From Polaribacter marinaquae (GTDB lineage: Bacteria; Bacteroidota; Bacteroidia; Flavobacteriales; Flavobacteriaceae), in NCBI RefSeq assembly GCF_038019025.1, contig NZ_CP150496.1:833501-897500 (forward strand): a stretch of DNA of 64,000 nucleotides, read 5' to 3'. The notes below the pieces were generated by a model, which had not been told where the DNA came from, made no database searches, and saw nothing but the letters and a program-made list of their open reading frames with translations. Position numbers and translations under genes: made by a program. This document shows positions 1 through 64,000 of the stretch, one piece after another. Position 1 is the first letter of the stretch, and the number at the start of each line of letters is the position of its first letter.

Positions 1-470
1 CACAATATAGTTTACCTATAAAACCTTCGCCAAATTTACCAAACGGTAAAAGCATAAACCTTTACCCTAGTTTATGTTTTTTTGAAGGTACAAATGTATC
101 TGCTGGAAGAGGAACATCTATGCAGTTTCAAATTTATGGTTCTCCTTTTTTATCGAAGAATAGCTTTTCTTTTACTCCGAAAGAAAATGAAGGAGCAAAA
201 TATCCTAAACATAAGAACAAGCTATGTTTTGGCGAAGATTTAAGAGATTCTAAGAATTTAAATCAACTTGATTTGTCTTATTTGATTAGTGCTTATAAGC
301 AAAATACTGCTAAAGATTTTTTTAATAATTTTTTCACAAAATTAGCTGGTACAAAAAAACTACAAGAACAAATAGAGAAAGGTTTATCTGCTGATGAAAT
401 AAAAAACACTTGGCAAAAAGATTTGAATGATTTTAAACTGATTCGAGAAAAATATTTAATTTATAAATAA
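1..470 (+). CDS. NamZ-like exo-beta-N-acetylmuramidase (DUF1343), 3' end only
   Basis: The open frame runs in from the left window edge (first full codon at base 3) and ends at the TAA at 468-470, so the ATG at 120 is internal. The roughly 156 visible residues include YPSLCFFEGTNVSAGRG followed by the QIYGSPFL segment, which is typical of the C-terminal half of DUF1343 proteins. Members characterised as NamZ cleave terminal N-acetylmuramic acid from peptidoglycan fragments in the periplasm. The N-terminal catalytic half and any signal peptide lie outside the window. A strong hairpin follows directly. The family call rests on this motif block alone. Confidence 0.75.
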   Translation, partial: QYSLPIKPSPNLPNGKSINLYPSLCFFEGTNVSAGRGTSMQFQIYGSPFLSKNSFSFTPKENEGAKYPKHKNKLCFGEDLRDSKNLNQLDLSYLISAYKQNTAKDFFNNFFTKLAGTKKLQEQIEKGLSADEIKNTWQKDLNDFKLIREKYLIYK

Positions 471-473
471 AAA

Positions 474-498
474 AAACTCGAAGATTTTCTTCGAGTTT
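474..498. terminator. bidirectional rho-independent terminator
   Basis: An 11-bp perfect stem (474-484 with 488-498) closes a TTT loop. It is flanked by an A-run on the left and a T-run on the right, so it can stop transcription in both directions between the convergent muramidase and thioredoxin genes. Confidence 0.85.
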
Positions 499-502
499 TT
501 TT

Positions 503-1342
503 TTATATTTTTCTAGACATAAGAAGAAAAACTTTTGACCCCTCATTTTCTTTTAATTTATCATACCAAATTTTGGCATTTTCTCGATCATTTAGTTTAC
601 TATAAGCAGTAAAGTATAAAAAATTATAAAGCCCTTTATTGGTTTCTATAATTTCATTTTCTTTAAAATCTTTGTTTAACTTTTTTAAAGTTTTATTATA
701 ATTACCTTGTATTAAATATCTATACACATCTGCATATAAATTTATCTTTTGTGAATTTTTATTTTTATCACCTTCTGATCGATATAACTTATTCGATATT
801 TTTAAATACCTATTTGCAATACTTAAAAAATCTCTTTTCACATCGTCTTTTACATACACCGAATAATTAAAGTATTTCTCAGCAATTTTTAAAGAATTAT
901 CTCCAGATTTTAATTTCATAAAATCTAAATATTCATTTTGTAAAATTTTTGTTCCGTATGAATATTTTTTTAAGATCTTCATAACTTCAATCTTAGGCAT
1001 ATAACTTTTACTTTGCAAAACAACTTCACCATTTGGGTCTATGATATAAACTCTGGGGATAGAATTTACGGTAAACTTAGATGTTAATTTTTTTTCTACA
1101 TCAATATCTATTTTTAAAGGAATATAATTAGACATTAATTCTTTAACATCAGTAGAACTCCAAGATTCGGAATCCATTCTTTTACAAGGGCCACACCAAC
1201 TAGCCCAAAAATCTACTAATATAAATTTATTTGTAGCTACAGCAATTTTCTGTGCATCTTCAAAAGATGTCATCCATTGATCTGCTTTTAAGCTGTTTGT
1301 AAATAATAATAGAAAAGTGAATGGTAAAATAATTTTTTTCAT
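503..1342 (-). CDS. Periplasmic thioredoxin-family protein
   Basis: 279 residues. An N-terminal signal peptide (about residues 1-20) precedes a thioredoxin fold with the active-site motif WCGPC (C50, C53) and a cis-proline region (NSIPRVY, near residue 95). The remaining 150 or so residues are helical, lysine-rich and possibly TPR-like, longer than a plain thioredoxin. The expected role is thiol-disulfide exchange or reduction of exported proteins in the periplasm; the partner is unknown. It converges on the muramidase gene across a shared terminator. Confidence 0.8.
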   Translation of the reverse strand: MKKIILPFTFLLLFTNSLKADQWMTSFEDAQKIAVATNKFILVDFWASWCGPCKRMDSESWSSTDVKELMSNYIPLKIDIDVEKKLTSKFTVNSIPRVYIIDPNGEVVLQSKSYMPKIEVMKILKKYSYGTKILQNEYLDFMKLKSGDNSLKIAEKYFNYSVYVKDDVKRDFLSIANRYLKISNKLYRSEGDKNKNSQKINLYADVYRYLIQGNYNKTLKKLNKDFKENEIIETNKGLYNFLYFTAYSKLNDRENAKIWYDKLKENEGSKVFLLMSRKI

Positions 1343-1386
1343 AGCATTTATTTTTTTGGATAAATATAATGCTTTTCAGCAAAAAA

Positions 1387-2214
1387 TTAAATATTTGTTG
1401 GTTTTCTATATCCTTGAAAAGGCTGTTTTAACAATTCTTTTAACGAAGAATTTTTTACTTCATCAGGAAAAGTATCTACACCATACACAATTTTATCTCT
1501 ATCAAATTTCATGTAAGTACCAAAAATTCTATCCCAAATAGAAAAAATATTTCCATAATTAGAATCAGTATAAGGCAATTTATAATGATGATGTACTTTA
1601 TGCATATCAGGAGAAACTATAAAATAACTTAAAAAAGTATCAAATTTTGAAGACATTTTAATATTTGCGTGTGTAAATTGAGTAAAAATTAAAGACATCG
1701 ATTGATACATAAATACAATAGCTATTGGCGTACCAATAACAAAAACACCTAATAAAGTAAATGCAAAACGAATAATACTTTCTATTGGATGATGCCTATT
1801 TGCTGTGGTTGTATCTACATTATGATCGGAATGATGTACCAAATGAACCATCCATAAAACAGCAACTTTGTGTTCTACAAAATGAGCCAAATAAGCGCCA
1901 AAAAAATCTAAAAATAATATTCCTAAAGTAACATATAACCAAAGTGGCATTTCTGGCAACCAATTAATAAGTCCGAAATTATTTACATCTACCCAATCTG
2001 CAGTTTTAAGCAATAAAAATGCCAACGAAAAATTTATAATTATCGTTGTAAATGTAAAAAACAAGTTTGGTATCGCATGTTTCCATTTTTTGTAATTAAA
2101 ATTAAATAAAGGTACTGCACCTTCTAAAAGCCAAAAAAATGTAATACCAGAAACAAGAATTAAACTTCGATGAGAAGATGGTATCGATTCGAAATAAGAA
2201 AAAATAGTTTGCAT
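1387..2214 (-). CDS. Sterol desaturase / fatty acid hydroxylase superfamily membrane protein
   Basis: 275 residues with several hydrophobic membrane segments and the clustered histidine boxes of the di-iron hydroxylase superfamily: HFVEH, HLVHHSDHNVD, NRHHPIE and HKVHHH. These histidines bind the two irons that activate oxygen for C-H hydroxylation or desaturation of lipids. The NYGNIFSIWDRIFGTY segment is also characteristic. The substrate (fatty acid, carotenoid or hopanoid) cannot be told from sequence. It lies 45 bp upstream of, and on the same strand as, the thioredoxin gene. Confidence 0.85.
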   Translation of the reverse strand: MQTIFSYFESIPSSHRSLILVSGITFFWLLEGAVPLFNFNYKKWKHAIPNLFFTFTTIIINFSLAFLLLKTADWVDVNNFGLINWLPEMPLWLYVTLGILFLDFFGAYLAHFVEHKVAVLWMVHLVHHSDHNVDTTTANRHHPIESIIRFAFTLLGVFVIGTPIAIVFMYQSMSLIFTQFTHANIKMSSKFDTFLSYFIVSPDMHKVHHHYKLPYTDSNYGNIFSIWDRIFGTYMKFDRDKIVYGVDTFPDEVKNSSLKELLKQPFQGYRKPTNI

Positions 2215-2274
2215 AAATTTATTTTCTACTAAAATAGTGAAATTAAATTATGCAAATTTTACTAGTAAAAGAGT

Positions 2275-2799
2275 TTAAGATCTTTTAATTTTCTTGTTAC
2301 CTTCTAAAGGCAAACGCTTTTTTAAGTTTTCTACAATATTATAGGTAGCAGGACAAATTGCTGTATTAGCAATGGTTAAGTCTGTTATGCCAATAAACTT
2401 TTTACGATTTGTATGCGGATATTCTGCACATGCTTTTGGCCTTACACTGTAAATAAAACAAGTATTATCGCTTTCATCAAAAAAAGTACAAGGCGCAGAT
2501 TTTAAAACCATAAAATCGTCTTCATCTCTCTCTAAATATTGCGATGTAAATGCTGCAACCTTCATTTTTAGATATTTCGCAATACGTTCTATATCAACAT
2601 CAGTAAATATTGGGCTAGTTGTTTTGCAACAGTTTCCACAAGTTAAACAGTCTGTTTTTTCAAACTCTTTATCGTGCAATTCTTGCATTAAATAATCTAA
2701 TCTTTTTGGCGTTCGTTTCTTAAGTCTCGCAAAATATTTTTCGTTTTCTTTTTTTGCTTCTTTAGCTAATTTTGGGAGTTGTTTCAGCATTTTTTCCAT
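2275..2799 (-). CDS. YkgJ family cysteine-cluster protein
   Basis: 174 residues with the conserved cysteine pattern CLTCGNCC near residue 55 and later single cysteines (CTFFDESDNTC, then RPKACAEYP). This is the signature of the YkgJ/UPF0153 family, thought to bind zinc or an iron-sulfur cluster; the function is not established. The N-terminus is lysine-rich and helical. A TAnnTTTG promoter box ends only 5 bp before the start codon, so the transcript may be leaderless or the Met at residue 4 may be the real start. Confidence 0.8.
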   Translation of the reverse strand: MEKMLKQLPKLAKEAKKENEKYFARLKKRTPKRLDYLMQELHDKEFEKTDCLTCGNCCKTTSPIFTDVDIERIAKYLKMKVAAFTSQYLERDEDDFMVLKSAPCTFFDESDNTCFIYSVRPKACAEYPHTNRKKFIGITDLTIANTAICPATYNIVENLKKRLPLEGNKKIKRS

Positions 2800-2803
2800 G
2801 ATA

Positions 2804-2811
2804 CAAAATTA
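2804..2811 (-). promoter_or_regulatory. Bacteroidota -7 box for the YkgJ-like gene
   Basis: On the minus strand this reads TAATTTTG, an exact match to TAnnTTTG. It sits unusually close to the start codon at 2799. Confidence 0.5.
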
Positions 2812-2858
2812 CAATTATTCTTCCGGAAAAATCACTCAGAAAAACAAATAAAAATCCT

Positions 2859-2866
2859 TAATTTTG
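2859..2866 (+). promoter_or_regulatory. Bacteroidota -7 box for argS
   Basis: TAATTTTG matches TAnnTTTG and lies 20 bp before the argS start codon, a normal leader length. Confidence 0.55.
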
Positions 2867-2886
2867 TATTTCAATTTTATTAATAA

Positions 2887-4662
2887 ATGAATATTCAAAA
2901 CACCCTAGAAACTAAAGTTAAAGAAGGTTTCTTAGCATTATATAATATCGAAATTCCGTCTGTAGAGTTTCAAGCAACAAGAAAAGAATTTGAAGGAGAC
3001 ATTACTGTTGTTGTTTTTCCGTTGCTACGTTACAAAAAAGGTAATCCTGTACAAATAGGAGAAGATTTAGGTACATATTTAGTAGAAAACGTTACCGAAA
3101 TCACCAATTTTAATGTTGTAAAAGGATTTTTAAATTTAGTTATAGACGATTCTTTTTACTCAAACTTTTTTAATGCGATTCTAGAGAATACTTCTTATGG
3201 TTTTGAAACACCAAAGGCTAATGAAAAAGCTATTATGGTAGAATATTCTTCTCCGAACACAAACAAACCTCTTCATTTAGGCCACGTTCGTAATAATTTA
3301 TTAGGATATTCTGTTGCAGAAATTATAAAAGCGTCTGGTAAAAAAGTTTACAAAACTCAAATTATTAACGATAGAGGAATTCATATCTGTAAATCGATGT
3401 TGGCTTGGGAAAAATTCGGAAACGGAGAAACTCCTGAATCTACAGGCTTAAAAGGTGATAAATTGGTTGGTAATTATTACGTGAAATTTGACCAAGAATA
3501 TAAAAAAGAAATAGCTCAATTAATTTCTGAAGGTAAAACTGAAGATGAGGCTAAAAAAGAAGCTCCTTTATTTGTAGAAGCACAACAAATGCTTTTAAAA
3601 TGGGAAGCTGGTGATAAAGATGTAGTGGCTTTATGGGAAACTATGAATGCTTGGGTTTACGCTGGTTTTGACGTTACTTACAAAAACATGGGAGTTAACT
3701 TTGATAATCTTTACTATGAAAGTAACACCTATTTATTAGGAAAAGATGTTGTTGCGCAAGGTTTAGAAAAAGGTGTTTTCTTTAGAAAAGAAGACGGTTC
3801 TGTATGGTGCGATTTAACTGATGATGGTTTAGACGAAAAAATTGTTTTACGTTCTGACGGAACTGCAGTTTATATGACTCAAGATATTGGTACAGCCATT
3901 CAACGTGTAAAAGATTATGCAGATGTTGGCGGTATGGTTTATACAGTTGGTAACGAGCAAGATTACCATTTTCAAGTATTATTTTTAATCTTAAAGAAAC
4001 TAGGTTTCGATTGGGCTAAACAATTACATCATTTAAGCTACGGAATGGTAGATTTACCTTCTGGAAAAATGAAATCTAGAGAAGGAACTGTTGTAGATGC
4101 TGATGAATTAATGATAGAAATGACAGATACTGCTAGAACTATTTCTGAAGAACTAGGCAAGTTAGAAGGGTATTCTGATGAAGAAAAAGAAGAGTTGTAT
4201 AAAACGATTGGTTTAGGAGCTTTAAAGTATTTTATTTTAAAAGTAGATCCAAAAAAGAGAATTTTATTCGACCCGAAGTCTTCTGTAGATTTTCAAGGAA
4301 ATACTGGTCCTTTTATACAATATACGTATGCTAGAATTCAATCTATAATTAGAAAAGCAAATTTTGATTATTCGAGATCTGTAAGTGTAGATTTACACGA
4401 AAAAGAAAAAGAATTATTAAAACAATTAGAATTATATCCTGAAACAATACAGCAAGCTGCTGCAAATTATTCGCCAGCAATTATTGCAAATTACACCTAT
4501 GATTTGGTGAAAGAATTTAATTCTTTTTATCAAAATGTACACATTTTAGGAGAACAAGATTTAGATAAAAAAACATTTAGAGTTCAATTATCTAAAAAAG
4601 TTGCAGACACTATAAAATCGGCATTTTCTTTATTAGGAATTCAGGTTCCTGAAAGAATGTAA
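2887..4662 (+). CDS. argS: Arginyl-tRNA synthetase
   Basis: 591 residues, the usual length. This cytoplasmic class I synthetase charges tRNA-Arg. The sequence shows the N-terminal ArgRS additional domain (about residues 1-110), the HIGH-type signature as HLGH at 130-133, and a KMSK-type loop as KMKS at 394-397. The C-terminal anticodon-binding helices end in the family-typical SAFSLLGIQVPERM. It is transcribed from its own TAnnTTTG promoter and divergently from the YkgJ-like gene. A conserved RNA-like element follows before lpdA. Confidence 0.97.
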   Translation: MNIQNTLETKVKEGFLALYNIEIPSVEFQATRKEFEGDITVVVFPLLRYKKGNPVQIGEDLGTYLVENVTEITNFNVVKGFLNLVIDDSFYSNFFNAILENTSYGFETPKANEKAIMVEYSSPNTNKPLHLGHVRNNLLGYSVAEIIKASGKKVYKTQIINDRGIHICKSMLAWEKFGNGETPESTGLKGDKLVGNYYVKFDQEYKKEIAQLISEGKTEDEAKKEAPLFVEAQQMLLKWEAGDKDVVALWETMNAWVYAGFDVTYKNMGVNFDNLYYESNTYLLGKDVVAQGLEKGVFFRKEDGSVWCDLTDDGLDEKIVLRSDGTAVYMTQDIGTAIQRVKDYADVGGMVYTVGNEQDYHFQVLFLILKKLGFDWAKQLHHLSYGMVDLPSGKMKSREGTVVDADELMIEMTDTARTISEELGKLEGYSDEEKEELYKTIGLGALKYFILKVDPKKRILFDPKSSVDFQGNTGPFIQYTYARIQSIIRKANFDYSRSVSVDLHEKEKELLKQLELYPETIQQAAANYSPAIIANYTYDLVKEFNSFYQNVHILGEQDLDKKTFRVQLSKKVADTIKSAFSLLGIQVPERM

Positions 4663-4675
4663 AAAAGTTAGTAAA

Positions 4676-4760
4676 TTAGCACGCGTTAAGGATTGAAGTG
4701 GCATCCTTTTTTTGAGGTACGATAAAAAAAGATAGAACGTAAAGCCTGTTAAAACGCCCA
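4676..4760 (+). ncRNA. Conserved flavobacterial RNA-like element, copy A (possibly Flavo-1)
   Basis: This non-coding stretch between argS and lpdA contains the blocks ATTGAAGTGGCATCC, TTTGAGGTACGA, a run of A, and AAAGC. Its ends can pair: GCGTT (4683-4687) with AACGC (4753-4757), plus AAGG with CCT inside. The same block order recurs at 51270-51343 with different but still pairing ends. I recall such elements as common in flavobacterial intergenic regions and like the Rfam Flavo-1 motif. The name and the strand are tentative. Confidence 0.5.
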
Positions 4761-4793
4761 AAATAAAACAAACAACTAGTAAATATTAAAAGA

Positions 4794-6182
4794 ATGAAAT
4801 ACGACATCATAATTATTGGAAGTGGACCTGGAGGATATGTTACGGGAATTAGAGCTTCTCAATTAGGCTTTAAAGTTGCCATTGTAGAAAAAGAAAGTTT
4901 AGGTGGAATTTGTTTAAACTGGGGATGTATCCCAACAAAAGCATTACTAAAGTCTGCACAAGTTTATGATTATTTAAAACATGTTGATGAATATGGTTTA
5001 AAAGCAGAAGCAATTGATAAAGATTTTGATGCTGTTATTAAAAGAAGTCGTGGTGTTGCAGACGGAATGAGCAAAGGTGTTGCTTTTTTAATGAAGAAAA
5101 ACAAAATCGATATTATAAATGGTTTTGGTAAAATAAAAACTGGTAAAAAAGTTGATGTTACTGCAGAAGATGGTACTGTAACAGAATATAGTGCAGACAA
5201 TATTATTATTGCAACTGGTGCACGTTCTAGAGAATTACCAAACTTACCACAAGATGGTAAAAAAGTAATTGGTTATAGACAAGCAATGACGTTGCCATCG
5301 CAACCAAAATCTATGATTGTTGTAGGTTCTGGTGCAATTGGTGTTGAGTTTGCTCATTTCTATAACTCTATGGGAACAGAAGTTACTATTGTAGAATATA
5401 TGCCAAATTTAGTACCTGTAGAAGATATTGATATTTCTAAACAATTTGAACGCTCTGTTAAAAAATCTGGAATTAAAGTTATGACAAACTCTTCTGTAGA
5501 GTCTGTTGATACTTCTGGTGATGGTGTTGTTGCTACTGTAAAAACTAAAAAAGGAGAAGAAACTTTAAAAGCTGATATTTTATTATCTGCAGTTGGTATT
5601 AAATCGAACATCGAAAACATTGGTTTAGAAGATGTAGGTATTATTGTTGATAGAGATAAAATCTTAGTAAACGATTTTTACCAAACTAACATACCTGGTT
5701 ATTATGCAATTGGTGACGTTGTTCCTGGACAAGCTTTGGCACACGTTGCTTCTGCAGAAGGAATTACTTGTGTTGAAAAATTAGCTGGTTTACATACAGA
5801 AGCTATCGATTACGGTAACGTACCTGGTTGTACATATGCAACTCCAGAAATTGCGTCAGTTGGTATGACAGAAGCAAAAGCTAAAGAAGCAGGTTACGAA
5901 CTTAAAGTTGGTAAATTTCCATTTTCAGCATCAGGAAAAGCAAAAGCAGCAGGAACGCCTGATGGTTTTGTAAAAGTAATTTTTGATGCAAAATATGGTG
6001 AATGGTTAGGTTGCCATATGATTGGTGCTGGTGTTACTGATATGATTGCAGAAGCTGTTCTTGGTAGAAAATTAGAAACTACTGGTCATGAAGTTTTAAA
6101 AGCAATTCACCCACACCCAACAATGAGTGAAGCTGTAATGGAAGCTGTTGCAGATGCTTATGACGAAGTAATTCATTTATAA
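4794..6182 (+). CDS. lpdA: Dihydrolipoyl dehydrogenase (E3)
   Basis: 462 residues. This FAD enzyme reoxidises dihydrolipoamide in 2-oxoacid dehydrogenase complexes and the glycine cleavage system, using NAD+. The sequence shows the N-terminal FAD dinucleotide fold (IIIGSGPGG), the redox disulfide GGICLNWGCIPT with C40 and C45, a second NAD-binding fold (IVVGSGAIG), and the C-terminal active-site HPHPTMSEAV with the catalytic histidine pair. No E1 or E2 genes are adjacent. A terminator follows, so it is probably monocistronic. Confidence 0.96.
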   Translation: MKYDIIIIGSGPGGYVTGIRASQLGFKVAIVEKESLGGICLNWGCIPTKALLKSAQVYDYLKHVDEYGLKAEAIDKDFDAVIKRSRGVADGMSKGVAFLMKKNKIDIINGFGKIKTGKKVDVTAEDGTVTEYSADNIIIATGARSRELPNLPQDGKKVIGYRQAMTLPSQPKSMIVVGSGAIGVEFAHFYNSMGTEVTIVEYMPNLVPVEDIDISKQFERSVKKSGIKVMTNSSVESVDTSGDGVVATVKTKKGEETLKADILLSAVGIKSNIENIGLEDVGIIVDRDKILVNDFYQTNIPGYYAIGDVVPGQALAHVASAEGITCVEKLAGLHTEAIDYGNVPGCTYATPEIASVGMTEAKAKEAGYELKVGKFPFSASGKAKAAGTPDGFVKVIFDAKYGEWLGCHMIGAGVTDMIAEAVLGRKLETTGHEVLKAIHPHPTMSEAVMEAVADAYDEVIHL

Positions 6183-6250
6183 GATTATTATTTAAAATTT
6201 ATAACTGAAATATAATTATCATTTAACTATAAAATTTGTAGTTTAATCGA

Positions 6251-6277
6251 AAAACCAAGGCTAAAAGCTTTGGTTTT
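6251..6277. terminator. rho-independent terminator after lpdA
   Basis: A 12-pair stem with one G-T wobble (6251-6262 with 6266-6277) closes a 3-nt loop and runs into a T tract. Confidence 0.8.
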
Positions 6278-6317
6278 TTTGTACATTTAGACTATAATTA
6301 AAAATCAAAAAATTAAA

Positions 6318-6692
6318 ATGAGAGCAAAATATCAAAGCGTATTAAATCTAGGAGAAGAATTAGCTATTAAAAATGGAGATGTAAAAGAAGAAAACGGCGT
6401 ACTACATGTTGTAGGTACTGCCAAAAACCAATATGAAAAAAACTTACTTTGGGATGAAATAAAAAAAGTTGGTGGTGAAAACCCTACAGATATTATGGCG
6501 GATATTTCTGTAGAAGATACTTCTATCTTTGCAAACCATACTGTAAAAAGCGGAGATACTCTTGGTAAAATTGCAAAGCAATACTATGGTAAGTCATCTA
6601 AATATACTGCTATCTTTGAAGCAAATACTAATATCTTAAAAAGCCCAGACGTAATTTATCCTGGTCAAGAATTAGTTATTCCTAATTTATAG
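6318..6692 (+). CDS. LysM-domain protein, Kbp/YgaU-like
   Basis: 124 residues without a signal peptide. The first 70 residues resemble a BON-like region (NGDVKEENGVLHVVGTA). The C-terminal 50 form a LysM domain (HTVKSGDTLGKIAKQYYG through YPGQELVIP). This BON plus LysM layout matches the small E. coli protein Kbp (YgaU), a potassium sensor, although LysM domains more often bind peptidoglycan. It stands alone between two terminators. The domain call is firm; the potassium role is only inferred from architecture. Confidence 0.75.
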   Translation: MRAKYQSVLNLGEELAIKNGDVKEENGVLHVVGTAKNQYEKNLLWDEIKKVGGENPTDIMADISVEDTSIFANHTVKSGDTLGKIAKQYYGKSSKYTAIFEANTNILKSPDVIYPGQELVIPNL

Positions 6693-6714
6693 AATAGTAT
6701 CATAAAATATATTG

Positions 6715-6741
6715 AAACCGAAGTTAATAGCTTCGGTTTTT
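6715..6741. terminator. rho-independent terminator after the LysM gene
   Basis: AAACCGAAG (6715-6723) pairs with CTTCGGTTT (6731-6739) around a 7-nt loop and ends in a T-run. Confidence 0.8.
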
Positions 6742-6799
6742 TTACGAAATAAGTATATACAAATTAACAAATACTGTACATTTACATTTTATTATACAA

Positions 6800-7399
6800 A
6801 TGGTTACAGACAAAAAAAAGTTTTTAATTGAGGTTATCAAAGGCATTCTAAAACTAATAGTTGCAGGTGTTTTTATTGGTTATTTAAAAGAATACGACTT
6901 AATAATTGCCTTAATTTTAGTTGCAAAACTTACACATAACGTTTACAAGGATATTATTAAACCCAAAAATAAAAATTGGTTGTTACTTATAGGAATGCTT
7001 TTAACTTGCTTTGGCGGAATTGTAGGTGAAACTTGGGGTGTTGCAAACGGTTATTGGCAATACCATGAAGTTAGCAGAGAATTACCGCTTTGGCTACCTT
7101 TTGCTTGGATGTATGCCTTCTATTTTTTATACAAATTAGAATTAAAATTAATTCCGTTATTAAAAAATAAAAGTCAAAAAAATAAAATTATACTTGCTTT
7201 AATTTTAGCATTAATATTACCTGCTTTCGGTGAAGTTATTACGATTCAGTTAGGTGTTTGGACGTATTATTGGCCTTATCAGCTTTTCGGAGTACCTTTA
7301 TATGCTTTTATCTGTTTGGTTTTTGTACATATGTTAGTGTACACAATACTACACTACATTTGCAAAAAATACAATATTAAAGATCTAGTATACAATTAA
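6800..7399 (+). CDS. Multi-spanning membrane protein of unknown function
   Basis: 199 residues, mostly hydrophobic, with about six predicted membrane segments. I do not recognise the family with confidence. Two similar segments appear: GETWGVANGYWQYHE followed by LPLWLPFAWMYAF, and FGEVITIQLGVWTYYW followed by GVPLYAF. This suggests an internal duplication of a helix pair with a Glu, a Gly-x-Trp-x-Tyr loop and a Pro-Leu start to the next helix. The pattern is loosely like the lycopene cyclase CrtYcd-type repeat, but no pathway gene is near. It converges on rlmF. Confidence 0.5.
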   Translation: MVTDKKKFLIEVIKGILKLIVAGVFIGYLKEYDLIIALILVAKLTHNVYKDIIKPKNKNWLLLIGMLLTCFGGIVGETWGVANGYWQYHEVSRELPLWLPFAWMYAFYFLYKLELKLIPLLKNKSQKNKIILALILALILPAFGEVITIQLGVWTYYWPYQLFGVPLYAFICLVFVHMLVYTILHYICKKYNIKDLVYN

Positions 7400-7410
7400 A
7401 AAACTTTTAA

Positions 7411-8268
7411 TTAAAACTGCCAACAAGCAATTCTAGTAACCTTATTACCTTGATTCATTGGAATTACTTTAAACTGAACTGCACCTAATTTTTTTGAAGA
7501 TTTTTCTAAACTTTCTATATTTTCTTTCTTAGAAACTAAACTTGTAAACCATTTGCTTTTGGTTTTAAACAAAGAACTTTCGTATAAATAATTGTGTAGA
7601 AAAGCTTTTTCTCCGCCAACATACCAAAGCTCATTATTATTCCCAGAAAAATTTCTAACTGCATTATTTCCTAAATTCTTAGTCTTTCTTCGGTTTGCAC
7701 CTTGTGCTTCTTCTGCAGATTTATAAAAAGGAGGATTACACATCGTTGCAGTAAAAGAATCTTCTTCTTCTATAATTCCTTTTAAAATATTTTGCTCGTT
7801 AAATTGCTGACGTAAAGTGATATTCTCTTCTAACTTATTATCATAAATAATATCTTGCGCATAATCTAAAGAATCTAAATCAATATCAGAACCAACAAAT
7901 GTCCAATTATACTCTGCTACACCTAAAATAGGATAAATACAAGTTGCACCGGTTCCTATATCTAATATTTTAATATTTTCTTCGGATGAAAGCAAATCAG
8001 ATAAATGATGAATGTAATCTAAACGACCAGGAATTGGCGGACACAAATTTTCATCAGGAAAATCCCAAACAGACAATTTATCATAAGAAAATAAAAGTGC
8101 TTTATTCAGTTCTTTTACAGCCTTAGGGTTCGAAAAATCGATACTTAAATTTCCGTAGTTATTTGTTGCTACAAACTCCTTTAAATTAGAATTATTAAGA
8201 ACAAGTTCATCAAAATTATAACCTGTATTAAATTTATTTTTTGGATGTAAACCTTTTTCTTTACTCAT
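7411..8268 (-). CDS. rlmF: 23S rRNA (adenine-1618-N6)-methyltransferase
   Basis: 285 residues. RlmF methylates A1618 of 23S rRNA using S-adenosylmethionine. The N-terminus carries the family-specific KGLHPKNKFNTGY and FSNPKAVKELNKALL stretches. The SAM-binding motif I is KILDIGTGATCIYP, and the N6-adenine catalytic motif is CNPPFYKS. Length and order match the family. It is followed within 70 bp, on the same strand, by nothing else; upstream lies bshC, 70 bp away. Confidence 0.92.
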   Translation of the reverse strand: MSKEKGLHPKNKFNTGYNFDELVLNNSNLKEFVATNNYGNLSIDFSNPKAVKELNKALLFSYDKLSVWDFPDENLCPPIPGRLDYIHHLSDLLSSEENIKILDIGTGATCIYPILGVAEYNWTFVGSDIDLDSLDYAQDIIYDNKLEENITLRQQFNEQNILKGIIEEEDSFTATMCNPPFYKSAEEAQGANRRKTKNLGNNAVRNFSGNNNELWYVGGEKAFLHNYLYESSLFKTKSKWFTSLVSKKENIESLEKSSKKLGAVQFKVIPMNQGNKVTRIACWQF

Positions 8269-8338
8269 AAATATCGATATTTTTAAAACAATTAATGGTT
8301 ATAAACCATATTTTTAGAACTGTAAATTTTATACTAAA

Positions 8339-9931
8339 TTAAAGTTCTAAAACAGTAAATTGAAGATTTAATGGTTTTAAAGATTTTTTAAGCGCTTTTA
8401 TAAAATCACAACCATATTCTAAATAATATTCAGAGAAATTACGCTGTCTTTCTTCTAAACTTTGATTCGGTAAAATTTCATTTTGAAGAAAAGTAATTCG
8501 ATCTACCAAATCTTTTTGCCTTCTTTTTTCTGCTCTAATTAATCTCTTCTGTAAATTCTGTAAACCTTTAATTTGTTTCTTTTCTTGAGCTTTTACTGCA
8601 TTTATAAAAGTAACATCAGTTTTTTCTGCAACCGTTTTTAACTCTTCAAATTGTTGTTCTAAATAAGTAATTTTATTGTTAAAATTAACTTCTAAATCTG
8701 CGTTTTCAATTACTTTTTTAGATAACAACTCGTGTTGATTTAAAAACAACTCTTCTATAGAAATATCTAATTTATTTAGTTTTCGTTGTTGCTTCTCTGA
8801 GACAACTTGCACAGAATTTCTTAATAATAAAATAGGAAAAGGAACATTTACTTTATTAAAATATTGTTTCAACTCAAACCAATATGCCATTTCGCCTCCA
8901 CCACCTAAATAACAAATATTTGGTAAAATAACTTCTTGATAAAGAGGCCTCATTATTACATTTGGCGAAAATGCTTTCGGATTTTTTTCTACTTCCTGTA
9001 GAATTTCTAATTTAGTAAATGTAATTTCCGTGTTGTTTATCTTATAAATTCCTTCTTCAAAAACGATACGTTCTCTAAAGTTATCGCCTAAATAAAATAA
9101 ATTAATCTCTCTAGGCTTTACTTGAATTTTATAATTTTCTTCTAATTTTTCTATAGTTCTAGAAACTTCTTTAAACGAAGTACCACGCTCTAGTTCTTCA
9201 TTAACAAAAGGAATAAAAAGTTCTTTTAATTGTTCATCATCTCCATCAACAATTACCAATCCAAATTCTTTAAACAATTCGTTTGCGATATATCGTGTTG
9301 CATCTGCTAAATTATTGTGCTTTAAATAACCATCAGAAAAAAGAGTTCGCAAATATGTAGCATTTTTAGAACCACCTAATTGATTTGCAAAAACATTTAA
9401 AACGTTATCTAAACCTTCAGTAGAAAATCGTCCTACTGCACCACCATCTTCTCTGTTCCAAACAACTTTTTTACCTTTAAAGTTAAAGTAGTTAATCTCA
9501 TCAAAATCGTGATCTTCTGTTGCCATCCAATAAGTTGGCACAAAATTTTTCTCTGGAAATTTTTCTGACAATTCTTCTGCTAAATTAATGGCAGAAATAA
9601 TTTTATATAAAAAATACAACGGTCCTGTAAATAAGTTTAATTGATGACCAGTTGTAATTGTAAAAGTATTTTTAAGTTTTAAAAGTTGTATGTTTTCTTC
9701 CGTTTTCGCTGAAACATCAAAATTTAAATATTGATTTTTTATCGCTTCTGCCAAAACCAAACGAGTTTGCAAACTAAAAGATGTTTCTTTTTCTTCTATT
9801 TGATTGTAAAACCCTGTAATATCTGGAAAATTATTGTAAAACGGTTTTAAAGTATCTTTTTGCTCTAAATAATCTATCATTGTATTAGAGAAAAAACCTG
9901 TTTTTTTAAACGGAATTTGAGTAACTTTCAT
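8339..9931 (-). CDS. bshC: Bacillithiol biosynthesis cysteine-adding enzyme
   Basis: 530 residues, the family length. BshC adds cysteine to glucosamine-malate in the last step of bacillithiol synthesis, in the cytoplasm. The sequence shows the BshC core segments TGHQLNLFTGPLYFLYK, YWMATEDHDFDE and LPNICYLGGGGEMAYWFELK, then a C-terminal coiled coil rich in Lys, Glu and Gln. bshA and bshB are not in the window, as is common because the genes are scattered in Bacteroidota. It sits upstream of rlmF on the same strand. Confidence 0.93.
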   Translation of the reverse strand: MKVTQIPFKKTGFFSNTMIDYLEQKDTLKPFYNNFPDITGFYNQIEEKETSFSLQTRLVLAEAIKNQYLNFDVSAKTEENIQLLKLKNTFTITTGHQLNLFTGPLYFLYKIISAINLAEELSEKFPEKNFVPTYWMATEDHDFDEINYFNFKGKKVVWNREDGGAVGRFSTEGLDNVLNVFANQLGGSKNATYLRTLFSDGYLKHNNLADATRYIANELFKEFGLVIVDGDDEQLKELFIPFVNEELERGTSFKEVSRTIEKLEENYKIQVKPREINLFYLGDNFRERIVFEEGIYKINNTEITFTKLEILQEVEKNPKAFSPNVIMRPLYQEVILPNICYLGGGGEMAYWFELKQYFNKVNVPFPILLLRNSVQVVSEKQQRKLNKLDISIEELFLNQHELLSKKVIENADLEVNFNNKITYLEQQFEELKTVAEKTDVTFINAVKAQEKKQIKGLQNLQKRLIRAEKRRQKDLVDRITFLQNEILPNQSLEERQRNFSEYYLEYGCDFIKALKKSLKPLNLQFTVLEL

Positions 9932-10108
9932 TAGGCTACATGGTTTTTAATACAACAACATTCTCTATCTATCTTACTGCTCATTTTGACTTCTAAATTT
10001 TTTATAAAAATACAACTATTTTAAGCTTTGTAAATCACTACAAATCAATCTAACAAAGTTTTAACAAGTTCTATTTTCTGCAAATTAACAATTTTAAAAA
10101 TATATTAT

Positions 10109-10116
10109 TACTTTTG
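10109..10116 (+). promoter_or_regulatory. Bacteroidota -7 box for the M14 peptidase gene
   Basis: TACTTTTG matches TAnnTTTG, 21 bp before the start codon at 10138. The rest of the 206-bp gap from bshC shows no other clear feature. Confidence 0.55.
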
Positions 10117-10137
10117 ATTTTCTAATCAAACACTTAC

Positions 10138-12615
10138 ATGAAAATCAAATCTATTGTAGTTGTTCTTTTTTTATTAACAGGAACACTATTTTCTCAAAAA
10201 ATTAAATCTCCAAAAGAATTTTTAGGTTACGAAATTGGCGCTCGTTTTACAAGACATCATAAAGTTGTAGACTATTTTAATTATGTTAGCAACACTTTAT
10301 CTAATGTAAAGTTAGAGAAATACGGGGAAACAAATGAACACAGACCTTTGTATGTTAGTTACATTTCTTCTGCAGAAAATATTAAGAATTTAGAAAGCAT
10401 AAGAAAAAATAATCTAAGTCAAACAGGGGTTATTTCTGGTAATTCTAAAAACGATATTGCCATTGTATGGCTAAGTTATAATGTACATGGTAATGAAGCT
10501 TCTAGTACAGAAGCAGCAATGTTAACATTATACGAACTGGTTACTGCAAAAAAAGCTTGGTTAGAAAACACGGTTGTTATTTTAGACCCTTGTATTAATC
10601 CTGATGGTAGAGATCGATATGTAAATTGGTACAACCAAGTAAAAAGTACACCTTATAATACAGATCAAAATGCTAAAGAACATGCAGAACCTTGGCCAGG
10701 TGGAAGACCAAATCACTATTTATTCGACCTAAATAGAGATTGGGCTTGGGCAACACAAGTAGAATCTCAGCAAAGAATTAAAGTTTACAATAAATGGATG
10801 CCTCACATTCATGTAGATTTTCATGAGCAAGGAATAAATAATCCGTATTACTTTGCTCCTGCTGCAGAACCTTTTCATGAAATTATTACTGATTGGCAAA
10901 GAGATTTTCAAACACAAATTGGTAAAAATCACGCAAAATATTTCGATAAAGAAGGTTGGTTATATTTTACAAAAGAAAGTTTCGATTTATTATACCCAAG
11001 TTATGGCGATACTTACCCAACATATATGGGCGCAATTGGTATGACCTATGAACAAGCTGGTCATGGTCGTGCAGGTTTAGGTATTCATACAGATGAAGGT
11101 GAAATTTTAACTTTAAAAGATAGAGCTGCACACCATTTAACTACAGGTTTATCTACTGTAGAGATTTCTTCAAAAAATGCTAAAAAACTAAACTCAGAAT
11201 TCAGAAAATTCTTTAATAATTCTGGTTTGAACTTTAAAAGTTATGTTTTAAAGAACGAAAATGCAGACAAAATGAATCGTCTAAAAGAGTTATTAGACAC
11301 TCATGAAATAAAATATGAAAGTGCTAAAAATGGTTCTGTAAAAGGATATAGTTATACAACACAAAAAGATGCCAAATTAGACGTAAGCAATAAAGATTTA
11401 GTTATTCATACAGATCAGCCAAAAGGTAAAATGGTAAAAGCTTTGTTTGAACCAAATGCTAAATTAGTAGATTCCTTAACTTATGATATTACAGCATGGT
11501 CTTTACCATATGCTCATGGTTTTAATGCTGTTGCATCTAAAAGTAAGGTAAACTCTACAACTAACAACTCTAAAAACACTGTTGTAAATTCTGAAGATAA
11601 AAGTGCTTATGCATATGTTTCTAAATGGAATAATCTTGCTGATGCAACTTTCTTAGCAGATTTATTAAAGAATAATATTGTACCAAGGTTTGCAGAAAAA
11701 TCATTTTCAGCAAACAATACATCTTACGATAAAGGAACTTTAATAATACTTAGAAATGATAACAGAAACACAGATTTTGATTCAAAAATTGTAGCAATAG
11801 CAGACAAACATCAACGCAAATTAACATCTGTTGCCACTGGTTTTTCTCAGTCTGGTGTAGATTTTGGTTCATCAGCAATTAAACCAATTAACAAGCAAAA
11901 AATAGCAGTTGTTTCTGGTAAAGCAACTTCTTCTTTAAGTTTTGGTGAAGTTTGGCACTTTTTTGAAACTCAATTAGAATACCCAATTACTAACATAAAC
12001 TCTAGTAATTTTGGTTATACAGATCTAAGTAAATATGATGTTATAATCTTACCTAGTGGTTATTACAATAGTATTTTAAGTGGTTCTACTTTATCTAACA
12101 TAAAAAAATGGGTAAGATCTGGCGGAACATTAGTAGCAATAGGAAATGCATTAAATAGTTTTGCCAATAAAGAAGGATTCTCTTTAAAAACAAAAAAGAA
12201 TGCAGAAATAAAAACTGACAATAATTTAGTTCCTTACCAAGATAGAGAACGTAAAAGTGTTGCTAATTTAATTACAGGAAGTATTTTTAAAAGTACGTTA
12301 GACAATTCGCATCCGTTAGCTTTTGGATATGATAAAGAATATTTTTCTTTAAAACTAAGCGGAACCTCTTACAGTTACTTAAAAAAAGGATATAATGTTG
12401 GTTATTTTGATAAAAACTCTAACAATATTTCTGGTTATGCAGGAAGTAAAGCTGTAAAAAATGTACATGAATCTTTACTGTTCGGAGAACAAACGATGGG
12501 AAGAGGAAGTATTGTTTATATGATAGATAATCCTTTATTTAGATCTTTTTGGGAAAACGGAAAACTATTTGTAGCCAATGCAGTATTTCTGTTAAACTCT
12601 AATCAATTAAAATAA
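10138..12615 (+). CDS. Secreted M14-family zinc carboxypeptidase
   Basis: 825 residues with a signal peptide (about residues 1-19). The M14 catalytic domain shows the zinc motif HGNE (H117, E120), INPDGRDRY, a histidine-rich segment HIHVDFHEQG (223-232) that probably supplies the third ligand, and the candidate catalytic glutamate E305 in TYEQAGHG. Residues from about 480 onward form an extra domain seen in large Bacteroidota M14 proteins, with a glutamine amidotransferase-like fold suggested by YDVIILPSGYY. It likely trims peptides outside the cytoplasm. No T9SS sorting domain is visible. Confidence 0.85.
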   Translation: MKIKSIVVVLFLLTGTLFSQKIKSPKEFLGYEIGARFTRHHKVVDYFNYVSNTLSNVKLEKYGETNEHRPLYVSYISSAENIKNLESIRKNNLSQTGVISGNSKNDIAIVWLSYNVHGNEASSTEAAMLTLYELVTAKKAWLENTVVILDPCINPDGRDRYVNWYNQVKSTPYNTDQNAKEHAEPWPGGRPNHYLFDLNRDWAWATQVESQQRIKVYNKWMPHIHVDFHEQGINNPYYFAPAAEPFHEIITDWQRDFQTQIGKNHAKYFDKEGWLYFTKESFDLLYPSYGDTYPTYMGAIGMTYEQAGHGRAGLGIHTDEGEILTLKDRAAHHLTTGLSTVEISSKNAKKLNSEFRKFFNNSGLNFKSYVLKNENADKMNRLKELLDTHEIKYESAKNGSVKGYSYTTQKDAKLDVSNKDLVIHTDQPKGKMVKALFEPNAKLVDSLTYDITAWSLPYAHGFNAVASKSKVNSTTNNSKNTVVNSEDKSAYAYVSKWNNLADATFLADLLKNNIVPRFAEKSFSANNTSYDKGTLIILRNDNRNTDFDSKIVAIADKHQRKLTSVATGFSQSGVDFGSSAIKPINKQKIAVVSGKATSSLSFGEVWHFFETQLEYPITNINSSNFGYTDLSKYDVIILPSGYYNSILSGSTLSNIKKWVRSGGTLVAIGNALNSFANKEGFSLKTKKNAEIKTDNNLVPYQDRERKSVANLITGSIFKSTLDNSHPLAFGYDKEYFSLKLSGTSYSYLKKGYNVGYFDKNSNNISGYAGSKAVKNVHESLLFGEQTMGRGSIVYMIDNPLFRSFWENGKLFVANAVFLLNSNQLK

Positions 12616-12621
12616 AATCTA

Positions 12622-12648
12622 AAAAACCACTCAAACAGAGTGGTTTTT
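12622..12648. terminator. rho-independent terminator after the M14 gene
   Basis: AAAAACCACTC (12622-12632) pairs with GAGTGGTTTTT (12638-12648) around a 5-nt loop and runs into T residues. Confidence 0.85.
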
Positions 12649-12668
12649 TTTTATAATCATGAAACATT

Positions 12669-12676
12669 TACCTTTG
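12669..12676 (+). promoter_or_regulatory. Bacteroidota -7 box
   Basis: TACCTTTG matches TAnnTTTG, 17 bp before the ATG at 12694. It argues that the in-frame ATG at 12640, which lies inside the preceding terminator, is not used. Confidence 0.55.
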
Positions 12677-12693
12677 TAATCTTAATAATAATC

Positions 12694-13050
12694 ATGCAAA
12701 TAGAAGATTTAATTGGTGAATATCAAATAATAGGTAAAAACCAAGATAATACTGAAAACACTTATAAAGGTATTTTAAATTTAAGAGTACTAAACAACAA
12801 CAAACTTAAAGCTGTTTGGCTAATTAATAAGAGTCAGCAACAATTTGGAGAAGGTTTTTTTAAAGATAATATCTTAGTTATTAATTTTGAATATCAAGGT
12901 GATGAAAACGATATTTACAAAGGAACAGTTGTTTATAGGTGCTTATCAAAAGATATTTTAGATGGTTTTTGGTCTGAAGAATTTGGTAACCCAAATTATT
13001 TAGGTGAAGAAAGATGTTTTAGAATTAAAGAAAATGAAATATTAAATTAA
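12694..13050 (+). CDS. Small hypothetical protein
   Basis: 118 residues starting MQIEDLIGEYQIIG. A longer frame begins at 12640, but that start lies within the M14 terminator and upstream of a good promoter box, so 12694 is chosen. The sequence looks like a small beta-rich protein (GFWSEEFGNPNYLGEERCFRI near the end), perhaps a lipocalin-like or META-like barrel. I cannot assign a function. It ends 2 bp before the YchJ-like gene and is probably cotranscribed with it. Confidence 0.6.
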   Translation: MQIEDLIGEYQIIGKNQDNTENTYKGILNLRVLNNNKLKAVWLINKSQQQFGEGFFKDNILVINFEYQGDENDIYKGTVVYRCLSKDILDGFWSEEFGNPNYLGEERCFRIKENEILN

Positions 13051-13052
13051 GT

Positions 13053-13418
13053 ATGAAATGTCCTTGTAACCCAAATAAATTATATAAAAATTGCTGTAAG
13101 AAAGCTCATGATGACATATTCTCTGTTAAAACATCAGAAGAATTAATGCGCTCTAGATACAGTGCTTTTGTGTTGGGTAATACAGATTATTTACATAAAA
13201 GCCATCATAGTTCAACAAGATTGTCTAATAGAGAATACAAAGAATTAAAAAAGTGGACTAAATCTGTTGATTGGGTAAAACTTCAAATTCATAATTCTAC
13301 GAATAATAGTGTAGAATTTACTGCCTTTTTTATTGAAAACGGAAATTTAGAAACCATTAAAGAATATGCTACATTTTGTAAAGAAAATAATCATTGGGTA
13401 TATTTAAATGCAGTTTAA
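13053..13418 (+). CDS. YchJ family protein (UPF0225)
   Basis: 121 residues. The N-terminal CPCNPNKLYKNCC is the cysteine-rich zinc-binding SEC-C-like motif. It is followed by the family hallmark EELMRSRYSAFVLGNTDYL and then an NTF2-like region ending ATFCKENNHWVYL. Family members are small cytoplasmic proteins without an established role. The protein is slightly shorter than E. coli YchJ because the C-terminal second cysteine cluster is absent. It is translationally close (2 bp) to the upstream hypothetical gene. Confidence 0.8.
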   Translation: MKCPCNPNKLYKNCCKKAHDDIFSVKTSEELMRSRYSAFVLGNTDYLHKSHHSSTRLSNREYKELKKWTKSVDWVKLQIHNSTNNSVEFTAFFIENGNLETIKEYATFCKENNHWVYLNAV

Positions 13419-13430
13419 TAGCTATTTTAT

Positions 13431-13438
13431 TACTTTTG
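13431..13438 (+). promoter_or_regulatory. Bacteroidota -7 box
   Basis: TACTTTTG matches TAnnTTTG, 28 bp before the start codon at 13467. Confidence 0.5.
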
Positions 13439-13466
13439 CATTACCTAACTACAACTTTTTATTTTA

Positions 13467-14117
13467 ATGAAACAAATTATAATTTTTTTGTTGTTAATTA
13501 TTGTTATTTTAATTGGCTACGGAAAGTACAATCAGTACAAAAGATACAACTCACCAGAGGTTAATTATACATCAACTAAAACCTTAGATTTAGAATACTA
13601 CAATCAAGAAATTGTTTTAAAGTATTATGAAGCTGTTGAAGAACTTAATAGTTTTGTAATGTTACAATGGTCTGCAAACAATATAGATGTTAGAACACCA
13701 GAAGACGATGATAACGAAACAAAAATAGCGGTTGATACTTATGCTAAAAAATTAGCTACAGTAAAATACTATGAAGATATATTATCTAAATCTTCTGAAT
13801 TAAAATCGAAAGGATTAACGAGTAAAGAAATTGAATTTTTAGTTAAAAATGGAGTCGATTTAATAACTTACAACAAAAATCTTTACACAAATAAGTTAAT
13901 TACATTATTTAAGAATACTCCTCAGATTAAGTTTGGAAGCAAACATCCTATTGTTTTTGAAATTCAAAAGATTTTAATCAAAAAAGGATACAAACTAGAA
14001 TTAGATGGCGTTTATAAAAAACAAACTTTTAATATAATTAAGAGTTTTGAAACTAAAAATAATCTTTTCTCAGACGGCGTTTTAGACCTTTTAACATTAG
14101 AAGCAATTCTAAAATAA
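13467..14117 (+). CDS. Membrane-anchored protein with peptidoglycan-binding-like C-terminus
   Basis: 216 residues. A single N-terminal hydrophobic segment (about residues 3-17) probably acts as signal anchor. The middle is helical and charged. The last 65 residues (IQKILIKKGYKLELDGVYKKQTFNII and the following helix) resemble a PG_binding_1 domain, which binds the cell wall. No catalytic domain is present, so a structural or regulatory envelope role is possible. It has its own promoter box and a strong terminator. Confidence 0.6.
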   Translation: MKQIIIFLLLIIVILIGYGKYNQYKRYNSPEVNYTSTKTLDLEYYNQEIVLKYYEAVEELNSFVMLQWSANNIDVRTPEDDDNETKIAVDTYAKKLATVKYYEDILSKSSELKSKGLTSKEIEFLVKNGVDLITYNKNLYTNKLITLFKNTPQIKFGSKHPIVFEIQKILIKKGYKLELDGVYKKQTFNIIKSFETKNNLFSDGVLDLLTLEAILK

Positions 14118-14132
14118 AGATTTATAAAAAGA

Positions 14133-14168
14133 AAAAGGTCTAGAAACAATTAAGTATCTAGACCTTTT
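14133..14168. terminator. bidirectional terminator
   Basis: A 12-bp perfect stem (14133-14144 with 14157-14168), flanked by A and T runs, lies between convergent genes ending at 14117 and 14187. Confidence 0.8.
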
Positions 14169-14186
14169 AATATAAATAACTAAACT

Positions 14187-15605
14187 CTAATTTTTCATAA
14201 ACTTAGAACTCCCTACAGTATTATCAACTGTATATTTAATCATATAAACACCTTTACTCAAATTCGAAACATCAATATTTTTTGATTTTTCATTTATTTG
14301 AATATTTTTTACTTGTTTTCCTAAAATATTATAAATACTAACTTTAGAAATTATATTATCCGAAGAGATATTTAAGTAATTATTTGTTGGATTAGGATAC
14401 ATAGAAATGTTTAATAAAGAATTTCTTTCTACACTTGCAACTGCAGCATTAGAACTTAAAACAACACTACCTAAACTAGCTTCGTTAGACGGATTACCTA
14501 ATGCACCTTTTACAGAAAAACCGTATTGAATAATAAAACCTGCTTGCAATTCTGCAGCTAATGCCGAAACTGAAAAAGAAGTCATGCTGCTTGTTAAAGT
14601 TACACTCTTATTTACAACTGTTGCGTAACCATTATTAGGATCTAATGCTTTTATAAATGCAACAACAGTGTAACCTGCATCGATTGTATAACTATCGATA
14701 TTTGCAGAAAAAGTTAAATCCGAATCTGCTAATCCGTTATTTTCTACATAAGAACTTGCTTCTATATATTTGTTTGGTGTTGTAGGATTATCAAACCAAG
14801 AAGCATTTGTGTTTTCGGCTGTCCAAATAGCAAAATTAGGTTGTAATGTAATTGTTGATGCATTTACTGTTGTTTTTAAATTTGCTACATCATAAGAAAA
14901 TCCAAAAGCGTAACTATCATCTGCAGTGTTAAATGCATTTACATAACCATTGTAAGTTTTAGAACCATCAATAGTAACACCATCATTGGTAGTATTTCCA
15001 GAATCATTGCTTGCGTTTTCAGTAACTACAACACTTCCTAATGATGTTTCATTTGCAGGGTCTCCTAAAGCACCTGTAACAGAAAAACCATACTGAATTA
15101 TAAAACCAGATTGCAATTCTGCACCTGTTGCAGACACAGAAAAAGAACTCATTCCGTTTGTTAGCACGATGTTTTTATTAACCACAGTTGCATAACCATT
15201 ATTGGGATCTAAGGCTTTTATAAAAGCGACAACTTTGTACGCTGAGTTTATAGTATGAGCATCTAAATTTGCAGAAAAAGTTAAATCCGAACCTGCTAAT
15301 CCGTTATTTTCTACGTAAGAACTTGCCTCTATATACTTATTTGGCGTTGTTGTATTATCAAACCAAGATGGATTTGTATTTTCTGCTGACCAAATTGCAA
15401 AGTTAGGTTGTAATGTAACAGATGTAGAAGTAAGTGTAGTTTTTAAATTTGCCACATCATAACTAAATCCGAAAGCATAACTATCATCCGAAGTATTAAA
15501 TGCGTTTACATAACCATTCCATGTTTGAGAACCGTCTACAGTAACAGAGTTTTGAGCAAACCCAAAAGCAGTTATTAAAAGTAAAAGTAAAGTAATTTTT
15601 TTCAT
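14187..15605 (-). CDS. T9SS-exported protein with two tandem beta-sandwich-like repeats
   Basis: 472 residues: a signal peptide ending near AFGFAQ, two tandem repeats of about 185 residues (each opening DGS-x-T-x-NGYVNAFNT and containing IEASSYVENNGL), and a C-terminal type A sorting domain (YPNPTNNYLNISS, then NLSKGVYMIKY). The repeats look like carbohydrate-binding modules, but I cannot name a family. It follows the laminarin-type locus on the same strand and shares a near-identical 29-bp promoter block with susC. I infer an exported glucan-binding protein of the same regulon. Confidence 0.7.
   Translation of the reverse strand: MKKITLLLLLITAFGFAQNSVTVDGSQTWNGYVNAFNTSDDSYAFGFSYDVANLKTTLTSTSVTLQPNFAIWSAENTNPSWFDNTTTPNKYIEASSYVENNGLAGSDLTFSANLDAHTINSAYKVVAFIKALDPNNGYATVVNKNIVLTNGMSSFSVSATGAELQSGFIIQYGFSVTGALGDPANETSLGSVVVTENASNDSGNTTNDGVTIDGSKTYNGYVNAFNTADDSYAFGFSYDVANLKTTVNASTITLQPNFAIWTAENTNASWFDNPTTPNKYIEASSYVENNGLADSDLTFSANIDSYTIDAGYTVVAFIKALDPNNGYATVVNKSVTLTSSMTSFSVSALAAELQAGFIIQYGFSVKGALGNPSNEASLGSVVLSSNAAVASVERNSLLNISMYPNPTNNYLNISSDNIISKVSIYNILGKQVKNIQINEKSKNIDVSNLSKGVYMIKYTVDNTVGSSKFMKN
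14455..15550 (-). repeat. Tandem intragenic duplication (two units of about 0.55 kb)
   Basis: Units at about 15000-15550 and 14455-14990 encode the two near-identical domains of the T9SS protein. Both the residue order and long DNA stretches match, which points to an internal duplication maintained or renewed recently. Confidence 0.75.
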
Positions 15606-15662
15606 GTGTTAATTGTTTTTTAGTTAATAAATCAATATTAAACAATATAATTAAACAATCCT

Positions 15663-15691
15663 TAAAAAACACCACAACAAAAAACATACAT
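15663..15691 (-). promoter_or_regulatory. 29-bp promoter block shared with susC (copy 1)
   Basis: This block is identical to 33158-33186 at 28 of 29 positions and lies 57 bp before the start codon of the T9SS protein gene. Read on the minus strand it starts ATGTATGTTTTTTG, which resembles a TAnnTTTG box with extra Ts. A second shared motif, GGTAATGTATAG at 15810-15821 on the plus strand, lies further upstream. The rest of 15606-15971 is AT-rich without recognisable genes. Confidence 0.75.
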
Positions 15692-15971
15692 CATAAAAAA
15701 ATGATTGATATATTATGAAATTACGATTAAACAAGCAATAGCCAAGGAAAAAGTATAAAAACAAAGAAACTTAAAATAAACAAACTTTAAAACAAAAGCA
15801 GTTTGTATGGGTAATGTATAGTTAGAAGATTCGATAAAAAGAAATAAAACCGAAAAGAAACATCAACAACACACTATAATTCAGATAATTGAAAAAAACC
15901 TTAATTATAACTTAGAGGTTTTAAATTAAACTTGTTGTGTTCTCGTTTTAGTTAAAAACTAAACTATTTAG

Positions 15972-17396
15972 CTATTTGTTATTGTTTCGCTTATCTAACT
16001 CAGCTCTAATTAAAAGCGTTTTTTCTTCAGTAACATCGTAGTTTCTCATTACGTACATTGCAGCTAAAGTTCCTAAGATTGGTAATCCTGAGAAGAAAAT
16101 TCTTAAACCAAACATTGATTCTTCAGTTTGAATCGCTGCACCAGATTCAAAGTTTACAAAAGTTAAAATTAATCCACTTAACAAACCTGCAATTGCTAAT
16201 CCAAATTTAACCATCCACCAATAAATCGCTCCAAAAATACCTTCTCTTCTTTTATTTGTATTTAACTCATCGATATCAATAACATCAGAAGTCATAGACA
16301 TCATCAGGGTAAATAAACTTCCAATGCCAAAAGAAAAGAATGGCAATGCAAACAAAAACATATAGGGTTTTCCAGGAATAAATAAAAACCATAGTAAAAT
16401 ATACCCAACTACAGAAATTCCTTGAGAAATTAAAAAAGCTTTTTTCTTTCCCATTTTTTTAGACATTTTAGCAACAATAGGTATTACTAAAAAAGTAGTT
16501 ACAATTGCACCAACACTTCCAAATAAAGTAGGCCAAAGACCAAAATTAGATTCGTTTCCGGCAAATAAGTAATATTTAATAATGTAGTAAGAAAAACCTG
16601 CAATCGTATTAAAAGCGTTAAATATTAAAAAAGTAGCAATGCATAATTTTTTAAAAGGTTCAATTTTTAAAGCAGCTTTAAAACCTTCTATTATTTCATT
16701 AAAACTACCACCTATGTTATCTAATGTTAAAGACGAGTAGTTTTCATTTAAGGTTGATTTACTTTTGATAAATATTGCAGGAACCGCTGCCAAAAAAGCA
16801 CAAGCTATCGCTACATATATTGCTAAAGATCTTGTTGCAACATCACCAGATTCAAACAATGTTGTGTCTGCCATTAAAACCCAAAACCAAGGTGCAATTA
16901 CCCAAGCCCATTGCCCAATTAATTGTGCAGTTGCCATTATATTTGTTCGTTCATGAAAATCGTCACTCATTTCATAACCCATTGCCACATAAGGAACACT
17001 AAAAATGGTTAATCCTAAATAAAAGACAAAAGACCAAAGTAAAAAATACGTAAAATTATAGTTTACAGAGTTTGATGTATACATTTGCCACATCAAAGCA
17101 AATGAAACGCCCATTATAATTGCACCTATTAAAACATATTGCCTTCTTCTACCCCATTTCGACTTCGTATTATCTGAAATAAACCCCATAATAGGATCTG
17201 TAATTGCATCGAAAATTCTAGGTAGAAAATATAAAACACCTAACATCCAACCAGGGAAACCTAAATTTTCTACTAAAACCACAGTAAAAATACCTAAAAC
17301 TGCCGGAAACATTTGATTTGCCAACATCCCTAAGCCGAACGCTACTTTTTGCCCGAAAGAAACTTTTTTCTTTTTTGATAAATTAGCTGTTTCCAT
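15972..17396 (-). CDS. MFS sugar transporter, GPH (glycoside-pentoside-hexuronide) type
   Basis: 474 residues with about 12 membrane segments. The N-terminal part carries the GPH pattern: FGLGMLANQMFP, then RIFDAITDPIMGFISDNTKSKWGRRR between helices 2 and 3. These proteins import sugars or oligosaccharides by cation symport across the inner membrane. It ends the run of glycosidase genes, 7 bp after GH30, so it probably brings glucose or laminari-oligosaccharides from the periplasm to the cytoplasmic phosphorylase encoded in the same run. Confidence 0.88.
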   Translation of the reverse strand: METANLSKKKKVSFGQKVAFGLGMLANQMFPAVLGIFTVVLVENLGFPGWMLGVLYFLPRIFDAITDPIMGFISDNTKSKWGRRRQYVLIGAIIMGVSFALMWQMYTSNSVNYNFTYFLLWSFVFYLGLTIFSVPYVAMGYEMSDDFHERTNIMATAQLIGQWAWVIAPWFWVLMADTTLFESGDVATRSLAIYVAIACAFLAAVPAIFIKSKSTLNENYSSLTLDNIGGSFNEIIEGFKAALKIEPFKKLCIATFLIFNAFNTIAGFSYYIIKYYLFAGNESNFGLWPTLFGSVGAIVTTFLVIPIVAKMSKKMGKKKAFLISQGISVVGYILLWFLFIPGKPYMFLFALPFFSFGIGSLFTLMMSMTSDVIDIDELNTNKRREGIFGAIYWWMVKFGLAIAGLLSGLILTFVNFESGAAIQTEESMFGLRIFFSGLPILGTLAAMYVMRNYDVTEEKTLLIRAELDKRNNNK

Positions 17397-17403
17397 ATTT
17401 CTT

Positions 17404-18900
17404 TTAGTTTGCAGGAATAATTATTGTTTGAATTGCTTGTGCATCAATTTTTACAGATACCGATTTCTCTAAAAAATTTAAAGTGAAACTTTTTTGATTT
17501 AAGCCTTCGTTAAAAACTACTACAGCAATAGAATCATCAGGATTTTTTGCCGCTGTTACTTGTAATTCTTTATCAGAATTTGTTACTTCAATTATTGAGG
17601 CTTCTGGTCTTATAAATTTGCTAAAATGTGATAAAGTGTAATATATTGGTGTAAAATACACTTCATCTTTCTCTGGATCTACTATTACAGGAGCAACACA
17701 CCAATTCTTAAACCAATTTGGTCCGCCTTGTGTATCTAAAACCATATTCCAATCTACCCAACCATCAACATAATTATTTAAGCAACCAATAATATCTCTT
17801 GCATATCTATTTACAGGCGCGTATTTAGGGTGTAAATATCTATCCTTTTCAGAAGCCCAATCCCAACCCCAATCTGTTGCTTCTTTAGACCAATACCATA
17901 AATCATCTCTCCATTTTGGCACTTCAGAATCTACACAACCTTCTGTTTCTATTAAATATTTATCTGGAGATTTTTGATGTGCATACTGTAAAGCTTCCGG
18001 AAAAACCTCATACGTACTTTCATACCAATGAATTGCTGTACCATCAAAATACTTCGCACTTTCTTCTGTCTTATACATTTCATCCACCCATTCTTTTAAG
18101 CCAGCTCTATTTTGATCGTATCCTAAAATTTTAACATCCGATTTACCATCTTTTTCTAATTTTGGTCCTAAATGATTCTGAACAAAATCGGTCATTTCTT
18201 TTGGTGAATAATGCATGCTTTCCCAATTATTACCATTTCCATGCGGTTCATTTTCAACTGTAAATCCCCAAATATTTATTCCTTCATTTTTGTAAGCGTC
18301 TAAATACTTAGAAAAAAACAAGGCCCATGTATCATAATATTTTGGCAACAATTTACCACCAACCCAACTATTATTATCTTTCATCCAAGGTGCAGCAGAC
18401 CAAGGAGAAGCAATTATTTTAAAACCATCTTTAGAAATTGCCATTGCATCTTTTATCATCGGTATAATATCATCTTTGTCTTCGGCAACAGAAAAATGTT
18501 TTAATTCTACATCGTCTGCAACTGGTGTATAAGAATAATTTGATAATGAAAAATCACATGAATTCATATGCGTTCTAGTAAGAGAATATTTAGCGCCAGA
18601 CTCTCCAAAATATGCTTCTAAAATTTCATTTCTTTTTTCTTTACTCAATTTGTTTAACAAATACGCAGAAGACTCTGTAAAAGAACCTCCAAAACCTGTT
18701 ATGGTTTGAAACTTCTTTTGATCGTTAATTTTTATTGTTGATGAGTTTTCATCTCCAGAAAAAGGCTTTATTTTAGACAGCTTATTTCCTTTGGCAGAAG
18801 TTTCATAAATTTCTACATCTAAAACTTCTTGTTTTTTTTCACAACTTAGTATCATCAAAATTGACATAAATAATAAGACGCTTTTTAGATCTATTTTCAT
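17404..18900 (-). CDS. GH30 family glycosidase lipoprotein (probable beta-1,6-glucanase)
   Basis: 498 residues. A lipoprotein signal has its lipid cysteine at C20 (LMILSC). The GH30 TIM barrel shows ITGFGGSFTESSA near residue 68, the acid/base E218 in FTVENEPHG, and the nucleophile probably at E320 in LIETEGCVD. A C-terminal beta-sandwich follows. In laminarin loci GH30 enzymes commonly remove beta-1,6-linked glucose branches, which is the likely role here. It lies in the operon between the GH-A clan gene and the transporter, with gaps of 7-8 bp. Confidence 0.9.
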   Translation of the reverse strand: MKIDLKSVLLFMSILMILSCEKKQEVLDVEIYETSAKGNKLSKIKPFSGDENSSTIKINDQKKFQTITGFGGSFTESSAYLLNKLSKEKRNEILEAYFGESGAKYSLTRTHMNSCDFSLSNYSYTPVADDVELKHFSVAEDKDDIIPMIKDAMAISKDGFKIIASPWSAAPWMKDNNSWVGGKLLPKYYDTWALFFSKYLDAYKNEGINIWGFTVENEPHGNGNNWESMHYSPKEMTDFVQNHLGPKLEKDGKSDVKILGYDQNRAGLKEWVDEMYKTEESAKYFDGTAIHWYESTYEVFPEALQYAHQKSPDKYLIETEGCVDSEVPKWRDDLWYWSKEATDWGWDWASEKDRYLHPKYAPVNRYARDIIGCLNNYVDGWVDWNMVLDTQGGPNWFKNWCVAPVIVDPEKDEVYFTPIYYTLSHFSKFIRPEASIIEVTNSDKELQVTAAKNPDDSIAVVVFNEGLNQKSFTLNFLEKSVSVKIDAQAIQTIIIPAN

Positions 18901-18907
18901 AATATTT

Positions 18908-19918
18908 TTATTTTTTATCTAAAGATGAATACACTTTTTTCACGATAGAAAAAACCTCTTTTTTCTTTCTATTAATATCTACTATTCCCCAAAATTCTTC
19001 GTTGGGCGCGCCATCATATGGCACCCCAGAACTATTAGGAGCCCAACCACCAATATCTTGTTGATTGATATTACCTGCTTTCCATAAACCATCTGTAAAA
19101 GAAAACAATGTTATACCGTTACCCTTATCTTTATTGGCAACAATCTTGTTTAGAATTTTTGAAGTAGCTGCTGCTTGTGCCTTCTCATTAATTCCTTTTT
19201 CAAAGCTATCTTTAGCAATAGTCATATAGCTATCACTACCTGCTTCTGATAAATACATTGGTTTAGAACTGATTTGTTGCCATTGCGTAAAAATTTCTTC
19301 AGGATTGTCCCATCTATAAACATTCATTCCCCAAACATCAATATTTTTGCCTTTAGCATATGCAATTGCATTTGGCAATTCACCATGCGCTGTTGCTACC
19401 GGATGATTATTATCTATTTTATGAATTGCTACTGCAGCCTTATCCATAACATTGTACCAGTTTAAAATATCACCATCAAACCATTCTGGATGATAATTGT
19501 ATTCATTACCCAACTCCCACATTAAAATTGCTTTGTGGTTTTTAAACTTTTCTATATAATCTAAATAAGAGCCAGAATACAAATCGTTTATACCATCTTG
19601 TTTGTACCCAAACCCAATAATTACTTTAATTTCTGCTTTTTCTAATTTATTTAAAACAGTAACATCTGCAATTGGTTCATAAACTCTTATGGTGTTTATG
19701 CCTGCTTCTTGCATCAATTTTAAATCTTGATCTATACTATTAAAACTTCTTTTATTACTTCCTTTAGGAACCGGATGGTAACAAATTCCTTTAATAAAAT
19801 ATGGTGTATTATTTACCAAGATTTTATTTTTCGAAACACTTACAACATCGGTTTTTGTCTCAGAATTACAAGAGATAAAAAGAAAGGTCAATAAAACTAA
19901 CTGTATATAATTTTTCAT
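18908..19918 (-). CDS. GH-A clan TIM-barrel glycosidase lipoprotein (GH2/GH5-like)
   Basis: 336 residues with a lipoprotein signal (C17 in LFISC). The fold is a TIM barrel of clan GH-A: FIKGICYHPVPKG at strand 1, acid/base E139 in MWELGNEYN, and nucleophile E225 in YLSEAGSDS. It lacks the GH17 pattern of its neighbour and resembles the catalytic barrel of GH2 without the sandwich domains. The exact family and substrate are unclear; its place in the operon suggests a beta-glucan or side-chain activity. It is 8 bp from GH30 and 8 bp from GH17. Confidence 0.7.
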   Translation of the reverse strand: MKNYIQLVLLTFLFISCNSETKTDVVSVSKNKILVNNTPYFIKGICYHPVPKGSNKRSFNSIDQDLKLMQEAGINTIRVYEPIADVTVLNKLEKAEIKVIIGFGYKQDGINDLYSGSYLDYIEKFKNHKAILMWELGNEYNYHPEWFDGDILNWYNVMDKAAVAIHKIDNNHPVATAHGELPNAIAYAKGKNIDVWGMNVYRWDNPEEIFTQWQQISSKPMYLSEAGSDSYMTIAKDSFEKGINEKAQAAATSKILNKIVANKDKGNGITLFSFTDGLWKAGNINQQDIGGWAPNSSGVPYDGAPNEEFWGIVDINRKKKEVFSIVKKVYSSLDKK

Positions 19919-19926
19919 TTTAAATA

Positions 19927-21204
19927 TTATTCAAGAAGTAAAACCTCTTCCATTAATTTCTGTTTATTACCATTGTAAGACTTTTGGATTGGCAAATTAT
20001 TTCGTGTTAATGATTTAAACATATTTTTATCTACCAAGTGCCAAAGCGCAAATTTCGCCTCACTTTTATTATTAATTAATCCGAAATGATTTTCTGATCC
20101 TTCAGGATTTTTAGCGTCTTTCCATTGCTCATCAAAAGCTTCAAAATAAAAACATGTAATTCCGTTGCTATTAGACCAATCTCTCATTGCTTTGTAATAA
20201 AATGCCTGCTTATATTGGTCTGTTGCTTTAGATCCTTTTGAACCATAAAAGCCATTAGATTTTGTTGCCCAACCAGTTTCTCCTATATGAATCGGTTTTT
20301 GAACACCAAGACTTTGAACATATTTTTTTACATTTTTATATTGATTTACTGCATATTTTGTAGCATTTTTCATCAAAGAATCTATTCTTACTTCCTTAGA
20401 AACATCAGCATCTTTAACATTATTAACTTTCCAAAAAACCGGATTATAATGTGTATCATGCATTGGATATGTGTGCATAGAAATAAAATCTACCGCCTTA
20501 ATTAATCGTGTTAAATCTTCTGTATGGTAAGATTTATCTCCGCCACCCCAAGAAGCAAAATTATCTGAACTTGTAACCCAAAGGTCACTTGACAACTCGC
20601 CTTCTTTTTTTAATTTTTGAAGATAATTTACCCATTTTAGTATCACTTTTGGCTGAACATAATAACTTGTCGCCCATTTTACCATTGCCTCATTACCAAC
20701 AGAAATAATTTTTACAATTTCTGGGTATTTTTTTGCCAATGTAACAGCTGTTTCTATTTCAATAGCATTCCTTTCGCTTTCTTCAAGGTGATTAGGTTCT
20801 TTACCATTATTATTAAAAGCATTTTTACAATCGATCCACGCACCTAACATTACGTACATTTCAAAACCACTTTCTTCTTGCTTAAGTTGATTAATAGCTT
20901 CTAATAAATTTGCTGCTTGTTTTAAATGAACATTATAAGTTCTTAGAACTTTAATTTTCATTGCAGACAAAATTTTTAAATCATCTTTTAATTCTTTGAT
21001 TGTAGGTTGAATATCTCTTGATTTTTGTCGATATCCGCCATACGAAATAGCCAAATACTCTTTATTTCCTAGAATTTCTGATGCTGATAAATTTCTAACA
21101 TCAACCTTGTTTTTAGTTGCATTACCTTTGCACGAAACGATAAAAAAGAGCATAATTATCCATATAACATAAAGGAAACCATTCATCTTTTTTATCATTT
21201 TCAT
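19927..21204 (-). CDS. GH17 family beta-1,3-glucanase-like lipoprotein
   Basis: 425 residues with a lipoprotein signal (C25 in FFIVSC). GH17 signatures are present: LAISYGGYRQ at the first strand, acid/base E172 in IISVGNEAM, and nucleophile E309 in PIHIGETGWA. GH17 enzymes cut beta-1,3-glucan, so this one should shorten laminarin or its oligosaccharides in the periplasm or at the outer membrane. The two start codons are ATG at residues 1 and 3; either is workable. It lies 15 bp downstream of the phosphorylase gene. Confidence 0.88.
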   Translation of the reverse strand: MKMIKKMNGFLYVIWIIMLFFIVSCKGNATKNKVDVRNLSASEILGNKEYLAISYGGYRQKSRDIQPTIKELKDDLKILSAMKIKVLRTYNVHLKQAANLLEAINQLKQEESGFEMYVMLGAWIDCKNAFNNNGKEPNHLEESERNAIEIETAVTLAKKYPEIVKIISVGNEAMVKWATSYYVQPKVILKWVNYLQKLKKEGELSSDLWVTSSDNFASWGGGDKSYHTEDLTRLIKAVDFISMHTYPMHDTHYNPVFWKVNNVKDADVSKEVRIDSLMKNATKYAVNQYKNVKKYVQSLGVQKPIHIGETGWATKSNGFYGSKGSKATDQYKQAFYYKAMRDWSNSNGITCFYFEAFDEQWKDAKNPEGSENHFGLINNKSEAKFALWHLVDKNMFKSLTRNNLPIQKSYNGNKQKLMEEVLLLE

Positions 21205-21219
21205 CTTTATTATAGTTTA

Positions 21220-24200
21220 TTAAAATGAAACTTTAATACTTGCCACCTCATTGGTTCTTTTGAATAATTTTGCACTAACTTCTGGAGTTAATTCTAATTT
21301 TTCAAAAACATCTTTATCACCATTTTCATAAAAAACAGCTACATTTTTAGTGTCTGATTTCTCATAAACTATCGGCACTTGGCAATACGTAAAACTCAAT
21401 TGATTTTCTAAAACTTTAATTGTTTTTTCATCACCAGAAACTGCTACATAATTAAATAGTTTTTCTGCTGATAAAAATTCTGATGTTTTTAATAAACGAG
21501 GATTAAAAACAATTTTTCCTTCTTTCACAAAAACACCTAATTCACCGAATCGACTTAGTATATCTTCCTTTACTTGCCCAGTCATACCAGGTTGTTGCGC
21601 TCCTTTACCTGCAGGAGTATGAGAATAAGCATCCGTAGGAAAGGCACCATAAAGCTTTGGTGATTTGTGCACACCAACTCCTGCATGTATTTCGTAGTAA
21701 TGATCTAAAAGTCTTCCAATAATAGCCTCATGTTCATTATTTCTTACCGCTAATAAGCAGTTTTCTTGCACAGCAACTAATAACTTAGAAACCATATGCC
21801 AATAAATTGAACCTAAACCTTCGTAACCAAAAAATGTTCCTGAGCGACCTGTGAATGATTTATGATCAAAAATATCTTCAAAAATTGCAAAAACTTTAGC
21901 TGAATCTTTCTCTATCAATTTTTGATATTTTTCTTTTGATAAATTATCTAAAGCTTCTTTTAAGCTATTTGCATTATTAAAATTACCGTTAAAATGATAA
22001 TTTCCTAAAATATCTTTTTCAATAATTTCTTTGTTGTTTTCTTTTACTAAAGCTGATAATAATTGTGAATTTTCTACACTATTTTTAGCGATGTTATTCT
22101 TCTTTGTAAAGCTTGGTAATTCTTTATTAGGATATAAAATATAACTGTACTGATCCTCTCTAAAAAGTGCACTATTTTTTAAACCATCTAGTAAGCCTAG
22201 TGCTTCTTTTGGTGATAAATAGCCAGAGCTTAAAACAGCAACTTGCCCCTCTAACATTTCTGATAGATAAGAAATAGAAACCTCTTCTTTATTTTCTATT
22301 GTCATTAAATTATAGGCATGAAACATATTATCATTACGCTTGTTTGCTCTAATCGAATGCTCTAAATATGTATTTGTAACGTTTATAAATGCTAATAAAT
22401 CTTCCTTAGATATAGTTTTTTTAGTTGTAGAAAATCCGTTTTTATAAATGTTTAACCTGTATTTACTTGCTGGTTTCCCTAAACTATCTAATACTGTTTT
22501 TCTTTCTTTATCTGTAAATTTTCTAGATAAAATAGATTGATGTTTATTTAAAGTAGCTAACACTTCATAGAAAAAAGTTTGTAATTCAGAAGAAATACTT
22601 ACTTCTGTAATTGAAGAGTCATTTACTATATTCTCGTAAAAATTTAAAAATCTGCGTAAATAATATAGTGTAACCATAGAAACACCATTACCAACTAAAG
22701 CATTGTTGGCATCATTCCATTCTGGTCGTTGGGTGTTCAACCAAATACCTGCTTCTGGTATAAAATTAGAAACCTTTGCCAAAACAGTTGCTAATAGTTT
22801 TTCTATTAAATTAACTTTATAAATCTGACTGTTTTTAGCTTCTAAAAGTGCTCCATCAGCACCAATTTCACTTCTTTTTTTGTCGATTTCTGCATTTAAT
22901 TGGTAATCGAAATCAATTGTATCTTTCGGGTTTTCTAATATTTCTTCGTAAGATTTAATTTTGTAAGGCACATTGGCATATACAAAAATATCTTCTGTGA
23001 ATAATTTTGTCAATTCATTAGGATAATGTTTTTCGATAAACTCTAAAAACTTAAGCAAATAAATAATTTGATGATCGCCCCAATAACCAATATAAGACCA
23101 AGGATCATGCTCTTCGATAACTTCCCAATCGAAACCACCTTTTGTTACTCTATAAGGATTGTAACCATCAAAAGTAGTTGCATTTAAAAACTTATGAATC
23201 ATACTCTCGATAAACTCTGGATAAGCATGCGCTAAAGCCTCCCAATTCTGAAAAATATCACGCCAGTTTCCTTCGTAATCTAAAACCTTGGAACCATCAA
23301 CCTCGTTTTTAGTATTGATAGAAAACTTATTCCATGGTCTACTCGGGTCTCCGTGTCTTCTACTAAATTTTAAAGGCAAATACTCTAAACATAAACGTTT
23401 AAAATCTTTATCTGAGCTCGAATTCGCTATATTTTTTACTTCGGATAAGTTAAAAACTGCTGCTAATTTATTTAAGTCGTTTTTATTATCTTGAAACACA
23501 TTTTTATTTGCTTTTTGCAAATAATTGATAAAATCTACTTTTTCGATAGAATAATTATCGTCAAAAATCCCACCTCTCATTATATTAAAAAGCGTATTAG
23601 AAAAATGTCTTGTATTTACTAAATTATCTTCTGTTAACTGTAAACCGTCTGCAGAGGCTGTTAATTTTATTAAATTTTTTGTCCCTAAATCAATATCATC
23701 TTGCAATAAATTTTCTACTGCAGTTTTAGATTTTATTATTTCAGAAATTTCTACAACATCACTTACCGATTGATTTACATTAGCAACTTGTAACCATTTT
23801 TTTTCTGAATTTGAGGGTAAATTGAACTCAAAAGCAGTTAAATACGCACCTTTTTCTGCTTTTACAGCTGTTTCTTGCTCTAAAGCAAAACCTCTTCTAA
23901 AGTTATTAATTTGCAATGATGATAATAAATAAGTAGGATTATTGATACCTAAAGACCATACAATATTTGCTTTTAACGCTTCACTAGGTTCTGCTTTATC
24001 TACAATAATTGCGCTTAAAGCATAAATACCTAGGCCAACATTTTCTTCTAATTCACATTTTTTATAAGCATCTGCCAAATTACTAACATTTGCTTGTAAA
24101 TCTGACCCAATACCAAACGGAATTATATCTTGAAAACCATCTAAAGTTTCAACATTTACATTGGCATTAGCATTATTTACTAAGGTTGCTTTTCTAACAA

Positions 24201-24654
24201 AACCAAACTTATCACTAGAATTCCATTCATACTTAAAAGTTAATTCTAAATCGTTATTAATTTCTTCAAAAACAATTTTATTACCAAAAGTATTTTTATA
24301 AATATTTCTTGTTATATCATACAAACCAGCTTGTCTCTCAGAAAAAGGTTCCCAGAGTTTTGTGCTTTCTTGCGCTATAATTCTAAAAATAGTTTTACAA
24401 CCTGTTGTTTCTGCTAAGGCTGTAATTTTATCGTCTGTATAATAAGGAAATAAAGCATATTGAGCATTTTTTCTACCAGCAGTTAAGCCACCATTACTCG
24501 ACACAAACATCCAATGATTTGAATCTGACACAATAGTCATAAAAAAAGGACGCATTGTATGTGTGTTTTCAATCTTATAAAAAGACTCTTTTCCTATAGT
24601 TACTAATTTTCCGTTATTAGTTACTGTTGGTTTATCTTTAAAAACAGTGCTCAT
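21220..24654 (-). CDS. GH149-like beta-1,3-oligoglucan phosphorylase
   Basis: 1144 residues without a signal peptide, so cytoplasmic. Size and organisation fit GH149, the large relatives of GH94 phosphorylases that split beta-1,3-gluco-oligosaccharides with phosphate to give glucose-1-phosphate. Visible landmarks are an N-terminal beta-sandwich half, an alpha/alpha-barrel half with IWLNTQRPEWNDANNALVG near residue 640, and the phosphate-site-like segment SHTPAGKGAQQPGMTGQVKED near residue 1020. Being inside the laminarin-type operon supports the assignment. GH94 is the main alternative. It has the only cytoplasmic enzyme of the set. Confidence 0.7.
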   Translation of the reverse strand: MSTVFKDKPTVTNNGKLVTIGKESFYKIENTHTMRPFFMTIVSDSNHWMFVSSNGGLTAGRKNAQYALFPYYTDDKITALAETTGCKTIFRIIAQESTKLWEPFSERQAGLYDITRNIYKNTFGNKIVFEEINNDLELTFKYEWNSSDKFGFVRKATLVNNANANVNVETLDGFQDIIPFGIGSDLQANVSNLADAYKKCELEENVGLGIYALSAIIVDKAEPSEALKANIVWSLGINNPTYLLSSLQINNFRRGFALEQETAVKAEKGAYLTAFEFNLPSNSEKKWLQVANVNQSVSDVVEISEIIKSKTAVENLLQDDIDLGTKNLIKLTASADGLQLTEDNLVNTRHFSNTLFNIMRGGIFDDNYSIEKVDFINYLQKANKNVFQDNKNDLNKLAAVFNLSEVKNIANSSSDKDFKRLCLEYLPLKFSRRHGDPSRPWNKFSINTKNEVDGSKVLDYEGNWRDIFQNWEALAHAYPEFIESMIHKFLNATTFDGYNPYRVTKGGFDWEVIEEHDPWSYIGYWGDHQIIYLLKFLEFIEKHYPNELTKLFTEDIFVYANVPYKIKSYEEILENPKDTIDFDYQLNAEIDKKRSEIGADGALLEAKNSQIYKVNLIEKLLATVLAKVSNFIPEAGIWLNTQRPEWNDANNALVGNGVSMVTLYYLRRFLNFYENIVNDSSITEVSISSELQTFFYEVLATLNKHQSILSRKFTDKERKTVLDSLGKPASKYRLNIYKNGFSTTKKTISKEDLLAFINVTNTYLEHSIRANKRNDNMFHAYNLMTIENKEEVSISYLSEMLEGQVAVLSSGYLSPKEALGLLDGLKNSALFREDQYSYILYPNKELPSFTKKNNIAKNSVENSQLLSALVKENNKEIIEKDILGNYHFNGNFNNANSLKEALDNLSKEKYQKLIEKDSAKVFAIFEDIFDHKSFTGRSGTFFGYEGLGSIYWHMVSKLLVAVQENCLLAVRNNEHEAIIGRLLDHYYEIHAGVGVHKSPKLYGAFPTDAYSHTPAGKGAQQPGMTGQVKEDILSRFGELGVFVKEGKIVFNPRLLKTSEFLSAEKLFNYVAVSGDEKTIKVLENQLSFTYCQVPIVYEKSDTKNVAVFYENGDKDVFEKLELTPEVSAKLFKRTNEVASIKVSF

Positions 24655-24786
24655 TTACTTCTTTTTTTGATTAATTAATTTTAAAATTTGATATAAAAAT
24701 CTTGCATTCAAAATTTTAAGAATGTATTATTTTAGATCTAAATACCGATTGTTAACTTATTTAAAGCTACTTATAAAAGTTTTTAT

Positions 24787-26499
24787 TTATTGAAATACTT
24801 TGATGTAATCTACCTCCATTACATCTTCTGTAAAAGCAGGATCTACGTCACCACCAAGTGTACCTCCCATGGCAACATTCATTATAAAAAAGAAATCTGC
24901 ATTAAAAGGTAAAGAAGCATCATTCTCTAGTGTATGGTACGCTACATTGTCTATAGAAAATTTAATTTCATTTTCAGACCAATCTATCGTGTACACATGA
25001 AATTCTGTTGTCGATGTTGGTAAACTCGTAGACATAGATGGTCCGCCACCAGCAAAATTACCTGGATAATGTATGGTACTTAAAACAGTATTTTTGTCGT
25101 TTCCTTTTTGTTCCATGATATCCATTTCTCCTGCATTTGGCCAACCAACAGAATTAAAGTTAGCTCCTAACATCCAAATTGCAGGCCATGTACCTTGCGA
25201 TGCAGGTAGTTTAGCTCTAATTTCAAATCTTCCGTAAGTAAACTCTTGTAATCCTTCCGATTTTAATCTAGCAGAAGTGTAACCCGTACCATTTTTCTTT
25301 GCTTTAATTTTTAAACTTCCGTTTTCTACAATTACATTTTCTGCATTGTTTGTATATGTTTGAAGCTCGTTATTTCCCCAGCCACCTGCACCTAAATCAT
25401 AAGTCCAGTTTGCAGCATTTGGTGCTCCATCAGTATTAAAATCATCTTCCCAAACTAAATTTGTAAAAGCAGAAGTTGTTGCAGAACCTGGTTTTACTGT
25501 TGTAAATTTAAAATACCAAGCTAAATTAGGATCTACACCATCTAAAGTTCTAACATACATTTCTGTTTCAGAAATTTCTAAAATTTCGAAACTAGTAGAA
25601 CTAACATAATATGCCATAAAACCGCCGTTAGAAAAATTCATTTGTGTACCTCTTGGTTGAAAAGCAGGATCTGCTACTAATGACCAATCTTCTGATGAAG
25701 GTGCTAATGAAACATTACTATCGAATGAAGTATCAAACGTAAAACATTCATCTCCGTTCGCGCCAGAACCACCAACAACTGTTTGGTGTGCTGCATTTCC
25801 GTTGAAAAAAGTTTCTCCTTTATTATCTAAAGCATACGTCATCGAGCCATCTTCATTAATTGTAAATGTTAACTCATCGTCTGAATAACAGTCGTTTGTT
25901 GTACCTGCAGCTGCTGCAAAAAATGCTGGATAATAGTATTGGCTTGGTCCGCCATTAATTTGAATATCAAACGCTAAAGAAGGGCCAACACCTAAAGCTC
26001 CATCAACAGTGTTGTCGATATACCAAGTTTTAGAAACTGGCGTTGTAACTTCTAAAATATCGTTACCAGCAGCATCTTTAGATAAAGGTGCACCAGATAA
26101 AAAAGATCTTGCTTGAATATCATCAAAGGCACTAAAAACCTCTAAAAGTACTGTAGAAGATGATGAAACACCACCTTTACCAGATGCAATAATTGTTACA
26201 TTATATGTATTTACACCAGTTTTTGTAAATCTGTGCTCTACTTCTCCGCTAGAAGAAGCCACTTTATCAGATCCATCACCAAAATTGTAAATATAACTTA
26301 CTGCATTGTTTGCAGTGGCTTTAAATTTTACAATTCCAGATCCATCACCATAAACATTGGTATCATCTTTTCCTATAATTTCATTTTGAATATTAATATT
26401 ACTAGGAACTGTTATTTGACCAAATTCTTGATCTTCTTCTTGACAACTAAATAGTGTTATTGTCAATGAAAATAATAGTATATATTTTAATGTTTTCAT
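24787..26499 (-). CDS. GH16 laminarinase-type lipoprotein with PKD domain
   Basis: 570 residues. A lipoprotein signal (C19 in LFSC) is followed by a PKD-type domain (about 30-122, with YNFGDGS), a middle beta-rich region (125-340) and a C-terminal GH16 catalytic domain (345-570). The catalytic motif is GEMDIMEQ, with nucleophile E458, D460 and acid/base E463; the longer bulge form of this motif is typical of beta-1,3-glucanases. It should be a surface endo-enzyme starting laminarin breakdown. It lies 31 bp downstream of the glycan-binding protein gene. Confidence 0.92.
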   Translation of the reverse strand: MKTLKYILLFSLTITLFSCQEEDQEFGQITVPSNINIQNEIIGKDDTNVYGDGSGIVKFKATANNAVSYIYNFGDGSDKVASSSGEVEHRFTKTGVNTYNVTIIASGKGGVSSSSTVLLEVFSAFDDIQARSFLSGAPLSKDAAGNDILEVTTPVSKTWYIDNTVDGALGVGPSLAFDIQINGGPSQYYYPAFFAAAAGTTNDCYSDDELTFTINEDGSMTYALDNKGETFFNGNAAHQTVVGGSGANGDECFTFDTSFDSNVSLAPSSEDWSLVADPAFQPRGTQMNFSNGGFMAYYVSSTSFEILEISETEMYVRTLDGVDPNLAWYFKFTTVKPGSATTSAFTNLVWEDDFNTDGAPNAANWTYDLGAGGWGNNELQTYTNNAENVIVENGSLKIKAKKNGTGYTSARLKSEGLQEFTYGRFEIRAKLPASQGTWPAIWMLGANFNSVGWPNAGEMDIMEQKGNDKNTVLSTIHYPGNFAGGGPSMSTSLPTSTTEFHVYTIDWSENEIKFSIDNVAYHTLENDASLPFNADFFFIMNVAMGGTLGGDVDPAFTEDVMEVDYIKVFQ

Positions 26500-26530
26500 T
26501 TTTATATTTTTATAAAGTTATCTTTTAGAT

Positions 26531-28522
26531 TTAATTACTAGATAATGAAACATTATCAATATTTACTTGCCCTACAGCTGCACCTAAATCAAAAATTACT
26601 CTGGCATCTGTTGCACCAAAATCTGTTGCTGTTAAGGTTACACTATAAGTTGTTACTTCTGTTGTAATGTTTACAGTTTCTGATGTGTTAGACCAAGGTG
26701 CTGCACTTAAACCAATACCGGCAATAATTGGTCTATTTACATCAGACCAAGCATCAAAAGTTAATGTGTATGTGTTCCCTTGAACTATTTCTACCTTCTG
26801 ACTTAAGTTTACATCATAAGGATTACCAGCAGCTGTTACATTAACAGAATAATACGTATTGCCATTATCTGTAACTACTGGTGCAGATGAGCTGTCATCT
26901 ACTCCTATTAACCAAGATTCGCTTCCGTTTTCAAAATCTGAATTATTTAAAACGTTTCCTTTTCCCACTATTAATGATACGTTATCAATATTTACCAAAC
27001 CAACTGCTGCACCAATATCAAAAATTACTCTCGCATCTATTGCCCCAAACTCTGTAGCCATAAGTGTAATTGAATATGTTGATCTTGTTGGCGTAATGTT
27101 AACCGTTTCTGTAGTATTAGACCAAGGTGAAGCACTTAAACCAATACCGGCAATTATTGGTCTATTTACGTCTGACCAAGCATCAAAAGTTAATGTGTAA
27201 GTATTACCTTGAATAATTTCTACTTTCTGACTTAAGTTTACGTCATAAGGATTTCCTGCAGCTGTTACATTTACAGAATAATATGTATTACCATTATCTG
27301 TTACTACTGGTGCAGAAGAGTTATCATCAACACCAACTAACCAAGCTTCACTTCCGTTTTCAAAATCTCCGTTTGTTAATAAACCGTCATTAAAAGTAGT
27401 TGAAGCATCTGGTTCTTTATAGAAATAGAAATTATCTATATAAACTACATTCGAAATGCCATCAGAATCAATTAAAATTTGAGTAATCTTATTTTTATTT
27501 GCCAGATCACCGCCGTCAAAACCTGTAATATCTAAATCTATACTTTGCCAAGAACCACCAACGGTTGTACCTAAAGATTCTTCATCTTCACCTCCGTCTA
27601 CTGTGTTTACTATTTTAACCAACAACTCATTTGTAGCGTCATTTGGCACCCAATAATCTATGTGTAATTTTTCCATAGAAGATACATCAATACCGCTATC
27701 GTAATTGGTAACCATACCCACAAAATCTAAGTTTGTTAGTTTCCAAACATTGTTATTATCTATTGTAATTGCTTCGAAACCAGAAGAAGACCAAGTTGTA
27801 GGTAATTCGTTTAATGTTACATCGGTATAAGCATCACTAAAAATCGAAACAACGTCTTCTGCTTTTCTATTCTTCGGATTTGGTGCCGCTTCTAATGGCG
27901 CTAAAATTTCTGTTACTGTAAATTCTTCTGTATATTCTAAAGTTGCAATTGCCGCACCTTTTGCTACAATTTTAATTGAATAATCACCCGCTTCTTTATA
28001 AAGGTAAGAAATAGTTTCACCTATATTACCAGAAACTGGTTCTGTTGCATTTACTTCACCTGAATAAAAATCGAACATTGATGCAAAATCTGCATTTACC
28101 GTAATATTTACTTGTTTAGATATGGCTGCATCATTTTCTAAAACTACAACTATATTCTGAGGTGCTTTAAATGAAACTACTAATTGTTGTATGGCTTCAG
28201 TTTTATCTCCGTTTAAATTATAAGCAACAATTTTTACATCGTGCGTACCTTCTGTATAAACATTAGATGCACTTTCGCCTTGTTCTAAATTAACAGGCGT
28301 AGTAGTATCTGCATCAAAATAAACATCGTAATTAGTTGCTCCTTCTGCATTTGGCGTAATTGTAACTTCGCCAGTATTATCTTGCTTTATATTATAATTA
28401 GCTGTAACATTTGTTGGTGCTGATATATTATCTGCAAAAGAAAGGTCGTTTAAATTATCTGTACACGCTGTAAACAAGATCAACACGATAAAGAATCTAT
28501 ATATATTATTTATTTTTTTCAT
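26531..28522 (-). CDS. Surface glycan-binding lipoprotein with two CBM-like modules
   Basis: 663 residues at the SusE-like position after SusD. A lipoprotein signal (C20 in LFTAC) precedes two PKD or Ig-like domains (about 30-215), a middle beta-sandwich (about 220-370, with VYIDNFYFYKEPD), and two near-identical C-terminal modules of about 140 residues. Each begins DFENGSE-x-WL and ends VNIDNVSL, the CBM4/9-like galactose-binding-fold pattern. It probably captures beta-glucan at the cell surface for the SusCD pair. It has no catalytic motif. Gaps to the neighbours are 10 and 31 bp. Confidence 0.8.
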   Translation of the reverse strand: MKKINNIYRFFIVLILFTACTDNLNDLSFADNISAPTNVTANYNIKQDNTGEVTITPNAEGATNYDVYFDADTTTPVNLEQGESASNVYTEGTHDVKIVAYNLNGDKTEAIQQLVVSFKAPQNIVVVLENDAAISKQVNITVNADFASMFDFYSGEVNATEPVSGNIGETISYLYKEAGDYSIKIVAKGAAIATLEYTEEFTVTEILAPLEAAPNPKNRKAEDVVSIFSDAYTDVTLNELPTTWSSSGFEAITIDNNNVWKLTNLDFVGMVTNYDSGIDVSSMEKLHIDYWVPNDATNELLVKIVNTVDGGEDEESLGTTVGGSWQSIDLDITGFDGGDLANKNKITQILIDSDGISNVVYIDNFYFYKEPDASTTFNDGLLTNGDFENGSEAWLVGVDDNSSAPVVTDNGNTYYSVNVTAAGNPYDVNLSQKVEIIQGNTYTLTFDAWSDVNRPIIAGIGLSASPWSNTTETVNITPTRSTYSITLMATEFGAIDARVIFDIGAAVGLVNIDNVSLIVGKGNVLNNSDFENGSESWLIGVDDSSSAPVVTDNGNTYYSVNVTAAGNPYDVNLSQKVEIVQGNTYTLTFDAWSDVNRPIIAGIGLSAAPWSNTSETVNITTEVTTYSVTLTATDFGATDARVIFDLGAAVGQVNIDNVSLSSN
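26537..27383 (-). repeat. Tandem duplication of a CBM-like module
   Basis: Units at about 26971-27383 and 26537-26955 encode the same module twice. Long stretches are identical at the protein level, for example TYYSVNVTAAGNPYDVNLSQ in both, and most DNA differences are silent. The sequence between them is only about 15 bp. Confidence 0.8.
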
Positions 28523-28532
28523 CTTTTAACTA

Positions 28533-30023
28533 TTAATTGTATCCTTGATTTTGAGACCAACGATTACCTGTTAATTGAATTTCTATTGCCGGAATTGGAA
28601 ACAGCTCATTTTTACCCGTTTGAAAACCAGAAATATTCGCTGCTGCTTCTCCCGTTCTTACTAAATCGAAAAATCGATGCCCTTCACCAGCTAATTCTAA
28701 TCTTCTTTCATTAAAGATAATAGCTGTTAAATTTGCTCCTGTTTCTGAGATATTGTGTAACATATCTCCAAAAGCACGTTGCCTTACTAAATTTAAATAC
28801 TCTAAAGCCTTAGCATCATTTGCCGATGGTTTTCTATTATGAGCTTCTGCAGCCATTAACAAAACATCTGCAAAACGAATTGCTCTGTAATTATTTGGAT
28901 TTGTTAAATTTCTATCGGCTTGTGCATCTGTACCTCTTTTTCTTGGTAAATATTTTTTATTAAAATAACCAGTATGTTCGAAACCAGTATTAAATTCTGC
29001 TCCTGTTTGAGTTGCCCAAGCATTGATATCTAAAATTGTTATATCTTTTCGCATGTCACCGTCTTCAAAAGCATCTACTAAATCTTGCAGCGGCACGTTA
29101 AAACTAAAGCCAGAAGTAAACTCTGGTCCTTCATAACCTCTTACACCATTAAAACCAACAGCAACATTACCTTCACTACACTGTAAACAACCAAAACCTG
29201 CTCCTTGCGTTTCTGTATATTGAACCTCAAACACAGATTCTACACTATTTTCATTATCATTTTCAAACAAATCCATAAACGTTGCTGCATCTGTAACTAA
29301 ACTATGCGGTCCGTTTAAAATTAAATTATCTAAAACATCGGCAGCTTCTGTAAATTTATTCTGATATAAATATGCTTTACCTAATAAAGCTTCTGCAGCT
29401 CCTTTTGTTACTCTACCAGTTTCTGACTGAACGTATGGTAAATTATTTGCAGCAAAAATTAAATCTTGTTCTATTTGTGCATAAACCTCTGCTTTTGGAG
29501 TTCTATCTACATTAAACTGATCTCCAAAAAGAATTCTTTGATCGACAACCAAAGGCACATCACCAAACCATTTTACCAACTCGAAATAATAATAAGCTCT
29601 TAAAAATCTTGCTTGTGCTATAACTTCTTCTTTACCAGAAAAATCTATTTTGTCTTTAAATTCTAGTATATAATTCGCTCTGTTTACTCCTGCAAACATC
29701 CAACCCCAGATATCTCTTAATTGCTGATTTTCGGATGTATGAATCATGTCATCAATTTCTTGAATAGCGACTACATCTGTTGCACTTTCTCCGCCAGCTA
29801 ATGTATTATCTGATGCTATTTCACCTAACAAAACGTTTAAATATGAAGATTGCAACATATCATAAGCTCCTATTAGAGCATTTTGATAATCTTCTTCTGT
29901 ATTAAAATAATCTTCTGAGTTTTCTGCTGTCGATTCTACATCAACAAAATCATCACTACAACTCGTAATTAAAATTGAAGAGAATAAAAAGAAAGCTAAA
30001 TATTTTATATGTAATTTTTTCAT
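28533..30023 (-). CDS. SusD/RagB family nutrient-binding lipoprotein
   Basis: 496 residues with a lipoprotein signal (C22 in LITSC). The SusD fold is shown by an N-terminal TPR helical region (NTEEDYQNALIGAYDMLQ, ARFLRAYYYFELVKWFGDVPLV) and the C-terminal RLELAGEGHRFFDLVRTG and LFPIPAIEIQL blocks. It sits on the outer surface and forms the lid of the SusC pore, here probably loading laminarin oligosaccharides. It lies 10 bp after susC and is cotranscribed with it. Confidence 0.96.
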   Translation of the reverse strand: MKKLHIKYLAFFLFSSILITSCSDDFVDVESTAENSEDYFNTEEDYQNALIGAYDMLQSSYLNVLLGEIASDNTLAGGESATDVVAIQEIDDMIHTSENQQLRDIWGWMFAGVNRANYILEFKDKIDFSGKEEVIAQARFLRAYYYFELVKWFGDVPLVVDQRILFGDQFNVDRTPKAEVYAQIEQDLIFAANNLPYVQSETGRVTKGAAEALLGKAYLYQNKFTEAADVLDNLILNGPHSLVTDAATFMDLFENDNENSVESVFEVQYTETQGAGFGCLQCSEGNVAVGFNGVRGYEGPEFTSGFSFNVPLQDLVDAFEDGDMRKDITILDINAWATQTGAEFNTGFEHTGYFNKKYLPRKRGTDAQADRNLTNPNNYRAIRFADVLLMAAEAHNRKPSANDAKALEYLNLVRQRAFGDMLHNISETGANLTAIIFNERRLELAGEGHRFFDLVRTGEAAANISGFQTGKNELFPIPAIEIQLTGNRWSQNQGYN

Positions 30024-30033
30024 GGTCTATTTT

Positions 30034-33000
30034 TTAAAAATTAACATTTAATCCTACTAAAAAAGTCTTTGGCGTTGGATAAAATCCTTGATCAATTCCG
30101 CCACCAATCGGCGCTCCGTTAGAAGTTGTTGGGTCGTAACCTCTATATTTTGTTAACGTAACTAAATTATTAGCTGATACATAAAAACGGAATTTACTTA
30201 AACCTACTTGTTCTAATATTTTTTGATCTAAAGAATATCCTAATTGTATATTTTGCAACCTTACAAAAGAACCATCTTCTACAAAAAAGTCAGAAAAAAG
30301 TGCGTTACTGTTTGCTCCTGTTGTAACTCTCGGAAAAGTATTTGATGTTCCAGCACCTGTCCATCTATCTAAATAATATCTTGGTCTGTTTGTTAATGGT
30401 AAATTTCTTTCGAAGTTTCTTACAATTTCATTTCCTAGAGATGCAAAAGCATACATGTTAAAATCGAAATTTTTATAATCAAAAGAGAAATTTAAACCCA
30501 TAGTTACATCAGCAATAGGATCTCCGATATAGGTTTTATCTTCATTTGTAATTTCACCATCGTTATTGATGTCTCTAAACCTTAAATCTCCAGGATTTGC
30601 ATTTGTTTGTGTTGCGTGTGCATCTACTTCTGCTTGTGTCTGAAAAATTCCGTCAGTTTGATATCCGTAGAAATAACCAATTGGCATGCCTGCTTCCATC
30701 CTAGAAGGAGGATCTTGACCTACGCCAAAAGAACCGCCAAATAAAACACCGCTTTCATTACCTACAAATAAAACTTCATTTTCTAAAGTTGTGAAATTGT
30801 ACTTAATTCCGAAGTTAAAATCATCTGAGATAGTTTCTTTATAACCAATTGAGAATTCGAAACCTTTATTTTCTACAGTTCCTGCATTTACAATAGGACT
30901 TCCAGAACCTGGTGCAGAAGCTCCTAAGATTCCTGAAACTTCTGGATTTAGTAATAAATCTTCTGTTCTTTTGTTAAAATAATCTGCAGTAATATTTATC
31001 TTATTAAAAAGCTCTAAATCTACACCAATATCTAAAGGAATTTGTTTTTCCCATTTAATTTCTGGATTCGAAATTGCCCCAAGTGCAGTACCAAATTGTA
31101 ATTGATTGTTAAAAACATATTCTCCTTCTCCTGATAATGTAGAAACAAAACCGAAGCTCGAAATTCTATCGTTACCAATTACACCATAACTAGCTCTCAA
31201 TTTTAAGAAACTTAATACAGAACTATCTTCTAAAAACTTTTCTTTAGAAGCTACCCAACCTACAGATGCAGTGGGGAAATAACCAAATTTATTTTTAGGT
31301 CCGAAATTAGAAGATCCATCTCTTCTAATTACTGCCGACATTAAATATTTTCCGTCATAATTATACTGTAATCTTGCAAAATAAGATAATAACCTACTAT
31401 CAAAAAAACGTCTTGGTTGATTACTTAATGCTAAATTATCTTGCGATGTATCTGAACCTGCAACACTAACACTTTCTAATGTATTACCATTGGCTCCAAA
31501 ACCTAATAAATTAGATTCGTTAATTCCTTGAGATCTAAAAACCGATGTACCTAATAACACTTTTACATCATGAACATCATTAAATGTCTTTTCATATTTT
31601 AACAAAGCATCAAAAGTATAATCTTTATAAGTTTGTTCACTTTCAAAAACAGATGAAGTATTATTTGCATCTGTTAAATCTGCAAGAGCACTTACCGTAT
31701 TAAAAACCTTACCAGAACCATAATAAACCTCTGGACTATAACTTTTAGTTTTTACTGATGCATGGTTAAACTGAATTCTAGATTCAGCAGAAAATCCGTC
31801 TAAAAAAGAATAATTTAAACCATAACTACCCGCAAATTTATTTACCCAAGTTCTATTGTAAGCATTCTCTGTTTGTGCTAAAGGATTTACAACTTCTATA
31901 CCAACACCTGTATTTGGTGCAAAAGAATAATCGCCATTAGCATCTCTAACAGAAATATTAGAAGGCATATTTAAGGCGTTAAATAACACAGAACCCAAAG
32001 CATTTTCTGGCAAACCTCTTCTATTTGTATTTGTATAAATTGAAGAAGAAGTAAACTTTAATTTCTTTAAAATATCTGTACTAAAATTAAATTTAGCTGT
32101 AGTTCTATTAAAATTCGCTTTAGAACCACCTACAATACCATCTTGATCTAAATGAGAAGCCCCAAATGAATAGGTAGATTTTTCGGTACCTTTAGTAGCA
32201 TTAAAATCTATACTAGAAATTGCTGCATCTTTAAAAACTTCGTCTTGCCAATCTGTACCAACACCCAAACCAGATATATTACTAAAAGGTAAAGACTCTG
32301 CGTTAGCGGCAAAAGCTTCATTCGCTAAAAGAGCATACTCTGTAGCGTTAAGTAAACTGATGCTTCTTGTAGTTCTTTGAAAACCTGCATATGCGTTTAA
32401 GTTATATTTAAACTCAGTATTTTTTCTACCAGATTTTGTTGTAATAATGATAACACCATTTGCACCACGAACACCGTAAATACCAGCAGAAGCATCTTTT
32501 AAAACATTCATAGATTCGATATCAGAAGGATTGATAACACTTAAATCTTCTATTACATTACCATCTACTAGGATTAAAGGATTATTGTTTCCGTTTGTAG
32601 AAATACCTCTAATTCGAATATTTAAAGCAGCACCTGGTGCACCAGAAGAAGATGTTATGTTAACACCAGCAACTTGCCCTTGTAAAGCTTGCTCTATTCT
32701 TGTTGGCTTTAAATTCTGAATTTCTTCACTAGAAACTACAGCAACTGCACCTGTAATTTCCTTTTTTCTTTGTGCGCCGTAACCAACTACAACAATTTCA
32801 TCTAAAGATTCAGATTCTACTGTTAAGGATACATTTAAATTACTAGAAGTAACAGTAACCTCTTTTTCTGCATAACCTAAATATCTAAAAACTAAAATTG
32901 CTCCTTTATCTATATTGGTTAAAGAGTAATTTCCATCGAAATCTGTATTTGTTCCTTTAGATGTACCTTTTAATATAACACTAACTCCTGGTAGCGGATC

Positions 33001-33102
33001 GCCAGTAGCGGCATCTTTAACAACACCTTTTATATTTACAGTTTGTGCAGTTGCACAAAAACCTATAAATAATAGAAGTAAAAATGTGATTTGTTTTCTC
33101 AT
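30034..33102 (-). CDS. SusC/RagA TonB-linked outer membrane transporter
   Basis: 1022 residues. A signal peptide is followed by a carboxypeptidase D regulatory-like domain (about 22-100, GVVKDAATGDPLPGVSV), a plug domain (about 110-225, with VVVGYGAQRKKEITGAV and IRIRGISTNG), and a 22-strand barrel ending in an aromatic residue (LVGLNVNF). It imports oligosaccharides using TonB energy in complex with SusD. It is the first structural gene of the locus and is preceded by the shared 29-bp promoter block and a pair of direct repeats. Confidence 0.97.
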   Translation of the reverse strand: MRKQITFLLLLFIGFCATAQTVNIKGVVKDAATGDPLPGVSVILKGTSKGTNTDFDGNYSLTNIDKGAILVFRYLGYAEKEVTVTSSNLNVSLTVESESLDEIVVVGYGAQRKKEITGAVAVVSSEEIQNLKPTRIEQALQGQVAGVNITSSSGAPGAALNIRIRGISTNGNNNPLILVDGNVIEDLSVINPSDIESMNVLKDASAGIYGVRGANGVIIITTKSGRKNTEFKYNLNAYAGFQRTTRSISLLNATEYALLANEAFAANAESLPFSNISGLGVGTDWQDEVFKDAAISSIDFNATKGTEKSTYSFGASHLDQDGIVGGSKANFNRTTAKFNFSTDILKKLKFTSSSIYTNTNRRGLPENALGSVLFNALNMPSNISVRDANGDYSFAPNTGVGIEVVNPLAQTENAYNRTWVNKFAGSYGLNYSFLDGFSAESRIQFNHASVKTKSYSPEVYYGSGKVFNTVSALADLTDANNTSSVFESEQTYKDYTFDALLKYEKTFNDVHDVKVLLGTSVFRSQGINESNLLGFGANGNTLESVSVAGSDTSQDNLALSNQPRRFFDSRLLSYFARLQYNYDGKYLMSAVIRRDGSSNFGPKNKFGYFPTASVGWVASKEKFLEDSSVLSFLKLRASYGVIGNDRISSFGFVSTLSGEGEYVFNNQLQFGTALGAISNPEIKWEKQIPLDIGVDLELFNKINITADYFNKRTEDLLLNPEVSGILGASAPGSGSPIVNAGTVENKGFEFSIGYKETISDDFNFGIKYNFTTLENEVLFVGNESGVLFGGSFGVGQDPPSRMEAGMPIGYFYGYQTDGIFQTQAEVDAHATQTNANPGDLRFRDINNDGEITNEDKTYIGDPIADVTMGLNFSFDYKNFDFNMYAFASLGNEIVRNFERNLPLTNRPRYYLDRWTGAGTSNTFPRVTTGANSNALFSDFFVEDGSFVRLQNIQLGYSLDQKILEQVGLSKFRFYVSANNLVTLTKYRGYDPTTSNGAPIGGGIDQGFYPTPKTFLVGLNVNF

Positions 33103-33157
33103 AAATAAAGAGTTTTATTTTTTTGATAAATTTAACATCAATAAATTATTAAATTAA

Positions 33158-33186
33158 TAAAAAACACCTCAACAAAAAACATACAT
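33158..33186 (-). promoter_or_regulatory. 29-bp promoter block shared with the T9SS protein gene (copy 2)
   Basis: Matches 15663-15691 at 28 of 29 positions and lies 55 bp before the susC start codon, against 57 bp for the other copy. The constant distance suggests a core promoter or activator site rather than a chance repeat. Confidence 0.75.
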
Positions 33187-33260
33187 AGCAATTTTTATCA
33201 AAAAACACTTTATAATCCCTTGTTTTACATGGAAAGATAAAGCTTCAAAAACTTAAGTTA

Positions 33261-33309
33261 AATACCAATGTTGTGGTTATGTATAGGTCTTAATACCTAT
33301 TGATGTGGT
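33261..33309. promoter_or_regulatory. Direct repeats upstream of susC, candidate operator
   Basis: AATACC followed by TGTGGT occurs at 33261-33277 and again at 33292-33309, a spacing of 31 bp (about three helical turns). Between them lies GGTTATGTATAG (33275-33286), which recurs at 15810-15821 with one change, upstream of the T9SS protein gene. The region lies between the regulator stop codon and susC, as expected for a regulator target. Confidence 0.5.
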
Positions 33310-33310
33310 A

Positions 33311-36118
33311 TTAGATATCCAAAATATAATTTGTTAAGTTGATATCGTGATCCAAATCCATCTTTTTACGCAATCGATACCTCTTTACTTCAACACTTCT
33401 TGGTGATATATTTAACAAAGGAGCAATCTCTTTAGAAGACAAATTCAATCTAAGGTAAGCGCACAACCTCAAATCATTAGGCGTTAAATTTTGATGCCTC
33501 TCTTTCATCTTATCTAAGAATTTTTGATCTGCATTATTAAATGCTTCTTGAAACATTTTCCAATCGTCTGTATTGTTTAAATTCTTATCTATAATTTTAA
33601 CAACCTTCGAAATGTTTTGTTCCTTACCTTTAAGAAGTTCGGTTTTTAAATTACTTAAAAACTCATTTTTCTTAATAATACTCATTGTAGATGTTGCCAA
33701 TTCTCTATTTTTACTAGCAATATCATTTCTTAATTTTTCATTATTAAGCTTGATAATTTTTTGAGAACTTTCTAATTCTTTTAGCTCTAACTCTTTTTGG
33801 GCTTTTAACAAAAGCTTTTGCTGTTTATCGTTGTAATATTTTTTAGATAAAACATACCAAATAAACACCATCAAAATAAAAATCAAAATATATACTACAA
33901 TTGCAAATTCAGATAAAAACCATGGCTTCGCAATATTAAAATTAAAACTAGCTACATTACTACTAACTCTACCAGATGCTAAAGCCCTTACCTTAAAAGT
34001 ATAATTACCATGTGGTAAGTTCTCAAAGAGTGTTTTATTTGATTCAGAAAAAGTACTCCATTTACTATTGTAACCTTCTAATTTATGCTGATATGTTAAG
34101 CTAGCTCCACTTTTAAAACTAGGAACACTGTAAGAAAACTCTACGCTATTTTCCTTAGTTTTAAAATTAGCTTCTCTGGTTAAGTTTACATTTTTAAATG
34201 GCTGATCTATTTCATAATTAATAACATTGGTTATATTAATAGTAAAACTCTTAGGAACATTTATCTTGTTTAAATCTACTATTAAGTATCCGTTTATTGT
34301 ACCTATTAAATATTTTTCATTTTCTAAATGAATAATATTTTCGAAACCAGAAGCACCTTTATATAAAGTATTTTTAACTGGAATAATATTTAAATTTGGT
34401 TTATCACTTAAAGCTCCAGGACTTAAATATCGAAGTCCATCACTTGTAAAAGACCACAATTTATTCGTTGTATTATCTGCAATTAATTTTGCAGATATAA
34501 AATTTCTTTTTGGCAATAACTCACTATAAGTAGAATCAATTTTAAAAACATTATTAGTAAAATCATACTTAAAAACACCTTCTTTAGATGCGTATAAAGC
34601 CTCATCTTTATATTTAAGCAGACTAGAGTGTAAGCCTTTGCGAACAGACTCTTCTTTTTCTAAACTTATAACACTTCTTAAATCTGCATCAACCTTTAGT
34701 TTAAAAATTCCTTTATATTCATGATTTACAAAAATTTCAAAGTTGTCAAATATCAAAAAATATCTACTAGAGTTTTTAAAACCACTAATCTTATTTCTTA
34801 CAACCCAATTGTCATTTTTTTTCTGTAAAACATATAAACCGTCGTAACTTCCTTGTAAAACAAAGTCTTTATCAAAAGATTTAAAATCCCAACTTCCTTG
34901 GGAATCAAAAATTAATTTTGCTTTTTTATCATCAATTATAAAAGTTCCTGAATCATGACCACAAAATAAAGTTCCCTTAATTGATTTTAAATTCCAAACT
35001 TGACCTTGCGTACCTTTAACAAAAGTAAAAGGTTCCTTTGTATTGTATTTTTTAACAAATAACCCTTGGTTTGTTCCTAAATACATATTTCCTTTATGTA
35101 ATAAAGATGTATAAATCGTACCCAAAAACTCTTTTTGATTTGAAAACGTTTTAAAAGGAGAATTAAAATTCACAAGATTAATTCCGTTATCTAAGCCTAA
35201 CCATAAATTTTTTTCAAAATCTTCAAAAATAGATAATACTGTGTTATTGCTTAAGCCTAAATTCTGATTGAGTTCATATTCAATTTCACCAAATTTATTT
35301 AAGTATAGTAATCCATTAGAAATTGTACCTAAAACAAAAGATTCGTTTGCCAATAATTGCGCACTATAAATAGTATTATCTTCTAATTTAGTAGCTGCTT
35401 CAATTTTCCATTTTTGCACTTTGTTATTCTCGAAGTAATAAAACCCTTTATTTTGTGTCAAAAAAAGAGGCTTTCCATTAAAGTGAAAAATGTTTGTTAA
35501 TTTGTTATTTTTAAATATTTCATTTTCAGAAACCAAAAGAGACGCGCCATTTTCAATTCTAAACAATCCCTTTTCGAAATCTTGAAAATAGACTACATCT
35601 TTTACTTTAGCAATCTTTGTAATTTCATTAAAACTTTCTATAATTTTTATTTTCTGAGTTTCTAAGCTGTATAAATATATTCTCTGCAAAGACTTAAACA
35701 ATACCCATCCATCCAACTCTATTATCTCCCAAATTTGCTCATCTTCTAGCATTTTTACCTTTTCAGTTTCAACCAAAGAAGAAAATTTAAGTAAACCAAA
35801 CTCATCCTTTTCCCAGAAACCGAAATCCATAAAAAATCCTGTATAGATTCTGTTAGAAATACATTTTACAGAACGCATTATAGTTTCGTTTGGTGTAATG
35901 TACAACTGCCAATCTTCCCCATTATACTCTAACAACCCCTTGTTATTTGCTACATATATATATTTATTATCAGATTGTGAAATAGACCAATTTTGATTTT
36001 CACCACCATATTCTTCTGTTGTAAAAACATCGATTGGCGGCACTTCTTGAGAACATAAATCACCCACAACAAACAACAAAAAAACAACAACAATACTTGT
36101 AGATATATAATTTTTCAT
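33311..36118 (-). CDS. Membrane-spanning sensor-regulator with LuxR-type HTH (beta-propeller/Y_Y_Y type)
   Basis: 935 residues. A signal peptide is followed by a long periplasmic region of two-component-regulator propeller repeats (for example IFEDFEKNLWLGLDNGINLV), then a Y_Y_Y-like Ig domain (YQHKLEGYNSKWS, NLPHGNYTFKVRA). One membrane helix lies near residues 735-757. A cytoplasmic coiled coil leads to a C-terminal LuxR-type helix-turn-helix (LRLNLSSKEIAPLLNISPRSVEVKRYRLRKK split around residue 895). There is no histidine kinase or receiver domain, so sensing and DNA binding are in one chain. It probably activates the adjacent glucan locus. Confidence 0.88.
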   Translation of the reverse strand: MKNYISTSIVVVFLLFVVGDLCSQEVPPIDVFTTEEYGGENQNWSISQSDNKYIYVANNKGLLEYNGEDWQLYITPNETIMRSVKCISNRIYTGFFMDFGFWEKDEFGLLKFSSLVETEKVKMLEDEQIWEIIELDGWVLFKSLQRIYLYSLETQKIKIIESFNEITKIAKVKDVVYFQDFEKGLFRIENGASLLVSENEIFKNNKLTNIFHFNGKPLFLTQNKGFYYFENNKVQKWKIEAATKLEDNTIYSAQLLANESFVLGTISNGLLYLNKFGEIEYELNQNLGLSNNTVLSIFEDFEKNLWLGLDNGINLVNFNSPFKTFSNQKEFLGTIYTSLLHKGNMYLGTNQGLFVKKYNTKEPFTFVKGTQGQVWNLKSIKGTLFCGHDSGTFIIDDKKAKLIFDSQGSWDFKSFDKDFVLQGSYDGLYVLQKKNDNWVVRNKISGFKNSSRYFLIFDNFEIFVNHEYKGIFKLKVDADLRSVISLEKEESVRKGLHSSLLKYKDEALYASKEGVFKYDFTNNVFKIDSTYSELLPKRNFISAKLIADNTTNKLWSFTSDGLRYLSPGALSDKPNLNIIPVKNTLYKGASGFENIIHLENEKYLIGTINGYLIVDLNKINVPKSFTINITNVINYEIDQPFKNVNLTREANFKTKENSVEFSYSVPSFKSGASLTYQHKLEGYNSKWSTFSESNKTLFENLPHGNYTFKVRALASGRVSSNVASFNFNIAKPWFLSEFAIVVYILIFILMVFIWYVLSKKYYNDKQQKLLLKAQKELELKELESSQKIIKLNNEKLRNDIASKNRELATSTMSIIKKNEFLSNLKTELLKGKEQNISKVVKIIDKNLNNTDDWKMFQEAFNNADQKFLDKMKERHQNLTPNDLRLCAYLRLNLSSKEIAPLLNISPRSVEVKRYRLRKKMDLDHDINLTNYILDI

Positions 36119-36342
36119 ATTTTAAATATGTATGGTTTTATTAAATAACAATTGCTTAAAATTAAACATTTTATAAATATTAGTATAGTTATTTTTAATA
36201 TATATTTTATCAAAAATTCATTTCACCTTAATTAAAAATATCTTTAATTAATTAAATTTAATCCAAAAAAAGAAAACACGTGTAAACACCTAGTTAACAA
36301 ATCAAGTATTTATGACTTAAAAACCTAGTATTTAATTGATTG

Positions 36343-36373
36343 TTGTATTGTTAAAATTTTAACATTATATTTG
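36343..36373 (+). promoter_or_regulatory. Promoter of the giant adhesin-like gene
   Basis: TTG at 36343-36345 and TATATTTG at 36366-36373 are 20 bp apart, matching the Bacteroidota TTG / TAnnTTTG promoter. It lies 39 bp before the start codon at 36413. The rest of the 294-bp divergent gap from the regulator is AT-rich with no further feature seen. Confidence 0.65.
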
Positions 36374-36412
36374 CATTTGACACTAGTGTTTTTAAACAAT
36401 AAATCTTATTAA

Positions 36413-39400
36413 ATGACAAATGTTTTTCTTAGGATTCTTGAATTTGGGGAAGTTCAGAATCTAAAAAACAAAAGAAATAACTTTACATTATCTTTTTTGT
36501 TAATTGCATTTTTAACAATTACTAATAATTCTTACTCACAAACAATTCCTGGTACAGGTACAGTAACCTCAAATTGCGGTAACTGTACACCTACAAATTG
36601 GTTAGATACTGGTGGTACACCAGATATTTCTAATAGATTTAATACCGGTGGACAAGGAAGTGCTGGTGGTAATGCTACTTGGGTAAACCCTCTACCTCTG
36701 CCTCCAACAGGAGACTTAACATGGGTATCTATTAGAGATATTGGTGATGGTATAGGTTTAGCTGGTTCAGAAGAATCTGTAACTGCTATTATGGGAGAGT
36801 TAGTAGCAAACAAAATTTATATTTTAAAAATTTACACACTTACAGCTTTATCAAATGCAGACGGTACTGATCCAGCCAATTCTTATTATTCTGGAACTTA
36901 TATGGATCAATTTGATTTTGAAATCGATAATAATGGAAGACAAACTATTTCATCTATAACTAGAGATAAATGGGGAACTAACAATATTGTTTTTATTGCA
37001 CAACCTAATTCTGGTAACATGAATATCTCATTTTACCCAAGAACAGATGCAGACGAAGGTCCGTTTCCATATCAAGGTTTAGAAAGTTTACAAATAGCAA
37101 TAGAATTAAATGCGATCGAAGAATTAGATACTGATAATGATGGCGTACCAGATATTGTAGATGTTGATGATGATAATGATGGTATTCTAGATACAGAAGA
37201 GTTAACAGTAGGTGCAACCACTTATGATCCTTTAGGTGATGAAGATGGTGATAAACTGCCAAATTATCTAGATACTAGAGATGATGGTACTGGTGATGGC
37301 TCTAACACAAGTTATATAGATTCAAACTCAGATGGTGTTCCTGATATTTTTGATTTTGATAATGACGGTATTCCTAATCACTTAGATTTAGATACCGATA
37401 ATGACGGAATTCCCGATAACATCGAAGCTCAAACCACAAATGGATACATTGCCCCAAGTGGATCTGTTGGAAACGGATTTACCGACATTGATAATGATGG
37501 GTTAGACGATAATTATGATCCAGTAGTTGCTGGTGCAACAGCAGGTGTTGCAATTATTCCTGTAAATTCTGAAAATGACGGAGAGCCAGATTATAAAGAC
37601 TTAGATTCTGATAATGATACTGTACCTGATACTGTAGAAGCTAATTTAATTTTAAGCGGCAACGTTGGCGAAAATGGTTTAGATAATATTTATGATAATG
37701 AAGATAATTATACAGACGTAAACGGATCTTTCGATAATACTCAAGTAGACAACTTTCCAGATCAAGACAATAATGCTAGTTTAGGATTGCCAAATGACGT
37801 AAATTGGAGAGATGTATCTGTTGCTGGTTTCATTGATACAGACGGTGACGGTATCGCTAATTCTGTAGATATCGACAATGATAATGATGGAATTATTGAT
37901 ACATTAGAAGGTTATGCTACCGAATGTGCTAAATATGATAATGGATTTATAGAATCTGAAGTTAGTATTGTAAACTCTAATAATATTATTGGAGAACCAG
38001 ACGGTAATTTCGGGCAAGTTTATAACGGCACTAGTACCTTTGATTTTGATTTCGGACAAACCTATCCTGCAGGAACTCAATATCAAATTACCTGGAGAAG
38101 AAGAAATAATGTAACTACGGGCACAGCATATATAGATTTAAGCGAATCTTCTGATAACAGCACTTATTTATTACACCCCATACGTCCGCAAAGTACTAAT
38201 AATGTTACTTTTCAAAATACAATTGTAACTTCAAACGTAAGTTTTAGATATCTTAGATTTGCAAAAGGTACTATAAACACAGTAGATTATGAAGTCGATG
38301 CCATCGGAATTATACAAAATACAAATTGTTCTTTAGATAGTGACAACGATGGTGTACCAAACTATTTAGATTTAGATAGTGACAACGATGGTATTCCAGA
38401 TAACATTGAAGCGCAAGCTACAAACGCATACATAGCTCCTAGTGGTGCACCAAACGCCGGTTTTACAGATGCAAATAATAATGGTTTAGATGATAATTAT
38501 GAAACTGCACAAGGTGGTACAGATATAACTCCTGTAAATACGGATAATTCTAATGACAGCATTCCAGATTATTTAGATTTAGATTCTGATAATGACGGAA
38601 CATCTGATAGCGCAGAAGCTAATTTGTCTTTACACGGTAATTTCGGTTTAAATGGTTTAGATTCTAGTTATGAGAATTCTGACAATTATACAGACGTTAA
38701 CGGTAATTTCGATGAAACTCCTTTTAACGACTTTCCAGACAATCCTACAGGTGGCGAAATAGATTGGAGAGATAATACAAGTACTTTTATTGATACTGAT
38801 GGAGATGGAATTCCTAACAGTGTAGATTTAGATGATGATAATGACGGAATTTTAGATACTGTAGAAGGTTGTGATGCTGCCTCTATCATATCAGAAAACC
38901 TATCTTTTACAACCGTTTCTGGTTCTGGATTTAGCTATAATGGTAACAATTTAAACTTCACAAACGGAACCGCCAATTATGTAAACAGTACGCATTCACC
39001 TGATTTTTCTACCTATGGTGTAAATGGTGACTTCGAAATGAAATTTACCCTTAATGGTAACTATACAGACTTTACAGATAGAAGAGTTGTTATTGGTATT
39101 AATGAATCTGGTACAGATTCATCTAATAGTTGGCAAGATGTAGATTTTTCTTTTTATGTAAGAGGTACCAATGAAACGCTACAAATCTATGAAAATGGTA
39201 ACTATATAGGGAATTTCGGAAACGGAGCAAGTGGAAATATACTAAGTATTAGAAAAACAGGTACAAATGTAAGCTATTTAGTGAATGGTAATGTTGTTTA
39301 TACAAGTGCACAAACCGCAAATGGAAATGATTATTACATTGACAGTTCTTTTTTCGGACAAACTTCTAACTTCGATTTAAATAATTTCCAAGTAGAATAT

Positions 39401-42400
39401 ATTAATCCTGCAGATGATTTTGATGGCGATGGAATTCTAAACTGCTTAGATTTAGATTCTGACAATGATGGAATACCTGATAATATTGAAGCTCAAAGTA
39501 CTTTAGGCTATACAGCTCCAGACGGCGTATATGATGCCAATGGTGTAGATACTGCTTATTCTGGTGGTTTAACTCCAGAAGATACAGATACAGATGGCGC
39601 TTTTGATTATTTAGATACAGATTCAGATAACGATGGTAAATTAGATAATTTTGAAGCAGGTTTAACTTTAACAGGTGTATACGGCGTAAATGGCTTAGAC
39701 AATGCTTATGATAACGGAGATAATTATAACGATGTAAACGGTTCTTTTGACAATTCGCAAAGTAATAATTTTCCTGATGAAGATGGTGATGTATTTAATT
39801 CTGGAGATGTAGATTATAGAGATGATACTTTTACAAATGATTACGATGGAGACGGCATTAGTGATGAATTAGATTTAGATGATGATAATGATGGTATTGT
39901 AGACGCAATAGAACTGGGACCTGGAAGTTGTTTAATTTCAGATCCCACAGGAGGCATATTAAACTGGAATAATGAATTCACAAACGGAGATACTACTTTT
40001 ATTTCTGGTGATGATCCTTTAGGAACATCTGCAAATTTATCTAATAACAACGTAAACATATTATTATCTAGAACCTCAAACGTACTTAGTGAAAGTGAAT
40101 TTAGAGTAAACAATGCAACAACCACTAATAGTTCTTTTAATTTAAATCAGGGAGCCTCTTTTTCTGCTTTTTCTAGACATACTATTAATTTTGATGCTCC
40201 TGTTTTTGGAATCAATTTTACAATTTACGATGTAAATGTAGATGTGAATACAATTGCAATTGATAGAGTTAAAATAATCATTACTAAGCAAGATGGTACA
40301 ACCTACAATCTTACGGCTGCAGATTATACAACTGGTGCTTCTAACTCTTTTACAGGTAATAATACTTTCTTAGGAACAAGTACAGCTTCATCAAGTATAA
40401 CAATCAACTCAATATCAGAATGGATAACACAAGTTCAAATTGTTTATGAAAACGCAGGTTCTGGTAGTATTACTGCCACTCAAAATATTGCAATTGGCGA
40501 TATCGGTTTTTGTACTCCAATAGATAGCGACGGAGATACTGTATTTGATTTTAGAGATTTAGATGCAGATAACGACGGTATTCCAGATAACATCGAAGCA
40601 CAAACTACTTCAGGATACATAGCTCCAACAGGTAGTTACAGTCTTTTTGGTATAGATTTAGCATATGACACAGGTATAACGCCTGTAAATACAGACGAAA
40701 CAGGTGAGCCAGATTATTTAGATTTAGACTCAGATGATGATGGTATCAACGATATTTTAGAATCTGGTTTAACTACTTTACCTAACAATGGTAGTACAAC
40801 TACCAACCCAGTTGGTAAAAACGGTTTAGATAACACATTAGATAATGGTGATGATTATGTTGATGTAAACGGTTCTTTTGATAATACACCTGCAGATAAT
40901 TTTACAGACGGTGATGCTGATGTTAATATTGGAGGAGATTTAGATTATAGAGATGACATTATTGGTGTAGATACAGACGGAGATGGAATTACAAATGATA
41001 TTGATATTGATGATGATAATGATGGTATACCAGACATTATAGAGGATCAAGCAGATACTTCAATTTCACCAACTTTCGCAACAAATCCAGATGCGTATTG
41101 GCCATTAGACAATAATTCTAACGATGCTTCTGGTAATGGCAATAACGAAAGACCAGAAACAAATCAACCAGATTATTCTACAGATGCAATTCAGGGAACA
41201 CATTCAGCTGAATTTAATGGAACTAATGACGTTTTAAGATATAGTCAAGATGGCGGTTTTATGGAAAGTACTTATACACATATAAGTTTTTCTGCATGGA
41301 TAAAACCAGATGACGTTTCAGGGCAAAGAGTTATTTATGAAGAAGGTGGTGCTACTAATGGTATAACATTATGGATTAACAATGGTGTAATCACATTATC
41401 AACTCGAAACGGCGGTGCAGCTAGTCAAAGAGATTTAGCACACCCTGTTTCTATAGCAGTTGATAACGCATGGCATCACGTAGCCGCAACTTTTGTAAAC
41501 GGTATTTTAACTTTGTATGTAGATGGTAACCCAGTAAGCTTAGATATTTCTGCAGACTACACAACAATTCCTAATCATACGAATGATGGTGGTCTTGGTG
41601 GTCCAATTGGTGGGGCAACAGGCGCAGGTGTTAATGGTTATTATTCTGGTTTAATTGATGCTGCCAGATATAGTAATACACCTGCAGGAGCGTTTTCTGC
41701 TGAAGACATTTCATCAGAAGTAGCTTTAGCTAGCGATTCAGATAACGACGGAATAATAAACAGCTTAGACATTGACGCCGATAACGACGGTATTCCAGAC
41801 AACATAGAAGCACAACCAACAATTGGTTACATTTCTCCGAGTGGATCAGATACTGATAACGATGGTTTAGATGATGCTTACGACCCTGATTGTGCTTTAG
41901 CGGCAGATTGTGCAGGTATTATTGGTGTAGATTTAACTGCACAAGAAAATACAGATGCATCACTTACAAATCCAGATACAATTCCTGATTATCTTGATAG
42001 CGATTCTGATGGTGACGGACTATTAGATATTGAAGAAAATGGGTTTACAGATAATACTGTAAGCGGAACAGATTCTGATAACGATGGACTAGATGATAAT
42101 TTTGAAGGAGCGAATACAAATGATAGATATGATGTTAATGATGAAATTAACACACCATCGCAAGATTTACCAGATAATGATTCAGATGTGAGTGCAACTG
42201 GAGACGTAGATTATAGAGATGATACAGAAGACCCTATAACTGCGGGTATTTTAAATAGTATTTTATGGTTAAGAGCAGATATTGACGTAACTGGTACTAC
42301 AAATGTTACAAGTTGGGTAGATCAAACAACAAGTCCTTTCACAGCAACTGCAACAACAGGTCCATCAAAAATAGAAAATGGTTTAAACTTTAACCCTAGT

Positions 42401-45400
42401 TTAGATTTTGATGAATCCAATAATGAATTTATGCAAATTACAGGTGGTATTTTAGGTAATGGTGCTACCATAAATAATATTTGGGTATATGCAGTTAGTA
42501 AATCTAATGTAAATGCTTACGCTTATAATATATCACAGGGTTTTGATGCAACAAGGTTTTATCTATTAACACCTGATAATGATCCGGGGTCAAATGATTT
42601 TGCTTTTAAATTTGGTGCACAGACAGCACTTGAGATAGACTGGGGTGCAAACACAGGCGAATTTAACTTATGGAATGCAGGTTCCAGCACATCTACATCT
42701 ACTCCATCAGGAACAAACAAAGCATTATATAGAAATGGTTTAAGACTTTTAACTGACAATTTAGGGTCCGCTGTTTTAAGTAATTCTAGTCAGAATTTAT
42801 ATATTGGTTCTTTTGATGGCACTCAAAGGTATATGAATGGTGAAATAGCAGAAATAATGGTTTTTGATGCTGTTCCATCAGCAACACAACAACAGCACAT
42901 TCAATCTTATCTTGCTATTAAATATGGAATCACATTAGATGATACTGATAATAATGCTACAATTGTTGAAGGTGACTATCTTTTAAAAGACCTTAACACA
43001 AAAGTTTGGGACTATACAAATAACAATACTTTTCACAACGATGTAGCTGGTATTGGTAGAGATGATGCAATGGCTTTAAACCAAAAGCAATCTAAATCTA
43101 TTAATTCAGATGCCATTATTACCATAGGTTTAGCCGCTATTACAGCTACAAATGCAACAAACCTAAACACGTTTACCTTAAACAAAGATTTCTTAGTTTG
43201 GGGTAATAATAATGGTAACATAAACTCAATTACAGAAACAGAATTAGTTTGTGCGCCAGAAAAAACAATTGGTAGAACCTGGAAAATAGTTGAAACAGGA
43301 AGCGTTGGTTCTACTCAAATTACAGCAAATAAAGCAATTTTAGACGCTGCATTAACAACACCTAATACAATTAAAGTATTAAAAGTAGCAGATGATGCAA
43401 ACTTTACTTCTAATGTAAACTACGTGTTGTTAACTGATACTGTTATAAATTCAGAAAATGTATATGCTGCACAGTACGATTTTAACGGTGTAAAATATTT
43501 TACATATTCAGAGATTAACGGTATTTTCTGGAATGGAGACGCAAATGCTTGGACAGGTGGAAATAGTAGCCTAATTGCTGGCGGACCAAGTACAAATGCT
43601 GCAGATCGTGACAAAGTTATGGTTATCGACTCTCAAACATCTCTTACACATGCAGTTTTAACAGAAAATGTTGTAGTAGAATGTGTTTGGATAAAAGATG
43701 ATTCTAAACTAATGGTATCAGACAATAGATATTTAGAGTTTGATGAAGATTTTATCTTAGACGGAGAAATGAAATTAATTGGCGACGGTCAATTGATACA
43801 AACACATGCTGGTTTTTCTAACGTAGAAGGAAACGGTAAATTATACAGAGATCAACAAGCTGTTGTGCCAAGTATTTACAGATATCATTATTGGTCTTCT
43901 CCTGTAAGAGAATTAAATCAAGATTCTTTTAGAGTTAAAGAAGTAATGAAAGATGGTAACGAACCTACTTCTGCGGCATCTACAATTACAGAAATAGATT
44001 GGTCTGGAAACGGTAACATTTATGATGGTGCACCTGGTGTTGCAGGCGTTACACCAATTAAAATTGCACCTTATTGGATCTATTCTTATTTTAATGGTAC
44101 TACGCAAGCAGAGTATGTTCAAAGAAGAGAATCTAGCCCGATAAAAAGAGGACAAGGTTACACGATGAAAAGTACTGGTCAAAACCCGCAAAACTTTACA
44201 TTTGTTGGTACACCTAATGATGGTTCTATAACTTTTGATGTAGATCCTGCCACAACAAGTTTGTTAGGTAATCCGTATCCAAGTGCTTTAGATGCAACAG
44301 ATTTTATCAATACAAATATTAACGAAATCGACGGTACAATTTATTTCTGGGAACATACAGGAGAAGACAAAGCAAATCCTGCAAGTTCTGAAGGTCATAA
44401 TTTAACAGGATATCAAGGTGGATACTCTCAACGAAATATTTCTATGGGAATTGCAGCCAACGGTGTGGGTAGCTTACCTGCATTAGTTTTTGACTGGACA
44501 GATGCAATTTTAAGTGGTAACACTGTAACTCAAACTGTATCCGGAATTACAACTACAGTTACAAAATCTGCAGGAAACATTGGTTTATTACCTAACATCT
44601 TAGGTGTTGGTGGTACTTTAGGAAACATTATTGGTGATATTGGTTTAACAACTAGTACTTATGATGTTACTTTTGATTTTAATGCGAAAGTAGATTTAAA
44701 ATCTATTTATTTATTTAATAATGTAATTCTACCATTAACAAATCCAACAGTAACCTTAACTCCAAACGGAGGAGCATCACCGGTTACACAAGAATTATCA
44801 GGAATTACAGGACAAGAAATTACTTTAGATTGGGAAGATGTTACATCTTTTACGATTACAACAGACAGTCCTTATAATTTAATAATAGACGATTTAAAAT
44901 TTACGAAAGGAAATTTACCAAGTTTAGGTGACGGTGTTTATCATGCGCCTAACAGATATATTGGTGTTGGTCAAGGATTCTTCGTTTCATCTTCATCTAT
45001 TGGTGGTAGAATTAGATTCGAAAATTCACAAAGAAATTATAGAGATAATAATTATGCTGCTGGCGGAACTTTCTTCTTTAAATCAAATCAGAAAAAATCT
45101 GCACAAGATCAAGAAACTAGTTTATTACCTAAATTAAAATTAGGGTTTAATTATAATGTTACAGACGAAATTAAATCGCATAGACAAATTGGTATCTCTT
45201 TTAGAAGAAACAATACTTTTGGTTATGATAATGGTTATGATAGTGATATTTACGATTTAAACAGTACAGATTTTTACTGGCATTTTCAAGAATACTCTAA
45301 CAGAAAGTTAATAATTGCGGGTGTACCTTCTCTTGAAAAAGATATGGAAATACCATTAAGCGTAATCATAGGATCTAACAACAGTTTTACTGTGCAAATT

Positions 45401-45820
45401 GATGAAGTTGAAAATATTGAAGACAATATCTATTTATTAGATAAGTTAACAAATACGTCTTACTTATTAAGTGATACAGCAACTGAATTAAACGTACCTG
45501 TTGGCACATATACCGATAGATTCTTTATTACATTTGCTAGTAAAAATGCTTTATCTGTAGAAAATGATACTATTTTAAGCGAGAATTTAGAAGTATTTAT
45601 GGATAATGATAATCGTGAAATTGTAATTAGAAATAGCGATTTATTAAACATTAAAAAAGTAGAGTTATACAATTTACTAGGTCAGAAAGTAAATACCTTT
45701 CCAAATTTAGAAAACGGTATAGAAAACAGACTTAAAATTAACAAACTACCAACTGCCATTTATACAGTGAACTTGGTTACAGAAAAAGGAAAAATTTCTA
45801 AAAAATTACTCATAGAATAA
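36413..45820 (+). CDS. Giant T9SS-exported protein with thrombospondin type 3 repeats
   Basis: 3135 residues. A signal sequence ends near NNSYSQ (residue 43). Residues of about 240-1940 hold five long modules built on calcium-binding Asp-rich thrombospondin type 3 repeats (DSDNDGIPDNIEAQ). Different beta-sandwich domains are interposed; one, at about 1560-1760, is LamG-like (SFSAWIKPDDVSGQR, AWHHVAATFVNG). A second LamG/DUF-type region (ILNSILWLRADIDV) and a long beta-rich region follow, and the C-terminus is a type A sorting domain (VELYNLLGQKVNTF, AIYTVNLVTEKGK). It is probably a cell-surface or matrix adhesin. Confidence 0.85.
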   Translation: MTNVFLRILEFGEVQNLKNKRNNFTLSFLLIAFLTITNNSYSQTIPGTGTVTSNCGNCTPTNWLDTGGTPDISNRFNTGGQGSAGGNATWVNPLPLPPTGDLTWVSIRDIGDGIGLAGSEESVTAIMGELVANKIYILKIYTLTALSNADGTDPANSYYSGTYMDQFDFEIDNNGRQTISSITRDKWGTNNIVFIAQPNSGNMNISFYPRTDADEGPFPYQGLESLQIAIELNAIEELDTDNDGVPDIVDVDDDNDGILDTEELTVGATTYDPLGDEDGDKLPNYLDTRDDGTGDGSNTSYIDSNSDGVPDIFDFDNDGIPNHLDLDTDNDGIPDNIEAQTTNGYIAPSGSVGNGFTDIDNDGLDDNYDPVVAGATAGVAIIPVNSENDGEPDYKDLDSDNDTVPDTVEANLILSGNVGENGLDNIYDNEDNYTDVNGSFDNTQVDNFPDQDNNASLGLPNDVNWRDVSVAGFIDTDGDGIANSVDIDNDNDGIIDTLEGYATECAKYDNGFIESEVSIVNSNNIIGEPDGNFGQVYNGTSTFDFDFGQTYPAGTQYQITWRRRNNVTTGTAYIDLSESSDNSTYLLHPIRPQSTNNVTFQNTIVTSNVSFRYLRFAKGTINTVDYEVDAIGIIQNTNCSLDSDNDGVPNYLDLDSDNDGIPDNIEAQATNAYIAPSGAPNAGFTDANNNGLDDNYETAQGGTDITPVNTDNSNDSIPDYLDLDSDNDGTSDSAEANLSLHGNFGLNGLDSSYENSDNYTDVNGNFDETPFNDFPDNPTGGEIDWRDNTSTFIDTDGDGIPNSVDLDDDNDGILDTVEGCDAASIISENLSFTTVSGSGFSYNGNNLNFTNGTANYVNSTHSPDFSTYGVNGDFEMKFTLNGNYTDFTDRRVVIGINESGTDSSNSWQDVDFSFYVRGTNETLQIYENGNYIGNFGNGASGNILSIRKTGTNVSYLVNGNVVYTSAQTANGNDYYIDSSFFGQTSNFDLNNFQVEYINPADDFDGDGILNCLDLDSDNDGIPDNIEAQSTLGYTAPDGVYDANGVDTAYSGGLTPEDTDTDGAFDYLDTDSDNDGKLDNFEAGLTLTGVYGVNGLDNAYDNGDNYNDVNGSFDNSQSNNFPDEDGDVFNSGDVDYRDDTFTNDYDGDGISDELDLDDDNDGIVDAIELGPGSCLISDPTGGILNWNNEFTNGDTTFISGDDPLGTSANLSNNNVNILLSRTSNVLSESEFRVNNATTTNSSFNLNQGASFSAFSRHTINFDAPVFGINFTIYDVNVDVNTIAIDRVKIIITKQDGTTYNLTAADYTTGASNSFTGNNTFLGTSTASSSITINSISEWITQVQIVYENAGSGSITATQNIAIGDIGFCTPIDSDGDTVFDFRDLDADNDGIPDNIEAQTTSGYIAPTGSYSLFGIDLAYDTGITPVNTDETGEPDYLDLDSDDDGINDILESGLTTLPNNGSTTTNPVGKNGLDNTLDNGDDYVDVNGSFDNTPADNFTDGDADVNIGGDLDYRDDIIGVDTDGDGITNDIDIDDDNDGIPDIIEDQADTSISPTFATNPDAYWPLDNNSNDASGNGNNERPETNQPDYSTDAIQGTHSAEFNGTNDVLRYSQDGGFMESTYTHISFSAWIKPDDVSGQRVIYEEGGATNGITLWINNGVITLSTRNGGAASQRDLAHPVSIAVDNAWHHVAATFVNGILTLYVDGNPVSLDISADYTTIPNHTNDGGLGGPIGGATGAGVNGYYSGLIDAARYSNTPAGAFSAEDISSEVALASDSDNDGIINSLDIDADNDGIPDNIEAQPTIGYISPSGSDTDNDGLDDAYDPDCALAADCAGIIGVDLTAQENTDASLTNPDTIPDYLDSDSDGDGLLDIEENGFTDNTVSGTDSDNDGLDDNFEGANTNDRYDVNDEINTPSQDLPDNDSDVSATGDVDYRDDTEDPITAGILNSILWLRADIDVTGTTNVTSWVDQTTSPFTATATTGPSKIENGLNFNPSLDFDESNNEFMQITGGILGNGATINNIWVYAVSKSNVNAYAYNISQGFDATRFYLLTPDNDPGSNDFAFKFGAQTALEIDWGANTGEFNLWNAGSSTSTSTPSGTNKALYRNGLRLLTDNLGSAVLSNSSQNLYIGSFDGTQRYMNGEIAEIMVFDAVPSATQQQHIQSYLAIKYGITLDDTDNNATIVEGDYLLKDLNTKVWDYTNNNTFHNDVAGIGRDDAMALNQKQSKSINSDAIITIGLAAITATNATNLNTFTLNKDFLVWGNNNGNINSITETELVCAPEKTIGRTWKIVETGSVGSTQITANKAILDAALTTPNTIKVLKVADDANFTSNVNYVLLTDTVINSENVYAAQYDFNGVKYFTYSEINGIFWNGDANAWTGGNSSLIAGGPSTNAADRDKVMVIDSQTSLTHAVLTENVVVECVWIKDDSKLMVSDNRYLEFDEDFILDGEMKLIGDGQLIQTHAGFSNVEGNGKLYRDQQAVVPSIYRYHYWSSPVRELNQDSFRVKEVMKDGNEPTSAASTITEIDWSGNGNIYDGAPGVAGVTPIKIAPYWIYSYFNGTTQAEYVQRRESSPIKRGQGYTMKSTGQNPQNFTFVGTPNDGSITFDVDPATTSLLGNPYPSALDATDFINTNINEIDGTIYFWEHTGEDKANPASSEGHNLTGYQGGYSQRNISMGIAANGVGSLPALVFDWTDAILSGNTVTQTVSGITTTVTKSAGNIGLLPNILGVGGTLGNIIGDIGLTTSTYDVTFDFNAKVDLKSIYLFNNVILPLTNPTVTLTPNGGASPVTQELSGITGQEITLDWEDVTSFTITTDSPYNLIIDDLKFTKGNLPSLGDGVYHAPNRYIGVGQGFFVSSSSIGGRIRFENSQRNYRDNNYAAGGTFFFKSNQKKSAQDQETSLLPKLKLGFNYNVTDEIKSHRQIGISFRRNNTFGYDNGYDSDIYDLNSTDFYWHFQEYSNRKLIIAGVPSLEKDMEIPLSVIIGSNNSFTVQIDEVENIEDNIYLLDKLTNTSYLLSDTATELNVPVGTYTDRFFITFASKNALSVENDTILSENLEVFMDNDNREIVIRNSDLLNIKKVELYNLLGQKVNTFPNLENGIENRLKINKLPTAIYTVNLVTEKGKISKKLLIE
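37133..42230 (+). repeat. Five long Asp-rich repeat modules in the giant protein gene
   Basis: Copies of the DSDNDGIPDNIEAQ-coding segment start near 37385, 38368, 39448, 40558 and 41768, so the period grows from about 0.98 to 1.21 kb. Within each module the order is conserved: GYIAPSG, a PVNTD segment, PDYLDLDSDNDG, NGLD-x-x-Y, DVNG-x-FD, then YRDD and DTDGDGI. Length differences come from distinct domains inserted at one point, just after the DDDNDGI-x-D-x-x-E segment. Confidence 0.8.
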
Positions 45821-45830
45821 TTCTAAAATA

Positions 45831-45860
45831 AAAAACCGAAACTTAAAAGTTTCGGTTTTT
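45831..45860. terminator. bidirectional terminator
   Basis: A 14-bp perfect stem (45831-45844 with 45847-45860) with flanking A and T runs separates the convergent giant-protein and asparaginase genes. Confidence 0.85.
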
Positions 45861-45888
45861 TTTATCTTCATATTTACATGAACGGCAA

Positions 45889-46890
45889 TTATTTTTTTTG
45901 AATATAAGAACCAGACGCTATATAGGTTTGTTTGTCTTCTTGATATTTGCTTACTCCAAAACCAGGATGAATGCAATAACTACCAAATTCTCCTTTTTTA
46001 TTTAAAGCCACATAACCAACCTGAAAGTTTTTATAATTAAGATTAGAAGAAACAATTCTTTTTACACCTTCTTCGCAAGCCTCTTGTGGCGTTCTACCTT
46101 GTCGCATTAACTCTACAATTAAAAAACTACCAACCGTTTTTAAAACTTCTTCTCCCATACCAGTTGCAGTTGCGCCACCAATAGCATTGTCTATAAACAA
46201 ACCAGAACCAATTACAGCAGAATCACCTACTCTACCTGCCATTTTATAAGCCAAACCACTTGTTGTGCATCCGCCAGAAATATCTCCATTTTTATCAATT
46301 GCCAACATACCAATCGTATCATGATTTTCGATATTGATAATTGGTTTGTATTCCGATTTTTCTTTCCATTTTTCCCAAGCTTTTTTTCGTGATGCAGTTA
46401 ATAAATTTTCTCTAACAAAACCTTTAGAAACCGCAAACTCTTCTGCTCCTTTACCCGCTAATAAAACATGCGGCGTATCTTCCATTACTTTACGCGCCAC
46501 AGAAATTGGATGTGCAATATTTTCCATACAAACCACGGCGCCATAATTTCCTTCTTTATTCATAATACACGCATCTAAAGTTACATGTCCGTCTCTATCT
46601 GGTGTACCACCGTTTCCTACCGTTGTGTTGTTTACATCTGCCTCTTCTACTCTACAACCTTGTTCTATTGCATCAATTGCAGTACCGCCATTTTTTAAAA
46701 CTTCCCATGCAGCTTTTGTAGCATTATGAAAACGCCAAGTTGCTACAACAACAGGTAAAACCGCTTTTTCATCTTTTTTAGCAATTGCATATTCTTGTAT
46801 AGTTTCTTTACATGCAATTAAAGATGAAGAAACCGTTGCAATACCCAAACCCGTTACAGATGCTTTCTTTATAAAATTTCTACGTTTCAT
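45889..46890 (-). CDS. N4-(beta-N-acetylglucosaminyl)-L-asparaginase (glycosylasparaginase)
   Basis: 333 residues from the ATG at 46888-46890, preferred because it starts directly with a twin-arginine signal (MKRRNFIKKASVTG, lipid-type cysteine in SLIAC). A start nine codons upstream would displace that signal. This Ntn hydrolase is made as a precursor that self-cleaves before the catalytic threonine in HDTIGMLAID. GRVGDSAVIGSG and GGATATGMGE form the substrate pocket. It splits the GlcNAc-Asn bond of N-glycopeptides, as in the Elizabethkingia enzyme. No companion N-glycan genes are adjacent. Confidence 0.88.
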   Translation of the reverse strand: MKRRNFIKKASVTGLGIATVSSSLIACKETIQEYAIAKKDEKAVLPVVVATWRFHNATKAAWEVLKNGGTAIDAIEQGCRVEEADVNNTTVGNGGTPDRDGHVTLDACIMNKEGNYGAVVCMENIAHPISVARKVMEDTPHVLLAGKGAEEFAVSKGFVRENLLTASRKKAWEKWKEKSEYKPIINIENHDTIGMLAIDKNGDISGGCTTSGLAYKMAGRVGDSAVIGSGLFIDNAIGGATATGMGEEVLKTVGSFLIVELMRQGRTPQEACEEGVKRIVSSNLNYKNFQVGYVALNKKGEFGSYCIHPGFGVSKYQEDKQTYIASGSYIQKK

Positions 46891-47027
46891 TAAAATAGAT
46901 TCTAAAATTTCTACCAAATATAACAGAAATTAAAATTTAGTGTTGTTTGCTGTTTCTTATTTTGATAATAATTAATAAAAACAAGTGCTTTTACCTATTG
47001 ATTATGTAAATTAAAAAAGATAACTTC

Positions 47028-47080
47028 GCTAACTTCGATTATAAGTCATTAAAACGACGAGATAATCGTATCAAATTAGC
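47028..47080. other. attC-like imperfect palindrome, left boundary of the RT module
   Basis: Nested arms pair: GCTAA (47028-47032) with TTAGC (47076-47080), CGATTAT (47036-47042) with ATAATCG (47062-47068), and GTC (47045-47047) with GAC (47056-47058). Spacers between outer and inner arms are unequal, 3 bp on the left and 7 bp on the right. The layout parallels the larger palindrome at 50057-50186. The rest of the gap, 46891-47027, shows nothing recognisable. Confidence 0.5.
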
Positions 47081-47098
47081 TGCAACCAAAACCAACCA

Positions 47099-48133
47099 AT
47101 GAACGTAGAATTGAAAAATATTAAAGTTTCATACCAAGAAAAAGCTTGGTCGAGTATTTCGAAAGAAATAACCTTGAGTGAAACTTTAAATATTATAAAT
47201 TCTGAATTATTGAAAGGTAAAATTGAACGATTAAGAAAAGAGCTTGAAAACGGAAATAAAGATTACTACGATAATAATAAAAAATCATTACCTGCTGTAA
47301 CCTTTTCGGCTACATTTCAAGAAAAAAGAAGAAAAGACAAACTAAAAGATTACAATCAAATTCTGGTCATTGATATTGACAAATTATCAATTGAAGAAAT
47401 GAAAATAGTTGGAGACGCTTTGAAAAACGAACCTCTAGTTTTTTCTTTTTGGAAATCTCCTTCAAACAAAGGTTACAAAGGTTTAATAAAATTAAGTTTT
47501 ATCGAAAAATTTGAAAAAATAAATACAGACTTCCAACATAAGTATGCTTTTAATTTAGTTTCAAGTTACTTCTTGGAAAATCACAAAATAGAATTAGATA
47601 AAAGTGGTAGCGATATAACAAGATTATGCTTTCTATCTTATGACCAAAAGATTATTATTAAAGAGAATATTCAAGAGTTCAAAGTTGAAAACTCAAATAT
47701 TCCAATAGAAACTAAAAAAAAGAAAGAAAATAATACAACCTTAAAATTCAGTAGTAATAAAGATGCGTTACACAATTCACTAAACAGAAACGACCCATAT
47801 GACAGACGCTTAATGAGTAATATAATCAGGTATTTAAATAACAAAAATCAGACTATAACTGAAACTTATGAAAGTTGGTGTAAAGTGGCAATGGCAATTG
47901 CCAACACTTTTACATTTGACGTTGGCAGAAACTATTTCGTTAAATTAAGCAAAAGAGATTCTAATAAATTCAACGAAATAAATTGTATAAACTTCCTTAT
48001 AAACTGTTATGAAAACAGAAATGGAGAAGTATCATTTGCTAGCATTGTTTTTCTAGCTAATAACAAAGGGTATAAAACAAAATATCAAAAAGATAATGGA
48101 GTACCGAAGACGGAAGGCGAAAGCCTCGAGTGA
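47099..48133 (+). CDS. VirE_N/BT4734-like primase-type protein with PriCT_2-like C-terminus
   Basis: 344 residues, cytoplasmic. The N-terminal 210 residues match the BT4734/VirE_N family: LPAVTFSATFQEKRR, the acidic pair in LVIDIDKL (D92, D94), SPSNKGYKGLIKLS, and DITRLCFLSYD near 172-182. Residues of about 235-335 look like a primase C-terminal PriCT_2 domain (SWCKVAMAIANTF, VSFASIVFLANNKGY). Such proteins normally carry a helicase domain, which is absent here. Its last codons and stop lie inside the predicted structured RNA that precedes the RT gene. I infer that it works with the RT, perhaps in priming or binding the RNA or cDNA. Confidence 0.72.
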   Translation: MNVELKNIKVSYQEKAWSSISKEITLSETLNIINSELLKGKIERLRKELENGNKDYYDNNKKSLPAVTFSATFQEKRRKDKLKDYNQILVIDIDKLSIEEMKIVGDALKNEPLVFSFWKSPSNKGYKGLIKLSFIEKFEKINTDFQHKYAFNLVSSYFLENHKIELDKSGSDITRLCFLSYDQKIIIKENIQEFKVENSNIPIETKKKKENNTTLKFSSNKDALHNSLNRNDPYDRRLMSNIIRYLNNKNQTITETYESWCKVAMAIANTFTFDVGRNYFVKLSKRDSNKFNEINCINFLINCYENRNGEVSFASIVFLANNKGYKTKYQKDNGVPKTEGESLE

Positions 48134-48245
48134 ATATCACTCTCGTAAACGATAAGGTTTCGTCAGAGAGCTTAAAAGAAACCGATGACTTATATGTCAG
48201 TATCTTTGTCAATATGTGCATTATGCACTTTACAGGTACTCCATT
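48095..48245 (+). ncRNA. Predicted structured RNA between the primase-like and RT genes
   Basis: A perfect 11-bp closing helix joins AATGGAGTACC (48095-48105) to GGTACTCCATT (48235-48245). Inside are five hairpins: AGGC-GAAA-GCCT (48115-48126, GNRA loop), GAGTGA with TCACTC (48128-48142, containing the upstream stop codon), GGTTTC (48156-48161) with GAAACC (48178-48183), TGAC (48186-48189) with GTCA (48196-48199), and GTGCA with TGCAC (48216-48228). The density of exact pairing in AT-rich DNA indicates a functional RNA, such as a template or cofactor RNA for the RT. No promoter box was found for it. Confidence 0.6.
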
Positions 48246-48258
48246 TATTTAAAAACCT

Positions 48259-50061
48259 ATGAAAGAATTTAATCTTTATTTTAATGAAACAGATATAATA
48301 AGACAACTGTGTAAAATCAGAGTAAAAATTGCTAAAAATAGAAACAAGAAACATCTATTACATTTACTTACTTCAGATAAAGATTACAATTATCATATAG
48401 AAAACAACTCAAAAGAGACGAACGAATTTGAAATTTACCAAAAAAGTATAAATGATAAATTAAAAACATTATTACCACCAAGAAGACAATGGGTAAAAAT
48501 AGGTTCAAAATCAAGAGTTAAGGATAAAGAAACAAATGAATTTCTGACTTCAAACGATAAAAATTTTTACGCACTTTTAAAGACAATTCGAAAACACAAA
48601 AAAAACAAATCAAAAGAACAATGGTTTATTAATTTAATGAAATTCGTTTCAGAAATTCAGAAAAAAGCATTGTCTAATTCTTATTCTGTTTCGAATCCTT
48701 TGATATTTCCAAAACTAAAAGAACCTATAAAAAAATCTCATAAAGAGAAAAACGATTGCAGACCAATTAGTATGTTTTCCATTGAAGACAGAGTAATTTT
48801 GAGTTTAACAAATAAATTTTTAACATCAATACTGGATAAATATTTTAAAGATTCTTCTTACGCTTTTCGTTCAAAAAAAATAGACAATAAGACTATATCA
48901 CATCATAATTGTATTAGAGATATAATAAAATACAAAAAAAGTAATCCTGCTTCAGAATTATATGTTATCGAATGTGATATGAAAAAATTCTATGACACAG
49001 TAAATCATAAAATTGCATTTGATATTTTTAAAAAATTAATTGATAAAGTAAATCAAGAATTTCCTGAATTGAATTTGAACCAACCTGTTCATATTTTTAA
49101 AAGTTTCTTAAATTGTTATTCATTTAATAAAAATGTAAAAGAAGCAGATAATCCTGATTATTGGAAATCCTACGAAATACCAAATGGCTCTTTTCCTTGG
49201 GTGGACAAAGACCTTTCTAAATATTATAAGAAAGACCACAACCAAAGAATTGGAGTTCCACAAGGTGGAGCATTATCTGGATTAATTGCAAACATTTACT
49301 TAAACAAAGCTGACATTGCACTTGAAAAACTACCCGTACTTTATTTAAGATTTTGTGATGATATGGTTGTTATACACGATGACAAGGAACAATGTGAAAA
49401 AGCAAAAAATGTTTATTTAGATTGTTTAAGAGAATTAAAACTATTTCCCCACAAATTCAAATCGACAGATGAATTATATACTTGCAAAATAAAAGACAGA
49501 AAAACTGATTACACACCTTTTTGGAATGGTAAATCAAAAGGTCCTTACAAATGGACTAATTCATTTAAAAATGGAGATTTCCCTTGGAAAGCTTTTGTTG
49601 GCTATGAGATAAATTTTAATTGCGAAACTAGAGTAAGAAAAAAATCATTTAACAAAGAAGTTATTAAACAATCGAAAATCGTTAACGAAATACAAAAAGC
49701 AATTGAAAACGAGCAAAGGTGTAAAAAAGGAACAGCAATTGAATCAGCAATAAATAGACTAATCGGAATGTCTGTTGGCAGAATTGGTTTAGATAATTTT
49801 AGTGAAGTTTCTACAGATATGTGTTGGAAAAATGGCTTTCAAGAATTAGAACTAAACAAACATTCAGCAGTCCAGATTAAGGAATTAGATAGAAATAGAA
49901 GTAAATTATATTATGATCTTTTCAAGCAAATAAAGGAATTAGAAGAAGAAAATGATGAAAAAATAGAACGTGGAGAAGATAATAGACAACATAAAAAATA
50001 CGATAAACCATTTAGTTATTATTATCAAATTCTCGAAAGAAAGAAAAATGGCAGCAGCTAA
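48259..50061 (+). CDS. Reverse transcriptase of uncertain class
   Basis: 600 residues. The RT core shows RPISMFSIEDR (from R168), motif A IECDMKKFYD with D240, motif B GVPQGGALSG (332-341), motif C RFCDDM with catalytic D367-D368 (F-C-D-D in place of Y-x-D-D), a motif D-like KLFPHKF, and FVGYEINF near 446-453. All catalytic aspartates are intact. About 160 extra residues precede the core and about 130 helical residues follow it. I see no Cas1, HNH endonuclease or retron VTG motif. The stop codon is part of the core of the downstream attC-like palindrome. It lies 13 bp after the structured RNA. Confidence 0.85.
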   Translation: MKEFNLYFNETDIIRQLCKIRVKIAKNRNKKHLLHLLTSDKDYNYHIENNSKETNEFEIYQKSINDKLKTLLPPRRQWVKIGSKSRVKDKETNEFLTSNDKNFYALLKTIRKHKKNKSKEQWFINLMKFVSEIQKKALSNSYSVSNPLIFPKLKEPIKKSHKEKNDCRPISMFSIEDRVILSLTNKFLTSILDKYFKDSSYAFRSKKIDNKTISHHNCIRDIIKYKKSNPASELYVIECDMKKFYDTVNHKIAFDIFKKLIDKVNQEFPELNLNQPVHIFKSFLNCYSFNKNVKEADNPDYWKSYEIPNGSFPWVDKDLSKYYKKDHNQRIGVPQGGALSGLIANIYLNKADIALEKLPVLYLRFCDDMVVIHDDKEQCEKAKNVYLDCLRELKLFPHKFKSTDELYTCKIKDRKTDYTPFWNGKSKGPYKWTNSFKNGDFPWKAFVGYEINFNCETRVRKKSFNKEVIKQSKIVNEIQKAIENEQRCKKGTAIESAINRLIGMSVGRIGLDNFSEVSTDMCWKNGFQELELNKHSAVQIKELDRNRSKLYYDLFKQIKELEEENDEKIERGEDNRQHKKYDKPFSYYYQILERKKNGSS

Positions 50062-50186
50062 CGCCGTATAAAATTAATTGCTGGTTTTAGCTTATTTACG
50101 AAAGTCCTCGCGGACTTTCTATCTGTGATTTATTTGCTAACTTTAGTGCTTAAAACACGCAACTAATCTTATACAACAACGTTAGC
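50057..50186. other. attC-like imperfect palindrome, right boundary of the RT module
   Basis: The ends GCTAACG (50057-50063) and CGTTAGC (50180-50186) pair. Inside them GTATAA (50066-50071) pairs with TTATAC (50169-50174), with spacers of 2 and 5 bp. The stem continues with mismatches (ATTA and TTGC with TAAT and GCAA), and an 8-bp perfect hairpin GAAAGTCC/GGACTTTC (50100-50107 with 50112-50119) tips the structure. Integron attC sites have this outer-core, spacer, inner-arm, variable-tip organisation. The 130-bp size is at the upper end for attC. No integrase gene is in the window. Confidence 0.55.
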
Positions 50187-51141
50187 GAAACCTCTTAAAA
50201 AATTTAGATTTTAAAAACCCAGAGCCGTAACCATAAAATTGGGTTAAAGAAGTTACAATACTTAAAAATGCAACTTTTACACTTTTGTTTTGAAACAAAG
50301 AGTCTAGAAATAGTATGCACAAATAAAAGCAGTATAAGTAAAATAATTGTGGGTAACCAAAAAATGCCGCAATAATACCTATATCTAAACCTATTATAAA
50401 AATACTAGGAAACCAATAGGTAATTTTAGCAGTTTCTGGATACTTTTTATTTAAAATAGGTCTTGCGGTACCAAAACCAAAGGTTTGGTTAAAAAACTGG
50501 TTAATTGTGCTTCTGCGTTTATGATACACAAAGGCTTTTTCTATTAGTTGGGTTTCAAAACCATTTTCCCACAGTCTAAAAGTTAAATCGATATCTTCGC
50601 CGTTTTTCATTTTAGAAAAACCCTGTGTATTTTGAAAGGCTTTTTTAGAAAGCCCAAGATTAAAACTTCTGGGCTGAAATTTACCAACACTTTTTTTCTT
50701 TCCTCTAATTCCGCCAGTTGTTACCACAGACGTCATCGAGTAATTAATGGCTTTTTGTAAATCTGTAAAACTTTCATGCGCTGCATCTGGTCCGCCAAAA
50801 GCATCTGTAAAATTGGTTTCTAAAGCTTTTTTTACTGCAGTTAGATAGCTTTTAGGCACCAACACATCAGAATCTAAAATAATAAAATAGTTTCCGGTTG
50901 CTTTTTGCATTCCGAAATTTCTACTTGCTCCTGCACCACTATTTTCTTTAAAAAAGTATTTTAAATTTAGTTTGTTGTTATATTTTGCAACAATTTGTTC
51001 GCTTTTTTCTGTTGAACCATCTTCGATTATTAAAACTTCAAAATCGTTAAAAAAATCTTGTTGGGTAAGACTTTCTAACAATTCGTCTATTTCTTTAGGA
51101 CGATTGTAAACGGGAACTATGATAGAAAAATTAAGGTTCAA
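50182..51141 (-). CDS. Family 2 glycosyltransferase with C-terminal membrane region
   Basis: 319 residues. A GT2 GT-A fold starts FSIIVPVYNRPKEIDELL, with the nucleotide-sugar metal motif ILDSDV near residue 93 and an acceptor-side segment NGEDIDLTFRLWENG near 175-190. Two or three hydrophobic segments near 245-290 anchor it in the inner membrane. Donor and acceptor are unknown; surface polysaccharide synthesis is likely. The last codons (FRF, R, stop) run into the core of the attC-like palindrome, so the native 3' end may have been altered when that element arrived. Confidence 0.85.
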   Translation of the reverse strand: MNLNFSIIVPVYNRPKEIDELLESLTQQDFFNDFEVLIIEDGSTEKSEQIVAKYNNKLNLKYFFKENSGAGASRNFGMQKATGNYFIILDSDVLVPKSYLTAVKKALETNFTDAFGGPDAAHESFTDLQKAINYSMTSVVTTGGIRGKKKSVGKFQPRSFNLGLSKKAFQNTQGFSKMKNGEDIDLTFRLWENGFETQLIEKAFVYHKRRSTINQFFNQTFGFGTARPILNKKYPETAKITYWFPSIFIIGLDIGIIAAFFGYPQLFYLYCFYLCILFLDSLFQNKSVKVAFLSIVTSLTQFYGYGSGFLKSKFFKRFR

Positions 51142-51183
51142 AATGTGTTTGAAATATGTGTTTTGTAAATGTAGAAAAATTAA

Positions 51184-51222
51184 AAAAGCTGAAAGTTTTT
51201 ATTTCTAAAAATTTCAGCTTTT
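51184..51222. terminator. Terminator-like hairpin upstream of the glycosyltransferase gene
   Basis: AAAAGCTGAAA (51184-51194) pairs with TTTCAGCTTTT (51212-51222). The loop is 17 nt. It could end fabI transcription (minus strand) before the glycosyltransferase gene. Confidence 0.5.
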
Positions 51223-51269
51223 AAATATGCATTTTGTTTTTCTGTTTCTAATTGCTAGCAAACAAGTTT

Positions 51270-51343
51270 AGCCCTGATTGAGCGGCATGTTTGAGCTCTT
51301 TTGAGGCACGAAAAAAGCGAGTAGCGAAAGCAGGAAATAGCTT
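51270..51343 (+). ncRNA. Conserved flavobacterial RNA-like element, copy B (possibly Flavo-1)
   Basis: Shares block order with copy A near 4.7 kb: GATTGAGCGGCAT, CTTTTGAGGCACGAAAAAA, then GCGAAAGCAGG and AATAGC. The ends pair as CCTG (51272-51275) with CAGG (51331-51334) and flanking AGC/GCT-type bases. Relative to copy A the pairing bases differ but pairing is kept. It lies between the glycosyltransferase gene and the fabI stop codon. The transcribed strand is not certain. Confidence 0.5.
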
Positions 51344-51352
51344 CTAAAAAAA

Positions 51353-52159
51353 TTACTCGAATTTTTCTATCACAGCATCGCTTACGCCCATATTAGAGAA
51401 TCCGCCATCGTGAAACAAGTTTTGTAAAGTTACTTTTTTTGTTAAGTCTGAAAACAGAGAAATTGTATAATCTGCACATTCTAATGCGGTTGCGTTACCT
51501 AACGGCGACATTTGGTCTGCGTATTTTATAAAACCATCGAAACCTTTAACACCGCTACCTGCAGTTGTTGGCGTTGGCGATTGAGAAATGGTGTTTACTC
51601 TAACTTTATGATCTCTACCAAAGAAATATCCAAAACTACGTGCAATAGACTCTAAATAGGCTTTATTGTCTGCCATATCGTTGTAATCTGGAAAAACTCT
51701 TTGTGCAGCCATGTAGGTTAAGGCAACTATACTACCCCATTGGTTCATGGCGTTTTTGTTGTACAAAACATTCATAGTTTTATGAAAAGAAACTGCAGAA
51801 ACATCCCATCCTTTTGTTGTAAAATCGTACTTAGGATCTGTGTAATGTTTACCTTTTCTTACGTTTACAGACATACCAATTGAGTGTAAAACGAAATCTA
51901 TTTTTCCGCCTAAAATTTCCATAGATTTTTCTACAAGGTTTTCTAGATCGTCCATAGAAGTAGCATCTGCAGGTATAATTTGCGAGCCCGTTTTTTCTGC
52001 TAAAGCATCTAACTGCCCCATTCGCATTGCAATTGGCGCGTTTGTTAAAACAAACTCGGCCCCTTCTTCATGTGCTCTTTCTGCAACTTTCCAGGCAATT
52101 GAGTGTTCGTTTAAAGCTCCGAAAATAATACCTTTTTTCCCTTTAAGTAAATTGTACAT
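51353..52159 (-). CDS. fabI: Enoyl-[acyl-carrier-protein] reductase
   Basis: 268 residues. FabI performs the last reduction of the fatty acid elongation cycle with NADH. The sequence shows a Rossmann start (GKKGIIFGALNEHSIAWKVA), the HSIGM segment, and the catalytic Tyr-x6-Lys in DYNDMADNKAYLE. SPTPTTAGSGVKGF belongs to the substrate-binding loop. Length is normal. It is the last gene of the minus-strand run after recN (24 bp gap), and a conserved RNA-like element lies directly after its stop codon. Confidence 0.95.
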   Translation of the reverse strand: MYNLLKGKKGIIFGALNEHSIAWKVAERAHEEGAEFVLTNAPIAMRMGQLDALAEKTGSQIIPADATSMDDLENLVEKSMEILGGKIDFVLHSIGMSVNVRKGKHYTDPKYDFTTKGWDVSAVSFHKTMNVLYNKNAMNQWGSIVALTYMAAQRVFPDYNDMADNKAYLESIARSFGYFFGRDHKVRVNTISQSPTPTTAGSGVKGFDGFIKYADQMSPLGNATALECADYTISLFSDLTKKVTLQNLFHDGGFSNMGVSDAVIEKFE

Positions 52160-52183
52160 ATGTATAAAAATTTAATGCTTTTT

Positions 52184-53836
52184 TTAATTTAGTAGTTCTT
52201 TTGCATGTGTTAATGCCGATTCTGAGATGTCTTTACCACTTAACATTTCTGCAATTTCTTTAACACGCTCTTCGGCTGTTAATTGTTTTAAATTTGTGGT
52301 GGTTACACCATTAACTTCTGCTTTATACACTTTATAATGGCTGTTACCTTTTGCAGCAATTTGCGGTAAATGTGTAATTGCAATAACTTGCATATTCTTA
52401 CTCATTTGTTGCATTATTGCCGCTATTTTATTAGAAACTTCACCAGAAACACCGGTATCGATTTCATCGAAAATAATGGTTGGTAATTGTGTGTTTTCTG
52501 ATAAGATGGTTTTAACAGATAGCATAATTCTAGACAACTCACCACCAGATGCAACTTTTTTAAGCTCGCCAAAGTTACCACCTTTGTTTGCAGAGAATAA
52601 GAACGTTAGCTCGTCTTTACCATTTGAAAAATAGTTTTTGGTTGGCTTTATTTTTATTGAAAAACGGGCGTTTTCCATACCTAAATCTGCCAATAAAACT
52701 TCTAATTGTTTGTTTAATTTTGGTATTGATGCAGTTCTTGCTTTTGTGATTAAACCGGCTACTTTGTCTAATTTTTCTGATACAGAAGCTATCTCTTGTT
52801 GCTTTTTTTGTATAAACTCGTCTGCAGATTCTACGGCAACAACTTTTTCTGATATTTCTTCGAAAACTGCTAGCAATTCTTTGTTAGAATTAACCAAATG
52901 TTTTTTCTGTAAATTGTATAGCAGTTGTAATCTATCATTGATTTCTTCTGCTTCATTCGGATTAAAATCTACATTTTCGTTTGCGTCTTCTAATTCTGAA
53001 ACAACATCATCAATTTCTATTTTTACGGATGTTATTCTTGCTGATAATTCTTGATATTCTTTAGAAAAAGATGCAATTTTAGTCAAACGATTGTCTAAAG
53101 TATTTAGCAAGTTTTGAATGCCTATTTCTTCGTTTATTGTTAGTTCTAAAGCTTCTGCTAAATTGTCTTTAATTTCTTCTATGTTGTTTAGCTTTTCTAG
53201 TTTTTCTTCTAAAACTTCTTGCTCATCAACTTTAATTTTAGCGTCTTCTAACTCTTTAAACAAATGCAAATTGTAATCGTACTGCTTATTTGCTTCTTGC
53301 TGTTTTTCTTCTAATTTTAAAAGTTCTCTTTTTAATTTATTTAACTGCGAAAAACCTCTTTTATATGACGCTATTCTTGGTGCATTTTTGGCTAAAGCAT
53401 CTAATATCGAAAACTGAAAATTAGTATCAGACAATTGCATTGTTTGATGTTGCGAGTGTACATCGATTAATTTTACTCTTAATTGGTTTAAAACCGTTAA
53501 GGTTACAGGTGTATCGTTTATAAAAGCTCTAGATTTACCAGATGGTAAAATTTCTCTTCTAATAATGGTTTCTGCTTCGTAATCTAAGTCTACTTCTTCG
53601 AAAAAATCTTGTAAATTGTAGTTAGAAATGGCAACTTTGGCTTCTACAATACACTTTTTTGTAGTGTCTTTTAATGATGACAAATCTGCCCTATTACCTA
53701 AAACCAAGCCCAAGGCACCTAATAAAATAGATTTACCTGCACCAGTTTCTCCTGTAATTATAGACAAACCCGAAGAAAAATCGATACTTAATTGATTGAT
53801 TAACGCGTAGTTATTTATGGATAATTGTGATAGCAA
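52184..53836 (-). CDS. recN: DNA repair protein RecN
   Basis: 550 residues, the family length. RecN is an SMC-like ATPase acting in recombinational repair of double-strand breaks. It shows a Walker A motif GETGAGKSI near residue 33, long central coiled coils (about 150-360), the ABC signature VASGGELSRIML and a Walker B motif PTIIFDEIDTGVSG followed by ITHLPQIAA. It follows porD in a conserved Bacteroidota gene order and precedes fabI. Confidence 0.96.
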   Translation of the reverse strand: MLSQLSINNYALINQLSIDFSSGLSIITGETGAGKSILLGALGLVLGNRADLSSLKDTTKKCIVEAKVAISNYNLQDFFEEVDLDYEAETIIRREILPSGKSRAFINDTPVTLTVLNQLRVKLIDVHSQHQTMQLSDTNFQFSILDALAKNAPRIASYKRGFSQLNKLKRELLKLEEKQQEANKQYDYNLHLFKELEDAKIKVDEQEVLEEKLEKLNNIEEIKDNLAEALELTINEEIGIQNLLNTLDNRLTKIASFSKEYQELSARITSVKIEIDDVVSELEDANENVDFNPNEAEEINDRLQLLYNLQKKHLVNSNKELLAVFEEISEKVVAVESADEFIQKKQQEIASVSEKLDKVAGLITKARTASIPKLNKQLEVLLADLGMENARFSIKIKPTKNYFSNGKDELTFLFSANKGGNFGELKKVASGGELSRIMLSVKTILSENTQLPTIIFDEIDTGVSGEVSNKIAAIMQQMSKNMQVIAITHLPQIAAKGNSHYKVYKAEVNGVTTTNLKQLTAEERVKEIAEMLSGKDISESALTHAKELLN

Positions 53837-53978
53837 ATTCTCTAGATTTTAAAAGATAAAATTAGTGAAAATTTGTTGAATACTAAACATCGAAAATTTA
53901 ATTATAACACAAAGGATAAAATTAAAATCAGTAGATTTTAGTAGCTAAAAATTAAGTAATTTTTAGCTATCAAAAAGC

Positions 53979-54869
53979 CTAATCTAACTTTCTCCACTTA
54001 GAATTATTATTGGTAGAAATTTTTCGAACAGTTTGTATAAGACGTTGTTTATTTCTTGTTTTGGTATCTTCTGAATATAGATTTACAATTTCATCTGCTT
54101 TCGCATCAAAAAACAATCTAATTAAATAATTACCAACTGTTTTGTTGTAAATACTTTCTAACGCAATTACACTATCTTCTATACTTTGTTGTGCAGAAGC
54201 TTTTGCGCCTACAAGATTATCAAGTCCGTTTCTATGATAATTGTAAAGTATATTTCTGTAAGCTTTTAATTTAGGCGATATTAAATTATCTATTAATAAA
54301 TATCTATTTTGTTTACCAACAACATTTTGCCATGACGATAAACCACTTTGTTGCGCTTGTAGCATTACATTTTGCGCTTCTTTTAATTCTTTATCACCAG
54401 CAAACTTGCCAAATGTATCTGCATCTACACCAATAATTATATTTGCATAAAATACAATGGTAGAAATTAAATTACTATCAAAAGCATTTTTATTATAAAT
54501 TAAAGGATCAAACTCGTTGTATTTAAAATTGAATTCGTTGTCTTTAATATTTAAAACAGGCGATGGATAGCTAGAGTTATAAACGGGTCTAGATGATTGT
54601 ACTTGCAATGTGGCAGTAAAATTATTGTTATCTCTAGAAGTAATAATGATTGTCATAGCACAATCGATACGTTCTTCTGGTTTTACAGTTCTATCTGTCC
54701 ATTTTGTTTGATTGATATACTCGCTTAAAGCTCTTTGTAAAGTAGTAAATACTTGTTTGTTAGAACCCGCAATTTGATCTGAATTAACGGTTACCAAACA
54801 ATTTAATTCTTGTGCAGTAAAAGTAATTACAGTAAAAAATATAAAAAGTAGTGATGTTATTTTGCGCAT
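53979..54869 (-). CDS. porD: PorD-family protein (DUF4835), type IX secretion-associated
   Basis: 296 residues from the ATG at 54867-54869. A TTG two codons earlier overlaps a TAnnTTTG promoter box (minus strand, 54873-54880), so the ATG is chosen; translation may then begin almost at the transcript start. A signal peptide (MRKITSLLFIFFTVITFTAQ) precedes the DUF4835 domain, with LNCLVTVNSDQIAGSNKQVF near its start. PorD proteins are reported as needed for type IX secretion. The position between coaBC and recN is typical. The window encodes at least two T9SS cargo proteins. Confidence 0.88.
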   Translation of the reverse strand: MRKITSLLFIFFTVITFTAQELNCLVTVNSDQIAGSNKQVFTTLQRALSEYINQTKWTDRTVKPEERIDCAMTIIITSRDNNNFTATLQVQSSRPVYNSSYPSPVLNIKDNEFNFKYNEFDPLIYNKNAFDSNLISTIVFYANIIIGVDADTFGKFAGDKELKEAQNVMLQAQQSGLSSWQNVVGKQNRYLLIDNLISPKLKAYRNILYNYHRNGLDNLVGAKASAQQSIEDSVIALESIYNKTVGNYLIRLFFDAKADEIVNLYSEDTKTRNKQRLIQTVRKISTNNNSKWRKLD

Positions 54870-54926
54870 ACTCAAATTTAGATTTTTTATTAAAAGAAAG
54901 CAACAGTTTGTAATACTATTAGAATC

Positions 54927-56138
54927 TTATTTAAGAATTCTTACTACAATTTCATTCATAATATCTTTTGCTACTTCTACTTTAGACTTTAATTGAAATG
55001 ATTTTTCGTTTAAATCTTTATCAATTACCGTAACCTTATTGGTGTCTGTTGCAAACCCTGCTCCTTTGTCTTGTAAAGAATTTAATACAATTGCATCTAA
55101 ATTCTTTCTTTTTAATTTGCCTTTTGCATTTTCTAGTTCGTTATTAGTTTCTAAAGCAAAACCAACTAAAAATTGCTGTTTTTTAATTGCACCTAAAGAA
55201 GCTAAAATATCTTTTGTTGGTGTTAACTCTATGTCTAACGTAGCATCTTTCTTTTTTATTTTCTGAGTAGCAATGTTTTTTGGTTTATAATCAGCAACTG
55301 CTGCAGATAAAATAGCAATATCTACATCAGCAAAATAAGAATGTGCAGCGTTGTACATGTCTTCTGCAGAAACAACGTCTATTCGTTTTACTAGAGAGTG
55401 TGAAATTTTTTGATGACTTGGGCCTGAAATTAAAAAAACTTCGGCACCTAAATTTGCAGCAGCTTTTGCTATTGCAAATCCCATTTTACCAGAAGAATGA
55501 TTTCCGATAAAACGCACAGGATCTATTGCTTCATAAGTTGGACCTGCTGTTAGTAATACTTTTTTACCTTTTAAAGGTAAATTCGATAAAATATCATTTT
55601 CTATAAATGAAACAATATCTTGTGGTTCTGCCATTCTTCCTTCTCCTACCAAACCACTAGCCAATTCGCCAGAAGTTGCAGGAATTAAAATATTGCCAAA
55701 ACTTTGTAATTTATCTAAACTTTGTTTCGTAGACGGATGTATGTACATATCCAAATCCATTGCAGGCGCAAAATAGACAGGACATTTAGCAGATAAATAA
55801 GTAGCTAGTAAAAGATTGTCGCAAGTACCGTTGGTCATTTTAGACAATGTATTTGCTGTTGCAGGTGCAATTAACATATAATCTGCCCACAAACCTAAAT
55901 CTACGTGATTATTCCATAATTCATTTTCATCTTCTTTAGAATAAAAAGTTGAATGAACAGGATTTTTAGAAAGTGTAGAAAGTGTTAAAGGTGTTATAAA
56001 ATCTTTAGACGCAGGAGTCATAATAACTTTAACTTCTGCGCCTAATTTTATAAATAAACGAACTAAACTAGCCGTTTTATATGCTGCAATACCTGCAGTA
56101 ATCCCTAAAAGAACTTTCTTATCTTTTAAAACAGACAT
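54927..56138 (-). CDS. coaBC: Bifunctional phosphopantothenoylcysteine decarboxylase / phosphopantothenate-cysteine ligase
   Basis: 403 residues. CoaBC carries out two steps of coenzyme A synthesis. The N-terminal flavin decarboxylase domain shows GITAGIAAYKTASLVRLF and the PAMDLDMY segment with the conserved acceptor region near residue 130. The C-terminal synthetase domain (from about 190) shows LLTAGPTYEAIDPVRFIGNHSSGKMG, AAVADYKP and the KIKK loop. Its start codon overlaps the rpoZ stop codon by one base (TAATG), indicating coupled translation. Confidence 0.96.
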   Translation of the reverse strand: MSVLKDKKVLLGITAGIAAYKTASLVRLFIKLGAEVKVIMTPASKDFITPLTLSTLSKNPVHSTFYSKEDENELWNNHVDLGLWADYMLIAPATANTLSKMTNGTCDNLLLATYLSAKCPVYFAPAMDLDMYIHPSTKQSLDKLQSFGNILIPATSGELASGLVGEGRMAEPQDIVSFIENDILSNLPLKGKKVLLTAGPTYEAIDPVRFIGNHSSGKMGFAIAKAAANLGAEVFLISGPSHQKISHSLVKRIDVVSAEDMYNAAHSYFADVDIAILSAAVADYKPKNIATQKIKKKDATLDIELTPTKDILASLGAIKKQQFLVGFALETNNELENAKGKLKRKNLDAIVLNSLQDKGAGFATDTNKVTVIDKDLNEKSFQLKSKVEVAKDIMNEIVVRILK

Positions 56139-56458
56139 TACTCTGCTTCTGGGTTTCTATGGTATACTTTTTCGTTTAACCATTCTTCAACTGCCATTGC
56201 TGTTGGTTTTGGTAATCTTTCGTAAAACTTAGAAACTTCTATTTGTTCTTTATTTTCGAAAACTTCTTCTAAAGAATCGTTATATGTAGCAAATTCATCT
56301 AACTTATCTACTAATTCTCTTTTTAAATCAGAATTAATTTGATTTGCTCTTTTTGCTATGATAGATATTGCCTCATAAATATTTTCTGTAGGCGCTTCAA
56401 TTTCATTTTTATCGTAAGTAATAGTACTTAACGGTGCTTTTGTATCTTTATAATCCAT
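56138..56458 (-). CDS. rpoZ: DNA-directed RNA polymerase omega subunit, Bacteroidota type
   Basis: 106 residues. Omega helps assemble RNA polymerase around the beta-prime subunit. The Bacteroidota form is recognised from NIYEAISIIAKRANQINSDL, corresponding to the omega core helices, with a longer acidic C-terminal half ending in PKPTAMAVEEWLNEKVYHR. The gene lies between bamD (9 bp gap) and coaBC (1-bp overlap), a conserved order in this phylum. Confidence 0.9.
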   Translation of the reverse strand: MDYKDTKAPLSTITYDKNEIEAPTENIYEAISIIAKRANQINSDLKRELVDKLDEFATYNDSLEEVFENKEQIEVSKFYERLPKPTAMAVEEWLNEKVYHRNPEAE

Positions 56459-56467
56459 CTTAAATAA

Positions 56468-57328
56468 TTATTTCTTTTGTATATTCTGTAATTCTTTCTG
56501 CTTTGCAATTAAAGCTTCTACTCTAATTTTTTCTGCTTCTAATGTAGCTACCATTTTATCAGAATCTTCCATAAATTGAGATTCAGGAAAACTCTTTTTT
56601 AATCTCTGATATGCTTTCATTGCAGCTTCAATTCTTTCAGGCTTTCTTCTATCTGTGCTTTTTAACACAAAATCATGCGCCGCTTTTAATCTATAATATA
56701 AAGCTTCTTCTTTAAATTTTGTTCCTAAAAAGTCTTCTAGTAAATTATCAAAAGCTTGTATAGATGCTTTGTAATTTCTTAAATCGTAATCTGCCGTTCT
56801 GTAATAAGTTTTCGCAATTTCGAAATATTTTCTTTCTAACTTAGTTCTAAGTTCAGAATAATATTTGTTTGCTTCTGCAATTTTATCAGAATCTGGATAC
56901 GTGTTTATAAAACTTTGAAAAGATTCTAATGCTTTGTTTGTATCTGTAGGATCGATACTAAATCTTGGTGATGCCAATTTATAACTGTATGCAGATAAAA
57001 ATGCAGCTTCTTCTTTTTTAGAACTCTTTGGATAACTTTTTGTAAAACGGTCGTAATAATATGCTGCTTGCGCGTAATTTTTTACATTAAAATTAGATTG
57101 CGCAACCATAAATTGTATACGCTCCATTTGAGGTTTACCTCTGTAGGTTGGTGTTACTTTTTCGAATAAACGTAAAGCCTTACTGTATTTCTGACTTTCG
57201 TACATCTTTACAGCCATCTTATACTGCTCTTCTGATGTACCTTTATTTAATACTTTTTGATATTCACCACAAGAAAACAGTAGTAAACTAAGAACAAATA
57301 AATACGCTAAATTTTTAATTTTTTGCAT
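56468..57328 (-). CDS. bamD: Outer membrane assembly lipoprotein BamD
   Basis: 286 residues. BamD is the essential lipoprotein partner of BamA in outer membrane protein insertion. The lipoprotein signal has its cysteine at C20 (LLLFSC). TPR repeats follow (AVKMYESQKYSKALRLFEKV, AQAAYYYDRFTKSYPKS, ALESFQSFINTYPDSDKIAEA). The C-terminal 60 residues are a lysine-rich helix. A TAATTTTG promoter box on the minus strand (57333-57340) lies 4 bp before the start codon, so the transcript may have a very short leader. Confidence 0.93.
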   Translation of the reverse strand: MQKIKNLAYLFVLSLLLFSCGEYQKVLNKGTSEEQYKMAVKMYESQKYSKALRLFEKVTPTYRGKPQMERIQFMVAQSNFNVKNYAQAAYYYDRFTKSYPKSSKKEEAAFLSAYSYKLASPRFSIDPTDTNKALESFQSFINTYPDSDKIAEANKYYSELRTKLERKYFEIAKTYYRTADYDLRNYKASIQAFDNLLEDFLGTKFKEEALYYRLKAAHDFVLKSTDRRKPERIEAAMKAYQRLKKSFPESQFMEDSDKMVATLEAEKIRVEALIAKQKELQNIQKK

Positions 57329-57332
57329 CGGG

Positions 57333-57340
57333 CAAAATTA
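57333..57340 (-). promoter_or_regulatory. Bacteroidota -7 box for bamD
   Basis: TAATTTTG on the minus strand matches TAnnTTTG, immediately before the bamD start codon. Confidence 0.45.
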
Positions 57341-57453
57341 GTGATTAATTATGGATAAATAAAACGATTTTTTACACAGTTGTTTATGCTATGTAATTTT
57401 CATTACAAAACAACAAAAAATAGCCATAAACCGCTACTAAAAGTTTGTTAATA

Positions 57454-57963
57454 TTAAACTTCTTCTTCTGGCGCTGTGATTAATTGCTTGATGTCATTAT
57501 CAAATAAATAAAAACCACTTTTATCGTCTCCTATTAAACTAATCTTATCTAAAATATTTCTAGCCAAAGCTTCTTCTTCTATTTGCTCTGAAACGTACCA
57601 CTGTAAAAAGTTATGTGTTGCATAATCTTTTTCTTGTAAACAGATATCTACCAAATCGTTTATAGATTCTGATACTGCTACTTCGTGATTAAATAATTCT
57701 TGAAACATTTCTTTAAATGAACCAAAAGAAACTGGTGGCGCTGCTAAAGGAGAAATAATTGCATGCCCACCTCTTTCATTAATAAACTTTACCAATTTTA
57801 GCATGTGCATTCTCTCTTCGTCAGAATGTGCGTACATAAATTGAGAAACACCTTCAAAACCTTGTGTTTCTGCCCATGACGCCATTGCTAAATATACTTG
57901 AGAAGATTGTGCCTCTACCGTTACCTGTTTGTTTAATGCGTCTTGAATTTTTGGTTTTAACAT
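57454..57963 (-). CDS. Non-haem ferritin
   Basis: 169 residues, normal for bacterial FtnA. It stores iron in a 24-subunit cage. Ferroxidase ligands are visible in the four-helix bundle: the first-helix Glu in VTVEAQSSQVYLAMASWAE, then HSDEERMHMLKLV (Glu and His), and the third-helix EKDYATHNFLQWYVSEQIEEEALA. It is 21 bp downstream of dapA and probably cotranscribed with it. The 125-bp gap to bamD has no clear feature other than the bamD promoter. Confidence 0.93.
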   Translation of the reverse strand: MLKPKIQDALNKQVTVEAQSSQVYLAMASWAETQGFEGVSQFMYAHSDEERMHMLKLVKFINERGGHAIISPLAAPPVSFGSFKEMFQELFNHEVAVSESINDLVDICLQEKDYATHNFLQWYVSEQIEEEALARNILDKISLIGDDKSGFYLFDNDIKQLITAPEEEV

Positions 57964-57984
57964 GTTTTATCTTTTTTAGTAAAG

Positions 57985-58860
57985 TTAAAAGTTTTTTACA
58001 AAATTAGCAATTTTTGCTTGAAGTGTTGCACTTGCTTTTACCAAAGGCAATCGTACTTCATTTTTACAAATACCTAATTCTTGTAAAACTGTTTTTATTC
58101 CGGCCGGATTATTTTCTTCAAAAATCAAATCAATAATAGACATTAATCTAAAATGCATTGCAAAACCTTCTTTGTTATTGCCTTCTAAACCATCTTTTAT
58201 TAATGTAGAAAATTCTTTAGGATATGCTTGCCCAATAACAGAAATTACACCAGAACCGCCTGCAAGCGCAATACTTAATGCCAAATCATCATCACCAGAA
58301 ATAACTAAAAAGTCTTTTGGCTTGTTCTTTATCAACTCTAAATATTGTTGCATATTATTACCTGCTTCTTTTATACCTACAATGTTTTCAAAATCGTTTG
58401 CAAGTCTAATCGTCGTTTCAGCATCCATGTTTTTTGCTGTTCTACCAGGTACATTATATAAAATAATTGGCTTTTCTGTTGCTTCTGAAATTGCTTTAAA
58501 ATGCTGATAAAAACCTTCTTGCGTTGGCTTGCTGTAATATGGCGCTACAGATAAAATACCATCTATATTCTCTAAATTGGTTGTTTTTATATCTTTAACA
58601 ACCTCTAAAGTATTATTACCACCAATTCCTAAAACTAAAGGAACTCTACCCGCATTTGTAGTTACAATAACATCTATAATTTTTAGTTTTTCTTCTTTAC
58701 TTATAGTTGCACTTTCTGCAGTTGTACCGTTTATTACTAAATAATTGGTACCATTTTCTATATTAAAATTAACTAATTTAATTAGTGCATCGAAATCTAC
58801 ACTTAAATCTTCATTAAAAGGTGTAACTAAAGCTACTCCTGTTCCTATAAACTTTTGCAT
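57985..58860 (-). CDS. dapA: 4-hydroxy-tetrahydrodipicolinate synthase
   Basis: 291 residues. DapA condenses pyruvate with aspartate semialdehyde, the first committed step of lysine and diaminopimelate synthesis. Visible motifs are [10 protein letters not shown] near residue 45, the [10 protein letters not shown] segment with the catalytic Tyr near 136, GIKEAG with the Schiff-base lysine near 164, and the GDD-containing [17 protein letters not shown] box (minus strand, 58881-58888) lies 20 bp before the start codon. Confidence 0.96.
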
Positions 58861-58880
58861 TCTATAAATATTTTGATAGA

Positions 58881-58888
58881 CAAAATTA
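58881..58888 (-). promoter_or_regulatory. Bacteroidota -7 box for dapA
   Basis: TAATTTTG on the minus strand matches TAnnTTTG, at a normal distance from the dapA start codon. Confidence 0.55.
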
Positions 58889-58964
58889 CAATTTTAAGAT
58901 TAATATTTTACCGATTTTAATCTCTATTAGAAAGAATAAACAACTTTAAAAAGAAAGTTTAATT

Positions 58965-59480
58965 TTATAGCTTTTTTAAAATCTGTAAGTATTTTTTAAC
59001 TTCTTCTGTAAAAGTTTTGTAATTTTTTATTTCAGATGTAATTTCTAAATGATAAAGCTTAGAATTCACATTAGAAAATCCTACTTTAAAATCTGCTTTA
59101 CTTTGTAAAACGGCTGTTTCTAAATACATATTATTTTCATTAAAATAACCAACTAACAAGTCTAAAGGTTCGTCTAAAAAGCTTTTAAAGTTCGTTTGAA
59201 AATAATTTCCGCTCCAGTTTATGTCTTTCTCTGTAAAATGTTTGTAAGAAATTTCATCGTTTTTATTAAAATCTCTTTTGCTGTAAATTTTCACATTTTT
59301 GACTCCCAAAGTATTTTCAAAAACTTTTTGTAAGTCTGTCTCTGCTGATATTTCTTCTGAAGTAATGATACCAACAGATTGTATTTTTTTTAAAGTTGAC
59401 GCACTCGTTTCTTCTTTTAACGAAACTAATTTATCTAGTTTCTTTTTTAAAACGCGCTCTTTTAATCCTTTAAAAATCAT
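58965..59480 (-). CDS. Small conserved hypothetical protein (DUF6913-like)
   Basis: 171 residues without a signal peptide or membrane helix. It begins with a basic helix (MIFKGLKERVLKKKLDKL), followed by an alpha/beta region (VGIITSEEI, VKNVKIYSKRDFNK) and ends with LDLLVGYFNENNMYLE and a C-terminal helix. I recognise it only as a flavobacterial protein commonly found next to dapA. No catalytic motif is visible. It is 104 bp upstream of dapA on the same strand. Confidence 0.65.
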   Translation of the reverse strand: MIFKGLKERVLKKKLDKLVSLKEETSASTLKKIQSVGIITSEEISAETDLQKVFENTLGVKNVKIYSKRDFNKNDEISYKHFTEKDINWSGNYFQTNFKSFLDEPLDLLVGYFNENNMYLETAVLQSKADFKVGFSNVNSKLYHLEITSEIKNYKTFTEEVKKYLQILKKL

Positions 59481-59910
59481 TTAGTATCTATTTGAAAAAA
59501 AATAAAAATAGTAATTATTATCTTAAGTTTCTTGATTAATTATGCATCATTTTAGTGTAACATTTACCTAATTATTTGCAATAACATAGAATCAATTTTG
59601 TTTTTGATGTTGTAAAATTATAAATACTGAAAAAACAGTAATTACATCGATTGCAAAAAAAGAACACCTAAAACACTATTAAACAATAAAATACACAATC
59701 AAAAACTTATAAAACCTTTAAATAAATTAAGAATTAATGATTTTTTTTATTTTTAATTTGTTTTTTTAACATATTTTTTACTATTATTGTAATGTTGTTT
59801 GATAATTCATTATCAAATAATATTTAACCCCTAACTGGTAAATAATTTTTATACGTTCTTTTTGCCCTAACAAAATCTACGTTATTATTATAAAAGCATT
59901 TACCCCTATC
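59481..59910. other. AT-rich intergenic region with one 20-bp dyad
   Basis: No gene is supported here. The only clear structure is a perfect inverted repeat, TTTGATAA (59798-59805) and TTATCAAA (59810-59817), around TTCA. It could be an operator or a small-RNA hairpin; the terminator-like hairpin at 59912-59945 lies about 95 bp further on the plus strand. Confidence 0.4.
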
Positions 59911-59911
59911 T

Positions 59912-59945
59912 AAAAAAGCAACTACCTAAAAGTAGTTGCTTTTTT
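59912..59945. terminator. bidirectional terminator
   Basis: A 14-bp stem (59912-59925 with 59932-59945) with a 6-nt loop and A/T flanks lies just after the stop codon of the permease-peptidase gene on the minus strand. Confidence 0.8.
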
Positions 59946-59970
59946 TGTGCTCTAAATTAACCTGAAGAAG

Positions 59971-62900
59971 TTATAATTTCATCCTATTATCATCAGATTT
60001 TGTATCAATTAATTTATTGTACGGATCTACACCTACCTCTATAGGCTTTTTATCTACAATAATAGAAATTGTGTTACGAATTTGTGTAATCTTATGCTTT
60101 TCTAAATACAATTGCTTTTCTTTTTTTACACCGTCTTTTTCTTCTTCAGTAAAAATACCGATATCTATATAATCTTCTAATTTAACAGACAACAAAGGTT
60201 TGCTTAACTTCTCGTTTGTATAACTTAATGTATCACCTACTTTTTGGCCATAATATTTTTTCCCTTTTTCATCATTTCTGTATTTAGAAACCTCAAATTC
60301 AATATCAACTTTATATTTTCCGTTTTCTAAAGCTGTAGATTTTGCATCAACAATTCTGTTTTTGTACAACGTAACTGTTTCAAACATATCTTTAATAACA
60401 TATTTTAAAGAATCTGGTGTTACCTCTTTAATATAATTTACCATTTCTAAAGAAGTTGTATAAGGTGCTTCTTGAAACTTTACTTTTTCTACATATTTTT
60501 TTAAAGCATTATTTAATTTTTCTTCACCTAAATAATCGCTTAATGCATAAAATACTAAAGATCCTTTTTGGTAACGAATATAACCTTGCCCATCATTGTA
60601 CATTAATGGTTTTTCTCTTTTAGTTTCTAAAGTTCTTTGAATCAAATAACCGTCTAGTGCTTCTTTTAAAAACGTTCGCATTTTTGGCTTACCATTTTGA
60701 TGTTCTAAAACTTTTAATGCTACATATTCCGATAAACTTTCTGATAACATTGTTGCGCCTAAAACATCTGCACCAATTACTTGATGTGCCCACCATTGAT
60801 GCGCTACTTCATGAGCCGTTACCGCAAAAGGATAATCTACTCCGTCATCATTTGTATCATCTACAGCCGCAATAAAACCAAATCCTTCTGAAAACGGAAT
60901 TGTGTTTGCAAATGATTGGGCAAATGTACCTTGTGTTCTCGGAAACTCTATAATTCTTAATTGTTTGTGTTGATACGGACTAAAGTTTTTCTCGTTATAA
61001 TTAATAGACGCTTTCATACCTTTTAGCATTCTGTCTAAATTATAATCGTGTTGTTTATGATAATAAATTTCTAAACTTATTCCTTTCCAAATTTCTTTTT
61101 TAACTTCATATTTTGCTGAATTAAATGCATAGAAATTCAACATTTTACTATCCATTTTATAATGAAAATACTTTCGATTTCCTTCTGTCCATTCTTTTTG
61201 CAAATAACCAGGCGCAATCGCTATTTGATCTTCGGATGTTGATACGGTTGCTTCAAAATCTATCCAATCAGAATCTTTAGAAATATAAGTATTACCCAAT
61301 TCTGTAGAGTCAGTTGGTAACGGACGTAAATTATTTGGTGGTAAATCGTATTTTTTTCTCGTTTTATCATCAATCAATTCTCCACCCGAAGAATATCCTA
61401 AAGAAGGAAACATCGAAAAATTATTGATAAATGTTCCGTTTGCTAAAACTGGCGATTTTCTTTGAAAAACAGTGTTTTCTTTACTTTTTACATGCACAGT
61501 AAGTTGTAATGAATCACCCGGTAAAATTTTATTTTCAAACTTGTAAATATCAAAATTAAAAACCGTGTCTTCTAAAACTAAATTGTTTGGTTTATTAAAT
61601 TCGAACGTACTTTCTAACGAATTATGATTTAAGAAAATACTATCAATTGCTGTATCTGTTTTATTAATCATTGTAAAAACAGCGTTTGCTTTATAGGTTC
61701 TTTTCTTAGGAAAAATAGCAACATCTGCTTTTACAGCAACAATTCTTGGTTGCTTATAATTCTCGTATTTTTTATATGATTTTTCCCATTTTACAGCATT
61801 TAATTCTGCTTGTTTAGATGCAGAATTTTTCTCTTTAGATCTTGTTGCTGTATAAATAGTTGCACCCAAACTTATAAAAGCAACGGCAACAACCACCAAA
61901 CTAAATATTTGCGGCATCTTAAATCTAGATACAGCTATGTTTAATCTTTCTGAAAAAGAATTTGGTATGCCTCTAACCCAAAATAAAATACTTAAAATCA
62001 ATAAAATTGTTCCGCCTAAAATCCAATACAATTTGTACCATAAATATCTAGATAATGCAGATCCATAACCATTCATATCAGAATAACTAAAACCTGGCCC
62101 TTCGTTATATTTAAAAATTGCCAATTCAATTCCTATTAAATCTAAAAACGGAATTCCGATTGCTAATATTAGCAATACCAACAAACCTAAATACTGATTT
62201 TTAAATAGTGTTTGAATAAATATTGCTAAAAATGCCCAAACCACATAATTTAAAAATTTTAAACCAAATAATTCTTGAATATACAGCCCTATCTCAAAGT
62301 TATAATAGCCTTGATATACTTGAAACAACATACCAGAAACCATAATTACAGCCAATAAAACCAATTGCATTTTTAAAATAGCGATAAACTTAGAAAATAA
62401 AAGCGTCCAGTTTGGTACCGGTGTGCTATCTACCAAATGATTAATTTTTGCAATTCTTGCTCTTTGCACCAACATACCTGCATATAAAAAAGTACAAATA
62501 TTAATTACAAACAGGCTAAAAATGTTTCCGCCACCTAACATTTGCCAAGTTACAGGCAATGTATCTGTTCCAAAAATTTCACTTGAAATAAATAAAGTAC
62601 CAAACAGCATTAAAAGCCCTACAATTAATATTGATATAAATGGTAAACTTTTAAAAATGTATTTAAAATCGATGTTAGACAATTTCCACATCACTTTTAG
62701 GTTTTGTAAAAACGAATAATCATAAGTTACTTTAGGCAAAGTAATTTTTGTAACTCCGCTAAAGTTAGATTTTGTAACTCTTTCTGATTTTGATTTTTTT
62801 AACGAAAATGTTACTGCATTTTGGGTAAATTTAAAATACTTATAAACCAATCCAAAGATTAAACTAGATACTAATAACCATATCAAACGATTATAAATTA

Positions 62901-63627
62901 CTAGTTTACCTATCGGAATTTGCAATTCATTCTGCTCAGAAACAGTCCAATATTTTGTATAATAAGAAGACGCAGAAGAGCCAAAAGGATCTAACAACGC
63001 TAATAAACTTGCTTGTTCTGGATCTGATAAAATGCTAGAAATTGCCCCTTCTATAAACATTAAAATAATTACTGTAATAAACCCAGCGGTTACATTTCTA
63101 GAAAAAGTAACCACAGCAAAAACTACGGCACCAAAAAATAAAACATTTGGTAAAATATAAACCAAATAGGTTTTTAAATAGGTAACAATATTAAAATTTG
63201 CAACAATGTCTTGATTGGTTCCTGGAAATCGAAAACCAATAATCATACCTAAAGCTATCACTAAAACAATCGCAGAAACCACCACGATTCCGCTAAAAAA
63301 TTTAGCAAATAAATAATTAGCCTTCGTAAAAGGATACGAATATAAAATGGTATGCATTTCACTTTTAAAATCTCTATAAATTGAAACACCAATAATAGAC
63401 GGAAATAAAAAGAAAATTAAAGTGGTAAACCCATTAAATAAACCTGTAATGCCTATTGGCGAGTTTACAATTCGAGAAGAACCCATGGTTCCTGTAATTC
63501 CGTCCCAGATACCTGCAGATGTTGCTGATAAGAAGAAAGAAATTATTAAAAATATTGAAATATAAATGTAAAAAACTGGCTTGTTAAACCAATATTTTAA
63601 TTCTTGTTTAAAAATTGTAGAAAACAT
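59971..63627 (-). CDS. ABC-2 type permease fused to M1-family aminopeptidase
   Basis: 1218 residues. The first 560 residues hold two ABC-2-like permease halves with about 12 membrane helices (FNGFTTLIFFLFPSIIGVSIYRDF near residue 65). One more helix near 575-595 leads into a large extracytoplasmic region. Its M1 peptidase core has the zinc motif HEVAHQWW (H937, H941) and the downstream Glu in SESLSEYVALK. The peptidase would face the periplasm. The partial ATPase gene just upstream supplies the energy subunit. Fusions of this kind occur in Bacteroidota; the transported substrate is unknown. Confidence 0.88.
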   Translation of the reverse strand: MFSTIFKQELKYWFNKPVFYIYISIFLIISFFLSATSAGIWDGITGTMGSSRIVNSPIGITGLFNGFTTLIFFLFPSIIGVSIYRDFKSEMHTILYSYPFTKANYLFAKFFSGIVVVSAIVLVIALGMIIGFRFPGTNQDIVANFNIVTYLKTYLVYILPNVLFFGAVVFAVVTFSRNVTAGFITVIILMFIEGAISSILSDPEQASLLALLDPFGSSASSYYTKYWTVSEQNELQIPIGKLVIYNRLIWLLVSSLIFGLVYKYFKFTQNAVTFSLKKSKSERVTKSNFSGVTKITLPKVTYDYSFLQNLKVMWKLSNIDFKYIFKSLPFISILIVGLLMLFGTLFISSEIFGTDTLPVTWQMLGGGNIFSLFVINICTFLYAGMLVQRARIAKINHLVDSTPVPNWTLLFSKFIAILKMQLVLLAVIMVSGMLFQVYQGYYNFEIGLYIQELFGLKFLNYVVWAFLAIFIQTLFKNQYLGLLVLLILAIGIPFLDLIGIELAIFKYNEGPGFSYSDMNGYGSALSRYLWYKLYWILGGTILLILSILFWVRGIPNSFSERLNIAVSRFKMPQIFSLVVVAVAFISLGATIYTATRSKEKNSASKQAELNAVKWEKSYKKYENYKQPRIVAVKADVAIFPKKRTYKANAVFTMINKTDTAIDSIFLNHNSLESTFEFNKPNNLVLEDTVFNFDIYKFENKILPGDSLQLTVHVKSKENTVFQRKSPVLANGTFINNFSMFPSLGYSSGGELIDDKTRKKYDLPPNNLRPLPTDSTELGNTYISKDSDWIDFEATVSTSEDQIAIAPGYLQKEWTEGNRKYFHYKMDSKMLNFYAFNSAKYEVKKEIWKGISLEIYYHKQHDYNLDRMLKGMKASINYNEKNFSPYQHKQLRIIEFPRTQGTFAQSFANTIPFSEGFGFIAAVDDTNDDGVDYPFAVTAHEVAHQWWAHQVIGADVLGATMLSESLSEYVALKVLEHQNGKPKMRTFLKEALDGYLIQRTLETKREKPLMYNDGQGYIRYQKGSLVFYALSDYLGEEKLNNALKKYVEKVKFQEAPYTTSLEMVNYIKEVTPDSLKYVIKDMFETVTLYKNRIVDAKSTALENGKYKVDIEFEVSKYRNDEKGKKYYGQKVGDTLSYTNEKLSKPLLSVKLEDYIDIGIFTEEEKDGVKKEKQLYLEKHKITQIRNTISIIVDKKPIEVGVDPYNKLIDTKSDDNRMKL

Positions 63628-63705
63628 AATAAAATAGTTTTAAGCGATTCGTTTTAAATATTCTTTTTTTTGAGTTTTGTAACTAAAACTCTTCATCAAA
63701 AACTA

Positions 63706-64000
63706 TTAATTGGTTAAAACTGGTTCATCTTGTTTTAAAGCTATAAAATACACATCATCTAATTGCGGTGTTGCCTTAACAAAGTCATCCGAGGGTTTTT
63801 CTAAAGCGTGTACTCTAATATTTAATGTATCATCAGCATTAAAATTTCTAGACAAAACGTTGAACAACTTCATATTTTCTTCTAAATCATCTTTTTGGAT
63901 TACTTTGGTCCAAATAGTATTCTCTAATTCTTCTGTTGCTTTTTTAGGCGTGCTATGTTTTAAGATTTTACCACCATTTAAAATAGCCATCTCATTACAC
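63706..64000 (-). CDS. ABC transporter ATP-binding protein, C-terminal part
   Basis: Cut by the right window edge: the frame continues upstream of the ATG at 63988-63990 as CNEMAILNGGKILKH, the usual end of an ABC ATPase core after its H-loop. About 98 residues are visible, including a C-terminal accessory region typical of ABC-2 exporters. The Walker motifs lie outside the window. It ends 78 bp before the permease-peptidase gene and is presumably its ATPase. Confidence 0.82.
   Translation of the reverse strand, partial: CNEMAILNGGKILKHSTPKKATEELENTIWTKVIQKDDLEENMKLFNVLSRNFNADDTLNIRVHALEKPSDDFVKATPQLDDVYFIALKQDEPVLTN

Follow-up and report, generated by a model that had tools for sequence, protein, structure and literature searches.

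Recent work has shown class 2 DRT enzymes to use small RNAs for the synthesis of homopolymers, tandem repeats and new genes, and a link to telomerase has been proposed; the template RNAs of the characterised members are encoded in cis. In DRT3, two enzymes reportedly yield double-stranded repeat DNA, and the descriptions of DRT2, DRT9 and DRT10 include no primase partner. Here, we analysed a window of 64,000 nt from Polaribacter marinaquae (GCF_038019025.1, NZ_CP150496.1 positions 833,501-897,500, forward strand), in which a small structured RNA is encoded together with a reverse transcriptase (RT) and a primase-like protein; judging from sequence, the three probably constitute a bacterial anti-virus module. 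The protein pair had been catalogued before, but the RNA and the mode of movement appear to be new: in the literature searched, we found no description of the RNA, template, priming residue, alternative architecture or mobility of this pair.

Class assignment of the two proteins

The RT belongs to class UG39, which reportedly goes back to the UG/Abi survey of Mestre et al. 2022. The protein-coding features are as follows:

47099..48133, + strand: BT4734/VirE_N plus PriCT-2 protein, 344 aa, AEP (primase-polymerase)-like, PADLOC RTasVirE-PriCT2
47372..47380, + strand: codons of D92-I-D94, AEP motif I (DxD), invariant in 39 aligned rows including the window
48259..50061, + strand: UG39-class reverse transcriptase, 600 aa, RVT_1 and RT_UG39, predicted structure nearest to DRT9
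49354..49362, + strand: codons of C366-D367-D368, catalytic motif, 52/52 aligned rows
50014..50019, + strand: codons of S586-Y587 in the C-terminal tail, candidate protein-priming residues, 52/52 rows

The assignment was made from HMM scores, as the PADLOC model RT_UG39 matches the RT with 669.5 bits (1.1e-201), more than 570 bits above every other RT model (next-best 90.2 bits). The protein encoded 125 bp upstream matches RTasVirE-PriCT2 with 423.5 bits (1.5e-127). A preliminary description of this DNA had called the module not assignable to a named system; this has to be corrected, as both proteins match dedicated PADLOC DRT models. The same description had reported two genes on one strand, 125 bp apart, coding for a VirE_N/BT4734-like protein with a PriCT_2-like tail but no helicase and for a 600-residue RT with an intact F-C-D-D motif, all of which agrees with the ORF coordinates and the domain and motif results given here. 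The myRT source gives VirE_N neighbours for 45-46% of class UG28b, which is probably the same class as UG39.

The partner contains the Pfam domains BT4734-like_N (1e-24) and PriCT_2 (2.1e-06), and neither a helicase nor a SLATT family is found among the Pfam matches listed up to E 1. The DxD of AEP motif I is kept in 39/39 aligned partner rows, and the protein looks like an AEP primase-polymerase. In the RT, RVT_1 is detected with 9.9e-20 (Pfam), and each of the 52 aligned rows, that of the window among them, has C366-D367-D368 and D240 unchanged. DRT9 is the top match of the predicted RT structure and ranks above retrons, but the lead is narrow, with DGR, group II and G2L4 RTs within one Z unit and the group II and DGR enzymes almost equal. 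The C-terminal Ser-Tyr is just as invariant, as expected of a protein primer, and by analogy with DRT9 and DRT10 we regard S586-Y587 as a candidate for this role.

A conserved, covarying RNA directly 5' of the RT gene

The RNA features of the window are:

48097..48245, + strand: structured RNA with closing stem P1, three consensus stem-loops and an exposed loop, from fold, covariation and covariance model
48098..48105, + strand: 5' strand of the P1 closing stem, GGAGUACC (helix 1)
48140..48170, + strand: stem-loop CUCUC...GAGAG (helix 3)
48184..48215, + strand: exposed loop, candidate template, carrying UCAGUAUC (48197-48204), which is invariant in 13 sequences
48216..48228, + strand: small stem-loop GUGC...GCAC directly 3' of the exposed loop (helix 4, 100% of cells paired)
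48235..48242, + strand: 3' strand of P1, GGUACUCC, then a T-rich stretch, with the RT start 16 nt further

The RNA is longer than the 125-bp gap because it also covers the final ~37 nt of the VirE ORF. For 48090-48270 the folding energy is -52.4 kcal/mol (z -5.45), a value equalled by 0/200 shuffles, and among 13 relatives 11 of the 23 base pairs have changed on both sides, a count reached in 0/500 shuffles for a structure derived from the same 13 sequences. These results bear out the highly structured RNA that had been noted between the genes, and extend it into the end of the VirE ORF. When a fixed rule was applied to the homologous loci (170 nt 5' of the RT start, with stretches inside the RT gene as controls), z was below -2 in 17/31 loci compared with 1/31 control stretches; the remaining 14 loci miss this value, the rule truncates the longer RNAs of loci with divergent genes, and fold z is weak in those loci.

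The covariance model R1 matches the window at 48097-48244 with 128.9 bits, the window being one of its training sequences, and in the window itself helix 2 does not keep all of its consensus pairs. R1 recovers only 2 of 18 non-training sources, both from the same-strand group, and misses 16, among them all divergent and all VirE-less ones; a single RNA model for all loci was therefore rejected. The RNAs of the divergent, the VirE-less and several distant same-strand loci were recognised instead by their closing stem, together with a box and a U-run where present. Rfam gave no match at the RNA region. In most loci the terminal stem is followed by a U-run, and in all 7 divergent loci a promoter-like TAnnTTTG box, matching the Bacteroidota -7 box, precedes the closing stem and a U-run follows it. 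Because the box lies before P1, the transcript of the divergent loci would comprise the whole structured RNA. With its covariation and the box and U-run of the divergent loci, UG39 thus shares with class 2 UG/DRT systems a conserved ncRNA encoded in cis.

The exposed loop of the window holds an imperfect direct repeat with a period of 12 (UGUCAGUAU / UGUCAAUAU). An exact A-B-A' repeat is not significant here (p 0.231), and p falls to 0.0165 in a post hoc test allowing one mismatch. The A-B-A' test covered 31 loops, the related ones among them not being independent, with 3' borders set by hand from the structures; p was below 0.05 in five (L004 0.003, L040 0.006, L039 0.033, L042 0.047, L036 0.048), 0.079 in L047 and above 0.6 in 13. 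As only 5/31 loops reached significance, the window not among them, and 13 lay above 0.6, a telomerase-like A-B-A' template was rejected as a family-wide feature and is retained as no more than a possibility, and tandem-repeat copying is not established for the family.

Distribution, neighbours and mobility

Our homologue set comprises 31 distinct UG39 loci, nearly all from Bacteroidota. The partner adjoins the RT in 28 of them, 21 times on the same strand and seven times divergently, so that an AEP-like primase gene stays next to the RT whichever way it is oriented. Three loci (L039, L040, L042) are VirE-less, defined as giving no tblastn match to the window VirE at E 1e-3, which a very diverged copy could escape; in L040 and L042 an OLD/AriA-type ATPase gene lies upstream. 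UG39 loci in other hosts have neighbours rich in defence genes, as compared with a control of one region in one genome, and in the window the neighbours are asparaginase and glycosyltransferase families, with no defence island. The preliminary description had taken the three parts for one functional unit, perhaps anti-phage, and had named as refuting findings a random association of the two genes or an RT class whose members lack VirE and the RNA; with regard to VirE, the latter condition came out against refutation. The unit has gained support from the linkage in 28/31 loci despite changes of orientation, from the covariation of the RNA and from the defence-rich neighbours elsewhere. One relative is on a plasmid, in Thiospirochaeta; none was found in viral_contigs (close-relative protein search and exact loop sequence) or in phages. 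At L074 a glycosyltransferase about 90% identical to that of the window occurs and VirE is absent, but the flank is too different for a clean empty site.

The 3' end of the module is marked by one further feature:

50059..50186, + strand: attC-like element directly 3' of the RT stop, with relatives elsewhere in the same genome

This element has 14 other matches in the genome at E<=2e-5, 11 of them at 2,555,885-2,585,994. The attC 3'-end consensus is GTTRRRY; of the 15 copies listed, 14 have the 3' GTT and three the full motif. Likeness to attC was judged in each host by repeated copies within its own genome, and a home-made attC stem score was dropped as it did not separate sites from shuffles. 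When the window element and one array copy were compared by blastn with all homologous loci, only their own genome was matched. In three hosts the end of the module is a repeated, host-specific attC-like element, which makes movement as an integron cassette probable. Scores for the integron integrase models were under the cut-offs (TIGR02249 212.1, curated cut-off 265; NF040815 217.8, cut-off 220). Complete integrons are very few in Bacteroidota according to the IntegronFinder 2.0 report, and the attC-like ends suggest a route of movement for such systems in this phylum.

Proposed mechanism, alternatives and known systems

We think it rather likely that the window encodes a defence-associated class-UG39 RT, a class-2-like DRT that would be RNA-templated and protein-primed and would produce repetitive DNA. 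The RNA would fold into a closed scaffold of several stems, to which the RT would bind and in which the exposed loop with UCAGUAUC would serve as the template. The C-terminal Ser-Tyr would prime DNA synthesis, so that the cDNA is covalently joined to the RT, and the short loop repeats would allow the cDNA to realign and be copied again. The VirE-PriCT2 primase-polymerase may prime or copy the second strand, or act as a regulator or effector. Phage infection would trigger the response, and the module would probably travel as a cassette with its attC-like end.

The RNA might instead be a cis-acting leader of the RT mRNA that templates nothing, either as an attenuator formed by P1 and the U-run or through a promoter in the loop. 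P1 and the U-run, which lie just upstream and within a few nt of the RT start, do resemble an intrinsic terminator, and TATCTTTG in the loops of nine same-strand loci and of the divergent L044, like TAATTTTG in L014, matches TAnnTTTG. However, the near relatives L003, L004, L005 and L016 lack TAnnTTTG and retain UCAGUAUC, the box before P1 in divergent loci would place the whole RNA in the transcript, and the class 2 relatives use templates encoded in cis. TTG at the -33 spacing is absent from all 10 loops checked, which does not discriminate because just 1/7 boxes before P1 has it, and a loop promoter may still apply to some of the loci. We consider such a leader unlikely, and its corollary, an RT working without a dedicated RNA template like class 1 Abi enzymes, has a similarly low probability.

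With the RT and its RNA as the core, VirE-PriCT2 could also, instead of polymerising a second strand, be the toxic effector or its regulator, much like the SLATT protein in DRT10. The ATPase gene in its place in L040 and L042, two of the three loci without detectable VirE, suggests an exchangeable partner, as expected of effector slots; against this, the invariant catalytic DxD points to polymerase or primase chemistry and the partner is retained in 28/31 loci, so that we regard this role as possible but somewhat doubtful. Retrons likewise consist of an RT with an upstream structured RNA, and PADLOC retron RT models match homologues weakly, as would suit a retron-like or other non-defence retroelement with hitch-hiking defence neighbours; given that these models score far below UG39 and that DRT9 outranks retrons in structure searches, this is highly improbable. 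One might also speculate that UG39 is a bacterial immune counterpart of telomerase plus primase, in which the RNA-templated, protein-primed RT would make short tandem repeats from a telomerase-like loop and the neighbouring AEP primase-polymerase would fill in the complementary strand, the unit passing between Bacteroidota as an integron cassette and an OLD/AriA-type ATPase being able to take the place of the primase, a picture that we hold to be quite unlikely in its entirety. For the favoured class-2-like reading, likely RNA borders, a candidate template and one candidate priming motif (S586-Y587) make an uncharacterised class testable, and the module allows one to ask how bacterial repeat DNA turns double-stranded.

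The UG39/RTasVirE-PriCT2 pair of PADLOC shares both its RT and its partner family with the window module. DRT9 (UG28) is closest in predicted RT structure, but its model gives the window RT 83.6 bits compared with 669.5 for UG39; its template is a conserved poly-U, whereas U runs in the window loop reach 3 nt at most, and the UG39 partner is an AEP-like protein. The conserved C-terminal hydroxyl residue of DRT9/DRT10 protein priming is matched by S586-Y587. DRT10 (UG17) likewise has three parts, an RNA, an accessory gene and an RT; its RNA of ~140 nt also combines a closing stem with small stem-loops, and its A-B-A' template resembles the tandem repeat in the loops of some UG39 loci. In DRT10, however, the accessory protein is SLATT and the RNA lies upstream of its gene, whereas in UG39 the RNA lies beside the RT, between both genes; the template loop is poorly conserved according to the DRT10 paper, but strongly conserved in the UG39 subgroup of the window. 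DRT3 likewise combines two polymerase-type proteins with one RNA, its second enzyme reportedly being another RT and not a primase. CRISPR-associated primase-polymerases (CAPP) differ in that the partner reaches 62.5 bits with the type B model (NF040562; cut-off 200) and is paired with a UG39 RT. The role of the partner is a guess, because DRT2, DRT9 and DRT10 offer no primase to compare it with; UG39 would extend the class 2 DRTs by a branch that has its own RNA and, in contrast to these systems as described, a primase-like partner.

The gene pair and its class

The module consists of two genes with an RNA between them and is followed by an attC-like element:

47099-48133, same strand as the RT gene: VirE-type gene, 344 aa
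48259-50061, same strand as the VirE-type gene: RT gene, 600 aa
50059-50186, the ~128 nt that follow the RT stop: attC-like element, which recurs in its own genome

By Pfam, the 344-aa protein has BT4734-like_N (1e-24) and PriCT_2 (2.1e-06) domains, with no match to a helicase family; the 600-aa protein matches RVT_1 (9.9e-20). The stretch between the genes (48090-48270) folds with -52.4 kcal/mol (z -5.45). ORFs, domains and fold thereby confirm the helicase-less VirE_N/BT4734 and PriCT_2 protein, structured RNA and RT of the preliminary description, whose view that they are not assignable to a named system has to be given up, as the module belongs to UG39. RT_UG39 is the top PADLOC model for the RT (669.5 bits; next model 90.2, Drt9 83.6), and the 344-aa protein matches RTasVirE-PriCT2 (423.5 bits); the pair is therefore already catalogued. 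The myRT paper reports VirE_N neighbours in 45-46% of class UG28b, which we take to be the same group as PADLOC's UG39. In the accessible literature searched, we came across neither an RNA nor a mechanism described for UG39/UG28b. As far as these searches go, novelty lies in the RNA and its covariation, in the loci with a divergent or no detectable VirE gene, in the attC-like ends and in a candidate motif for priming.

Locus architectures and the structured RNA

With the UG39 model (E<=1e-40), matches turned up in 5 of 395 genomes searched from the phylum, 4 of 395 from the class and 2 of 397 from the own family; the own genome is included in each of these three counts. Among 398 genomes from one genus, 10 had a match. 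All 18 loci from the genome scan have a VirE-type match upstream. In L005 and L018, whose contigs end there, this match is partial, and in L009 it is distributed over two reading frames. When genomes found twice are dropped, 31 distinct loci remain: VirE and RT share a strand in 21, including one on a Thiospirochaeta plasmid, VirE is divergent from the RT in seven (L038, L041, L043-L047), and three have no detectable VirE (L039, L040, L042). RT_UG39 is the best model for all five scanned RTs from divergent or VirE-less loci. An AAA_15-type ATPase gene stands upstream of the RT in L040 (PADLOC: Old, 4.1e-63) and L042 (AriA, 1.3e-41; Old, 1.7e-39), and the L040 gene after the RT has no PADLOC match. 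No UG39 relatives were found in phage and viral collections.

Some loci deserve separate mention. In L039 (9899-13440), which has no detectable VirE gene, the RT ends early relative to the UG39 profile, and after it come a Metallophos gene and an ATPase gene (AAA_15/AAA_27), by layout an SbcD/SbcC-like pair. In L038 (11606-13303), the divergent VirE gene overlaps at its end with an AriA/Old-type ATPase gene; AAA_15 and AAA_21 (Pfam) each occur in 9 of 83 scanned neighbours. All relatives seen come from Bacteroidota or Ignavibacteria except the distant locus on the Thiospirochaeta plasmid pSpe (L036:6001-7760), in which the RT annotation is split into two ORFs.

An alignment of the RNA from 13 same-strand relatives is 174 columns long and shows three stem-loops besides the closing stem. 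Both sides have changed in 11 of the 23 base pairs, and 93.2% of cells are paired versus 85.4% in shuffles, a measure on which the structure is favoured by being derived from the same 13 sequences. None of 500 shuffles reaches any of the five pairing measures, and sliding the partners by 1-3 columns lowers pairing to 41-56%. Of the 18 sources not used to train it, a covariance model finds the RNA where expected in L017 (3.7e-5) and L013 (0.023) and has no match in the remaining 16. Under a fixed 170-nt rule, z is below -2 in 17/31 loci versus 1/31 controls. The linkage of the VirE gene to the RT across homologues and the covarying RNA bear out the earlier proposal that the three parts form one unit, and this unit is real.

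In all seven divergent loci, TAnnTTTG, which we take to be the Bacteroidota -7 box, lies 2-5 nt before the closing stem (shuffles 1-4%), and 7-10 T fall within 11-12 nt ending or following it, which implies a transcript of ~133-206 nt that starts from a promoter of its own and ends at its own terminator. TTG at -33 spacing from this motif was seen in only one of the seven. At gathering scores, Rfam has no match at the RNA. The single window match is a Flavo-1 RNA (RF01705, 4674-4755, 53.4 bits), and the single match among 12 homologous loci is a c4-2 RNA (RF02944, L033:3383-3460), downstream of a divergent-type UG39 RT and not at the RNA.

attC-like ends and genomic neighbourhood

The attC-like element at 50059-50186 has 14 further matches elsewhere in the genome at E<=2e-5. 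Eleven of these lie at 2,555,885-2,585,994, two of them looking like the two ends of a single longer element, and with higher search sensitivity 19 full or partial elements are seen at 2,534-2,586 kb. All 29 called ORFs (>=80 aa) from ~2,554.6 to ~2,585.8 kb share one strand, and for 8 of the 11 full-length array copies the distance to the 3' end of such an ORF is no more than ~35 nt. A 3' GTT is present in 14 of 15 copies inspected, and three carry the full integron consensus, GTTRRRY. About 1.2 kb from the last array copy lies a 385-aa tyrosine recombinase, which scores just below the cut-off of the NCBI model 'tyrosine recombinase/integron integrase' (217.8; cut-off 220) and below that of the integron integrase model (212; cut-off 265), whose middle the match skips. 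For other hosts, the two most clearly attC-like of 16 homologues with inspected 3' flanks were searched for repeats: at E<=0.1, the L015 flank is matched 15 more times in its own genome, with 13 of these matches on one contig but only two below 1e-10, and the L008 flank has 10 others, eight below 1e-18. The window's element has no match at the other homologous loci, so each host has its own element sequence.

On this evidence, the module probably moves as an integron cassette, present in the window as a single cassette apart from the array. Its left edge may lie near 47076, where the sequence resembles the beginning of one cassette of the array. The integron-like array, which is in the window's own chromosome (2,534,000-2,588,500; L056-L059, L061), also holds type I restriction-modification genes, and two more attC-like elements and a partial one lie far from it (490,180-492,563; L060). 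In L074, a relative without the module, a degenerate stretch at the corresponding place 3' of the glycosyltransferase gene resembles, by eye, part of the element. For Bacteroidetes proper, the IntegronFinder 2.0 paper gives one newly found complete integron.

In the window, the module's neighbours are an Asparaginase_2 gene and a glycosyltransferase family 2 gene, with no defence island. At 25 loci, 83 of the 172 ORFs within 5 kb, hand-picked as nearest, were scanned and together matched 91 PADLOC families (E<=1e-20), a number that exceeds that of defence proteins because families overlap; the control, a single region of one genome, gave one family among 34 window ORFs outside the module. The families matched at the 25 loci include type III and IIG restriction, BrxL, DarTG, Old, AriA and others.

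Candidate template loop and proposed mechanism

Starting from the class, linkage, RNA and conserved residues, which are shown here, we regard a class-2-like DRT as the most likely reading and hold it with somewhat better than even confidence. The RNA would bind the RT and serve as its scaffold and template, the RT would make protein-primed, repetitive cDNA, and the AEP-like VirE-PriCT2 partner would act on that DNA, possibly making a second strand, with phage as the presumed trigger.

Within the loop (48184-48215), the candidate template, UCAGUAUC is unchanged across the 13 sequences. In 20 of 31 loci, many of these 20 being related, CAGUA lies no more than 110 nt from the RT start, versus 3.2 expected from shuffles. 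The L004 loop contains three GUAUCA units (p 0.003), and AUUCG-type repeats are found in those of L040 (p 0.006), L039 (p 0.033) and L042 (p 0.047). In the window loop, UGUCAGUAU/UGUCAAUAU gives an exact p of 0.23, or 0.0165 with one mismatch allowed post hoc. Because p was below 0.05 in 5 of 31 loops and above 0.6 in 13, copying of the UG39 loop as tandem repeats is suggested rather than demonstrated. As described for DRT10, the A-B-A' pattern of its template loop allows cDNA realignment; the UG39 counterpart of this direct repeat would be the repeats in some loops, those of L004, L039, L040 and L042.
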